From: Hysterangium stoloniferum
Lineage: Eukaryota > Basidiomycota > Agaricomycetes > Hysterangiales > Hysterangiaceae
DNA: 64,000 nt
Direction: 5' to 3'
Assembly: GCA_015178975.1 (NCBI GenBank)
Contig: WHVD01000018.1
Location: 248,001-312,000, forward strand
Shown: piece after piece, positions 1 through 64,000 of the stretch
Layout: every line of letters starts with the position of its first letter
How positions within the stretch are numbered: position 1 is the first letter of the stretch
Program-made: the position numbers and the translations under genes
The notes under the pieces: generated by a model
Seen by the model: only the letters and a program-made list of their open reading frames with translations
What the model was told of the DNA's origin: nothing
The model's database searches: none

Positions 1-152
1 AGTTTGGTAACATATTTGAGCTCCAGAAATGCCAGAGTCAAGTAGAGTAAGAACATGTTGGATTTGGCTGGAGGAGAGCTTTTTCATTGTGAGTAGGGTG
101 ATTGTGGGATTCCAACTGGTTGCTTTCATCTTATATACATTGAGGAAGAGTG

Positions 153-194
153 GTCACATGACTTTGTTGAACTTTATAAACAAAGTCATGTGAC
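153..194. repeat. Short perfect hairpin
   Basis: Two perfect 16-base inverted arms (153-168 and 179-194, beginning GTCACATGACTTTGTT) are separated by 10 bases. It lies just left of a second inverted-repeat element. It could form a hairpin or be the end of a small DNA element; nothing shows a function. Confidence 0.75.
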
Positions 195-224
195 TAGGAC
201 CCATTTTGAACTTTAAAAATGTGT

Positions 225-427
225 GCAACAAAACCCTTACAATGAGCTATTGGTTTGTGTGTGATGTGGACTTACCAAATAAGGATGTGGTGCCTTGTGG
301 CTGTGCATTTCTGGAAGGTATGATGTTGAAGTATATTACATAATATTTTCGGCATTTTACAGAATTTATTTCTGGAGGAATAGCCATGTCTTTCAAAAAG
401 TACAAAACATTGTAAGGGTTTTGTTGC
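225..427. mobile_element. MITE-like element with 20-bp terminal inverted repeats
   Basis: The segment starts with GCAACAAAACCCTTACAATG (225-244) and ends with its exact reverse complement (408-427), giving perfect 20-base terminal inverted repeats around about 160 bases with no convincing coding sequence. Size and ends fit a non-autonomous DNA transposon. Its right end directly abuts integrase-coding sequence of a gypsy fossil, so it probably inserted there. No clear target duplication is visible, so the superfamily is left open. Confidence 0.6.
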
Positions 428-429
428 CT

Positions 430-1127
430 ACTGTAACAACGCACTGAATGCCACTACTGGCATTTCGCCTTTCTTCGCAAATAATGGCTACAACCCCAAC
501 ATCGCAATCCACCCAGAACACGATCTCGCATCCACCCGTGCTCAAGACTTTGTTATAAACCTTGACAAGCTACATCAAGAACTTCGTAAAACTATCACAA
601 TGGCTCAAGAACGATACCAACGGTCTGCGGATAAGAACTGACTTCCGCCTCCTGATTTCAAGATTGGAGACCGAGTATTCGTTAAAGCCGAGTTTTTCTG
701 AACTACTAGACCTTCTAAGAAGCTCTCTGAAAAATATTTAGGTCCTTTTGAAGTTATAGCACAAGCCGGCATGCTTTCATGGATGCTTCAGCTCCCCGAC
801 AACATGCGTGCAGTGCACCTGGTATTTCATGTATCTATGTTAGAACCTTGTGTTGCTAACAGTATACCGGATCGCATACAACCACCACCTCCACCCGTGA
901 TCATTGATGGAGAACCCGAATTCGAAATATCAGAGATCCTAGACTCAAAAATCGATAATCGCCAACACTCATGCAAATTACTTTATTTGGTTAAATGGGC
1001 TGGCTATGAAGGTACAGATGAAGAAACTTCATGGATCCTAGCTACAGAGCTCGGTAATGCTTCAGAAATCGCTTTAGGGTTTCACCAAGCCTATCCGAAC
1101 AAACCCAGTCCTCTAAACTCTTTATAA
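430..1127 (+). mobile_element. Ty3/gypsy chromovirus fossil: integrase C-terminus and chromodomain
   Basis: This is the 3' end of a chromodomain-bearing gypsy pol. The plus strand reads the C-terminal integrase region (a stretch resembling NNALNATTGISPFFAN, then the IGDRVFVKA and LGPFEVI motifs). A chromodomain follows at about 960-1060, with YLVKWAGYEGTDEETSW as its core. In this family the chromodomain steers integration to marked chromatin. The 5' part of the element is not in the window. It is a broken relic with a few interruptions. An LTR of matching orientation starts at 2371, with an antisense gene in between. Confidence 0.85.
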
Positions 1128-1237
1128 GTCTATCACGCGGTATTCTGACCCTTTCCCAACTATGCATTCATGATTTTCACGCTATGACTTGTTTGTTTTT
1201 AAAAACTGATATATTTTTACTATCTAAGTTTCTTCCT

Positions 1238-2196
1238 CTACAACTTCTCCTTCCTCTCCGGCTTCCGAACCTCCCCCTGCACCAACAGCCACCGATACTG
1301 CTCCACCGACCTTTTCTGACACCCCAATCTCGTGCCCAACTCCATCGCAACTTGAGACTTCCAAGTACTGCTCAAGCTGACCCCCAAGAGACTCAATAAT
1401 GCTGGTCTGCTTCTCCAGCTGACGCCCAAAAGCCACAACTGCTTGGTCATTGTTGCAGAGTCTTGAATCGGAACCAAGTCGTTTCCGAGAAATAAGTCCA
1501 CATAAGGCGGTTTTGCTCTTCCAGAGCATCGGCCTGTCACTCCTGGAATGAACCATTGGCCCCTGGAAAGACACATCCAAGCTTCTGATCGGCGCACTCT
1601 TGACAAGTGTGGCCCCGACCATTGGCCCGAGGATGGCAAGTTCGACCCCATTTCGTGCACTGGTTGCACTTAGGGTCGTTTTCGGGCCCCGCCTTGGGGG
1701 CCTGCTTTTGTTTCTATAGGAAAATTATTAGAAGAGTTTTTTATTTAGGAAACCGAACCCATCTTGGGGCTCGACGGCCCTGGTGCATCCTCCTCGTCCT
1801 CCTCTTCCTCTTCGTCATTGGACTCCAAAGGCATTGCAGCCTTGCATTAAAATATATAAGTCAGTAAGGCCTGCAAAAACACCGGAGGCGACTCACCTTC
1901 CCCTCCCGTTTCTTTTTTGCCACCTCCTCTCGCACCTGATCAGCCTCCTGCTGCTTTTTCTTCACACGCACTGCATCCCAGTGCTTGCTCGTGGCCTCTT
2001 CCTCTGCTTGTTTCTTCTCCTTGGCCTCGATGGCCACCAACTCCTCCTTCTCCTTCCGCTCCTCCTCTTCACGTGCCTTTCTCTTCTGCTCGAGTACACG
2101 ACGACATCCCTGTGCGTTAGCTGGTCCACTTGGGACCGACATAGGGGCGACCATTAACTGAACTGGGAAGGGTTTCACCCCCGAACCTATGGTCAT
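1238..2196 (-). pseudogene. Coiled-coil plus CxxC-type zinc-motif protein, probably decayed
   Basis: The minus strand carries a first coding block (2196-1861). After a short N-terminus it becomes an almost pure Lys/Glu/Arg/Gln helix (about residues 34-100), a likely coiled coil. A second block around 1710-1550 reads a paired cysteine motif, C-x2-C-x6-C, a spacer, then C-x2-C-x6-C (around CNQCTKWGRTC and CQECADQKLGC), ending shortly before 1548. The two blocks are separated by about 150 bases that may be an intron. The cysteine spacing resembles zinc-binding clusters in repeat-amplified basidiomycete genes; the exact family is not recognised. It lies antisense between the end of gypsy pol and the downstream LTR, so it may travel with that element or be an independent insertion. 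Downstream of 1548 no frame stays open, which suggests decay. Confidence 0.45.
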
Positions 2197-2370
2197 GGTG
2201 GTCGAGGGAAGAGAAGTGGAAATTCAAGCGCCAGGACCCCTCAAATTTTTATATATAATTTTTTGCCGAGTCACATGATGTTTTGATACACCCAACCGTA
2301 CCCGATGAGTTTTTACGTACGGGATCTAGATTTTCAGCCTCCTTGGGATTTTGGCCAAAAGGGGAGATAC

Positions 2371-3055
2371 TGTTATGATCATGTCACAATTCTATCGGAC
2401 CCCGAGGTTATCGCCACTTATCAACGATTCAAGTTACTATTCAAGTCACCACATCGGAAACCATCAGCCCCCGAAGCTGACGTATGCTTTCACCATGATC
2501 AAACTCCGTTTATGCCCACGTCAAACATACTCATATTGTCTGGTTAAACTTTTGATACGTCCCTGTTATTATGTTGATCTGTTCTATCCTATGTTTCACA
2601 TATGTCTATCTATATTTGTAGTCCTCGAACTATTTCCTTTTACCGTAATTCCGCCCTTGGTTATCATCGGCCTCCGAACTAATCATAAACTTCCTGTTCC
2701 TAGTCAACCTTATTGTTAATACCATTTTCCGCCCTTCTCCCCGTTAGTATTTTCTAGACGCCTGTTACTTGTATATGAACCCGCTGTAGTTGTAGTTACT
2801 AGGCAATCAGAATATCAACTCAGATACGTCTGTAACAGTCTTATACTAAGAATCCTCTCATCCGCCTTCGTGTGCGCTCACCCACTCCCGGTCCTGACCC
2901 CTTGGCCTGACACTCAACTGGTTCTTTGGGTCCCGATCGGTATCTCACTGAAAGGAACTCTTTAGGATCAGTCTTTGCCCATCCGAAATTTAAGGACACC
3001 CTACGGATATTTGCGAGGGCGCAGCACATAAGCTGAAGCCAAGTCCTTCCGATCG
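2371..3055 (+). mobile_element. Gypsy LTR (family beginning TGTTATGA)
   Basis: The segment begins TGTTATGATCATGTCAC directly after a purine-rich stretch (AAAAGGGGAGATAC) that looks like a polypurine tract. It runs to a block ending AAGCTGAAGCCAAGTCC near 3050. The same start recurs at 28975 and the same end block at about 31130; the reverse-oriented versions occur at 33013 and 35387. The expected terminal AACTTAACA is missing here because the USP/PHD gene sequence starts at the junction. It is a truncated LTR fossil. Confidence 0.6.
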
Positions 3056-3062
3056 GTCCCTG

Positions 3063-6000
3063 TTGGCCACCGACATTAGTCAGTTTTCAGTTCTTAACAT
3101 ACAGCCCCAGCTACAGGACACTTTTGAATCACATGCTCTAGGTTTGTTAGAGGCTATCAATGAAGAGGCCTTTAAAGCACATGCTGCAGCACTTATACGT
3201 GACTTTCCAGGTGTTAAAAACTGGATACAATGGTGGCAGCAGGACAGAACTTCCCAAATGCTTTTTAAGCCATTTCAAACCATGAAAGAAGATCTCTGGG
3301 AGTGACTACCAGATACTACAAATGCTAAAGAAGCCATGCATTTTAGACTTTACAGTGGGCTTGGTCGCAATTTAGGACTAATGGAAGGTCTAGAAGGATT
3401 ATTTTCATTTGTGAATCTTTTAGAGATGCAGGGTATTGCCAAGCAATCAGGGATACCAGTGGCATATAGGACTATGAAACCTTGGACTAAGAATGCTCAT
3501 CGGTTAGGACGAACTAAAGTCCACCGAAATCCAATTTCTAAAAGATTTCAAAATGATGGTCGTCCACCAGATACTGCTAAGGCACTTATCCTTGGTACCA
3601 AAGGCAAGAAAAAGAAATCTGTCTTTATTCCAGGATACCAATGGAAAGAAAACTCTTGTTGGTTGGATACTTCTCTTGAACTCATATACCAGGCAGTTGA
3701 TCACCATTGGCAAGCATTACGTCAAGATTTTTCACAACTGGATACCCAGTTATTACTCTCATTTTTATACCATATTTTTGAAGAGCATTTAATTACTGTT
3801 GGTGGGATATTCAATAGTCAAGAGAATATATTGATTTCTACCAAACATGATCAATTACGTGAACAACTCCTTCAAAAGAGGTTTATCAAAACAATTAATG
3901 AGCCTGATGTTCTTATGGGTTGGTTTGAGAGGGCTATTGGAGAGTTTCATAGCCATTCTTGTGATAATGCAACACTTCCATTTCTTGAAGCCCAAATAAT
4001 CCAACTCTGCTCTTGTAAAGCCAAACCCAACAAGAGGCCCATTATCAACTCACCAGCCTGCCAAAGACACGAACAGTTCACTACCTTCAACTCAAACACT
4101 ACCAGATGGCAAATGGCAATTTGCAATCATGGTTATACTCACAGGTTCTTCCAAGCTCAGATCATATAGAATCTTGTTGGAAAAGGTGTACAAGTGAACA
4201 GATATGCAAGAGTACACCCTCTATAATGGAAATCTGGATACACATTCCTATCATGCTTATTTTGTCCCTAGATTACGAGGGGTTGACAGAGACATGGTGT
4301 CTGCCTAAAAAGCTCAAATTATTTCAGAATTCAAGCCATCTTGAAGGTCTCCACTATAACCTTGTAGGCAAAGCTATCTATTCACCATCTGTTCAACACT
4401 TTACATCAAGGTTCCATAATGGCAATGCTATCTATGAGCATGATGGTTTACATCATTCAGGATCCTCAGTAAAAATACAAAAAAGTACTATATCACGATA
4501 CCTTGAAGAGAAGATTCAAACAGTTTCAGGTACATCTTCATATACTAATGCTGTTATATATGTATTGCAAGGTGGAATTAAAGCTCAGGAAGAGTTTCAG
4601 AAAATCCAAAACAAAGTCTTGGCTAATCACCATATTCTTGTAAACTATAATTCTCCAACAACACTCCCTCAAGCCACTCTAAATCCTACTATCTTTTCTC
4701 TATTTCCATCAGAGAAACACTTTTGGCTTACAAATCCCAGTAGACTGGATATTCAAGATTGTATTTGTATATCATCACAAGACATTCTTCATGTGCCTCC
4801 AAAGCAAATTAAAATCACCCCAAATGCACATACCACACTCAAGAGACAACACAGCAATCAATCTCATATATCAATCCAATCTGATGAAGATGATGAGGCA
4901 TCCTATCCCCAACAGAAGCATCCTCAAAGATACCTTCAAAGAGTAGAGTCTGATAGTGAAGGCCAGGTAGTCATTCATAAAACAAAGCCCAAAAGACTTC
5001 CAAAACCTGTGTCTATGTCTACCTTATCTCCAATACCTAAGATTACTGGGATAAGTTCTAGTGCTTCAGTATTTCCAATCTCATGTCGCTGTGGACACAC
5101 TGGTGATGGTAATGAGGAAGCAGCTCAGGGGTTTACAAATGACTATATTCTGTGATGAATGTCATAATTGGTCTCATATTGCTTGTCAATGTGAAGGAAG
5201 AGCTAGTAACCTTGGAAATAAGCCATTAATTTGTGATGAATGTGATATGGTTCAGATTCAACTGGCATTGCGACCTCGATCAGAACATTATGTGAAATGG
5301 TTTTAACATTTGGATAACCTCTTACAGATGTGTTTTAGATAGTTCAAGAGCTCAACAGCTAAAAATCCATGCTATTCAACCTTTGCACAAGCGTCTCTTG
5401 TAAGTTTCCAAGTCAAATTCACTTTCAATTGTCTTAATTCATGTTAATCACATTTAGACCTGGTTTGGGTGCCCTTGACCAACATGGGAAGTATTATTAT
5501 CCTGTGCAGCTAATTCGACTTGACCATGATTCTGATCCCAAAAGATGGCATGTGAAATGGTAGTGACACAATCACTATCATAATCTATCTCCAACAGAGT
5601 CATGGATTCCAGAACATGATGTCATTGACTCCTTGTGGAGAGACCAGAAGAACAGATGGCAAATTAGAGTAAGCTATTTAAAGTTATTTGTAGTTATTAA
5701 AAGAACTTAAGTTTGACTTTTATAGTTGGGAAAATGGGATTTGGTATGCTCATTACAGATGAAGATGACAAGATCTTGGATTACCTTCATTATCCATCAT
5801 CTCCAATGTTTGATACTCTTCTGAAACCTCACCTTCCATTCCTTAATAAGCTGGTGAAGACACCAAAACAAGTTAGAAGAGAAGAATGTCCTGCTCTGGA
5901 TTACTTGTACACTGGGAAGGCTATGTCTGAGTTGAAGGCTGAATCCACCTACCTTAAAAACCATGTCATATTGTTTTCTGGAAATCTCTCTTCAATACAA

Positions 6001-6657
6001 ATTGCCATGATACATTATTGGCTGCATATGAACCTAAACTCTGGTGCAAGGAACAAGGATAAATGGATCCAGCAAGTACCTGCAGCCCATGCGATGACTC
6101 TTCTTATCCTGAAACAGTCTTATACCCAATTATCCCCTGATGGCCCACCTTTTGAGGATCTTCCCACACATACACAACTATTTCAAGACCTATTGAAGCA
6201 CTCATGGTATATACAGTATAGCCAGGTACCACTATTCCCTGCCATAGATGTTGACAAAGAAGCCATTGGATTACTTGAACATGAAATGTTTGAGACTTCA
6301 AAAGCAGCAGGGCCTGCCAGCTTTCAACAATGGGGATTGGATGCAGGTAATCATCAGAATAAATGGAGTCCATATACATTTATTCCCTACTCTTGGAATG
6401 AATGTGATATTCCTGAACCAGAGGAGACTGAATATCAGGTATTTTAGTATCAATTTCAAAATATGATATAGATTAATGCTCATACTTTCATGTAGCATGG
6501 GCCACAATTTAGTGAAGGCAGTGAAGCAGACACTCAAGAGCCCCACATTTTCCCTCTAAATAGACCAAAACCCCAACCAGCTCAGAAGTGCAAAGGAGAG
6601 GGACTGTGGAAGGAAGCTGTATTTGAGAAGCAGTCTGAAAGAATACTCAGAAAATGA
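3063..6657 (+). pseudogene. USP-like deubiquitinase / PHD-finger multidomain gene, decayed
   Basis: A repeat-amplified gene reads over 3.6 kb. The first block (3063-4100) holds a cysteine box NSCWLDTSLELIY (3651 on), like the catalytic Cys box of C19 ubiquitin-specific proteases. The next block (about 4050-5100) has the matching His box, YNLVG..SPSVQHFTSRF (about 4350-4415), then an acidic/basic linker. A C4HC3 PHD finger follows (about 5084-5255: CRCG, then FCDECHNWSHIAC, then ICDEC). A further region (5470-6440) contains YYYPVQLIRLDHDSD and PALDYL-type motifs. The last exon (6497-6657) ends in a stop and follows a clean intron (GTATTTTAG...CATGTAG). An in-frame TGA at 3303 and frame changes near 4050-4100 and 5110-5140 show decay. 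The 5' end is cut at the LTR junction. The USP assignment is inferred from motifs; whether it was a host gene or transposon cargo is unknown. Confidence 0.6.
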
Positions 6658-6840
6658 CCCAGGCTGAATTATAAAGAGACTTAGGGTATAAAATGTTTTA
6701 ATGCAAATAAAAAGGTTTTCTGTACATAATATTCATTTCTTTTTAAGACATACATACAATATAATATAGAACTTCTAAGACATAATATTTGACATTTTTT
6801 TGAGTCTTGGCCCCCTGACATAGAGCCTCCTTTGCCCCCT

Positions 6841-7290
6841 TTGCTTAAATCTTAACAATATCCTGAAACAGTCCTACATCCAATTATTCCCTGATAGTCT
6901 ACCTTTTGAGGATCTTCCTAAACATACACAACTATTTCAAGACCTACTAAAGCACTCGTAGTATATACAGTATAGCTAGGTACTACCATTCTCTGGCACC
7001 ACCATAGATGTTGACAAAGAAGCCATTGGATTACTTGAACATGAAATGTTTCAAACTTCAAAAGCAGCAGGGTCTGCTGGTCTTCAATAATGGAGATTGT
7101 ATGTAGGTAATCATCAGAAGAAATAGAGTCCATATTTTTTGTTCCCTGCTCTTGGAATGAAATCCTTGACCCTAACCCTAATCCTAACCCCTAATGTGTT
7201 TTCTGTACATAATTTTCATTTAAAGAGCATATAGCACAATATAGAGCATTTGACATAAAGTATTTGACATTTTCTAGAGCCTCTGTGATC
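6841..7290 (+). pseudogene. Truncated copy of the USP/PHD gene family, 3' part
   Basis: Bases 6858-7160 closely repeat 6106-6400 of the neighbouring gene (the CCTGAAACAGTC, GATGTTGACAAAGAAGCC and GAACATGAAATGTTT stretches). Bases 7196-7290 repeat the 3' flank at 6712-6800 (GTTTTCTGTACATAAT). The middle, including the last exon, is missing. At the junction sits a telomere-like repeat tract (7170-7194). It encodes no intact protein. Confidence 0.75.
7170..7194. repeat. Short interstitial telomere-like repeat
   Basis: Four consecutive CCCTAA-type units (CCCTAA, CCCTAAT, CCTAA, CCCCTAA) lie exactly at the deletion junction of the truncated gene copy. CCCTAA/TTAGGG is the usual telomere repeat of filamentous basidiomycetes. 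The tract is too short to be an active telomere. Confidence 0.7.
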
Positions 7291-7308
7291 CACAAGTAAA
7301 GTTCTTTC

Positions 7309-7707
7309 AGTGTCACAGCAGTTCCTTCCTAATTAGGTAATTTTGTGCAGTTGTCGTGGCACTTCCTAATTAGGAAGGAACTGCCGTGACATACAGTTTT
7401 TTCGTGTAAACCTAGAACCCATGTCATTTAAAAGTTATATTTTGTTATTTTTGGACTCTAATAGGTTTATTTGAGACTCAATATTGCTCAAGGAAGGACT
7501 AAAATTAAGGATGTGCCAATTAAGTAGTGCCCAAGAAATATTTCACCAGGAAATTGTACACTAGATATGATATTTATCATGTTTTGATGCTCTAATATCA
7601 AATATAATTGTATTTTTGTGAATTTCCGACACAAATTTGAACAAGTATCTACTTGTTTTGAAAAAAAAAAACATGTCACGGCACTAGTGTGGCAGCGTGA
7701 CACCCTG
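7309..7707. mobile_element. Candidate MITE with CAG...CTG ends and internal hairpin
   Basis: The left end reads CAGTGTCACAGCAG and the right end, reverse-complemented, reads CAGGGTGTCACGCTGCCAC, an imperfect terminal match. Inside the left end are two 27-base arms (7311-7337 and 7365-7391) that are reverse complements with one mismatch, around a 27-base spacer. The interior is AT-rich and non-coding. No target duplication was found, so the boundaries are tentative; the hairpin itself is certain. Confidence 0.45.
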
Positions 7708-8194
7708 CGCAGCACTTTCCTATAGCCCGAGTTATATTAGTCAGCAAAAATACGGGAGTATAACGGAATCGCCACAGAATCGCCACCAACTTGAATTCTT
7801 AGTAATTTGAGACAACTTGTATTATTGTATATAAAGTAGGCATAGACACTTAGTAATTCAGTGGGATTTTATCCCGTACTTCGAAAACACTACCTATACT
7901 GATGGAATTGATGGGTTCATCCCCTGGTGTACCACTTCATGATACAGGCTTCCCTTTTTGAAGCACATGAGATGTTCCAATATTGTGGTTGAAATCTCAG
8001 GTATGACAATGACTTACTTTTCAGGCTTATATCATTAGGTGTATAATCTGAATCTGAGAATGGCTATAAATCAACATTTTTGTATTGTTATCTGTGATGA
8101 AACAGCTAATTTTTAGATGGTGTTCCCAAGCAATAATCTTCTTGAATAGAGAGTATTTGCAACTAATATATATTAGCATTTTTTGACATAGTAT

Positions 8195-8495
8195 AATCCC
8201 ATTTGCATTCATGCATCTTATTCCACATGTTCCATGTTTACAGGATCTTACCTTTCTCAGATTAATGAGAATTCTCCATGTGATTAATGTGACTTACCTT
8301 AGTTACACAATCCAAATGAAAGCTATTCATTCCCTTTCCTATATTCTATTCTACCTTTAAATACTCACAAATATGAACCCTAAATTAATAGACTCCTGAC
8401 ACACTCAGCCCTTTCATATATCATAGTTGTTGTCATTAAGTTTCTGCTAAGTACTTAAGGATTCTCAATGAAAGTGATACATCTGGTTGGGGTGT
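8195..8495. repeat. Dispersed direct repeat, copy 1
   Basis: This AT-rich non-coding stretch (from ATGCATCTTATTCCACATGTTCC to AAGTGATACATC) is repeated in the same orientation at 9490-9960, with scattered base changes. It lacks the 199-base insertion found in the second copy, so it serves as an empty-site reference. Confidence 0.7.
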
Positions 8496-9487
8496 AGGTG
8501 GATCAAGTCTATCAAGTGGGAACTGTGCATCCATAGCCCTGAGTTTTTTGTAGCCTAGTACCTGTTAGGTATTGTTTTCAGACCTCTTACATGTAATCTC
8601 CATTGTAACTCACTTGTGTCTTGCTCCCAAGTTGGCCACATGTTGTGCCTCATTGGGCTAAGTAATGGATAGGACATGAGAATTCAACCACTTTATATAC
8701 TGATTGAACAATAATGATGTCATAGGTATCCATGGCAACCAACATCAACTTTATATTAAGGCACACAGAGCCTGTATTATATAGATTTGTATATGAAAAT
8801 AGCCTGCTCAAAAAAGTGTCCAAGTGTACTCATGTTTTTGAAATTTATAGTTCCAGTGATTCTGATTGGATAAGGACAAAGTTGGGCTCATTTTGTAGTT
8901 GAGATACTAAAGTTCAATTCTTACTATTACACATGACATCACATGTATTGATGACAAGATCACAGTGTAGGGAGTCTCACTCCCTTACACTGTTCTCCAA
9001 GCTGTCAACTAAACTGTTATGCCACAGTCCCCTTTATCACTCCTAAAACAACCCCTAGGTTCTGTTCTTTTATTTTTGTTCACAATCTATTCTTCAGATA
9101 CAGTTGCAACCATTTAAGTATTTTCATACAACAGTCACAGCAATTATCCCTTATTTACTTCATCTAGCCCTCTAATTGTCAGTGTTTGATACACATAGTA
9201 GTTAGAATATGTAGCTATATGTGCATGTGTAGTCACTGCAAGCAGTGCCCAATGCCTGCATCCTTTTATTACTTAAATTCCTTGAAGACAACTGCAGTTG
9301 CACATGCACAGTCATGTGCATTTGCAATATACATATTCCAATTGCATGCAGTTAGAAGCAACCATACCACATATACATATAGTAATGCGCAGTTGCGCAG
9401 CATCATTTTTATGTATTTAAATGCAGAGCTGAACTGTGAAATAAGAGCTTTTAGAACCATCTTAACTATGCTGTCTTGTCCCATTTG

Positions 9488-9960
9488 CTTTTGTGCATCT
9501 TATTCAACCTGTTCCAGGTTTACAAGATTTACCTCTCTCAGGTTAACGAGAATTGCCCTTAGCATTGATGTGACTTACATTAGTCACTCAATCCGAACGA
9601 AAACTATTCGTTCAGTTCTTTAGTGTTCGATTCTAAATAAGAATCCTAACATACTAGTCTACCAACATACTCAGCCCTTTTATCTCTCACTGGTTGATGC
9701 CTTTAAGCTACTGCTAAGTGTTAGATTTTTGGGTAAAACGAGCAGCCGGAGTCGTATAGTGACTGGGGTCATTATTAACCCGCTCTTGTTTCTGAGTACA
9801 TAATCCCGTAGTTACGCATGAGACCACCCTATGCGTTTATAACCAACAATATCACTCAGACAGTATTGCGCTCATCCTCTATAGGTCTGGTCATATTTTC
9901 GCTGAAAAGTTAACACTAAGTACTTAAGGATCCTTCGAATAAGTGATACATCACACAAGT
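9488..9960. repeat. Dispersed direct repeat, copy 2
   Basis: It aligns by eye with 8195-8495, including TTATTC.ACCTGTTCCAGG, GATGTGACTTAC, ACTCAGCCCTTT and CTAAGTACTTAAGGAT. It differs by point changes and by a 199-base insertion at 9718-9916. Function unknown; probably old duplicated non-coding DNA or an unclassified element. Confidence 0.65.
9718..9916. mobile_element. 199-bp MITE with TAA target duplication (PIF/Harbinger-like)
   Basis: The insert begins GTGTTAGATTTTTGGG and ends with the reverse complement of GTGTTAACTTTTCAGCG, so the ends match imperfectly (GTGTTA exactly). It is flanked by TAA on both sides (9715-9717 and 9917-9919). The related sequence at 8443-8460 reads straight through as CTGCTAAGTACTTAAGG, an empty site. 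A 3-base TAA duplication fits PIF/Harbinger, though the terminal bases are not the textbook ones. It has no coding capacity. Confidence 0.65.
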
Positions 9961-10739
9961 CTTAAAACCCTCAAAGATAGTGAGAAGCTCTCTTGTGGCC
10001 ACTGAAACGCATGTCACATTTCTTGGGATAATTAAATAGTACAGTCATACTCTCCAGAAACTATTATTATGTAACTTCGAATATACATCTATCACCTACC
10101 CAGGCTTAGCCAGCCATACTTTGACTGCACTCATTGGCTACCACAACGCGCCACGAGATTGGTACACTTGAAACGACCTCATTGTAGCAACGATGGGACG
10201 CCCGCTTAGACCCGTTCACGAGAGCAGACAACTTATAGATAATCATGATCAGGAAGTGTAACAATGACCAAATAGTGTGCAGGAGTAAAATGTGTGTCCA
10301 AAGACATTATTACATAAAACACACTGGAAAAACTCTGCAAGAGTGAGGTTTACAGCGTTTTTCAAAAACTAGAGTTTTTTTTCGAAACATGTTCAGAAAA
10401 TACTCGACGACAATACTGTGAAATGCCCTATTCAACGCTCAGGCCTCAAGTTGGAACCCACCAACCCGTGGACCCTCGATGCTAGAAGAAGATCGCAGCT
10501 GCCAGCTTCTAAACTTCTATTAAAACAAATTATATAACGCTACACACCACGCGACATACCTGCTGTAACACATGAGGTTATCCGCATATAATGGTCTACG
10601 TCACCCTAGTCCATGCAAAATATTTGGCCCCATATTATAGCTAGTACTCATGTCCGTATATGCCGCATCCCATACGTATCGGTCAGAAAAAAGCAACGCA
10701 GTGCCCACGTGCCCGGCCACGAGAGCGCATCCCACACCC

Positions 10740-11696
10740 ATGGTGAGGCCAGCACCCCAGGTCACCCAGATTCCAGCCCTGTTAGCCTCGGGCTATGGCC
10801 AGTGCAATCCTGTGGAACCGGTGAGGCATAACATGTACTACTTCGAGGACGGGGTTGTCTTTAGGGTGCGTGGTGACTTCCTTACTTATTATCTCAACCT
10901 TACCTGGACCTGGACAGGCTGACGACACCCTTTTCAAAATACCTCGATACATGCTGAATATTGACAAAGAAATTCCCGCAGAGTCCCCTCTTTTCAACAA
11001 GGGTCGGAAGGGGGTGTCAGATGAAAACCCCATCATTCTCGCAGATGTTAGCGCAGACGAGTTCCTGCTTCTTCTAAAGCTCCTTTATCCAAAGTGATCC
11101 GTTGACTTCCTTCTAATGATACTCTTACTGATACGCTTCCCGTAGAACCGTCTTTGGATCGGTATCACTAGTCACCTCCTGGAGTGAATCTGAGTGGCTC
11201 TCAGTATTCGAGCTTGCCACTAAATGGAATATGCAATCCATCCTCAAAGCCATCAAAGAACATCTGTATGCCTGCGCCTCTCCGGTTACAAAAATCTTGA
11301 TTGGACAGGCGGCTGGCTTCCCAGACTGGCTACGTCGGGGTCTTATCGAACTATGTTTACGACAAGAGCCACTGACGTTAACGGAAGCAACCCAGTTGGG
11401 AGTCGAAGATGCTGTCAAGATCGCGCTAGCGAGAGAGAAAATCAGATCCATTGCGAATGTCCCTAAATCTGTCAAGTACCATGAATCCAAGTATGGCGGG
11501 TGTTATATCCACGAAAGCGAACCCCGGTCGCTAATGCCCTATTCTCAACGTGAGTCTCTATTAAATATATTGAACATTATTGGCAAATACCTATTTTTCT
11601 GCTTCAGACAGAATGATCCATCATATTCTGGATGAGACGTTTAATTTGAAAGCTTATGACAACGGTGATCTTCACATCGGAAATCCTGACCAGTAG
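10740..11696 (+). CDS. BTB/POZ domain protein, four exons
   Basis: Model: exons 10740-10865, 10918-11093, 11146-11549 and 11608-11696, joined by introns of 52, 52 and 58 bases with GT/AG ends. The total is 264 residues with consistent phase. The N-terminal BTB core reads YYFEDGVVFR joined across intron 1 to ADDTLFKIPRYML, then NPIILADVSADEFLLLLKLLYP and, after intron 2, WLSVFELATKWNM. This is the pattern of the large agaricomycete BTB family, which mediates protein-protein contacts and often adapts substrates to cullin ligases. The C-terminal half (FPDWLRRGLIELCLR, VEDAVKIALAREKIR) is helical and family-typical. The start at 10740 was chosen for its context (CCCATGG); the frame is open to 10650, so an earlier start is possible. 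Function beyond BTB cannot be told. Confidence 0.82.
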
Positions 11697-12204
11697 ATAT
11701 TTTGACATTGTCAAAACTATTTTTTTTACCAGTAGGTTAAATGTAACAAGGAGACAAGGGCGTACTCGATTGTTGTGCTGCTGTTTCAATAGCAGCTTGA
11801 AATTCATGAGTAACGAAATGAGTAACCCTCTGCATCAACAGCGAGGTCTCTCTGAGCCTGACCCAGATTAGCTTTGTAAGCAAATTATTGCCCTCGGACG
11901 GAAGATAACCTATTTCGATCACTTGCACTTGGCAAAACAGAGGGATGACGGGGCAGTCAGAATGTTTAAGACGTAAAAGCAACAAAAGTAGTTTCACGAG
12001 CGGCTACAAACGGCGGAACTTGGATATTTTACGTCTGCATTCCGTAATTACACGGCTCCTTCCGATGTTGTTCACTGGAAGTGATTAGCTAAATGAATTT
12101 GAGTATTCACGGTGTGAGACACTTTTATCAACAATGAAACTCATCATAGGCATAAATACCGAATGAATATACGTCGACCTTTTTTACAAGAAGAGTGTGT
12201 CACT

Positions 12205-12342
12205 ATGCCGCAAGTAATCGAACCTCCAGCCGAAACTCTTACTCTCTTTGACAAGCCTCCCCGTCACCCAAACATTCTCAGTCCCAAACAGATACACCCC
12301 TCACCTGCCTATGCTGCGGGGACGAATAGGGCCTGTAAATAA
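12205..12342 (+). CDS. Possible small proline-rich ORF, 45 aa
   Basis: An ATG-to-TAA frame encodes 45 residues rich in proline (PPAETLTLFDKPPRHPN). It has no signal peptide and no recognised domain. It lies tail-to-tail with the minus-strand cysteine-repeat gene, 43 bases away. It could be the last exon of an unrecognised gene or chance; it is listed because the composition looks protein-like. Confidence 0.2.
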   Translation: MPQVIEPPAETLTLFDKPPRHPNILSPKQIHPSPAYAAGTNRACK

Positions 12343-12385
12343 AATAATGCCAGTTTTAATTCAAACGTAGGAAATTTTAATTGTG

Positions 12386-12923
12386 TTACAAACCAGTCAC
12401 TCCACAACAACCACACCCCGTGTTACAAACAGTAAGGCCTTCTGCCAAGGGGCACGCAATGTTACAATGAACAGGTGGTGGCGTAACCATCGATTTAGTG
12501 AATGTGATTGAAGACGGAGCTGAGGTATAGCTTGTGTGAAATAAATTCGTCAATAGCCCAGGAATGTACATACCACAACATCCGCATGTTCCACAGAACA
12601 CTGCAGGAGCGTGGCAGGCGATATCGCAGTGGACTACAGGAGATGGAGATGGTGCAGGTGTTGGCATCGTTGGGGAAATAATAGGCGTGATTGAGGTGAT
12701 AGCTATGCGAAAGAAATACAACAAAATGAACCATTTTATGATCATAATCCCTTAGCATTTTATCCATAAAAATGATAAATGACTTACGACAACAACCGCA
12801 GCCCGTACTGCACAACTGAGCAGTCAGCGGGCATGCGATGTCGCAAATTACGGCGACATCACGGCCTTGAATTGTGACTATGGAGAGAACGAAGAGGAAT
12901 AGAATGTTAGTGAGTATATTCAT
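12386..12923 (-). CDS. Small secreted cysteine-rich protein with three CxIAC...CGCC repeats
   Basis: Model on minus: exons 12923-12788, 12702-12574 and 12519-12386, introns of 85 and 54 bases, 132 residues, phases consistent. The protein starts MNILTNILFLFVLSIVTIQG, a clear signal peptide. It then carries three copies of one module: CDIACPLTAQLCSTGCGCC, CDIACHAPAVFCGTCGCC and CNIACPLAEGLTVCNTGCGCC. Each module sits at the end of its own exon, and Pro/Ser/Thr-rich linkers (SPTMPTPAPSPSPVV; KSMVTPPPV) lie between them. Each module has about six cysteines ending CGCC, suggesting disulfide-knotted or metal-binding units. The upstream ATG at 12959 is in frame but would bury the signal peptide, so 12923 is preferred. 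No named family is recognised. Small secreted cysteine-rich proteins in such fungi are often symbiosis or defence factors; that role is inference only. Confidence 0.75.
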
Positions 12924-12999
12924 TTCGGGGCAAATAATATGTAACTTGAACTGACTCACAAACCCACTTCAATAGTTCAGAGAGCGCGTTCCTACGTGG

Positions 13000-14420
13000 G
13001 ACCTCCTCGCTTGTAAGTTGTTGCATGAGATGGCCCAGGAACAGCCTACAACCGAAGGCACGGATTGTCAGTGGGAGATGGATTAAGGAGCAAAACTACC
13101 TTAAAGGAGCACGCGGGGGTGGGGGAGTATTGAATGGTCGTTAAGTTTAGTGTCGAGTGTCGTACGATCCCACGCTTGCCGGGAAAGTGCGACACTCAAC
13201 GTCCAGCTGAGCAGATGGGGGACTCCCATGCATTCTGTTTCCTGATGACGATGACGATCAATTCGCAGTTGTTATAATTTCGCTCATTACACATTACCTT
13301 TCTTTAATCCTTCTGAATTAGTTTACCCACCCACCCTTGCCCTTAGGCTGAGAACAGTTTTAATACAGTAATAATCAGTTTAATATTGAGAGATATTTGA
13401 ATTTCGTTTATTGGAGTATCTTTGCAAGGTTGTAGATGCATGAGATGCCCGCCCTCCCGAGTGGTGAGTCTTTTCACACATACATGGAGAGCTAACACTC
13501 TCCCCCTACCCAACCATACAGCTTTGCACAGATCAGTCTGAATTGGACAAGGCTGGACAAAGATGCCTTTGACGATGTTCTGGTGGTACAGCCTAAGCTG
13601 GAATGGCTATATAGGCGCAGAGGCGAGGTAAAGATTTGAAATGTGTCAAAACAGAGGGAATAGGTGCATGTATGTTTTGTGATTTATGGGTTGTCAAATT
13701 TATTGTGAGTGATGTGTCTGGCTTGCAATGACGACATTGAACTGAGGTTGCCGTCGATTCCACACATCTAATTTTTAAAATGAAATTTGTAAATCTTGAC
13801 AAGAACTTGACAAAATTCTTTAAATTTTCAAATAATTAATTGTAACTTCTAGCCTCCTTTGTGTCATCCATCGCAGCTCGACAAAGGCATCACGCGGTAG
13901 CATTTCTGTAGTAGCCATTTGTCCATACAACAAAGTTCATTAGTGGTGAATACTTACAATGAATCTAGAGAGTATTATTATTGTAATAAACAGGTGGATT
14001 TTAATGCAGGTAATTGATACCTGTTCTCAATTGGAATTTATGTCTGTAGGTGACATAGATACGAGAAAGGGTATGCTGTATCTTTCTTGTAAATCATTGC
14101 CTGTCTGGTGGAGTACCAGCATTCTCAAAACAAGGTATGCAAATCAAAATTTGTAATGACTGACACAATGATTTGGTTAAGCTATATAGCACAGCTAATA
14201 GAAACTCTCAATGAGTGAAAGCCTTCACTGAGCATCTACCTAATAGAAACTACAGCAATAATAAGTAAATTTTAATTGTGAATTAACAAGAAAAATATGC
14301 ATACTCTCAAAAAGTGAGACGCCTTCCTTGAGAGGTCATGCCTTCGATGGATGGAATTTCCTAATGGGCCCATTGGGTCATCTGTGACCCTGAACTATAT
14401 GTTGAAACAGTTGAATAACA
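13000..14420. other. Non-coding stretch, no gene recognised
   Basis: No frame with domain-like content was found. A small inverted pair (GAGTGTCGTAC at 13154, GTGCGACACTC at about 13186) is the only structure noticed. The part from 13800 on is AT-rich and resembles decayed repeat DNA. Confidence 0.5.
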
Positions 14421-14428
14421 CTTTGCAG

Positions 14429-14521
14429 AACACCCCTGTGAGTGTGATTGGAAAGTAAACACTAAGTATATTCAACTGTAAAGACATACCTGTGAGTGTG
14501 ATTGGAAAGTAAACACTAAGG
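14429..14521. repeat. Short tandem duplication (33-base unit)
   Basis: The phrase CCTGTGAGTGTGATTGGAAAG and the following TAAACACTAAG occur twice, about 59 bases apart, separated by TATATTCAACTGTAAAGACATA. It lies in AT-rich non-coding DNA with no other function visible. Confidence 0.8.
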
Positions 14522-14529
14522 AGACTTTC

Positions 14530-16350
14530 CCACACCCACAGTGGACTATACTACTAGGTGCTTATCTAAGCACCTATACAGGAGGTACTGACCTAAGGTA
14601 ACTCACTCAATACTGCACCTACAGTGCTGGGAAAAATACTACAAATATCAGAAAAATATGGAGATCATAATAGACTATGTTAGAGCTGTAGTATCATACT
14701 CTAACACTATATAGGTGAGTCACTTTAACTTTGTGTCAGCTTATATAACATATTTACTTCAACATTGGAGCCTAACAACTGAATATAGTGAGGCGCTGCA
14801 CGAACTCCCACAGGCTGCAGCAAATGGTTTCATGTAAGCCTGGTACCCCAGGCATACTAGCAGGCCATGGGAAAGGGCATGCAGGGTGTCGCGACTGCTG
14901 CGAACACCACAAAATGCCCTCAAAGACGGATCTGACTGGCATAAAATAGATAGAGTTTTGTATATATTCTTCATAATATATCAATCTGTGTACTGGGGCC
15001 CTGTTAATTTACTTTAAGACTGAGTTTTAATGTTTAAAATTGTGAACTAGCCCCTTTTCTAAGAGCATATATCATTTATGTAAAATGGTATTTTGAGTAT
15101 TACCATTCATCAAATATATCTATGTTTTATTTTGAAGGCAACATGTATTTTCATGGCAATTGTCCCTTTTTCACGACACCCCTCACAGCAATGTGCGGCA
15201 CCCACAGTGAGATTTAATGTTGGAGTTTGAAAGATTTTTGAGCCTCAACAGTCAACCTCTGCAATTCCCCCAAAGCACACTATATCTTTTGGTGACACTC
15301 TGATCAGCTTCTCTATTCATCCACTGTTATTGAGCATTGTTTCATTCCAGTTATTCTACACTTCTGTAAGAGTCTTGGGAAACTCTTGCTTTGGAAAGGT
15401 ACTATCGAGTACCTGGCTGGTAGATTAAGACTATTAAGTCAGAATTATACCTTAGACAGTGTGAGTGGCTTAAACTTTAGACTCTAAGGTATAGGTTTAG
15501 TGTTTATCTGCTTTGGTCACTCCTGTAGCAACAGATTACATTTAATACCAGCCAGGGATATATGTAAGCTTGAAATCCTTATACTGTCTTGTGGTGAATT
15601 CCCTACTGGTAAGATCTCATATCAGTCAAGAAGTACCATTTGTACTTTGAAACTCTTGGCTTACTGGATCACTTAAACTACTTACTGGACTTCCTGGGGT
15701 TTGTTTAGTTATTCCTTTTATTTTGTATTTGTCTGTCTTATTTCTCTATTGGTATATTATCATAATACTTTTTTGAACTGATTCTAATGCACTATTTAGA
15801 TAGTTTCTGTTCCATCATTTTCACAAATTATTTGGATTTCATTCTGTTGAGGAAGAGAGACACCGCATATACTTCTATATGCACTAGGGACGATCGAATC
15901 CGAAATCAGGCAAACAAATATTTCTTTTGCCCATCACATCCTCTGTTCTAATCACAGTCACATTGACTGTCACACACATATATATTGGGCATCAATTATA
16001 GTTTTGCCTCAGTCCGTTATACTACGAATATACAAGACTGAGGTGAGCTGTCTGTTTATCAAGTAGACAATTTCCTTAACTAACCTCACATGTACTAGAA
16101 CTACATTCTAGGTACCTATTGTATAGTCCATTATACTACGAATATACAAGACTGAGAACTACATTCTAGGGTATCACTTTTAACACATTCTAAGCCTGAT
16201 ATTGTCAATACCAAAGACTATGAACCAACAATATCTATTCATGAAGAAGGCATGCCAAGTTTCTCTTAATAATCTCTTATTTCACTAAATTATATATGTA
16301 GTTGCTGGACTGTACCACCATGGGCCTTATCCATCTAGGATGTTACCTAA
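14530..16350. repeat. AT-rich repeat DNA with nested direct repeats
   Basis: No gene is recognised. Between 16013 and 16160 the phrase TTATACTACGAATATACAAG followed by ACTGAG occurs twice (16016 and 16131), and GAACTACATTCTAGG also occurs twice, giving interleaved duplications. The block from about 15360 may be a decayed LTR (TATA-like run near 15980), but no matching partner was found in the window. Confidence 0.4.
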
Positions 16351-16537
16351 TAGCTCAACAGCTCAACAGCTAACTAACATGCTACTCAACCTTTTCACAA
16401 GTGCCTCTTGTGAGTTTCCAAATCAAAATTCACCTTCAATTGTCTTAATGCATGTTAATCACATGTTACTATCCTGTGTGGCTAATTCAACTTGATCGTG
16501 ATTCTGATCCCAAAAGAGGACATGTGAAATGGTGGTG
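16351..16537 (+). pseudogene. Fragment of the USP/PHD gene family, internal part
   Basis: This repeats 5345-5565 of the large decayed gene (CTCAACAGCTAA, CACAAGTGCCTCTTGT, TTCAATTGTCTTAAT, GATTCTGATCCCAAAAG, CATGTGAAATGGT). It lacks about 40 bases at the intron/exon border before the YYYPVQL exon. It is cut on the right by the start of an LTR (TGTTAAGTTC at 16538). Confidence 0.75.
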
Positions 16538-16955
16538 TGTTAAGTTCTTGTGTCATAAAGTATATTTTGGACACTATCAGAAAATACTCAGGAATTCAGA
16601 TACTTTCAGGTAGGGGCAATGTCAGGGCAACACTTGCACAAGTGACAAGCTAACAAATCAAAAGATAAACCACAAGAGCCTCAATTAAGAGGTGGATTAA
16701 ATGAGAGAGATTGAGAGTAAAGGAATAAGAATCAATGACTTATGTTGGTTCTCACTTGTGACTAGTGGGAATCCTAAGAGATTGAAGCTGAGGCTAACTA
16801 CTATACATGCAGGGTATTCATACTACTGAGGATATGTATCTAGAACATTACATAGGACAATATCATTATATAGGATCACTGCATCACTGCATCACTACCA
16901 GAAGTGGTGCCCTCACATCACCCCTCCTTCAAGGGGTGATGCCTCAACATACCAA
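16538..16955 (-). mobile_element. Gypsy LTR fragment (reverse of the TGTTATGA family)
   Basis: From TGTTAAGTTCTTGTG through AGAAAATACTCAGGAATTCAG and CAGGTAGGGGCAA it closely matches the LTR end at 35387-35470. Further right the similarity fades; a CATCACCCCT/AGGGGTGATG stem-loop lies at 16917-16942. The right boundary is uncertain. Confidence 0.45.
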
Positions 16956-17220
16956 AATTTGTTTCTAACTTTAGTATTGTAGTTGTCTGAAAGGAAATGG
17001 TGTGTAATATAAGAAAATAATGTGAGAGGGGTAAGGATTAATTTAAAGTGGATTTTTGATAATTATAGGATGAATGTGAAAATAATAAATCATTGATGAG
17101 CCAGAGGAGCAAATTGTTTAAGTCATTAAGGAGAGAGTGACTATGAACAATGAATTACAACAAATACAATGAAACAATTGAGTCCAAAATTATCTCAAGA
17201 ATCACATGACCATCACTCTT

Positions 17221-17855
17221 TGTGAAGAGTGGTGGAAGTTCTAACCGTTCTATATATGAAGAATATCGACCGTTTAGGTACGACATGAAGATGTATTGAC
17301 TGTCTAAGTCTAATACAGACTGAACGTGTATTGACTACTTAGTTCAATACGGGCGAGTGAAATAGCTAACTAACGTAGAGTAGAGAGCTAAGATGAATAA
17401 GGGGAATCGACTGTTAAGTACAATTCTAAATGACTGCTCGAGTGAAGAAGAAAGTAATGAGAGAGTCGAGTAATAGAGTAGCACAATATAGTCCACATGG
17501 ATTGAGATATAGATGGAGTTTCGACTGGTACAGTTCAAAACTCTGATGGTGTAGATAGTTAAAGCCCATCTGTGATGGTCAAGACAATACCCCAATCACA
17601 ACTTACAGGACACTAACTGGTGACTGGGGTAAGTCGTGGTTGTGGGGTAAAAAGTGTCTGAGTTTTAACTATGGGCACTAGAATGCATAAGTCTGGCATG
17701 TATGTGCCCACAAGAGTCGATGTACCACATACATAGGTCGTCGAACTAATTATAAGTATATAATAAAATAGAGAGAGAGTAGAAATAATAAACGAAATAT
17801 AGTATGAGCTCATCCAGACTATATTTCCTGAGTATATTTCACCATACCTCTCACA
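17221..17855 (-). repeat. Left LTR (3' LTR) of the full-length gypsy element
   Basis: It begins TGTGAAGAGTGGTGGAAG and ends CATACCTCTCACA. It matches 27980-28604 along its length, with scattered, mostly transition differences and one small length difference. It is flanked on the left by CTCTT (17216-17220). A G-rich stretch (GGGGGGCAC on minus) just inside is a plausible polypurine tract. Confidence 0.92.
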
Positions 17856-17892
17856 GTGCCCCCCAGGTCAAAGAGCTATGTCAAAGAAAATG

Positions 17893-20265
17893 TCAAAGGA
17901 CACTTGGAACTCCTCCCCATGCATCCTGCGATGAACCTCCGAGGTGTAGGATAGCGTTTCCCCAGGTGAGATGCTTGGCACGAAAGGAAAGAGCAATGTC
18001 TTCCCACTTTGAAACGTCATTGGCAGATGTCAACCTGTCCAGCTTCTGGATCGATGAGATCCAATGACTGTAGGCCTTCTGGTGCGTTCGAATGATGGCA
18101 TGAACATGATCAGTGGAGGCATCAGTAATGTGGGCAATGAGAGGAGGCCGAGGGTGTAGTGATGGCGGGGTAGGAGTGAGAAGTGGTGTGCAGCTCGCAT
18201 CTCCACCAGAGGGAAATCCCCCCGAGGTGTTGGAATCTGACAACAGTTGCTCCAACAAGTTGACTAGGTCCACAGCCAAGTGGATTGGTGTATGCTCAGG
18301 AAGAACACAAGAGGAGTCGACGAGCAGGGACCGAAACATGGAGAGTTCAACCCGTTCAATATCCTCTGCTAACTGCAGCTGTTCCTTAGGGTCATTGACA
18401 CATAAGTAAAATGTACTCATGCGGTCTGACAACATGAGAGACCCGCTATACCCTTGAATATGCCCTTTAAGAAGGGGGTGCCACAAGGTTGGGCCCAGTC
18501 GCATTAATGTGTGTCCCACAGTGAAGATGTCGGAGGGGTAGTTAATGGACACATGCATCCAACCTGCCTGGAAGGAACGAGCTAAGTCAGCTGTGTCCTG
18601 AGAGTGAGAGGGAGAGGGTGGCTGCAGGGGGCTGCAAATGGGGTCGGCCAGGGAAGGGTCAATGACAAGGGGCTCGTCGGCCTGAACATCAGCCTTCCAC
18701 TTCCCTTTCACCTTTTCACTTAAGGGGGGAGGCTCCTCGAAGACTTCCATTGCTGGGGGAGGTTCCTTGGAGACCTCTGTGGCTGAGGGAGGCACCTCGA
18801 GGACTTCCTCCATGCCTGAGGGAGGTGTCGCAAGGACTTCCGAGGTAGGGTGATCAACATCCATTAATGTAATATTGGGTTGTTTAATGGGGCTCCCCAG
18901 GGAAATGCAAGGTGAGTAGGGAGAGATGGGTGGTGGGACTCTGCACTGGCGGGAGAACAAGGGAAGTGTCCGACACTGCAGGGAGCAATGGTGTTGGGGT
19001 AGAGCGGGTGGCAACAAGGGGGTCAGGTGATGTGTGGAGGGGTGGGGTTGGCCGTGGTGCTGGAGAAGGCTTGGGTACAGGTGAGGGTGGTGGGATAAGG
19101 GAATGTCCTGCAGAGGGGAGGGGTAATGGTATAGGGGGGAACAGGAGGCAGGTCAGTGGATGGTTCAAGACTTCCTGGCAGCTCTGAAAAGGGTGTAAAG
19201 TGCTGCAGTGGGGGTATGGAAGAAATGGGCGGAGGTGGAGAGAGGTGAGTGGAACTGGACGGCATTGCAGGGTCAGCTGGATGATACCCCCTCCAAAATC
19301 TGACGGAAGTCGGCAGTTTTTGTCGTTGATTAGGGTCACTTGTGAAGAAGTGAATGTTGTCAGGAAGTAAAAAACCTTTGTGGCAATCAGCACCGAGGTA
19401 CTTGTTGTCGTAGGTGGGGTAGTGCGATCAGTCACCCTCCAAATCGGATGAGAAATTGATGGGCCCCATCTGGTAGGTCCGTTCTTGAGGCCCACATTGG
19501 GAAGGAGGTCTGGGAGGTAGTGCAGCTCCGTCCCCACATTGCAATGCAATGCTTTGTAGTTTGATCCTCCTTACTTTATCCCAATCGTAGAAGGTGACCC
19601 TGTCTTTCCTTTCCTGCTTTTCTGTCCTACACTCCGAACACATGGCATGCCCCCATCACTGCAATCCGTCTCAGCAAAATCCATCCACTTATGACCCGAA
19701 GGTGGAGCGATGGTTGAAGGATTGTTGTGTCCTTCCATTCTCCTCCATTCCTGCTGTGTCCACTTTGAAGGGACATTATCCCTAGCACCCATCTTCTGCT
19801 GTCCTTCTAAGTACTCCTCCCTCCTCTTCCTCTTGAGTGTTTTTAATTCCTCCTGAACCTGCATGGAGAAAGCCTCAGACTGCCATTTTTTCTTGATCTC
19901 CTCCTCAGTGGAAGGGAAAATACTATGAGAAGGTGGGGGAGTTTCGCTCCATGTTCCCAAGGGAGCCCCCCAAGTATCAGAGGACAGGGGCGTAGCTTTT
20001 GAAATGGAGTCCGTCTGCGTAGGGTATGTGGATGATGAGGCCTCCTCCATGCACTCAACAATCTCTGTTTGAGGTGGTGGGGAAGGAGGAATCGTTGTTT
20101 GGGGTCGAGGTATCCTTTTAAAGTTGGGAAATCAGGGTCTGGGGGGAGGAGCATATGGAGTGAAAGCAGTTCCATTCCCCAAGTTGGTGGAGGTTCCTGC
20201 CGTGTTGTCCTGTGCGGCAGAGTATATTGATGATGACATCCCAGAATTACCTGTGCAGTGCTCAA
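17893..20265 (-). mobile_element. Extra reading frames 3' of integrase inside the gypsy element
   Basis: Downstream of integrase the element has two further minus-strand coding-like regions. One (about 20265-19430) is rich in Lys/Glu and Pro. The other (19017-17893) is Pro/Ser-rich at its start, then helical (around QLAEDIERVELSMFRSLL). Neither shows a signal peptide or membrane span, so they do not look like an envelope. The family is not recognised. They are treated as element-borne accessory sequences of unknown role. Confidence 0.55.
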
Positions 20266-23200
20266 CGTTTTCAGTATGAGACGACATGGTAGAAGTATTA
20301 ATAGGTTGGGGTCACAGTATTCTTTTGAAGTTGGGGAACTTGGGTTTGGGTTGTTGTTCCTGTGATATAGTGTACCAATTTGAGAGGTTGACGTGGAGGG
20401 AAGAGACAGGGGATGAAATTTTCTTTAGTGGATTTATGTATTTTATATTAATTTCAAGCTCCGCTCGGTTATTGAGGTGAAAGGCTGAGGGGGATGAATA
20501 GTGAAGGGTAGAGTTAGAAGTAAATAAACAGTGTTGTTGTTGTGAGAAGATAAAATGATCATTAGATTTGATAAATAGTTTTGTAAGCTCTGAGAAGAGC
20601 AGGGGCGTTATGAAGGTTGTTACCGTTTAACCAGGTGTCCTCTTCCGGTCCATATCCTTTCCATCAAACTTGGAAAAGGAGTCAATTTTGATGCTTTTTC
20701 TGCCCTACTATAGCTTCTACTTTATACTCCTCGTTGTTACGATCAAGTTCCTGAGGATTCTCAGGTAGCTCCCTTGATCCGAATTCCTTAGGGGATAGGT
20801 GATACTTTTTAAGATGGTCTCAGTTGATCACTGGGTGTAGTTGGTATTCTGAGGGAATGCGGAGTCAAAAGACTTGAGGATTGATCTTCTCCAAGACTTC
20901 GAACGGCCCTATCCGTCTTTGTATAAGTTTCCTTCTGGGTCCTTTAGCTTCGACAAGCTCGAGGGAATGGGGATTAGAACATAATCTCCCTCTGAGATAT
21001 CCTCCACCGATCTCCTTTTCTTATTGTAGCTGTGAGCTTGTGTTTCTTGTGCTCATGCAATCGAATCCCGCACAACCTGTTGATGGTTTTCCAATTCTAA
21101 GATCCATTGGTTGGCTAAAGGGCTATCTGATAATTCCCTGGGAACCACGGGGTCGTCCCCTCCTAGGCAGCGAGACATTCCTCTCGGTAAGTATCCCATC
21201 ACCAAAAAGGCTGGTGTATAGCTTGTTGAACTCTGAACTGTTGAATTGTAGGTATGAGCCACCACCTGAGTCCATTTAGACCATTCCTCTTTCGAAGAAG
21301 TGCAGTATGCTCTGAGCATTTGCTCAATGATAGCATTGGCATTTTCCATTTGAACATCAGTTTGAGGATGATGGGACGAGGATACCACAAGGGCACTTCC
21401 ATATACCTTGCAGACCTCTCTCCAGAACCCACAGGTCCACCTCTTGTCTTGATCACAGATTATCCTTGAAGGTAGGCCAAAAGGAGCAGCCACTTTATTC
21501 ACGAAGATTTGCGCAAATCCTTCTGCAGATAGATCTGAAGTCGTGGGCTCACAAATTAAAAAACACGTGAGTTTATCCACAGTGACAAAGATGGCTGAGT
21601 AAGCACCCTCTGCAGAAGGAGGCAATCCAGTAATCAGGTCCATTGAGACAACCTCAAATGGCCTTAAGGGTACATCCATGGGTCGAAGAGCTCCTTGTTG
21701 AGCGGAATGATCAACCTTAGTTTTATGGCATATGTCACAGCTGCGAGCATACACCACACAGTTGTGCAACATCCTCAGCCAGAAGAAATGGTCCTTCATC
21801 AGCTGAAAAAGACTGTGACTGCCTGTATGAGCTCCTTCGAAGGGGTTGTCATGTATCAATTTGAGTATGGTTGACATCATGCTGCTAGGAACACAGATTT
21901 GACTTTTCCAGTCTGAATCTCAAAAGAACAATAGCTTATTCTTGCCGATGAAATAATGCAAAGGGGTAGCTACCATATTTGGGGAAATGGGATCGGTGGC
22001 GTAATGATTTCTGAAGGCGGGATCTTTCTGGTATCCATCGTGAAGTTCCTTAGTGTAATTCTCATCGATTTCTATAAGCAATTGGGGATTGAAGAGAGTA
22101 AAATTCACCTCATCGATTTCATCATTTCTGGGGAGGTTGTGCAAATCCCATTTCATTTGGGGGACCTCTTCCATCATTCTAACTGGTTCAACTAACTCAT
22201 GGTGAGTGAGAAAGATGGCTTTTCTGCTGGTTTGTTCTCCCATAATGTCTCATTGTCATTCCGGTTGTAAAAATCCACTATGATTGGTAAGAGGTCGTCT
22301 CTTGCGGGACTAGCACAGTCAGGTACTCGAGGAAGTCTAGACAGTGGGTCAACATTGCTGTGTATCCGTCCCGCTCTACATATGTAAGATCTCCAGACCG
22401 GGGTATGCAGCATATACCACCCCCTATGCAGCCAGTCGACGATTGGTATTCTCGTAAGATCTGGCCCATTGTAACCCCGCATGGTCAGTGATCAGAAGGA
22501 TATATTCTCCCTTGATAAAGGGCTGGAAATGGACTAGTCCCTCTTTAGCAGCTAACACTTCTCACTCTGTGGCTGAGTAATTACATTCTGCTTTCTTGAG
22601 TGTACGGCTCCAATAGGTGATGACGCACTCGACAGTGACACTGGTGTCATCAAAATCTGAGGCCCAGGAATCTGTCCAAGTGAATTACAGCTCCTTGGTT
22701 TTATAACAAGTAATGAAAATGGGCACATCTCATGATTGATCGAAGGCTGATCTTGCTTGGGCATAAATTTTAGTATCCTTTAGGTCCTTAAGCGTCATTT
22801 TCTGTATTTGTTGAAGACAACATCCCAGTGTGAAGTCCGAAGCATCCATGTATAACTGATAAGGCATACCACTCGTGGGGTGTCCAAGTACTGGAGCAGA
22901 GCTCAATGCGACCTTGATGTCTTCAAAAGCTTGGGCGTGTTTGGAATCCCAGGTCCAACGAACTCCTTTCTTTAAGAGGTTGAAGAGCGGAGCAACCGTC
23001 CAGGAGTAAAATGGTATGTAGGTGGAGAAGTACAGAACCATCCCAAGGAAACGTTGAAGATTGGCTATCTTAGAAGGCGTAGCTAGTTCTAGTATGGCAG
23101 CAATATTTTCTTGATGGGTCGAAAAACCGAGTCTAGACACCTTATGTCCTAGTAATAGAATCGAGTTATACCCAACGTAGCACTTTTTAGGTGAGAGAGT

Positions 23201-26200
23201 GATTCCCGCTGCAATTATGGCTTGTAGAACCTGGTCTAAATGCTCTAGATGACTGTCCCATGTCTTAGAAAAGATCACAATGTCGTCAATATAAACTAGG
23301 CAGAATATCCATAAGTAAGGTGCAAGTACAGTTTGCATAACTCTTTGGAATATAGAAGGTCCATTACGAAGTCCAAAAGGCATTCTCCTGAATTGCCACA
23401 GTCCTCAATGGGATCTGAAGGCGGTCTTCGGTTTGTCTTCTTCTAACATTTCAAGTTGAGTAAAGCTGGCTAGTGCATCAAAGGAAGATAAGATGTTGGA
23501 TCCTGAAAGCGCTTGTATGATTTCAGACTGGCGTGGCAATGGAAATTCGTTGGGAACTGTTAGGCTGTTCAACTTTCTATAGTCAATCACCACTCATGGT
23601 TTCCCATTGCGATAGACAACAAAGGCTGGCACCCCCCAAGGACTTTTGGACAGTTCAATTACTCCCTGTTGAAACCAAGTATCCATTTGTTCATCAATGA
23701 CTTTCCTATTAGCTGGGGAGGTTGGAAACATTGACATTGAAATAGGTTGCACACCTTCTTTCAATGGGACATTGACCTTGACGTCTACTTGTCCTAAATG
23801 CCTGTCTACTCCAAAGGCTTGGACGTTCCTAGTCAATACCGACTCCAAGCGGGAGGAGATGTCAGAAGGAATGTCAGGTTCTAAGTAAACCAGTTTATGC
23901 AGGCCCTCCACACGAAATGTTTCTGTGGTGGCAACCTCTGACGTTTTAGGGCCTGCTTGGTCGAAATCATCTGCAAGTTCCCGTTCTGGGGGCTGTCTGG
24001 AAGATCGAGGATTAAGGACATGCTCCTCTTCTATTATTGATAGGCTCTCTATGAGGTGAGTGATCTTAGTTGCTGTTGACTGCATTGATGCCTTCTCAGT
24101 CAAAGATCTAGGTGTCTGGGCCCATTTGTTCGCGTTGTGAATTAATCCAACAGTTTCCCCTTGTCTAATGATTCTTGGTGTCGGAGAGGGGTTAGTGAGA
24201 GGTATCACAGTGCATTCCCTAGAGATAGCAGTGGTGGGAGTGGCTAGTATACTTCCATTGTCATTCTGCAAGACAACTCCCTCGACTATCCATTGGTCAC
24301 TGATAAGATCTCTGACAAAGATTGGTACTAATCGAGCTGATTCCGGTTCTATAGTACAATCCTGCAGGGCCCGTGCGACTCTTTCAGTATGCACCCCTTT
24401 GTCTGGTTTGGAAGTCAATTCAGGTGAGTTATTGGCTAGTTCCTCAAGGGGGATCTTGCTAATTGAGAAGGCTAAAGGCTGCAGCTCCTTGGAGGAACTG
24501 GCTGGGATAGACCCCACCCTCCCTGGTAGAATCAATCTAGAGCCCAACGGCTGGTCTCGTAGTGTTCCAATCTCATAGTTCATGTGAAAGTCCTCTCTGA
24601 GAAGAATTGGAACGGTCATGCCTCGGACAATGTACGTTTCGGTGGTAAATTTAAGGAGCATACCGGTGTCATCTTCGAGATAAATGGGAACGTTGACGTA
24701 TCCTAATACTTTAGCATTACCGGTAAGCTGTATGAGGTGCTACCTGAGTCCTTGCTTGAGCTTGGGGTGGTCCTCTAGTTCCTTATATAAATCCTCCGAA
24801 ATTAAGGAGAGGTCAGCCCCAGCGTCCAGCCTGATTCTAATAGGATTAGAGGCTTCTGAGTCCCCTACATGTCTGTAGACGTGTAATGCTGAGATCCCAA
24901 TACTGGAATATCCACTCGGGGAATCCCTTCTGTGGTAAATAATGGTTGAATCCTCCTTCATAAGCCAACTGGATCAAGGGTATTGGACTCTGGGTCTTTT
25001 GCTTTCCTTCCTTGTGGCCAGTTTGACGTTCCTCCTAATACATCTACCATTAGGTACCTTGGGCATAGTGTTCAGAATGGAGTCATCCACTTCAGAGTCT
25101 GACTCCTCACAAGGAATTAAGTTGGGTAACTGTCCTGGGTCGAAGGGGAAGTTCTCCTCCTCTGATCCCTCTGACTCAGAGGGGTCTTCTATAACGTAGG
25201 TCTGACTTATTTCCTTAGATCGGTTCACAAATACTTCCTCGTCAATGATTTCCTCAATGATAGGAGGTTCAAGTTGCGATAAGGCTCCCATCTCAGACAG
25301 ACCTTTCTGGTTCTGACGATGAGTGTCTAGCCAGTCTCCTTTCTTGATGAAATCACAGTCTGATATAGACACATAGACTTGCAATGCTTCATTCTCACTT
25401 GAAGGTGAACTCACGTTTGAAACAGCATCGTCCTCTGATTGAGGAAGGTAGACAGAAATGAAAATCGATTCCTCATCAACATTATGTACTTGTCCCTGTA
25501 TGCTTAATCTATAAACCATTTCGTAAGCCCTCTGATCCTCCACCTCCTCAGTTGGGTTCTGCATGGAGCATTTGTTAATAGAGACATAGTGCGACATCCT
25601 ACCCACGTGAGGGCAGTCAATCTTAAAATGCTCTAAACTCCCACAAATCCAGCACTCCTTTGGGGGTTTAGCGACACTTTTCTTGTCGCTTCATTCAAAA
25701 AAGAATTTGCCGTGTTTCTTACCCTGTTTCACATTAGATCTCCTAGGGACAGTTTTATCTTTGGCTTCTCTGAGAAGGATGTGGCCTCGATTAGTGTGGT
25801 TGATTCCTCTAGAGTGTTCTTCCTCATGCCAGGGATCCAACTCTTCCTGTTCGGCGATTATGACTCTGGGCTTTTGAAACCAATAATGCTCTCAATGGGT
25901 CTGATTCCAGGCGTTAATGAGGGCTTCCTGCAAGTTATTGGCATAGGTTTGCAACCCCATTGTGTTGTTGATGGGTTGTCCTTGCAATAAATAAAGCCAT
26001 TCCGTAGGTAAGGTCAAAATCAAACGGTGTGTTTCCTCCTTCCAATCCTGGTGGAAGCCATAGAGGAACCGATACAACTTAACCTGGCATTGGATGTACT
26101 GCATTGGAGTTTCACGATCATGACGAGCTTGACAAAACTTCATCTCTTCTCATTCAATCGTGAGAGATTCACGCTACCTGGTTCCTAGTAAACCTTTGAC

Positions 26201-27979
26201 AATTCCCCAAAGAAAAGATCCGTGAGATTGACTGAATTCAGTGCGATGCTCACAGTCTAGGGTGCTCCACCAAATCTTTGTGTTACCCGTGAGCCATCTC
26301 GGAAGAGAGACCCCCAACAGAGCGCTCATCGAGTCTGAGATCTCTGAAAGGCTCATGATGTCGAGGATGTACTCCAAGGCTTTGGAATGACTCCCATTGT
26401 ATTCAGGAAGGTTGGACCATTTAATCTTGATGTCATTCGTGTTGAGAGTAAGTGCTTTCTCCTTATGTAAGTCACCGCTTCGGGAGCCAGATCAGTTTGT
26501 GAGTCTAGGAGTTCCAGGGTTTTGCCCCCCACATCCCTGGTGCCAGTAACTATATGTAGGAGCTATCCGAACTCCCAGATGAGTTGCTGGGCTCTCCTCC
26601 AGGTGCGATGAAAGGATTGGATATGATAGGTAGAGGTCGGCGAGTTTCGTCCGGATCTTGTGATCCTCGCCTGAACACCCTACCCACTATTCCTTCAACA
26701 AACATGGTTGGAAAGGACAGTCGACCTTTATTGGTGGCTGGTCTGTCTAGATGCCGGTAGGAGTCGTCAAAGGGGTTTGGGGTCATAGAGGGGGTGTCGA
26801 AGGTTACTCTGACACATGGTGTTTCCTCGTTAGGAGTCACTCATCATTCCTTCAAAGTCTCTATTTCCAATTCAGCCATGCTAAGAAGGCGATGTGGTTG
26901 TGGTGGATAAAGGGAAAAATTGATGGGAATATTCTTTTCCTGTAGATGTTCCATCACTTTGATTCTCATATCCATTGGAAAACCTTCTAGGATCAGTGGG
27001 CGATTGACCAAACGTAGAAAACAAGTGTCAGGGGAACCCTTGAGATCTCGTATGAACAAGTCTGTTGTCGAGACTGGAGAGGGGGGTATTTGCATTGTCA
27101 CATCAAATTCGTTCAATAATTCCATCATCATCTTGTCACGTTTCTGCTGGACATGTAAGAGCCTAGACCGGAGACTGAAATATGTAAAGGATATCTCAGG
27201 CGATCTTTCATAGAGGGAATATCCTAAAATCTGAATGTAAATGTATCGATAGTTGACCTTGGGGACAGGTGAAGATGTCTGATCAATATGTGCAAGATCT
27301 GCAACATATCGTCATGCACCTTCAACAAGTCCACGAGTTGGATAAACAATTCCCTTTTTATTGCCATTCTTCCCTTCTCCATCGGGATCGTGAGCTCTTC
27401 CAACCACTCGGGGATCAATTGAGTGACCTCTCCCAGAGTCGTTGATCGCGTGAAAAGGGTTTGAGCTGCCAGGATCCCATGGTACCTCCCTAACCAAGTT
27501 GTGATTGATGGAGGCATAGTGGGGTATCTAGTTTGATAATCCTGTGTAATTGCCATAACTTCCTCCTCCGAAATCCGGGAGGCATAGTACATATCCCATT
27601 TGTCATCCATAGGTTCGTCGTAAACCAATAATCCATGGTAAGCACATTGAAGCATTACCTGATGTGGTGGATCTTTCTGGTGCTGTCGATAGTTTTTGGA
27701 GTGCAGATGGTCCTGATTGGCTGGCCATCGCTGGTTCAACTTTGGTTCTGGGAGAACCTCGGGCTAAAGTTTGTTTTAGGAAGGTCAGCGAGGGCTTTCT
27801 CATCATAACATTTCCAGGCAGTTCGAGACTAGTGGGCCTTCATCGTGGAAACGAACTGCTTGATCCCGCTGAAGGTTTCATGGCCTGTTCCTTGCCCATA
27901 GTCATCATTTGGAAAGGAATTAGTTACTTTTAATAGATTTTTCTTCATAGGGAAAGTATGGTCCAGCTTGGATCACCAC

Positions 27980-28604
27980 TGTGAAGAGTGGTGGAAGTTC
28001 TAACCGTTCTATATACAAAGAATATCGACCATTTAGGTACAACACAAAGATGTATTGACTGTCTAAGTCTAATACAGACTGAATGTGTATTGACTACTTA
28101 GTTCAATACGGGCGAGTGAAATAGCTAACTAATGTAGAGTAGAGAGCTAAGACGAATAAGGGGAATCAACTGTTAAGTACAATTCTAAATGACTGCTCAA
28201 GTGAAGAAGAGAGTAATGAGAGAGTCGAGTAATAGAGTAGTGTGGATGTAGTCCACGTGGATTGAGATATAGATGGAGTTTCGACTGGTACAGTTCGAAA
28301 CTAGATAGTTAAAGCCCATCTGTGACAGTCGAGATGATACCCCAATCACAACTTACAGGACACTAACTGGTGTCTGGGTAAGTTGTGGTTGTGGGGTAAA
28401 AAGTGTCTGAGTTTTAACTACGGGTGCTAGAATACATAAGTGTGGCATGTATGTGCCCACAAGAGTCGATGTACCACATACATAGGTCGTCGAACTAATT
28501 ATAAGTGTATAATCAAATAGAGAGAGAGTATAAATAATAAAGGAAATATAGTATGAGCTCATCCAGACTATATTTCCTGAGTATATTTCACCATACCTCT
28601 CACA
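27980..28604 (-). repeat. Right LTR (5' LTR) of the full-length gypsy element
   Basis: Partner of 17221-17855, with the same TGTGAAG...CTCACA ends and followed by the CTCTT duplication. Many differences from its partner are C/T or G/A changes at CpG-like sites. It is about ten bases shorter than the left copy. Confidence 0.92.
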
Positions 28605-28974
28605 CTCTTCCTTGAATACTATACCCCAATTGGAAATATCAACAAACCATCACTTCAGAACAACTGGAACTGAGATTGGATGTGCATCATTACTAACATT
28701 GCAATATAAAGTTGATAACACATGAGAAAGAATTAACCACAATCCAATATTGATTGCAACTGTCCCCTACATCCACCCAACTACTGTGATACTAAAGCTA
28801 TCAAATGTATGGGAGGAATACAGTCCTCAACCACACAAGGAACATGAAATGATGATGACCACAATGACATTCTACATTCTGGAACTGGGAATGAAACTAA
28901 CAAGGGTCTTCTATGATCAAATGGAGTGTTAAGATCTAAGCTGGGAAGAGAGGGAATGCTCTAAGTTGGAGGGC

Positions 28975-29203
28975 TGTTATGACCATGTCACAACCCAAAG
29001 ATAACCAATGATTCCATCACCTCAAGTTATTGTCATGTCGTCATATCAGCTACCATCAGTAAACCTGACACTGATGTACACCCTCATGGCAATCAAACCC
29101 CACTACAGCCCCTGTCAAATTATACTTATACTATCTGGTTATACTCTGATATGTCCCTTTATCTTTTGATGATCCGTTTATTCTATGTCTCACCTATGTT
29201 GTA
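28975..29203 (+). mobile_element. Gypsy LTR 5' part, interrupted by a Tc1/mariner insertion
   Basis: It begins TGTTATGACCATGTCACAACCC after a purine-rich stretch (AAGTTGGAGGG). It aligns with 2371-2600 (GATACGTCCC/GATATGTCCC, GTCTCACCTATG). It is cut at a TA by the Tc1-like terminal repeat. Sequence immediately left (28750-28970) may be the tail of the pol region of the same element. Confidence 0.65.
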
Positions 29204-29870
29204 CAGTGACTTACAAAACATATCCAATGTTTTGCAGTTTCAACTTGTATAGCTTATGTATACCCTAGTAGATAAAATCATAACAATCACCAAGATATTT
29301 GCCAACATGCTCTATCATGTATAGTCCAAGGCACCATAATGTCATTCTGTAATATCCATATATGGTAACAATATGATGGACTTTGCTTTGGCACATCAGG
29401 ATTGGACTGTGGAGGACTGGAAGAAGGTGGTGTGGTCTGATGAGACAAAAATCAATAGGCTGGGGTCAGATGGTAGGAAGTGGGTGTGGAAAAAGGCAGG
29501 GGAGGGCTTGAGTGACAGGCTGGTTGAGGTAACCCTGAAGTTTGGTGGTGGATCTTTGATGATGTGGGGGTGCATGCTGTGGGGGGGGGTGGGGTTATGC
29601 ATGCAAGATTGATGGAAGGATGGATGGGGATCTCTACATACAGATTCTGGAGAATGACCTGCAAGCCAGCCTCAGGGATTATGGTAAATCTGCAGATGAT
29701 GTCATCTTCCAGCAGGATAATGACCCCAAGCATACCTGCAAGAAGGCCCAGAATTGGCTCCAAGAAAATGGTTTCAGGGTTCCCTCATGACCAGCACAGT
29801 CTCCTGACCTGAATCCCATTGAACACTTATGGAATCACCTGAAGAGGAGGTTGGCAGGGTATGTGTGATG
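29204..29870 (+). mobile_element. Tc1/mariner transposon fragment, DD34E transposase C-terminal half
   Basis: The left end reads CAGTGACTTACAAAACATATCC after TA, a Tc1-type terminal repeat at its TA target. The coding part (29373 on) shows VVWSDETK (first Asp), a TLKFGGGSLMMWGC block, FQQDNDPKHT (second Asp) and AQSPDLNPIEHLW (Glu). Thirty-four residues lie between the last two acids, the DD34E signature. The N-terminal DNA-binding half is missing. A frame change lies in the G-run near 29580-29590, and TGA replaces the conserved Trp codon just before PAQSPDLNP. The right terminal repeat was not found, as a different sequence begins near 29871. The copy cannot be active. Confidence 0.88.
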
Positions 29871-30758
29871 TATCCAGTATATTTTATTTTCCCTTAATTT
29901 TCCTGAGTTTATTTCAATTTATTTCCATTTATTTTATTTTATCTATTATTCCAAGAATATGGCTATTTCCTTTTAACTTCACATACTCAAGGCTTCAAAT
30001 AATGTCACATTGTAATCGAAGCCTAGAACAGTCCAAAGTTAAGATTAATAAGCCAATTTATCTATTTTTAGTGATTTGGTCCCTTTCTCATAATCACTGT
30101 ATATATGCACACTTTTTTTGGCAGCATCACATGAGATTACATAATCATCAACTCGACAATGCATTTACAAGTCGACATGTGCCATTCCCACAGCTGAATG
30201 GCCAGTTTTATTCAAATCTGGCTTTTGAAGCAGTTTTGCTTCCAGCCCAGGCCATCTCAGGCATGGCTTATGACTCGTTGGATCAGATCTTCGAGTCATG
30301 ATAGGAGTCACATGACATCATAGTGGAGCCTCGGAAACTTCTAAAAGCTCCTAATAGTTTCCTAATTAGTTATTTAAATATTATTAAGCAGGGTTCTGTA
30401 CATGTATAAAAAGAGGCCAAAATCACTGAATATGTAAATCAATCTACTTTACTACTATCAGCAGCACCAGCTCAGAAGCTTATGTATCTCATCATCCTAA
30501 GGACAATAATAGCCTTAGTCTGATATACTAACTGCAAGCACCTACACTTGCAGAATCTTGAACTCTTTGTCAGCAACTCTTAAACTTAGCTAATTCATCT
30601 AAGTTCCTTCAGCTTCCCAGAAACCTTTAGGCTTACTAATCACTTAAGTAAATCTAAATCCCTATTACTGAAATCCCTGCCCATTTAGGTTATTCAAGAG
30701 CCCACATTAACAGCACAGTTAATCGATCTTTCTGCTCTGTTCCATTCTGTTCCTAACA
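29871..30758 (+). mobile_element. LTR-like segment, unassigned
   Basis: This non-coding segment runs from TGTGATGTATCC to CCTAACA. It has a TATA-like run (TGTATAAAAAGAGG, about 30400) followed by sequence resembling an LTR transcript start. It truncates the Tc1 fragment. No partner copy or target duplication is visible, so solo-LTR status is a guess. Confidence 0.3.
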
Positions 30759-30899
30759 CCAAGTTTGGTGTTTATTTATCTCATTTCATGTTTGCTAGTT
30801 TAGTTTTCATTATTACTGGATTTGGTATGTTATTCATTCCACAGTCTATATAGTCTGGCAGATGTTGTACATACAATCCAGTCAGAAAATCAGCTTAGA

Positions 30900-31145
30900 T
30901 TCTCCCCAGTAATCTCAAGTACATTTTCCACTCTAATCTCCTCTTTGAAACGCACTGCTCTTACTTGTCAGAGCCCACGGGCTCTGACCCATCTATCACT
31001 TGACCTCCAACCTATTTATCTCGACTCCCCAACCTCTCAACCCACAAACCCTGCCTGGACTCCCTGGGATTCCCATCTGCCTGTTTGAAATTGGACAAGA
31101 TGATCTCGCGAGGGCACAGCCTATAAGCTGAAGCTAAGTCCTACC
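30900..31145 (+). mobile_element. Gypsy LTR 3' part
   Basis: It ends in GCGAGGGCACAGCCTATAAGCTGAAGC, matching the end block at 3010-3050. It is probably the right-hand remainder of the LTR that starts at 28975, with the Tc1 fragment and other sequence nested between. Confidence 0.5.
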
Positions 31146-32860
31146 AGCTTTCCCACAGGTTTCTCTGGAAACCCTCCAATATGCTCTGTGCATGAAACTT
31201 AACAGTATAGACCTTAAACATGCCTACCATTTGGTCCAAATCTCTGTGGGAGATGAATGGAAAACCACTTTCAGAACCCGTTATGGGGCTTTTGAGTGGT
31301 TGGTGATGCCCTTTGGACTCACCAATGCTCCATCTGTTTTTCAATGTTTTATTAACAACATTTTCTTTAACATGCTTGATGTATGCATCATTGTTTACTT
31401 GGACCACATTCTTATCTACTCTGAGGACCCCACGGAACAGGACAGACAAGTCTGTGAAGTTCTCCAGAGACTCAGACAACATGGTTTATTTGTGAATGGT
31501 AAAAAATGTACTTTTGACACAGACTCTGTGGAATACCTGGGTTTCATAATGGGACCCAATGGACTCTGCATGGATGAAACTAAAGTACAAGTCATCAAAG
31601 ATTGGCCAGAACCCCAAAAAGTCAAAGATATACAATCTTTCCTTGGCTTTGCCAATTTTTACTGATGGTTTATCTGTGGATATTCTGACATCACAGTTCC
31701 CTTTACCCATCTTACATGCAAGGATACTCTGTGGAATTTTAATGATAAGTGTCAACAAGCTTTCAATCATTTAAAAGATTCTGTTTCATCAGCTCCTATT
31801 CTGTCACATTGGAAACCGGACTTCCCGCTCATTGTTGAAACAGATGCCTTGGACTATGCACTTGAAGCCATTCTGTCTATCCAGGACTCTGATGGAGAAG
31901 TCCACCCCATGGCCTTTCTGTCCCAGACTTTCACTGAAGCAGATCTCAATTATGATGTTCATGATAAGGAACTCCTGGCAATTTTTTCAGCTTTCAAATG
32001 TGGTGACACTATTTGGAAGGCTCAGGAATTCCGATTGACATTGTAATATAACAGATCACAAAAACCTGGAATACTTTTCTACTATGAAACTTTTGACCTG
32101 CTGGCAGGCCCACTGGTCTGAATGCCTATCAGCTTTCAATATGATTATCCATTTTTGACCCAGTCACCTTGGCAGCAAACCCAACCCTTCAACTAGATGA
32201 TGGGACATCTATCCTAAAGAGGGGAGCAATGACTATGCCATGGTAAACCCACACAACCTGAAACCCATTTTCATGAGTCAACAGCTTACCATATCAGTCC
32301 ATGCAACTTCCTCATCCATCCCATTGTCTGTGGAATTATCATTATGGATATTGAGAAGTTACATCAAGATATTCTGTCAGCAATTCCACTAGACCTGATA
32401 ACTAAAGCACACCTTGACAATCCCATGGACCCTGGTCAACCCCAGTGGTCCATGGAGTTATCATTATGGATATCAAGAAATTACATCAAGATATTCTATT
32501 GGCAATTCCACTAGACCTGGTAACCAAGGCACATCTTGATAACCCTGTAGACCCCAGTCAACCCCAGTGGTCCCTAGACCAGCATGGTTTCATTAGACTT
32601 GACAATTATATCTATGTACTGGACTCTGACAGCCTCTGCCTCAGGTTCCTTCAGTACAAACATGACCATCCACTCTCGGGACATTTTGGATTCAACAAAA
32701 CTCTATTATTAATAAGAAGAGAATATACTTGGCCCAGACTCCAAGGATTCGTTAAGCACTATTGTAAATCTTGCACTACTTGTCCACACTCTAAATCACA
32801 GTGACACAAGCCATATGGCCTTTTAAAACAACTCCCAGTATTTCCTCAATACAAGATTTG
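31146..32860 (+). mobile_element. Gypsy pol fossil: reverse transcriptase, RNase H, integrase head
   Basis: Starting within the RT palm, the plus strand reads SIDLKHAYHLVQI, YGAFEWLVMPFGLTNAPSVF and a degraded YIDD-like site (VYLDHILIYS). An RNase H region follows (LIVETDALDYALEAILS, ELLAIFSAFK). Near 32650-32800 is an integrase HHCC head (LSGHFGFNKT...C-x2-C). A segment of about 121 bases is tandemly duplicated (32332-32451 and 32452-32572). The 5' pol part and the integrase core are absent. It is a broken relic with several interruptions. Confidence 0.85.
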
Positions 32861-33012
32861 TCCATGGTGGTAGACTGGATTCTGGGTGACTGACTGGTGT
32901 ACAGAACAAGTGGGGATTGGAGAATAGATGGTCCAGATTGGTCCAGTTGTTCAGGTGCCTTTTTTCTTGGAGGGATGGCCAATACAATCTGCAAGTTGCA
33001 ATCAGAAAATAA

Positions 33013-35879
33013 TGTTAAGCTCTGGACTTATGAGTAGGGTCCAGTGGGAAACCCATATATAGTCCAGTATACAGGTAGGACTTGGCTTCAGCTTATATGC
33101 TGCACCCTCACAAGATCATTATATCTGATTTCAAAAGGGACAAATGGAAATTCCAAGAAGTCCAAAAGGATGAAGGGATAGTGACAGGAAGTCTGAAGAC
33201 TCCAAGGTGGAGGGCCCACAGGTTCAAGGGTACAAAGAGAACTTTAACTAATGCAAGGTATGGAGGTAACTTGGTTGATTTTCTGATTAAATTGTAAATA
33301 CAAATTTGTCTAGTTTATATAGACAAGTCATACTACAATCCTGGCAGAATGGATAAACAAACAAACAGGCAGAAGATGGGGAATGGGCAGGGGTGGCTGA
33401 AGTCTGGGAAAGTCTGAGATGAATCCAGGAACATACACATGGGACAAAATAAACTGACTGATGACCAGGTACCAAGACTGATTGGAATGGATATTACAAT
33501 TTATTGTAAGAGCCAGGATATCCAGGTGGAGTTAGGTCCCTGATCATACAAAAAGGGAGTGATAGAGACACATGAGGAAGGTCTGGGTCCTGGTGGTCCT
33601 ACCACCTTTCAGCCATCCTGTCCCATCTCCACCCTGACACTCTTCTGTTACCCATTCTACATGAATGTTTTATTTGCCTCACAACCTTTAGAATACTTGT
33701 GTTTCATCACATTTAGTCTTAGTTTGTTCCTTGTTCCTTTGCCTTCTTCCCTTGACCTGTCATGACTTCTCACATCCTTGATTGACTTTCCAATCATCTG
33801 TCATACTTTTGTATAAAGCCTATCATATATGCTATTAGATTACCCTTTCATGTTTATGGCCTTTTGCTTGCTCCTAATACTCTTGAAGATATCAACAGCC
33901 AGCTGTGACTCTTACCCCCACAACCCTTAGCATTTCAGCCTTCCAGTTGATTCAGCCAAATATTGTCTTCAATCTCAAATCATACTACTTGTTCCTCTCA
34001 AAATACCAGAGCACCATAACAGTTTAGGACACAATACATAAGTTAAAGCCAAGCTCCACTTGTTTTGTAGAGTTGGACTTCCCAGTTAAGTATGAAATAC
34101 CTGTCAGCCCTCTGACATCATTCCCCCTCTTTTCTTTAGACCTTAGACCTTAACAGGAAGCATTGAGATATGTAGATAATATCAGAAACATGAGGAGAGC
34201 CAATGCAACTCTCTGTCCATGCAGATTCCAGAGGGTTGCTTGCTCTTTTTCAACTCTATGGTGGGCTTTCTTTAGATGTTGTTGTTGTTGTTGTTGAGGT
34301 TGTTGTTCATGCATTGGTGTTTCTCCTTAAGTGTGAGTTTACCATCAGAACCTAACAGATGAGATATGTCAACTTTTTCAGAAGTTGACTGTTTGCCCTT
34401 ATTGTTGGCAGTGGACTTTTTGTCATTCTTCTGGTCATAATTTGACTTGCTGGTATTATTATTTCCAGAATTTCCAGGATTTCCAGAAGAAATGTTATTC
34501 AACACCTTGTTGTTTTGAGAGTATTTCACCAGATTTTCACAGGAAATGTACACATGATGTTCCCAGTAATGGGCATCAAATTTCTGAGCTTTCATCTGCA
34601 TAATTTGGAGAGTCTTCAGCTTTCCTTCTATGCAGATATCATCTTTAAGGTGAGACAGAAGCCCCATATAAAAATGATGTCTGAGGGTGGAATCATCCCA
34701 ACCAGTATGCAGCAAGGATGTTGAACTTGACCAGATAGTCAGAAACCTGTTGATTTTCCTGCATTTTGAGTGTCATTTTCTGCATCACCAGCTTGATCAT
34801 AAGGTCCAAAATTAGTTTCTAATTCTTCAACAAGGGCATCCCAATCAGTGAGCCAAGCCAGAGTTTTAACATATATTCCAGAGAGTCTAGGTTAAAACCA
34901 ATCCTGAGTGGTATCCTTGAGGTAAGAGTGTGAAATTGACTTTTTGACTGTCATTTGTGAATGCAGATGGTCAATCATGGAAACAAAAACAACATTGAAG
35001 CAGGAAATTCTATTTTCAACTTCTTTGGCTCTTTACCAGAAAATGGTTTGGGCTCTTTAACATTCATACAAGATGGTTCTTTGCCTTTAATGAGGGTTTC
35101 ATGGGCAGATTTCGGATATTCCAAAAAAGTTCCAAGGAAAAGTAACATAATTGGATCTTTGGTGGGTTCAGGTTGTCCTGGAGGTTTGACAGGAGGATTG
35201 GAATCTTTCTCACCATCCTCAGAATCTTCTGATCCATCAGGAACTTCAATGGCTGGATTATCACAAACTGATGTAGTAGGCTGAGTGGTGTAGAGTTGTG
35301 AAGGGGATCAAAGTTGAGATGGTCCTTCAGTAGCTTTACATTTGGGACCCATAATGAGCGAGTCACAGGTGTGAGATCTGATATACTGTTAAGTTCTCAT
35401 GTCAGAAAGCTTATTTTTGGAAACTATCAGAAAATACCTGGGAACTCAGATACTTTTAGGTAGGGGCAAGGACTTGGCTTCAGCTTATGTATTGTGCCCT
35501 TACACAAAATGCTTAGTGTCCTTATTTCAGAGGGTCATTTTACACCAGAAGGATGAATAATATTTGGAGTTCTGATGAGTTCTGAATATCAAGCATACAG
35601 AAAGAGATGGGGAATCAGCTAACTAAGTCAATATCAGATCTGAGGTGTACATACATATTTTGCAGAACTAATATAGGACATTCTGTAATTGTACTACTAA
35701 CTGGGATCACAATAAGATGGATTTGGCAGGGATTTTGAATCAGGAATATAATAATCACATGAATGAATACTTGTCAACAGACAAGTTACCAAATATGGAA
35801 CAAAGGTTAGGAACTAGGTAGGTTCTGGAGGCCAGAATTATATCAGAGGATTGAAATATCTGAAAAACATATCATAACA
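33013..35879 (-). mobile_element. Gypsy fossil in minus orientation: LTR pieces and Gag region
   Basis: On minus, a 5' LTR (35879-35387) is followed by a Gag-like region (about 35366-34272). The latter has the retrotransposon Gag pattern around YTGWDDSTLRHHFYMGLLSHLKD and a DAHYWE block, then an Asn/Lys-rich linker. The element ends in an LTR piece at 33013-33110, sharing TGTTAAG and CAGGTAGGACTTGGCTTCAGC with the other LTR. No pol domains were seen between 33110 and 34270, so the interior is largely deleted. It is a broken relic. Confidence 0.75.
35387..35879 (-). repeat. Gypsy LTR, 493 bp, TGTTAAG...CATAACA
   Basis: Its ends TGTTAAGTTCTC and ATATCATAACA are the reverse-complement pair expected for the LTR family seen at 2371 and 28975. 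It contains the shared AGGACTTGGCTTCAGCTTATG block. It abuts a fragment of the USP/PHD gene at 35880, so it inserted into that copy or the copy was truncated there. Confidence 0.7.
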
Positions 35880-36232
35880 ATAGCCAGATACTACCATTCC
35901 CTGTCATAGATGTTGACAAGAAGCCACTGGATTCTTGAACATGAAACATTTGAGACTTCAAAGGCAGCAGGGCCTGCCAGCTTTCAACAATGGGGATTGG
36001 ATCCAGGTAATCATCAGAATACATGGGGTCCATATCCTTTTGTTCCTTACTCTTGGAATGAATGTGATATTCCTGAACCAGAGAAGACTGAATATCTGGT
36101 ATTTTACTATCAATTTCAAGATCTGATATAGATTAATGCTCATACCTTCATGTAGCATGGGCCAGAATTTAGTGAAGGCAGTGAACCAGACACTCAAGAA
36201 TCTCACACTTTCCCTCTAAATAGACCAATATG
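35880..36232 (+). pseudogene. Fragment of the USP/PHD gene family, 3' part
   Basis: This repeats 6219-6568 of the large gene, including the GACTTCAAAGGCAGCAGGGCCTGCCAGC block, the last intron (GGTATTTTACTATC...CATGTAG) and the start of the last exon (CATGGGCC.GAATTTAGTGAAGG). The rest of the gene is missing on both sides. It confirms that the family is dispersed and multi-copy. Confidence 0.8.
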
Positions 36233-36921
36233 CTATCTACTTTGCATAAATGAATTTCATCGGGTGCTCATAATATAAAGAATAATTCATAGCTAAATAT
36301 TTACCTGGGACAAACCAGTTGAGGGAGCGGCATGACTACTTTACCCTTTTCAAAGGGCTCCAAAAAAGGTACTTGTACTTCATCGGGTAACAGAAATTGA
36401 CTGCAATTCCACCTACCTATGTTCGAGTTTCCTTCATCGCCGATGATGTAATATTTGTTAGATAATGAAATTATTTACTATGATATACATATTTCCTATG
36501 GGACAATTTGGCGACCTCCCCCCCCCCCCCCGTAGCTGTCTATTCGAAACCTAGAAGTATTCATGGGATGAGTATCCCAATATAGCATCTTTAATTAACT
36601 AATCCTGAGGAACTGATCCATTATGATCCGCCCTGATAATTTTGAGAGATCACTCCAAATGCCCTTCAATCATTGTCCTTAAGCCAGTCACTCACATCCA
36701 GATCGGCCCCAAATAGGTTCGATTGGCGGTGATCCCACGGCTATTATTGGCATATAAATTGCGTATGGCAGTTTTCAGAAATGAATCGTGGATGTAAATA
36801 AATATTCAGGTAAAGTTATATGAATTGGACAGCGAGGCTATTTCAAAATAATAAAGTCGAACAAGCACCTTCGTGATTTTCCTGCCCTCTGCAAGAGACT
36901 TGCTCTCCTTGCTTCATCTCA

Positions 36922-38785
36922 CTACTCTATAATTCTAGACGTAGCGTTCATCATATTATAAAATGAAATAACCTCTTCATAATTCCCAGTGTCATGGGGG
37001 TATCTTTTGAAAAAATCAAATACGGCGTTTATGACTTGCGACGTCGACTCCTTAATATGTTTTCCTGATGGAACCTGAGTCGTAACATCGATGAGGCTTG
37101 TCAAATCCGCATCTAGTCCTGGTCTATCCCTATGGTGCCAAATAGCTGCTTGTCGTACTGCGGTCCTGGGAGTCAATTTCGGTAAAATCAATACCCAATT
37201 GGATGGAAAAAGGGTAATAATAAGACAGTTACATTGCGAGAATGGAGGGTGCAATCGCTTGTAAGAAGTTGAAAGATAGCCCAGGTGGAGTGCTTTTCAG
37301 CAGTTTCCATACCCTTGTGTAAAGGGCGAATGCGCCATCGTTGATGTGGTGTGGATAACATGGTCTGTTTCAAGAGAAGGATGGTTGACTGAAACCGCAA
37401 CAAACCGTGAGAGTAGCAATATTGCATCCAAAGCAAGGGACGTTGAATTACAATCCTCGATTTTCCACGATCTAATAGGACGATCACCATCCAAGAGCGT
37501 CGCGAGCCACCTAATTGACAAATCTAGATATTTCAAAGGCCGTCTGCTCCCAACAAATGTGGCTAATTCCCGAATAGACGGTATGGTTAAGAGAGGTAAG
37601 TGAGGTTTTTGTGTATCGTTATTTTTCACGGCATTGGGTGAGAGTAAAGTGGATATTTCCTCCTCGGTGCCTTCACTACCAAATAAACTTAGAGAGATAA
37701 TTATATCATGGTTCGACTCTAAACCGTTAATTCGAAGGATATCCATGGCCGCAACGATGCATTCCCATCCGTGTTCACCCACAGATGCTCCTAACAAGGC
37801 ACCAAAAAGTTCACAGCTGACGGTCGAAAGAGTTGGAAACTTATTGCACGCTTCCATTAGTTTACTGAGGCAAAGAATTAATTACCCATGGAGGACAAAC
37901 GCACAAAGCAAAATATTCACGCACATAATTATGAGAAGCGCACATGTACTTTCAAGGACCTGGAACGCCATGCCGAAAAAATTGGATGTCATTAATGTAT
38001 TCAATTCACAAACTATGCGATAGGCATTGTCATTGATTGTGGACGGGAGGTTGGGTCTAATGAACCGCTTCTAGCCTGAAAAACATGTGAATCACAGTTA
38101 AGCCACCTGCCTCGACATGTCAATTATATCCCCGAGCATTGTTCGTAAAGCTTGATCATCGGACAATTCCCATCGCCGACTGTGACGTCTAATAATATCG
38201 GCTTCACTCTCGCAGTTCCAGGCCGATTCAGCGGCGCCAGTCGAGTCTTGTTTAAAACGGGCATTCCAGCGATGTAATTGTTGAAGACACATCCCGAATT
38301 TGCGATTAAGTAGGGTTATTTCGACTGCACTGGTGGTTGTAGAGCCAATGGATAATTTCGTCAGCTTAGAATAATAATGTGGGGTGGGACGGGGAGTAGG
38401 AGACTTGCGGGGATCGAGTTGTGTCGGGAATGGAGCAGCACCTTCGACGAGGGTTTCTGTTGACGACCTTCTCGAAGGAATGGCTAAGCTCGCTGCCTCA
38501 GGAATGACGCTTTTTGGCTCGGTGCATGGGAAGGTACTCGGAGACTTCTTGACGGTGGCCTTTCCATTCGACTGTGTTTCTTAGTATGGAGAAGATGGTA
38601 CAACGTAGGCTGCTCACACACGCGTCTGCCCATATTTTTATATCTAAGGTGGATAATTGACGATGACTCCCGTCGTCGAGGATCAGGCAGACATTGTGGC
38701 CGTCTACTTGGCAGGCATAGTGCTCATTAAGAGCTTTTCGAAACATAGTTGCATCATGTGTTTGGCCATTACAGAAGAATGCCAT
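36922..38785 (-). CDS. Conserved-looking six-exon gene, 537 aa, function unknown
   Basis: Model on minus: exons 38785-38618, 38571-38107, 38070-37925, 37864-37406, 37364-37233 and 37165-36922. The phases all agree and sum to 537 residues. Introns are 36-68 bases with GT/AG ends; the first contains a TACTAAG branch site. Exon 1 reads HYACQVDGHNVCLILDDG and TLDIKIWADAC. Exon 2 opens with a Ser/Pro-rich disordered stretch, then helices (LHRWNARFKQDST, MLGDIIDMSRQ). The rest looks like a helical repeat solenoid (ELFGALLGASVGEHGWECIVAAMDIL, LYTRVWKLLKSTPPGLSFNFLQAIAPSILAM). No signal peptide or membrane span is evident. No named family is recognised. The 41-base intron 37405-37365 is the weakest junction. 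Confidence 0.65.
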
Positions 38786-38789
38786 AACT

Positions 38790-40900
38790 CTGAGGAGAGG
38801 TGGGGAGATTGCGAGGGTGTCGACTTTATATATGGCTGTGTGCTTCCCAAGGTGAGGTGAGCTAATAAGGGTTCTCCAGAGGCAAGAGTTGTATTGGTAG
38901 CCAAGATACGTTCGAGCAGGGCAGGTATGTATAGTGAAAACTTTGTATTTAGTATCTAAATTGCTGGCAAATCAACAGTGTTCGTCTATCACTAACAATT
39001 GGCAAATGCCGTCAACCTGATCGAAACTAGATCGGATTAAATAGAGGTGTCGATGCTTTCTTGATGCAGTAGCAGATCAATCATAGTGCGCCAGAGCGCT
39101 CGCTTACCATCTGGAGTGCATTACGTCGCCATGGGCGCCACATGATGTTTTCTTGCCCGGCACTTGCTGATTGTTATACGATGCGCATGTCCACTGTGTC
39201 ATTTGAAGAATACGTATTGTGATAAGCTCCCAAGGTCTGTCACGGCTTGTCAGGTTCTGACACGATTAATAAGCGATGAAAGAACCTCACTGTCATCAAT
39301 TCGCTACCTTGATTTATGATTTTATCGGAAACCACCCACACCGACTTCTACTACCAAGTTGTCCCTCTAAACCACTTGATTTGAGGCTACAAAACGAGCG
39401 TTTTTGAACACATAAAAGGCTAAGCGTTGAAGTTCAAACTGTTGCTCAATGCACCCATGTCGAATCGTCGATAGGTTAGTAGAACTCGAAAGTCAGGTTA
39501 AATAATGACTTGCTAGTCCTTTAGGAAAAAAAGAGTAGGAACAACCCTTTGAAGAGACTCTAATTGAGGCTTTGTTGATGAACTTAGTAGTCGGTGATGA
39601 AGCCCTGCAATATTTTTGTGCCCACCTGACATACGGACCCGGACACAGTGTATCTTCGTCTCAGATGATGTACAATCACATGTCTTAGCGAAATTTTACA
39701 ATCCGAGTCCAATGATCGATATTCCCGCTTCAATGCGTCGTATTTTACATACTACGCATGTGGGCATGGCGGTTTCTCAAATCGAGATACGGACATGGGC
39801 GAGTCTCATATTGGTAGAACGTCCGCTAATAGTGATCCTCGTCATAACTTATGCACTCTCAGCGTCATTGGATTATTCCTGGTTAATTTCTTAAATTAAG
39901 AAAAGCTCTTCATCGGACGGGAAAGCCAAACTACAAGTGTGTATGATCGCCTTGGAGAATCGAAGAAAGACGCCTTTTTGTTTTAAAGAACTCATACCCT
40001 GAATATGGACACAAACCCCTTCGTGGTATAATCGACACCAACGCATTTTAAGTCTTAAATATATTCCTTAAGTCTCAAATATATTCCATGAGGGCGCGAG
40101 TGCCGCCTCCTTGACAAGGAGATCTTATATGGACATCGGTAAGGACATTTGTAGGATTAATAAGAAGTGTACGCGTTAGCTCTTTACACAAAGTTTAACA
40201 TCTCACGTTCACGGCTGCAGCTGTTCACCAAATTTCTGCTATTTCTTTCACCGAGAGTCCTCCCCAATTCATGTACTCTCGGTCAGATAGATAAAACATG
40301 GGTATGGGTTCCTTATATCTGTAACAGTTCTCGTCTTCTGACTCCGTTTGGTGCATACTACTTGAGCGGTACGTGGGTTGTGGGTTGTACTCAGGTGATC
40401 ATATGCTACCTATCGAGACATCATGATAGAATGATATTACGTACTTGTTGTGGAGGAATTTTCTGCTATGCTGTGTCCCAACTGTGCGGCGGTCGGGACG
40501 TAACAAGCACCCATTACTGAAATGGGACTTTAAGCGAGTCTTCCCGTCGTATATTTGACACGAGTATTCACAGATGATCCTCGGAATATACAACCTGTCG
40601 AGGCGACAGTAAACACACCTCTGTGTCTATGATGGGAATTGTGGGCTTGTCAAGAGGAAAAGTCGCAGGGCTAAATGAACAGACCTGGAATATGATTGAC
40701 GTCAGTGGGCGAGGTATCTGACTCAATCGCACAGCTGATTCTGATTCCAACAGGCACCTTAGTGATCCCCTGGCGTTCCTATGAATAGATCCCTCAAATT
40801 GTAAATCAATTAATTATATTTCCTTATACCACAACCAAGTGAGTCGTCATTTCATTGAGGTCCCTCTTCAGACTGTCTCCCGCCAAATCACACACCTATA
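38790..40900. other. Intergenic stretch, no gene recognised
   Basis: Short open frames exist on both strands but none has domain-like content or splice partners. A small direct repeat (TAAGTCTTAAATATATTCC / TAAGTCTCAAATATATTCC) lies at about 40050-40090. Around 39330-39440 a few codons faintly resemble retroelement sequence, too weakly to call. Confidence 0.5.
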
Positions 40901-40910
40901 CCCCCGCACT

Positions 40911-42500
40911 ATGAATAGTGATCAAGTTACAGAGAATCAAAGAGGAGCTCACACGTGAGTTGTTCATTCAAGTTTCCCAATTTTACCGATCTTTATAATA
41001 CTCTTCTCGAAGGGTGGCTGCCCCGTATGCAGTTATATGTGCTGCTTTTGGTAAGTCCTTTATGCTATGACTCCTGTTTCACATACCTAATGCCAAGGTC
41101 GTAGCGGTCATGGTCTACGACACTTTCTTGACGTTGGATGACGAAGTGAAGCACATTTGGCGACACAACAAATTCAGACTGGGAAATTTACTCTATATAA
41201 TGGCACGCTATTCTCTTATTGCAACGCTCATATGTAATATCATGGTTCTGAAGGTAGGTCAAGTAATTAATAACCAAATATTGCGTTAACGGTCACTCTT
41301 TCGGAGTAATTCATTGAATTTGTTAGAAAATGACAAATGTAATCTTTTATGGACTTTTAGGGCATCTAACTGCGTACCTCCCATCGTGGCTATATTCCAA
41401 GGAATAAGTTTCATTGGTAATCAAGGTAAAACGATCCTATATTTATATACTACCAGACTAACCCATTGATTAGGTCTCTTGGTTGCACGAACATATGCAG
41501 TGGCGCAAGGATCACGAATAGTGTTTGCCCTCGTCAGCACACTCTCTCTCTTGAACCTTGGGGCAATATTGGTGATTATTCAACAGTAACTCTCTGAAAC
41601 CGACTACTAACCTGCCCTTGAAGGTCGAAGACGTTTCCCAAAGCTGCTCAGGAACATTTAGGTTGACAATGAAGGCGGGTACGTAATTATATAGCTTCGT
41701 ACTTCGGTCTGTGAATTGAGTACGTCGCGTCATAGCTAAAATAGGTTCATACTATTTAAAAGACGTTCCTTTGTAACTCATCCGTGAATAGTGGAAAGCT
41801 TTCAGTTCGTTATCACACTCGTATTTGAATCTGTTACAATTATCGCAGTATTTTACTATACTCGACGGGGATTTATCGAACGAAAACTTCTTTGCGCCAA
41901 TACGGAGTCCTTGAGTAGCCTTTTACTTCGCCAAGGTGGGCCTAAAGACTCCCGTTTGCTGCATAGAACTAATGACCAAAGCTCAGGTATACATCGATAC
42001 GTGTGCGTTTTCTTTTCCATAGGCCTACTCAAAGTTAAATTACCGATATAAAGAGTTATATTCACCTGGACTCTCATCGATGTGGTCGGCGCGCAGGAAA
42101 GTGCTGCAGTGGACTATACCTTGATACCAATTAACACCCTCACTATAGAAATTTTCCGTAATATCATTATCATAGTTCAAACCGTCCGTAATCTTTCTAA
42201 CACGTTCAAATCAGTTCTTCCGGCAAGGAGCGGATGCGCCTTTAGAGAATGCGTGTGTCGCATTTCTAAATATATATTAATTTTTATTTAACCTCTTTCA
42301 GTATAACCACCATTCTAATATGTCGTATTATATTGGAAATGCGCGAGTTCGCTATTCGGAGAATGACAATCCCTACAATCCTCGTAAAGGAATCGATATG
42401 AAACGTTAGAACAGTAATATTGGAGGATTTTGGGGACGATCTTTCATTTTGTATACCAACTCCGATCCAAGTATAAAACAATGAGGTAGACGACACTAAG
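40911..42500 (+). pseudogene. DUF6533 membrane protein, left tandem copy, C-terminally truncated
   Basis: Left copy of a duplicated multi-exon gene. Exon 1 starts ATG at 40911 and ends before GTGAGTTG (phase 2). The next exon ends in TTTTG before GTAAGTCC. The diagnostic DUF6533 exon reads AVMVYDTFLTLDDEVKHIWR, followed by NLLYIMARYSLIATLI. A later exon gives LLVARTYAVAQGSRIVFAL, then FESVTIIAVFYYTRRGFIERK and ILICRIILEMREFAIRRM. DUF6533 proteins are basidiomycete multi-span membrane proteins of unknown function. Relative to the right copy, a Trp codon in the last exon has become TGA (42399-42401), removing about the last 60 residues; the sequence after it also drifts in frame. Upstream exons keep good splice sites, so it may still be transcribed. 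Confidence 0.65.
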
Positions 42501-42618
42501 AAATCAAAGGAAGCGGCATTAAGGAAAGTTCCGTGGGCTACTGCTTCTATCTAAGATGGTTTACTCCAAATTCAATTGACATTTAAGAAACGTGTCTCAG
42601 GTACAGTCAAAGTTAAAG

Positions 42619-42787
42619 TAATGTCACATGACCCCTCCTTACAATTGACCTCATAACCTACTCGCCCCGGTATCTACATACATTTCTCTACCTACCATTA
42701 GGGTCCCTGTTCCCAACCGCTATGTATCTTAGTTAGGCGATGCGGTATATAAATGTATTAATACTAATAATAATAATGTCACATGAC
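42619..42787 (+). mobile_element. Short retroposon-like insertion with 14-bp target duplication
   Basis: TAATGTCACATGAC occurs at 42619-42632 and again at 42774-42787, flanking a 141-base insert. The insert ends in an A/T-rich (TAA)n-like tail. Exact target duplications of this length plus a simple-repeat tail are the mark of target-primed insertion, as for SINEs. No promoter boxes were recognised. Confidence 0.6.
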
Positions 42788-43134
42788 AGATTCTTTTTTT
42801 TTTTTTTTTTGTTATACTTGTATCCCGCTTCAAGCAACAATGGCTAACTGCGGCTAGGGGGTGAAAAGGCCCCCAGAGAAACTATGCTACGGTGGTAAGA
42901 AGTTCCGAGTGAGCTTCGTGGCTACGATGGATTTTAGAGGGCTCGAGTCAGGGTGGGGACGGTGAAAGTCGGCGTACGGAGTCAGATGTAGCTAGAAAGA
43001 GAAAAAGAAAAAGAAGACCAAGAAAGGGATATGTACATCGGCCATGACGTTCAGGGACGATCTGTTGTGGAGGGATTGTGGGAGAGGTGTGGGGCGAGCG
43101 GGGGAGTCGGCGTCGCGACTCACATGACAGATTC
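42779..43134 (-). mobile_element. Poly-A retroposon with 15-bp target duplication
   Basis: TCACATGACAGATTC occurs at 42779-42793 and 43120-43134. Between them, immediately after the left copy, is a run of 17 T (42794-42810), i.e. a poly-A tail on minus, then about 309 bases. This is the structure of a LINE-mobilised SINE or processed transcript inserted on minus. No tRNA-like A/B boxes or recognised gene were found in the body. Its left target copy overlaps the target copy of the neighbouring 141-base insert. Confidence 0.75.
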
Positions 43135-43582
43135 GTATCCTACTCACAACTCGAAAGGGACGGCTAGCACCACATTACAGTGTGGCTGTAAAACATCTCC
43201 GTGACAAAATGTAGGAGTGGGCATCTATCCGTGGGAAGGTGAGTCGAAAATAATAATCCTTCAAAGATCAAGTGATCACTGGACAACGAGCGGTGCTGAT
43301 GCGGCCAGAGCACAATTTGGCAACCAGCAACACTGCTACATTATAAACGGATTTCATTTGGTACGTACTGAGTACGGCAGGTAGCACTCAGGTTCAGGCA
43401 TGTATTCAACCAAATCACCTGTTGTAGATCGAACTTCTCGCGATGTGCCGCAACTGCGCTGGGAACTTCCTATCGTAATCACCGATCAGAACCTAACGTA
43501 TATTGCGTACGTAACCAAAACATATGGGCGACTATTCGCGTGGTATGTTTGGAGCGGACACTCACACATCGTGATCCAAACA

Positions 43583-44168
43583 CGCATGCTCGTAAAATGA
43601 CACCATTTACAATCAGTCTGTCTATACCAGCTGTTCATCCTCATCGATTTTTCCATGAGCTGCTTTAGGTTTTGGCAAGCCACCCGTTCCGTGTATGCGT
43701 GCGAAGACTCGCCGCTTGGGAGGGCGGGTCTCCTTATGCATTTACCACTCCCGCCTTACTATTCCGCTATATATATTACTCGGGTCCATTAGTCCTAGGC
43801 ATGATGCTTGCTTTACTACTACTATCATCAACCTGAGGGTGCGGGTAGGTGGGTAAAATAATTAGATAAACTTTATAAGAATGTGAAGATGTCAGTGAAC
43901 GAAAATTCTAAAAGATTGCGAGTCGACAGAGGGAAACAGGCGTTTCTTACGCTCAGTGCCGAACTACTCTCGGCAAGCTAGGGATCGTGCGGCACTCGTC
44001 ACTAAACAGCAGAAGGCTGGTTTGATTAGGCGATGTCTCTGCAACAGTGGTCTCGACATCCGACTCATTGGCATCTTCCGGAGTGTTGGCAGCTTCTTAC
44101 ATAGAGTGGGGGGACTTCCTCCCGGCGCTGTCCAGATCAAAAATCAATTTGCTAATGAACTGAGGTAA
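43583..44168 (-). pseudogene. Truncated left copy of the single-pass membrane protein gene
   Basis: Two pieces match the 3' end of the gene at 46423-47828. Bases 43600-43690 (GTCTATACCAGCTGTTCATCCTC...) match 46421-46500. Bases 44025-44100 (CGATGTCTCTGCAACAGTGGTCTCGACATCCGA) match 46553-46620. About 330 bases of unrelated sequence separate them. No upstream exons remain, so it is a gene relic left by the segmental duplication. Confidence 0.65.
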
Positions 44169-44340
44169 CCCAAAATTTGGTTCAATCTCACAGCTCATTT
44201 TGCTTCCAACTCCAACAGAGCATGATCGCTTGACTTTCGAAGGTTGCAAATCAAATGCTTAGTTTTCCTTATACGACGCCAGTGAGTCGCCCTTGAGTGT
44301 CCTCTTCAGATAGTCTCCCACCACCAAGTCCCTCACCACT

Positions 44341-46007
44341 ATGGATAGTGATGTCACAGAGAATCAAGTAGGAAGTCACACGTGAGCTGCTCACTTTAAG
44401 TTCCTCAATTTTACCAGGATATATATAATACTTTGCTTGAAGGGTGACAGCCTCCTATGCAGTTATGTCTGCCGCTTTGGGCAAGTCCTCTATAACCTTT
44501 ACTCCTCTCGCACACACCTTACGTGAAGACGGCAGCGGTTATTGTCTACGACACCTGCTTGACGTTGGATCGCGAAGTGAAGCACATTTGGCGAGACAGC
44601 AAATTCAGACTAGGAAACTTACTTTATGTAATGGCACGCTATTCTCTTATTGCAACGCTCATATGCAATGTCATAGTAATAAAGGTAGGTCAAGTCATTA
44701 ATGACCGAACGTTGCGTTAATAGTCACTCGTTGGGAGTAATTCATCCAATTTGTTAAAAAAGTGACAGGTACAATCTTTTATGGACTTTTAGGGCATCTA
44801 ACTGTATATCTCCCATCGTGGCTATATTCCAAGGAATGAGTTTCGTTGGTAGTCAAGGTAAAACAATCCTAAACATATCCATGTAACCTGACTGGTCTAT
44901 TCATTAGGTCTTCTGGTTGCGCGAACATATGCAGTAGCACGAGGATCACGAATAGTGTTTGCTTTCCTCAGCGCCCTCACCCTCTTAAACCTTGGAGCAT
45001 TATTGGTGACCATCGTACAGTAACTCTCTGAAACCGACTACTAACCTGCCCTCGAAGGTCGAAGACGTTTCCCAAAACTGCTCGGGAACAATTCATTTGA
45101 CAATGAAGGCGGGTACGTGATTATATAGCTTCCCACTTCGGTCGGTGAATTGAACACGTCGCATCTTAGCTGACATAGGTTCATATACTCTAAAAGACGT
45201 TCCTTTGTAACTCATCCCTGAATAGTGGAAAGCTTCCAGCTCGTTACCACACTCGTATTTGAATCTGTTACAATCATTGTAATATTTCACTATACTCGAC
45301 GGGGATTTATCGAACGAAAACTTCTCTGGACCAGTGAGGAGTCCTTGAGTAGTCTTTTACTCCGCCAAGGTGGGCCTAGGAACTCCTTTCTGTTGCATAA
45401 AACACTTTTAATGTCCAAAGCTCAGGTATATATCGATACATGTGCGTTTTATTTTACATTGACATATTCACAAGTTAAGTTACTGGAATAAAGAATCATA
45501 TTCACCTGGACTCTCATCGATGAGGTCGGCTCACAGGCGAGTGTCGTCGTGGACTATACCGTGATCTCAATTAACAACCTCACTACAGAGAGTTCCCGTA
45601 CGACCTTTGCCATACTTGAAACCGTCAGTTAATTTTTCTAACATGTTCAAATCAGTTCTTCCGGCAAGGGACGGATGCGCCTTTGGAGAACGCGTGTGTC
45701 TCGTCTCTGTATATCCATTAATTTAAATTTGACCTTTTCTAGTATAAGCACCATTCTAATATGCCGCATCATATTGGAAATGCGCGAGGTCGCTATTCGG
45801 AGTATGGCCCCTCCTACAACCATCGTCACTGTATCGACATGGAAAGTTAGGACAGCAATATTGGAGGATTTTGGGGACGATCTTTCATTTTATATGCAAT
45901 ATCAGACTCGTGTACAAAATAATGAGGTCGAGGACACGGAGGAAGAAAGCGACGTGGGTGCCGCTATCAGTATAACGGAGTTTCCATGGGCTAGCGGTTT
46001 TACTTGA
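44341..46007 (+). CDS. DUF6533 integral membrane protein, right tandem copy
   Basis: Clear early exons are 44341-44381, 44443-44480 and 44536-44684, with consistent phases. The second uses a GC donor (GCAAGT) where the left copy has GTAAGT. Exon 3 holds the DUF6533 signature AVIVYDTCLTLDREVKHIWR, then a membrane span (YSLIATLICNVIVI). Later exons give SNCISPIVAIFQGMSFV, GLLVARTYAVARGSRIVFAF (44908-45019), ESFQLVTTLVFESVTIIVIF (about 45222-45379) and ILICRIILEMREVAIRS. The acidic tail ends FPWASGFT with a stop at 46007. The middle exon borders (about 44690-44793 and 45020-45110) could not be fixed by hand. The family is basidiomycete-specific and of unknown function. This copy looks the more intact of the pair. 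Confidence 0.72.
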
Positions 46008-46422
46008 AATGAGATTACTGTAATTTGTCATGTTACTTATGAAACGTGTCTCAGATATACAACCAGTTGAAGTAACACAAAACACGCTCGTATCCTTCTT
46101 TTGAGGGTATCGGACGCAGTATATCATATGGGGTTATAAGACAAGTTACGAAAGGTAGGACTGGGCATCTATCCGTTGGGAGGTGAATCGAAAAGCGTAG
46201 TTCTTCGATAATCAAACCTATAACGGGCCAATTTCTCAGGGGGGCGGGAATAAGATGCAGTCAGTTAACAACAGTGCAGGAAAACATAACCAGACTAAAA
46301 CGAACAGTTACGTCTGGCTCCGATCGGTCTATATCACTCAATGCATTACAATAATAACAATAGCAGATAAAGCGATACGGGAAATTCCACTATTTCCCTC
46401 ATCTCATTCAAAACATGTCCGT

Positions 46423-47828
46423 CTATACCAGTTGTTCATCCTCCTCATCAATTTTACTATGACCTGCTTGAGGCTTCTGGAAACTACCTGCCCGGCGGGC
46501 AGCCTTCAAATGTTCGTAGAATGGGACAGCCACTGAGGACAGAGTTGATATAGACGATGTCTCTGTGATTGTGGCCTCGACATCCGAATCATCGGCATCA
46601 TCCGAAGCCTGGGCATGGGACGTTGGTATCCTCGCCCCTGAAAATGGATCAATGTATTCTCCTACAGGGTGTTGTGGTCAGACTGAATGTTATAAACATT
46701 AACTTGATGAAAGGTACTGACTTGGTGGTGGTGGATCAGATGGCGAGGCAAATGGATTCGACCAAGTACCCATATTCGGCGTAGCAGGCATGCTGTTTGG
46801 AGTAGGCGGGACTTCTCGATCAGGATTAGCTCTCATAAGGGGCACAGTAGTGTTATAGCCATTCCGACTATTACGAAGTGTGGCCTCGCCGTAGTGCTGT
46901 TGCTTCGTCATGGCATTTCGTGGTCCTGAGGTAAATGGGGTTTCTGAGGCTTTGTGGTTGCGACGCGCCCGGTGGTAAAGCATAAAAAGGCCACCGATCG
47001 CCATGAGTGTGAGGAGAGCTGCTGTTGGCGCTATTGTAGCGGGAAGATCTATGGTCTTGACCCTTATAGTGGATGCCGGCATTGTCCTGGTTGGGGACAG
47101 AATCCAGTTCTGAAGAAAATATAACAAAAAATGACCCACGCAACCATGGTGGTGGTAATTTGAATCGTACTGTTCGTGCCTGGAGCTGTTATTGTCATGC
47201 TAGCGTCATATTACGATAGGCACTAAGTAGCTTGAGGTAACAATACATACGTAACTGGCCACGTGGTGGTGATACTATATTCCACAGGAAGAAGTTTATT
47301 TTGTAGTGTTGACTTAAAAAGAACAGGAGTATACGTCAGAGAGATGCAATAACGAAACGTGGAAGAGGTTTTACCAGGTATGGTAGTGCACACCGTTTTG
47401 TATTGTTCAGCAATGATTAGAGTAGTTTTGATACATAAAAGATACCCTACTCACGTCCCAGGCCATATGGGGTTTGTATTTGTCGGAAGGGGGGGGGAAA
47501 TAGATGGATTGTCGGAGGAAGTCTCAGTAGTGGTTGTGGCTGGAATTGGTTGACTATTGAGGTCGGATGGAGAGTATGACGCATACGCCTCGTTAGTGTG
47601 AAAAATATTCAACAGATACGGCGACCGAAGTCTGGACGACATACGGAAGAGGGGGTGGGTAACCCGTAGGTATGGTGCTGTCTGACCTTGTGTTTCAACG
47701 CAGAGGCGAGGAATGAGGAAAACAACGCAAATGGGACACTACCACACTCACGTTGGTGTAGATGTTGTGTTATCCGAGCCATTCGTGTTGTCCCCGGACT
47801 GACGTCTACGCTGGGTATAGTGCGCCAT
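46423..47828 (-). CDS. Single-pass membrane protein with Ser/Thr-rich ectodomain
   Basis: Minus-strand multi-exon gene. The first exon (47828-47752) starts MAHYTQRRRQSGDNTNGSD. Later pieces read a Thr/Ser/Pro-rich region (PIPATTTTETSSDNPSISPP), a segment with paired cysteines (TVCTTIPGKTSSTFRYCISL), then MTITAPGTNSTIQITTT. The membrane exon (about 47100-46722) gives IAPTAALLTLMAIGGLFMLY followed by basic HRARRN, a stop-transfer anchor. The last exon (46661-46423) is acidic and ends EDEQLV. The last intron uses a GTCAGT donor. Such architecture is common in fungal Mid2/WSC-like surface sensors, but no WSC domain is visible and no classical signal peptide was seen at the chosen start. Middle exon borders are uncertain. 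The 3' end is duplicated at 43583-44168. Confidence 0.6.
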
Positions 47829-49530
47829 GGTAGAAGATAAGATAATGGTGAAGGGATGAAGGTCGTTGTCTAGACCACATCTCAGCACAATGCTATGTAA
47901 AGCTTGGGAACAAAATAATGGCAGCGATATGGCACCTGATGTAGATTTTCATGAGAACAGCGTCTATTGTTATGGACTTCGGTATCAACCCATCAAACAA
48001 TTGGATGGGTATTTTGTAAGGAAGCGCGCATAGTCATTGTCAAACGAACCACATTTCGTCCAGATGGGACGAAACAGTTGACAATTTTTTCCCGATAATC
48101 TGATCGCTACGTTTCCTACGCCATGATGTGAGACCATAGACTGGCAAAGTTCGCACTTCAGCTTATTCAAGCCAGACAGAAATGTGATGTTCTTTGATGG
48201 CATATTTATGTAATTAGACAAAGGCTCGGAATACTTCAGTGATTTCCACTTTAATATTGTGCTTATAGTGTTAAGTATAGTCGCCGAAATCGACCAGGGA
48301 AAAGCCTCTCAAAAATGCCATTTGTTCTTAATCTGTTTACAATGCAGCCCAATAATTGTGTTCCCTGTCCTTCACATGATCCAGTTCGCGTATCACTGTT
48401 GTGGCAACCGAAGCGCCATGGCGCTCTTCAAACTTAAGCGATGGCTATCCAAATTATACTGTGACGCATAAGTCCTGTTTTTTTGAGAGAGGATTGAGCT
48501 TTGTTTTGAGCTGTAACGGCCAGATATGATGATCTGAAATAAAATTCTACAAAAAGTGGAGTCCTCATCCTGATATTTCTCGGACCATGCGGTTGAACTC
48601 CTGGATAAACACTCTTTACAATTCGCTATGATAAGGAGGTTGGATTTTCAGGAGGTTTTTTATGATGCGGAGACGTTTAATATCCTATTGGCGTGAACCT
48701 CGAATGAAACCTGGATTTGGTTAACAGTGAACACCACGTGGAGCGGGAGGGATATGGTGAGTTCAAATTTCCCAAACAGATCGTTGTCCTTCGTGGTGGC
48801 ACGCTCACCTTGGAACACCCTCATCTAAACACCCGGCTAATTGCCGGCACACCTAGAGAACAGTTGGGATTTCTTAGGGACGACCGTGCCACGCGGGATG
48901 AGAGCTGTCATGACACCGCCGGTTGAATTATATACTTCAGATCCTGTCGGTGCTATCGTTCGGGATTCTTTTAAATAACAATAAGTACAAGTTCAATTGG
49001 CCGATTTTAATCAGAAGTATGGGAATTGGACAAGCGACGAGAACGATTTTGCGTGCCGATCCTGGCGTCTTGAACGAGCTTCAATGTGCTGCGGGCATTG
49101 TAGAGTTCGTCGAAGCGTGCCCTTGTGAGGGGAGTGAATGAATGAATTACTGCGTGCAGAGTGTTGACTTCGATATGGTTTGAACAACGAATGAAGGCAT
49201 GTGTTTTGGTGAACTCACGGAGATGATGGCAGTGGGGAGACGACGCAGAGCTCTAGTATTGTCGCTGACCATCTACAATCAAAATAATCGGCTGCAGCCC
49301 CCCACGAGATGAGATGTTTCGCGTCGTCCTCCCGAAAAAACTGACGGACAGGACGATTGTTGAAATGATCGTTAGATGTTCTATTTATAGCAGTTTCCTT
49401 CAGTTTTGAAAATACCATGATACAAACCATCTCTGTCATTTGTTCGTGACTGGCAAGCTAATAGAGTTCTATTGCGTCGCCACCGCTCTTTTGCATGACC
49501 AGAAAAGATCGGGCCGTGCTCAAGCCAAAG
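47829..49530. other. Intergenic stretch, no gene recognised
   Basis: Small frames at 48259-48471 and 48717-48926 have no recognisable domain or splice partners. Codon-like text near 49000-49440 may belong to the decayed recombinase element on the right, but no motif supports this. Confidence 0.45.
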
Positions 49531-49532
49531 AC

Positions 49533-49950
49533 TTAAGCGAGACGAAGGTCCAGCAGGCCGGGAGGTTGAGTGTTAGGAACAGCCCAATGAAGCCTGGCAG
49601 AGAGGTTGAGTACACATGTACAGGAGGACTCGATGTAAATTTTGTAGGCGTCGCTGCGCCAACGCCCCAACAATTGGATTTCATAGTCGGGGAACCCTGC
49701 TTCAGCAGCGGAGGAAGCCGCGCCTCTACGAAAGGAGTGACCTGCAAAGGAGGCAGAATTGAAACCGGCAGTTTGGAGGAGGGATTTGAGAGAAGACACG
49801 AAGAGTGAGTACTGGAGGGGGGACCCATCGCTGTTGCAAAACAGCGGTGAATTGGGAGTGTGTGGATCTACAGTGAAGAGGTATTTGAGGGCTATTGTGA
49901 GCAGAAAAACCTCGAATGTGCCTGCAAATCCTCCTAACTGCTGAAGACGT
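49533..49950 (-). mobile_element. Tyrosine recombinase fragment (Crypton- or DIRS-type fossil)
   Basis: The minus strand reads FAGTFEVFLLTIALKYLF, then GHSFRRGAASSAAEAG, with the H-x-x-R box of tyrosine recombinases. LLGRWRSDAYKIYIES follows, the region carrying the next conserved residue and leading to the catalytic Tyr. Only the C-terminal catalytic part is recognisable. Such recombinases in fungi come from Cryptons or from DIRS-like elements; no reverse transcriptase is seen nearby, so the source is open. It is a fossil. Confidence 0.7.
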
Positions 49951-50011
49951 TGTAGAGCGACTAGTAAACAATGCGGCTGTTGTACTAGTAGGCTAAATAA
50001 TGAAAGGACAA

Positions 50012-50245
50012 TTAGCCCGAAGATGACACCCGTGTTTTTGGTGGTTGTCGTTGGCAGTCGTTAAAGTAGGCTGAAACGGTGACTACTGCGTTAGTGAGAG
50101 TTATTCCGAGACAAGCTTCACCCTTTTCTTTCATCTTCGTGAAGATAAGAGCGGGTTTTTCTTCAGGAATATTCTCTATGAGTTGAAGTTCAAGGAAATT
50201 AAATGTTAGTTTGGGAAGTGAATGTCTGATTGCGCTGCAAGCCAC
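50012..50245 (-). pseudogene. Hsp70 gene fragment
   Basis: The minus strand reads [44 protein letters not shown], which matches the Hsp70 ATPase segment around ...[36 protein letters not shown]. Canonical [17 protein letters not shown] has become [17 protein letters not shown], with Pro, Ser and Ala positions changed. A normal Hsp70 has about 640 residues; only about 55 are seen here. It is a host-gene pseudogene scrap beside the recombinase fossil, possibly a retro- or transduplicated piece. Confidence 0.75.
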
Positions 50246-50675
50246 CTCTTTGACATCGAAACTCTGGAGTCATGTATAGACAAACATTTACCAAATCCAG
50301 CGTTGAAGCAGATCCTCGGTGAAGCAAATCATTGGTAAGCATTTAATGGGACAATGTATCTGGGCGGTGATAGTGCCAGTTGTTCATTCGACCACGGTTG
50401 GATCCGAAGCTCACCCCAACCCCGAGGCTTTTATGAACCCTGCGGACAATGGTTTCCAAAAGCATGGCGGCGGAAATGAATGTCTGCTTCGGAAGCGTTG
50501 TAGTCCATGCTTTATTAGTTATAGTAGTTCCACACCTGCAAACACGCTCCTGGCTCACAACAAGCATGAGTAAAATCGTCTTGTTATCTCGTTTTTAGCC
50601 CACTATTTCTAACGGTACAAAAGTCGACTATCGTGACAAGGACCGTGTAGATTCATCTTTTGTAGAACCTGAGAA

Positions 50676-51560
50676 ATGAACCATGGTGAGAATGTCAATC
50701 GTTCATTTACAATCCATCTAATCGACATCTATATATCAGAACAAATTGCGAAAGATCCCAATTCCACCCATGCAGAAATGGGCCGCGGTGAGAGTTTCCG
50801 TCGTTCATTTACTATCCATCTAATCGACATATGTATATCAGGACAGATTGCGGAAGATCCCAATTCCAGCCATGCGGATCACCTCGATACCATTTGCAAG
50901 GGATTTGATATCCTTGCCCTGGCAGTATGTCGACTTCTTTCCAAAGAATAGACTCAACTAATGGCACCAATAACCATACTTCAGGCGACATTCATGTGTG
51001 CGATCCAATCGCAAGTGTTGAGTACCACGCTAAGTGGTCTCCCAGATACCACAGCTGTCCGTGCTACGAACACATTTTATCTGTCAGGACTTACCCTCGA
51101 CTTTTGTTCTGCGTGTCTGGCCTGCCTCTCATCCCGCTGGTTCCAAAGGCTCACAAATGCTGAGAAGAAGTATCTTCAGGCTGTTTTCTCAACTCGAGCG
51201 AGAATACAGTCTCAACGGGCGGCTCTCGACCATGGTCCCCAAACCAAACAATCTCTCGAGCGGGGCGAAGGCGATTCACTCGAGTATACGCAATGGTCTT
51301 TGTCTGAACGAATATTAATCTCGTGGTACAGCATGTCACTGTTCGTACCTATGGGATTCCTGATATTGGGTACCGTATGCATGGTAGTAGGACTGTATAT
51401 ATATGTATGGTCCCAGCATCCGCTGCCCGTATCCATCACGGTATCCTTGGCTGGCATTGTAACCCTGCCATTTATAATCGGCGTGTTTTCAATTGGAAGA
51501 GCTGATGAGAGGCGTAGAACGGTTATTCGACGTTTGAGCAGGATGCAGGGTGATTGGTGA
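50676..51560 (+). CDS. Three-helix membrane protein of the GDW paralog array, member 1
   Basis: Model: exons 50676-50685, 50740-50787, 50842-50924 and 50985-51560 (238 residues). The last intron lies at phase 0 after GFDILALA, as in all five paralogs. The main exon reads ATFMCAIQSQVLSTTLSGLPDTTAVRATN, then a hydrophobic helix (FYLSGLTLDFCSACLACLSSRWFQRLTNAEK). A charged loop and two further membrane spans follow (SMSLFVPMGFLILGTVCMVVGLY; PVSITVSLAGIVTLPFIIGVFSI). It ends RRRTVIRRLSRMQGDW. Upstream, a 102-base intron-plus-exon unit is tandemly duplicated. Both 54-base introns lack in-frame stops, so unspliced reading also stays open. Function is unknown; the first 10-base exon is uncertain and the true 5' end may lie upstream. 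Confidence 0.75.
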
Positions 51561-51857
51561 CTGTATGCGAGTGCATTTTTGGAACTGAATCCCTGTGTTA
51601 TTTATGTAACATATAAATTTAAAAGAATCTATGGCGGTCCCTGGTCGGTCGTATGTTCAAAATGTGAATAGGTCTCGCGCTCTGCCACATTTGTTGCGAC
51701 TTTTTCTACAACATCCGGTTTGTCTCTTGCATAATCGAATATTTTAGATGATTTCTGACTCAATAGACTGTGTTTTAAGGCAATACCTATCGGGAACCGG
51801 GAACATGTTTGAATAATATCACAGCACAAAGTACTTTCCCCTCCACAAAGCATTACG

Positions 51858-52010
51858 CATGCTTGTTGGATATTTACAACCAAACATGTCCTTGTGGCTT
51901 ATTATCTCTGTCGTTGCTATTTATTCACCATTCTGTGCTTGTTCGATATTTACAAAAGAAACATGTCCTTGTGCTTTCTTATCTCTGTCGTTGTTAGTCC
52001 TTCACCATTA
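51858..52010. repeat. Tandem duplication of a 79-base unit
   Basis: TGCTTGTTGGATATTTACAA...ACATGTCCTTGTG...TTATCTCTGTCGTTG...TTCACCATT occurs twice in a row (51858 and 51937) with scattered changes. It lies in the gap between array members 1 and 2, where no gene is recognised. Confidence 0.75.
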
Positions 52011-52911
52011 TATCCGACGTCTCATTCAATTTTCTCCTGCCTCTGGTCTGCCTTCGCCGAGTGGCACATTGTTTACACTTCAGTTCGCTACTCCGGCGAA
52101 AATTCTATATATTTAAGTAGTACCATTGTTCCAATATTCAAAGAATCCTTCACGAATTGGGAGTACAATAAAATGTAATATCCTGCCTGCAATGCACCTA
52201 TCTTATTCGTTTGGATGCGCAACTGTGACGATCTATTAAGGGGTATCACAGTGGAAGATTTGAGGGTCGTTTTGCTACGGGTTTCATTTGTATTTCTTGT
52301 CTAAATCCAGCTGTCAATAGGCTTCAATTATTTTCCGTTTGACAGAGTAGGCAACAATTTACTCGTTGCAAACGGATGGATACTGCAATACAACATGTCT
52401 CATCCTTTACACACCCCTTATAGTTCGAGTCCTTGCAGCTCACATATTGAGTTGCAAAATGCAACAGGTCCGCCACAGATGCCGTTCCAAAACGCATTTA
52501 GAGGCGTTTTTCAAAGCTGAATCCACAAACGTTTGGCGAATCGGACGTCACTATGATCCTCCCTAATGTAAAAATAAAAATAAAATAGACTGTAACAGAC
52601 TGCTGTGTGGCAGTTGACTCTTCTAGATATGTAAACGTTTTTGCTTGCCAGGGAAGCGCCAAATGTGCAGTTGGAATTGGAAGATCGAACTCACGTCAGA
52701 TTGCAGCACTGATTGCTAAGAGGTCGAACCAGTGGAAGGCTTACAGCTCATGCCGAACATCAATTTGTTTTATCAATATATTTTGGTTTTGCAGCGCCTC
52801 CATAATCCAGATCGCCAGACTATTTTCAATGGAAGGCAGGAAGTCCTGAAGCACTGCCAACACCGCTTGGCCTGTTCCTTATTTCTGCGAAGAAGTATAC
52901 CACTTTCTAGC

Positions 52912-53867
52912 ATGGCAGTTGAAACAATCTCCTCAATTATTCGGAGTCAACTTAGTTGGTTATCGATTACAAGAGGCGATGTCGGTCGAAGAGACTCAAT
53001 GGACACGTTGTGTTCCCCAATATCCGACACTTCGTCGATAGCAAAAGGTAGAGTGGAAGCTGGGATCCTGGAAAGCGGTAAGGTTGTTTTACCGTGTGTT
53101 TTCACTCGCTGACTCTGTAATCGTTTCCTACATATAAGGCTGGGGTAAAAATCACGGGTCACCCCATGAAACTGATGTCGACCACCTCGATGTTCTTTGT
53201 AAGGGATTCGAGATGATAGCATTCGGGGTATGCGAATGCATGGTGCCCAACATATTACACGCACTGACTATTTCATTCTTAGGCTACATGCTTATCCGCA
53301 GTGCAATCGCAAGTAATGAGCACCACACTCAGTCTTCCCGACAGCACCGCCATCCGTACCATAAATGCATTTTATCTCTCCGGGCTCATTTTCGACCTCA
53401 TCACTGCCTGCCTCGCCATCCTCACATCCCGCTGGCTTCAAAGACTCACAAATTCCGAAAAACATTACCTCCAGCACAGTTTTGCAACGCAAGCCAAGGC
53501 AGCGTCTGAAGCCAGAACCCTGAATTTGAACCAAACATCAGAACATAAACAATCCCTAGACCAGGACAATGACACGATTTCGAGTTCCGAGGAGGAGTCT
53601 TTTTCTTCATACGAAAAAATACTCATTCCATGGTTCAGCCTGGCGCTTTTCGTGCCGATGCTATTCCTTGCGCTTGGTGGCGTATGCATGTTAGCCGGAT
53701 TATATACTTATGCATGGTCACAACAACCCCTTCCTGTAGCAGTCGTGATGTCATTAGCCGGGTTTTCTACCCTGCCGTTTATTGTCGGCGTTTTTGCAAT
53801 TGGAAGAGCGGATGGAAGGCGCAGACGAATCATTCGGCGCTTAAGCAGGATACAGGGAGATTGGTGA
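52912..53867 (+). CDS. GDW-array membrane protein, member 2
   Basis: Model: exons 52912-53077, 53139-53227 and 53283-53867 (279 residues, phases 1 then 0). The N-terminal exon encodes a cytosol-like Ser/Arg-rich stretch (MAVETISSIIRSQLSWLS...). Exon 2 carries DVDHLDVLCKGFEMIAFG. Exon 3 carries ATCLSAVQSQVMSTTLSLPDSTAIRTINAFYLSG, RWLQRLTNSEKHYLQ, a variable charged loop rich in Gln/Ser, and two membrane spans (LFVPMLFLALGGVCMLAGLY; VVMSLAGFSTLPFIVGVFAI). It ends RLSRIQGDW. The ATG at 52912 follows an open frame back to 52732, so an earlier start is possible. Predicted topology puts the conserved FDILALA/ATFLSAIQ block before the first helix. Function unknown. Confidence 0.78.
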
Positions 53868-54099
53868 CTGCATTGGTTTCGGGGGATATTAATAGAAGTC
53901 TTCATCTGTTTGTGGTGCTCTATTTCCTCTTACATGTCGTCTATAGCCCTCGACGCTAGTCTGCCAGTGCCATCCCATAAAGCTATGTTCATTAATCAAA
54001 CACTATGGTGGCTTTTTTCATAAACACAGCCTTTGGCACGCGCTGTCGCATGACAGAAGTTCCCAGTGACAATCTGTTTCGACACCCCAGCTGGCGGTC

Positions 54100-54981
54100 T
54101 CTTCTGGGCGGTGCCCATCCATTGTCAATTTAAGCCAGTTACGTAGGAATCAGAAATCAGGAAGTCTTTTAGGGCGAGCTATGCATGCACTCGTCCATTA
54201 TGTATATATGAGTTGATTCCTCCATGAGGCGACCGCACAGCCACATGCCGGTGCTGAGTTCCCTTTACAACACTTCAAACACCTTGTGCACGCGCCATTA
54301 TTTTCTTGACCTTCTAAGGGCCAAAATTTCTACCTTGTGTGGGACAAATGGGCCGGAAGTCTCAGGTTCCAGGATGAATTATACTGGGTAAAGCATGCGC
54401 CACTAGCTCCCCCTCAAATATTTCCGTCGATAATACATCATAGAGGAGGCATGACAAGACCTTCAATGCCTTTCTCTGATATTTGAGGACATTTCATTTT
54501 GTGAAAAATAATATCGTGACAACCAGAAATGAAGAAACAGTGATAGCTTCCAGTTGTGGTATCAGTTCCAACCACGGTATCATATAACCGAAGAGCGGCG
54601 ACAGGCTTAGAACCGCGTCTCCTGCCCTCGGAGGGCAAAGCGCACACCGGAATTGCCACATTCACTTCTCGTTTATCAGTTCTTTTTATTAATATCAAGA
54701 ATTGCAACCACGATGATCGGCGGTTGGCCCCTTGATGAGGTGGTGGGGATGCTTCGTACCTCCGACACGGAAAGTGTATTGTACTGGGGCTGAGGCTGTT
54801 CAGCCTAAGGGTGTCATGACTTCAAGTATCATTATTACTACTAGTGCAGGCAGCATCACAATATGTTTGCTGACATGTACTTTTTTACACATTACAGGAA
54901 AATGGCATTCTAACTCCAAAACTTACACAATTATTACAAGAAGAATCCGGAAAAACAAGCAAGAAACATCAAAGCACTGAT
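54100..54981. other. Intergenic stretch, no gene recognised
   Basis: A minus frame at 54438-54707 has no domain. The region lies between the 3' ends of array member 2 and the REEP gene and probably contains their 3' flanks. Confidence 0.45.
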
Positions 54982-56381
54982 TCATTCGGTCTTAACCCTC
55001 TCATACCCGCCCGCCCTACCCTGACTACTCTCCCTACCCCACCACCAAAAGCTCGCAACACCGGCACCGCCGTTCTCCTCAGGATCACCATCATCCACAA
55101 CATCCAGGTCCCCAAATACATATCCACCGTCGTCATCATCTCGCCCAATCTCAACATACTTGCCTTTATCAGCGTCACCAGGCGGGGGACGTGGCGGGGA
55201 GGGTGCAGACCCGAGAGAAGAAGAGAGGGGGTTAGATGGAGATGAAGAGTCGACGACCGGTGCAGGTGCAGATGTACCGGCTAACACGGAGAACGTGGAA
55301 GAAGATGGATCATGTGTTGGAACCGGCGGCAACGCCGCCAATTCAGCTTCGAGGGCACGACGACGCGCGAGGATCTGTGCGTGGTTGCGCTGGAGGTCGT
55401 GGTGTCTGTCGATGGCGGTTGATGTTCCCGTGGTGGGGGGTTGCGGTGCGGGGTGATTTGTGGCTTGGGTTCTGATTGCGGTTCCAGAGGTCGATGTCGA
55501 CGTGGACGTAGATGCATGCTGTGGAGTCTGTCTCGCAGCCGTCGTAACATCCCCCGGGGTCGGCTCCACAAAAGCAGCAATTTGCGGCCCATATAGGCGC
55601 CACAGTCCCAGCAGAGCCTGTGCTGGAGCACTCATCACCATCGCAGCGGTGGAAGTAGGCGGTGGCGTCTGCGCGTGAGCTGAAAAAGGCGGCGAATCTA
55701 GTCCTCCGCCATTCAGACCAGCACCCGCACCCGCACCCGCACCCGCACCCGCACCCACGCCAGCGCCATCACCAAAGCCCATACCCGCACCCGTGACCCC
55801 ACCGCCAACCCCCATAACACCCGCAACCCACACCAATGCTGCTCTCCCAGCCCTCGCAAGGTACTCCCAAAACTGACCCCGAACTTCTCCGATCTTGAGA
55901 TCGATCACGGGCTCATTGGTGAGGAGGAACGGGTGCAAGTGATTTGTGTATATGTATGAAGAGCCTTGTGTGTATGGGAGTGAGAGATAGAGGAAGAAGA
56001 GCGTTTTAGCCGGGGTGTAGAACGGGATCCTGTGCGCTATGGGCGTTAGACGTTGATCTCTCGAAGGATGACGAGTGAGCGAGGACAGACCAGCTTACAG
56101 CCCATCCAGCTATATACTCTGCTCCGATTATAATGCCTAGGACAGACCTTGGACTGGGTGAGTCGACACAGGTATCAAGTGAAACGGAAACACACCAATA
56201 CATCAACCATCTCTCAATCTCACTCTCATCGGCCGGTCTTTTCGAAAGGGTCTTATACGAGGCATAAGTTGGATATAGAAATGCCGTCGTCGCACTAGAT
56301 ATATCAGTTGGAGTGTAGGTAAATATTCGGCATAGCCTCACAAACGCACCTGATCACATGTAAAACGAGATAAACCAACAT
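54982..56381 (-). CDS. REEP/Yop1 (TB2/DP1/HVA22) family protein with long disordered tail
   Basis: Model on minus: exons 56381-56350, 56294-56194, 56136-56091 and 56029-54982, 408 residues, phases consistent. The N-terminal domain reads FLYPTYASYKTLSK, ERWLMYWC, AEYIAGWAVSWIPFYTPAKTLFFLYLSLPYTQGSSYIYTNHL in separate stretches. This is the TB2/DP1/HVA22 hallmark: hydrophobic hairpins that curve the ER membrane and shape tubules. The remaining 250 or so residues are low-complexity: a Gly/Ala repeat from a (GCACCC)n minisatellite, Ser/Thr/Pro stretches, one short helix (HAQILARRRALEAELAAL) and an acidic end (GDLDVVDDGDPEENGG). Yeast Yop1 is about 180 residues, so the tail is an addition of roughly the size of the domain itself or more; longer C-terminal tails are known in fungal relatives. 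Assignment of the domain is confident; the role of the tail is unknown. Confidence 0.88.
55721..55756. repeat. (GCACCC)n minisatellite inside the REEP gene
   Basis: Six perfect GCACCC units code on minus for alternating Gly-Ala in the disordered tail. A length change in units of six bases would keep the frame, so the tract may vary between strains. Confidence 0.9.
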
Positions 56382-56592
56382 CCTATTATCATTAGATCGC
56401 GATTGCACGTATGTCGACTAGTGTAGAAGATAGGAGGATTCAGTCAGGAGACAAGAAGAGAGCGAGACAGTTAAGGAGACCAAGGAGACAGGAGACAGGG
56501 ATACGACTCCCGCAGCACAGACATGTTCCTCTGTCACGTGGTGGATTTCTAACGTCTGTTCCAATTTTTGTCGCTACTCACCTTATGCGTGG

Positions 56593-56672
56593 ACGCATAT
56601 GGTGAAATGGTATCATGCTTGCCTTCCAGGCTGAGTGAGCAAGCGGCCGGGGTTCGATTCCCCGTGTGCGTA
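56593..56672 (+). tRNA. tRNA-Gly (anticodon TCC) with 9-base intron
   Basis: A full cloverleaf can be folded. Acceptor stem ACGCATA pairs with TGTGCGT (56665-56671) and the discriminator is A (56672). The D stem is GTGA/TCAT with loop AATGGTA. Anticodon stem CTTGC pairs with GCAAG, and the T arm is CGGGG-TTCGATT-CCCCG. The anticodon TCC is at 56625-56627, followed by A37 and an intron of 9 bases (56629-56637, GGCTGAGTG), at the canonical 37/38 position. Mature length is 71 before CCA addition. It reads GGA codons. Confidence 0.92.
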
Positions 56673-56876
56673 TTTTATGTTTTTTGAAACACTTCATTAT
56701 TTTTACCGATATGAAGACGGACATGAAGTTTGTTATTAATAGAATGCCCATTTATTTTTCTCGGCAGAAGAGCTTAATGTGACAAGCTGGCTATCTGGTC
56801 ACCTTATTCACCTTATTGCATACAGCATTGGTCTAACGCTGTACCTTGTTCCTTTCCACTGCTATCTCAAAGTGAC

Positions 56877-57793
56877 ATGCCCCCCCCATTCCCGACGCAA
56901 AAACGTACTAAGCAACAAATGAGTTATAGCAGCAGTTGTATGACCAAAGTGGAAGAGGAATGCAAAGATCTCACGCCTATCTCTCCGTCCAGTGGGCATC
57001 CACAGTTTACGGAACCGGAGGATATAGAACGTGCTGGTTTGTGTTTTGATCTGTACCAAGTATAATTTACCAATCTAATAACCTGGCACCCTACGATAGT
57101 TGAATCCATTCACGTAGACCACCTACATGTTCTCTGTCAGGGATTTGACATACTAGCACTCGCGGTACGCAATCAAAAAAGCGTGAATCTTACTCATTGA
57201 CACCCCCTACTTCCCAGGCCACATTCCTCTCAGCAATCCAAGCTGGAGTAATGAACATCTCTCTAAATATTCTGCCCGACACCATCGCCGTCCGCGTCAC
57301 AAATGCACTCTATCTCTCAGGCCTCGTCTTGGACCTCATGTCCGCCTGCCTCGCGTTCCTCACATCGCGCTGGTTCCAAAGACTAACAAACGCCGAAAAA
57401 CACTTCCTCCAAGAGGCTTTCACAGCCCGTGAAAAAGAAAAATCCGAACGAAAAGATGGCATCGCTCCACCCACGCAGAAAAAATCCTACGATCGAAAGG
57501 AAGGCGATATACTAAAGACATCGAAACTGGCTGGGATCGAAAGGATTCTGATCCCGTGGTTTAGTCTTTCTCTATTCATCCCTTTGGTTTTCCTAGTTCT
57601 CGGTGCCCTATGCATCTTAGCGGGACTATACATATACACTTGGTCGCAACAACCTTTCCCTGTCGCCATTGTGGTGTCTCTCGCGGGCCTTTCGACCGTC
57701 CCATTTATTGTCGGCGTCTTTGCAATTGGGAGGGTTGACGAAAGGCGTAGGAAGATTATTCTGCGATTGAGCCACATCCAGGGAGATTGGTAA
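56877..57793 (+). CDS. GDW-array membrane protein, member 3
   Basis: Model: exons 56877-57036, 57100-57164 and 57218-57793, introns of 63 and 53 bases, 266 residues. Exon 1 gives a polar head (PQFTEPEDIERA); exon 2 gives HVDHLHVLCQGFDILALA. Exon 3 opens ATFLSAIQAGVMNISLNILPDTIAVRVTN, with a first helix (LYLSGLVLDLMSACLAFLTS), RWFQRLTNAEKHFLQEAF and a charged loop. Spans two and three follow (LFIPLVFLVLGALCILAGLYIY; AIVVSLAGLSTVPFIVGVFAI), ending RLSHIQGDW. A GC-richer third codon position than in flanking DNA suggests it is under coding constraint. It starts 204 bases after the tRNA. A later ATG (MSYSSS, 14 codons in) is an alternative start. Function unknown. Confidence 0.8.
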
Positions 57794-57954
57794 CTCGTGC
57801 ATATTTTTGTCCCTGTGCCCCCCAGCCCACTTATGCTTATGAACAGGCATGTCCCTGTTGATCGGCTATTCCCACTTGCAAAGTTCACGCCAGATACTTA
57901 TTGGGGAATTAACTTCCCGAGCTATGAAGACTTTAAGACCATCTGGGATCGTCT

Positions 57955-58025
57955 ATATATATAGGATCAGTATATAGGACCAGGATGTGGGACCAGGATA
58001 TGGGACCAGGATATAGGATCAGATA
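57955..58025. repeat. Minisatellite of 12-14 base units
   Basis: Five imperfect units of the type ATATAGGACCAGG / ATATGGGACCAGG follow one another just downstream of array member 3. Unit differences are single bases. No function is evident. Confidence 0.85.
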
Positions 58026-58099
58026 TGTATTATACTATGATCCGTCTGTAATAAGTTACCACCATTTACTCTGTCAAACGAAAGCTTTTCGGTCTCTAG

Positions 58100-59890
58100 A
58101 ACAGCAATGATTATTTTGATAGCTCAACCTAGTGAATAAAGGAGTGTTTCCTTATAATTTTGTAAATGATAAGAATATCGCCTTTGCGGGAGCAAAGCCG
58201 CAAGATGATGATTGCGAAGCAAAGGTACTATGCCCTCATTTTAGGGCCATCACCAAAAAAATGGTGTTTTTCCAAATTAAACTCGTTATCCTCTCATCCT
58301 CTTGATCTTCGACTCCCAATTCATCATCTGGATCCTCGACTGCCTCAGACTCATCGATATTGTTGCCAACCGGATGAGACTGAATCCGTCAAGTCAAGGA
58401 TGGATCTGACTCTGAATCCGTGCTCAGATCCAGAGGCTGAGGATGAAGACGATAAAGATAGATTAATGATACTCATTGAATATACAGGGTGCGAACGCCC
58501 CTTTGTCCTCTCTATGATGCCTGTAACATGGCTTAATATGTCTTGGCACATTGTCTTGTGGATACAACCACCGTAGCAGGAGATGATTTGTAAGGGTTAC
58601 CCCTACAACGTATGTGGACTCTATACAATAGCTTGGACATCCAAATACACGTCTCTTGCTAAATCCATAAAGGATAATAAAATGAATGCTGACCTAGCAA
58701 GAGAAAAGCCAAAGAAAAGGGCTAAAAATTTCTTCTGTGATAGTCTCTACAACATCGGGTTCCAGCCTCTGATCAGGTTGCCACTAGAGCTCTACCCTAT
58801 ACGCAGATCCTGCACCTCTTCAGATGTGTTACTTCAATTGTTTGTTCTTAGACTCCTGTCACCAATATTTGTAGCTTTTTTTTTCCTATCCCCAGCCTCA
58901 CATTTATTTCCTCATTTGGACTTGTTGCTAATCATTCCTTTCTCATTTGTCCCGTATCCGTCATTTCTCATATAGGCTCAGATTGAAGTCCACAGACACT
59001 GCAGGGTTTCCTCTACAATCAATATAATATTCGAGCATGGTTATGTACTTTGGCTGTAATAATGGCATGTTGTCTGCTACGTATAGAAGGCATCAAATTA
59101 TCATTTCTTCTTCTTTTTTTCAATATGTAGGACATGTGGTTTGCTCCAATGTCCCGGGCCCAATCTGCCTAGTCTGGTCCACGTCCACCTTCCCGTTTGC
59201 CATAGTTACGCCTTCTACCACTTTTGCTATCTTCACTTACCATCTCAAGTTGGCTCACGAGTGTCACTATTTCAAACGGGACCTGTCTGTCCAGCGTGGC
59301 TGTGGCAGGCAGTTCGGCTGTGCCTCTTATTGGGAACTTGCGCAGACCACAGTAGATATTAGAATGTAACTTGGTTTGTATCTATGGGTGAATTACTGGG
59401 GGTTATATATATCTGCAGGGAACAAATTTCTCGAAGGGATGACAGATATAACTCAAAGCTATGTTAAGTATTTTCCGAGGTATTCTATAATATTCTAGGA
59501 TGTCAGGTTGATTACCAACATCTATCTCTCCGACTCGGGACTTTGGTGATGGAGGCTATGGTGATTTGGCGCGCAGGGAGCGCCCTGGATGGAGCGTTAT
59601 GTGTATAAAATTCATTCAATACTCTCAAAATGTTGATATCCTCAAGATTTTATTCAAATTAATACTATTTGTACAACAACTAGACGCTTCAACCCGAAGT
59701 TGAAAGCGTTTAAGACATTTGTAACAGTAGCGCTGCCTTTTAACTCTCTGACAGGGGCTCCGTAGGTTCCTTTGGAGCGAGCTCCTATGACACTGAAGCT
59801 ATGACATGGCAATGATTCACATGCTTGTATACTAGGTACATGACGGCACGACGCGGGTTTAAGGACATTGCCACCCTCTACAAACGACCA
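58100..59890. other. Gap between array members 3 and 4, no intact gene recognised
   Basis: Frames at 58166-58576 and 58583-58975 show faintly protein-like text (an acidic EAEDEDDKDRL stretch, a hydrophobic run near 58870) but no domain. They may be remnants of a transposase-like gene. Nothing here is supported enough to call. Confidence 0.4.
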
Positions 59891-59894
59891 ACAT

Positions 59895-60791
59895 ATGCAT
59901 CCTTGTCCAGCAAACGAAGCCCAAAGTGAAGGTTCATTGATCTCGCATAGGCCCGCTACCTGTCTGTCATATGATGAAACCGAGAGCATGGACATAGGAC
60001 ATGGTGAGATTTTGTTTCATATACGCATTTCCCATTTACCTGAATTCGCACCACACCTTAAAAAGTACCTGATACCAACCATGATAGAAGCACAGACCAT
60101 ACAGATATTATCTGTAGAGGTTTTGATATGGTAGCCCTCGCGGTATGCGATAATTTTCTTTTATTTTCATAATCCCTCTCACATAGACTTGGACCATTCA
60201 TCTCAGGCCACAGTTTTATCTGCAATCCAATCACAGGTAATGGGTACCACACTAAACGGTCTCCCAGACACCACCTCAGTCCGCGCCACAAACGCATTCT
60301 ACCTCTCAGGCCTCATCCTCGATCTCATGGCCGCCTGCCTCGCATTTCTATCATCCCGCTGGTTTCAAAGACTGACGAACGATGAGAAGAACTTCCTACA
60401 GGATACCTTTACGGCTCGCGCGGCGGAGCGAGTTCAGCGAGCTGATCCCACCACTTCGAAACCTAAGCCGAATAGTAATCCACGCCATGATCAAGAAAAT
60501 GGCGAGATTTTGAAGGAGCAGCAATTGTGTGGCATCGAACGACTACTTATACCGTGGTATAGCCTCTCTTTATTCATACCTGTGGTATTCCTTGAATTGG
60601 GTGCCGTGTGCATTGTAGCTGGATTATACACCTATACTTGGTCACAGCAATCTCTTCCTGTTGCCCTTGTGGTATCCTTTGCCGGTATTTCGACCATTCC
60701 ATTTGTCATTGGGGTTGTTGCTATTGGGACAGTTGAGAAGAGACGCAGGAATATCATTCTCCAGTTGAGCAGAATACAGGGTGATTGGTGA
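59895..60791 (+). CDS. GDW-array membrane protein, member 4
   Basis: Model: exons 59895-60003, 60066-60142 and 60207-60791 (256 residues). Intron phases are 1 then 0, exactly as in members 2, 3 and 5. Exon 1 is polar (MHPCPANEAQSEGS...). Exon 2 reads STDHTDIICRGFDMVALA. Exon 3 gives ATVLSAIQSQVMGTTLNGLPDTTSVRATNAF, first helix YLSGLILDLMAACLAFLSS, RWFQRLTNDEKNFLQDTF and a Pro/Asn/Lys loop. Two spans follow (LFIPVVFLELGAVCIVAGLYTY; ALVVSFAGISTIPFVIGVVAI), with terminal QLSRIQGDW. The frame upstream of 59895 is open to 59868 without an ATG. The short second exon is fixed mainly by phase and by its similarity to paralogs. Function unknown. Confidence 0.78.
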
Positions 60792-61359
60792 ATCATGAAT
60801 AGAAGATCCGAACATGTAATTTATCATACAGCGTCCAGTTCGCATAATCATAGTCAGTGGTCAATCTTTTTGTTCCTCTTTTTAACATCATCTTGGTCTA
60901 AGTTTGTATAAATAGTTACAGTATTTCAGGGCTTGTAATGTATTTGTATAGATATAGTGTGAAAGCATCGACTAATCGAAATATGATGAAAAAGAAAAAT
61001 TTGGCCAAACACCTTGTTGGTACCCAGCGACAAGTCCACCATCCCCAGTCACATGACCAGGATTTCTGACCAGTCACGAGATAAACCGGTAACCGGTAAC
61101 TGAGGAATTCCGATGCAACAGCATGGAAGTGCGCGGAACACTTATTTGTCCGGTAGGTACTTACCAATGTTTTACTAATATCTCCTACTTACTAAAGATC
61201 TCCGGATCATAGTTAGTTGGATCAGTTAAATATTCGCAGGAATCCACCAAATGAGAAAAGGGGAATCTCCTGGAACCTCGCCCGTTGTAAATAATAACTT
61301 TACCTCTGAATGCCTTCTGTTGAAGTGGAAGCGTTACATAAACTACCTTTGGTAGTGAC

Positions 61360-61510
61360 TGCCAAGACCCGGCCTCAGGCCGTGGGCCGGCTCAGCTGGG
61401 GCCTGAAAAGCCCAAGCCGAGCTGGGCCAAGTAGCATCCACTCTGGGCCCGGCCTGGGATATTGTAAGCCCAAGCCGGGCTCCCAGGCCGCGGCCTGCTA
61501 GTGGCCCCAC
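61360..61510. repeat. GGCC/AAGCC-rich repeat block
   Basis: GGGCC, GGCCTGGG and AAGCCCAAGCC(G) motifs recur in both orientations within about 150 bases, giving strong self-complementarity and high GC. An adjacent plus frame (about 61600-61760) ends in an acidic tail (SSDEEEVYV). Such blocks occur near decayed hAT-type elements in basidiomycetes, but no transposase motif was seen. Confidence 0.5.
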
Positions 61511-61519
61511 GAGGTACTG

Positions 61520-63060
61520 CATGGTCAAGGATGGTCAAATTTTCTTCTGGCGACCAGTTCAATTTCTGTTCAGCCTCTTTGTACACAATGCCGCCAAAGT
61601 CAAGAACTTGCCTGGGACGGCCAAGTAAGTCCCCAAGGGGATGTTGAGAGTGACGGAGAAATCGAAACAAGTTCGTGGTGGGAAATTTTGGCTAGCGGGG
61701 ATTCAGAGGCCGCATTACTTAAAGTTGAGCTATCCTCTGATGAAGAGGAAGTTTATGTGTAATATACACTCATAATATTTTGAGAAGTTTATTTTATTTT
61801 ATTGGTAGACTATAAGTTTACAAATGCCATCTTGTACCATTTTTACCCGCGGCCTCCGGGGCTTTCGGCCGGGGCCATGACAATCACTAACCTTTGGTAA
61901 GCAGAACGCCGTACATATATAGAACAAATAGATAGCACTGGTAGTTGCTGAACTACTTATATGGAATGGAGACCGACCGCGTAGTCTCTCAGCGAAGGTT
62001 TATCACTCACTGAGAGTTATATTTAGAATTGCGCATAACTTTACTAATAACCACATAGAAATTGGCGGATACCAGATTGAGATTAGTTTTTATCCATTTT
62101 TGGGACGATCACCGATCCAATCAAAGAATGGACTTAGGTCATTATACCATTGCACATTCTTCGCGAGTAGTTCTGATTCGCCGGGCTAGCCAGTATTGCT
62201 GCGAGAATGGCTCAGGGAACATCTGCTTTTGATGAAATTGAAATTGAAATGCTGTGACAAAGTGCGCAGGTGGGGCCTCAGAGTCAGCATACACGCGGCT
62301 TTGAATTTGTTAGATTTATGAATTGGGAATTATGATACGTTATTATCGCGCGTTATGCGCAAGAAAACTGAAATACAGCAACGCTTGTATAAACTGTACC
62401 TCCTGAGCCTAGCTGACCCTCTTACCCCATAGTGATGATTAAGCCATACCACACTCCTCCAAGAAGCACGCCCAGCCTCTTCCAGAATTGTTTATGTAAT
62501 GTGTAAATTGGTCACTACGAGCATGGGAGGCACACAAGAATGGCGCCAAGTACCACATCATCACGCTCGCCCATCCTCGATTTACAAATGGGATGCCGGG
62601 TGTCCCCACTAAGGTCCCATTAACATTTGACATAGGAACAAGGATTTAGTCTTAATTAGCGCTGACTGTGTGAATATTAAACACTGGACTACTGGTGAAG
62701 CTGATTAATTAAACCAAGCCTTCGTTACCCCAGGGTCGAAATAACAAAGGGACCATGTGGACACATAACCTATTGTCCTCTTTGCTTCGTATCTTCCTTT
62801 ATTCCCTGTGTTAATATCACCTATTGTTGTCATTAGCATATATACAGTAGTCAAGGGGTCCTACCTCGGTCCATTATGCATATAAGAGACTGAGTTTATT
62901 CTTCGGTTTCTACCTCTGACACTTGGCAGGGGTGTCAAAGGGGAGGATATGTAGGAGCAATGATGCGGGAGAGTATCCATTTCCGGCTGCGACAACTTAA
63001 TCAAGTTTAGGAATTTTGGATAATGGTAGGGAGATGTAACGACAGAAAGACATGAGAATA
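61520..63060. other. Gap between array members 4 and 5, no intact gene recognised
   Basis: Apart from the short acidic frame near 61700 and a minus frame at 62439-62633 without domains, nothing is recognised. It contains the 3' flank of member 5 at the right. Confidence 0.45.
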
Positions 63061-63064
63061 GCAT

Positions 63065-63927
63065 TCACCAATCACCCTGCATCCTGCTCAATTGGAAGAT
63101 AATTTTTCTGCGTTTTTCTGGCTCTCTTCCGATGGCAAATACCCCGAGGATAAACGGCAGCGTCGAAAGTCCGGCTATAGACGCCAATATAGCTACGATT
63201 AGGGTTTGTTGTGACCATGTATAAGTGTACAGCCCTGCGACCATGCAGGCAATGCCCAGTACAAGGAATACGACGGGTGCGAACAACGATATGCTGTACC
63301 ATGTAATAAATATTCGATCGAGCCCGCCTAACTTCATACTCCGAAGAGGTCCGTCCTTGTCTCGTTCCCAAGATTCCTCAGGCTCGGGTATACAAATCTT
63401 AACATCAGACCTCTCCTTCTCCCGGGCTACAAAGACTGTCTGTAGCAATTCCTTTTCCGCCTTTGTGAGTCTTTGGAACCAACGGGACGTGAGGTAAGCG
63501 AGACAAGCGGAAAAGATGTCGAAAGTGAGCCCGGAGATATAGAAGACATTTATTGCATGTATGGCCGGAGTGTCAGGAAGTCCGCTCACTATGTTACTGA
63601 ATATTTGTGCTTGAATCGCGGACAAAAATGTCGCCTAAAATGCAGCCATTAGTGTGTATGTCATAACAATAAAACATTCTTGTATACCGCAAGTGCCAGT
63701 ATCTCAAATCCTTTGCAAAGCTCATCGAGATAGTCCGGGGCTCTTTGGGATGTAAGACTATTTTGCGTTTGGTCATCGTGGCCTGTGATAATTGGGTTGA
63801 CGGGCTTTATTGATGAGACTCGGGATATAAAAATTATCATTAAAACCAAGCTCTCACCCCCAGGATTTCTTATGGTCACAGGTTCTGGGTGAGTCGCTGG
63901 ATTGGAAGGGGGGGGAGGACCAATCAT
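63065..63927 (-). CDS. GDW-array membrane protein, member 5 (opposite strand)
   Basis: Model on minus: exons 63927-63858, 63782-63688 and 63634-63065 (244 residues), intron phases 1 then 0. Exon 1 is Pro-rich (MIGPPPPSNPATHPEPVTIRNPG). Exon 2 ends DYLDELCKGFEILALA. Exon 3 reads ATFLSAIQAQIFSNIVSGLPDTPAIHAINVFYISG, helix LTFDIFSACLAYLTS and RWFQRLTKAEKELLQTVF. A Glu/Lys loop and two spans follow (LFAPVVFLVLGIACMVAGLYTY; AILASIAGLSTLPFILGVFAI), ending QLSRMQGDW. The frame stays open to the window edge, so the gene may begin beyond 64000. It is the only inverted member of the array. Function unknown. Confidence 0.76.
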
Positions 63928-64000
63928 GGTGCCACAGCCCTCGACTGTCGGCTCGTGTACACTTGACACTGACTTCCCAGTGTGTTGAGCTTGGGGTGTT

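Follow-up and report, generated by a model that had tools for sequence, protein, structure and literature searches.

To which protein family do five paralogous genes of a forest fungus belong, when all five encode small membrane proteins with the same three C-terminal residues, Gly-Asp-Trp (GDW)? The genes lie at positions 50676-63927 of a 64,000-nucleotide stretch of the genome of Hysterangium stoloniferum (the window), a truffle-like ectomycorrhizal forest basidiomycete; four are on the + strand and one on the - strand. The array and its GDW end had been described in a sequence-only reading, which knew no named domain for the proteins. It is argued here that they are very probably compact, divergent members of the DUF6535 (PF20153) type.

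With the main exon of G3 as the query, the other four genes are recovered at E 4.7e-80 to 1.8e-68 and 59-66% identity. The strength of these matches is far beyond chance, and confirms the five paralogues and their positions. Splice models for all five were built from reading frame, GT-AG sites and homology, and give the following features.

G1: 50676..51560, + strand; exons 50676-50685, 50740-50787, 50842-50924 and 50985-51560; 238 aa, GDW end.
Tandem duplication of 102 bp in G1: 50676..50879, + strand; ATG, 54-nt intron and micro-exon; 85/102 positions identical.
G2: 52912..53867, + strand; exons 52912-53077, 53139-53227 and 53283-53867; 279 aa; DUF6535 at 25.4 bits (cut-off 23.9).
G3: 56919..57793, + strand; exons 56919-57036, 57100-57164 and 57218-57793; 252 aa; DUF6535 at 20.1 bits.
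G4: 59895..60791, + strand; exons 59895-60003, 60066-60142 and 60207-60791; 256 aa; DUF6535 at 21.2 bits.
G5: 63065..63927, - strand; exons 63927-63858, 63782-63688 and 63634-63065; 244 aa; DUF6535 at 15.8 bits.
Phase-0 introns: G1 50925-50984, G2 53228-53282, G3 57165-57217 and G4 60143-60206 (+ strand); G5 63687-63635 (- strand).

In each gene the main exon opens with an ATFLSAIQ-type sequence, as first read, and the block previously given as RWFQRLTNAEK holds in all five in the form RW[FL]QRLT. All five models, and 8/8 genomic copies, carry a phase-1 intron and, after it, one of phase 0, where only four genes had been credited with the phase-1 intron; the 102-bp duplication gives G1 a second phase-1 intron. 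The phase-0 intron does come after the same codon in all five models, while the residues said to precede it, FDILALA, are FEMIAFG in G2. The deposited protein BU17DRAFT_85339 (P0004) is identical to G1, except that the first 54-nt intron is kept as coding.

The five genes are part of a larger set. Searching the whole 111-Mb genome with the main exon of G3 yields eight copies, of which six are on the window's own contig (C90), the sixth some 65 kb from the array; the other two are on contigs C235 and C509. The intron pair of the window genes recurs in each of the three additional copies. Deposited names were found in the protein database only for G1 and for the C509 copy (P0006, in shortened form); G3 and G5 were matched only as fragments without source, and for G2 and G4 no entry was returned from the protein set, which is clustered at 90% and was searched by short words. 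Within those limits, four of the five window genes seem to be unannotated. The genome itself is among those of PMC7550596.

The profile evidence points to a single family. For each of the five window proteins the best Pfam match is DUF6535, so that a named domain can be given after all; only G2 is above the cut-off of 23.9 bits. Among 20 proteins scanned singly (the five window proteins and 15 relatives), DUF6535 is the best match in 19, P0008 has no match, and no Pfam family scores better than DUF6535. P0010 (24.6) and P0015 (24.0) join G2 above the cut-off, P0005 is level with it (23.9), and the other 15 lie at 15.8-23.6; in most members the matched stretch covers little beyond the block around the second transmembrane helix (TM2). 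In scans of two overlapping alignments at E<=0.05, DUF6535 appears in 13/14 and 18/20 members, and no other single family in more than three. The strongest other match, 'Sensor' in P0014 (8.6e-4), is weaker than the DUF6535 match of the same protein (5.1e-5). Neither NACHT nor NB-ARC is matched in the five window proteins at E<=0.1.

A direct comparison of alignments with hhalign extends this likeness along the domain. Twenty-four GDW proteins align with 46 classical DUF6535 domains over 156 columns with a score of 38.4 (probability 67%, E 5.2e-5). The reversed template scores 24.8, the best of 200 column shuffles that preserve the layout 28.1, and the best of 50 free permutations 21.2. Forced global mode lowers the probability to 36%; an earlier comparison with cruder alignments had covered 37 columns around TM2, at 52%.

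The position of the phase-0 intron offers a further test, as the hhalign alignment is blind to introns. It places GFDILALA|ATFMCAI of G1 on GVDELLIY|AGLFRVS of the classical profile (row P0024, sparse columns removed), where the bar marks the phase-0 intron in both. In the GDW genes this intron falls directly before the ATFL/AGLF codon of TM1 in 8/8 copies. Of 26 classical loci from this genome, 21 are distinct: an AG acceptor stands directly before the AGLF codon in 21/21 of these, and an in-phase donor was found in 20/21 (18 by pattern; L029 and L030 by eye), all but L016. The probability of exact agreement by chance is estimated at about 1 in 470, taking 156 columns, three phases and one intron per domain.

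The GDW family is very probably an unnamed, divergent DUF6535-type subfamily with the C-terminal GDW as its mark. Common to it and to classical DUF6535 proteins are four predicted helices in the same order and a phase-0 intron whose aligned position coincides. Unlike them, GDW proteins are only about 240-280 aa long, lack a C-terminal extension, and have a shorter TM1-TM2 loop, a variable TM2-TM3 loop and a basic tail with the GDW end; most also remain below the Pfam cut-off.

Three hydrophobic segments had been reported for these proteins. Hydropathy reveals four, in the five window genes and the three further copies alike (8/8), with a middling peak (1.5-1.8) for TM1. An AlphaFold2 model of the deposited G1 protein, computed with 19 relatives (pLDDT 75, pTM 0.65), likewise has four long helices (51-83, 88-119, 186-209 and 212-237), besides a short helix before TM3 (171-183) and others at 3-26, 123-147 and, C-terminally, 239-252. 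The model of a classical DUF6535 domain (P0037; helices 45-104, 108-119, 132-165, 178-189, 191-221 and 223-249) is of modest confidence (pLDDT 67, pTM 0.53). Both models have the same order of helices, namely a long TM1, TM2, a short helix and a TM3-TM4 hairpin; helix 123-147 of the GDW model finds no counterpart in the classical model, with the modest confidence of the latter in mind. Foldseek returned no match at E<=0.001 for either model among solved structures. Five solved-structure chains from a sequence-profile search (E 0.16-0.58) were taken as chance.

The orientation in the membrane can be estimated from the charges between the helices, given here as means over 19 full-length proteins.

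N-terminus: K+R 3.5, D+E 6.4 (acidic).
TM1-TM2 loop: 17 residues; K+R 0.8, D+E 1.5.
TM2-TM3 (central) loop: K+R 10.4, D+E 10.4 (neutral on balance).
TM3-TM4 loop: 7 residues; K+R 0.4, D+E 0.05.
C-tail: K+R 6.7, D+E 2.2.

By the positive-inside rule, the C-tail, which ends about 20 residues past TM4, and the variable central loop are predicted to be cytosolic; if TM1 spans the membrane, the same is predicted for the N-terminus. As the central loop is neutral and the N-terminus acidic, this orientation leans mainly on the tail. The predicted outer loops have only 17 and 7 residues, which speaks against a variable surface domain.

This bears on the suggestion, made in the sequence-only reading, that these are fast-diverging surface or receptor-like proteins; on such a view, the N-terminus and the central loop would face outwards as parts of receptors or antigens diversified by selection. 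The pattern on which it was built is real: the genes are clustered paralogues, and in 28 pairs of the eight genomic copies, compared over six segments, median amino-acid identity is 0.24 in the N-terminus and 0.38 in the central loop against 0.74 in the TM2 block and 0.65 in TM3-TM4. The variable parts are predicted to be cytosolic, however, since the positive residues place loop and tail inside, and in each of the six segments the median pN stays under the median pS (0.55/0.71 in the N-terminus, then 0.27/0.77, 0.13/0.69, 0.43/0.71 in the central loop, 0.20/0.66, and 0.19/0.75 in the tail). Comparing the two rates segment by segment, as had been proposed, thus gives a uniform direction, with silent sites so saturated (pS near 0.7) that the ratio itself is not reliable. 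The one unsaturated pair, the recent duplicates H235/H509, has pN 0.019 and pS 0.067 overall, with pN a little above pS in two of the six short segments (TM1 and TM3-TM4), on few changes. These values point to constraint on old duplicates and give no sign of positive selection, within the limits that saturated pS sets to dN/dS, and the surface-receptor explanation is very unlikely.

The same constraint, together with the compact architecture and the metagenomic proteins that look orthologous to G2 and G3, would suit housekeeping tetraspan organisers of organelles, whose paralogues are specialised by tissue or stage and have no part in recognition. Against this, named relatives come from few Agaricomycete genera, among the candidates scored in a word-based search that may understate their spread; such a role is unlikely. 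It is decidedly doubtful that the proteins, as small four-helix scaffolds, channels or transport accessories of the membrane, form a family of their own whose likeness to DUF6535 arose by convergence in TM2. The position of most members under the Pfam cut-off and the 37 columns of the first profile comparison would fit such convergence, but none of the 200 layout-preserving shuffles matches the hhalign score, and the phase-0 intron sits on the same aligned codon in both groups. A ninjurin-like function, in which the proteins would rupture or bend membranes in fungal cell death, is extremely unlikely, with NINJ1 a weak candidate as a relative.

DUF6535 is a large, expanded family of fungal membrane proteins, to our knowledge without known function; in the literature searched it came up in an expression table. 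In this genome there are 75 exon-level matches to DUF6535 (not a gene count). Of 16 classical loci examined, 14 have one or more HEAT-like units downstream of the domain, and in 12 of these the units number eight or more; the array in L032 is built of 27 repeats, each an exon plus intron of 166 bp. Five unit peptides joined together match HEAT_2 at 1.6e-30. Among 188 HEAT-like units from 14 loci, collected with a search pattern that itself dictates P13, L18, L19 and R27, variability is highest at the adjacent positions 24 and 25 (3.07 and 3.12 bits). There pN reaches 0.46 and 0.40, against 0.155 overall; pS is high too (0.43 and 0.39, against 0.177), and positive selection is therefore not established at these positions. 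Neither NACHT nor NB-ARC was found in the one DUF6535-HEAT open frame scanned.

By analogy, these DUF6535-HEAT-array proteins resemble nonself-recognition receptors. Fungal NLRs, as described by Dyrka et al. 2014 (PMC4986451), have highly conserved, internally similar repeats with variability confined to a few positions; the resemblance lies in the repeats, which GDW proteins lack. The GDW proteins would have the membrane module in common with the DUF6535-HEAT-array proteins and are without the HEAT array; no HEAT-like unit was picked up when the window was searched by pattern.

The mechanism proposed for the GDW proteins is a membrane module with variable cytosolic parts that choose partners and a fixed GDW tail. 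In outline, TM1, split by the phase-0 intron, would be followed by TM2 ending in RWFQRLT, the TM3-TM4 hairpin and a basic C-terminal helix with GDW. The two termini and the central loop would be cytosolic, and the helices would lie in an internal or the plasma membrane. There the helices may self-associate or bind other DUF6535 proteins; the choice of partner would depend on the variable N-terminus and central loop, with the GDW tail as a constant end for docking or sorting. Among possible partners, the DUF6535-HEAT-array proteins encoded in this genome would be favoured. What the computation supports is homology, intron position, helix layout, charge bias and the conserved tail; orientation, oligomerisation, partners and role are what we infer. 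This is the likeliest mechanism, yet a tentative one, with the balance well against it; the explanation as a whole, in which compact DUF6535 members are combined with the membrane-module mechanism, is slightly favoured. A more specific version is quite unlikely: GDW proteins may be stand-alone membrane partners of an undescribed class of nonself-recognition receptors (a DUF6535 module with a HEAT array carrying hypervariable positions), with which they would form hetero-assemblies by way of the four-helix module, using the GDW tail to pass on or hold back a signal, in the manner of small NLR effectors. Minimal and single-domain with a fixed C-terminus, the GDW branch would be an easy handle on the function of the module, and it extends the DUF6535 family past the reach of the Pfam model.

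The GDW family has homologues in Serendipita, Lyophyllum atratum, Tricholomella constricta and unnamed metagenomes; it may be more widespread, as the search depended on shared five-residue words and scored a limited number of candidates. Those from the three named groups are 38-46% identical to G3, include separate paralogues in each lineage, and end in GDW like the window genes, except for the fragment P0021; most Serendipita proteins have a short N-terminus, unlike the Hysterangium copies. In the whole GDW set, own copies included, 19/21 proteins have the GDW end, the exceptions being P0021 and P0003, the latter with a different C-terminus. The end occurs in 0/76 relatives of a classical protein (72 with the PF20153 tag; many partial). 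One of these relatives, P0061, contains GDW internally.

A midpoint-rooted tree of 24 proteins groups the Hysterangium copies with four metagenomic proteins (99/99), a single metagenomic protein with six from Serendipita (100/99), and two Lyophyllum proteins with each other (100/99). The tree is weak in many places, with 10/21 inner branches open, and does not fix the order of duplication within the array. In it, P0005 is the partner of G2, and P0002/P0003 are those of G3; the duplications behind G2 and G3 may therefore predate the split from the source fungi of these proteins. The two Lyophyllum proteins are encoded on contigs of equal size, and so are two Serendipita vermifera proteins, a hint that the genes are clustered there too.

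Among the classical DUF6535 loci (PF20153 genes elsewhere in the same genome), 16 were examined for HEAT units behind the DUF6535 domain (L019–L034); at least one unit is present in 14, and eight or more are present in 12. The arrangement is exemplified by one locus:

L032 2475–6959: DUF6535 domain followed by HEAT units

Here, a unit of 166 bp, comprising one exon and one intron, occurs in 27 copies. Across 188 HEAT units, variability peaks at positions 24–25, and pS is likewise high at these positions. No NACHT domain was found in the single DUF6535–HEAT open frame scanned. The DUF6535–HEAT loci are thus candidates for a family of recognition receptors built on repeats.

The GDW-ending copies on contigs C235 (L003) and C509 (L004) are near-identical (pN 0.019, pS 0.067); three TM2 residues (SGL) are missing from the C509 copy. 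Adjoining the C235 copy on its upstream side is an inverted repeat, possibly a small MITE-like element:

L003 2454–2556: inverted repeat; two 40-nt arms, 95% complementary, spaced by 23 nt

Within and beside the five-gene GDW array, the following features were located:

49533–50060, − strand: tyrosine-recombinase fragment (Phage_integrase PF00589, 28.7 bits against a cut-off of 27.1)
50676–50879: 102-bp tandem duplication, 5′ part of G1
54982–56094, − strand: 370-residue open frame matching TB2/DP1/HVA22 (E 3.5e-10)
56593–56672, + strand: tRNA-Gly (tcc)

The 54-nt introns in the G1 duplication are stop-free and of a length divisible by three; the deposited G1 model retains one of the two as coding. 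The recombinase fragment, presumably Crypton-like, lies in the near upstream flank of the array. The interval that separates G2 from G3 within the array holds both the tRNA gene and the TB2/DP1/HVA22 frame, which we take to be REEP/Yop1-like.
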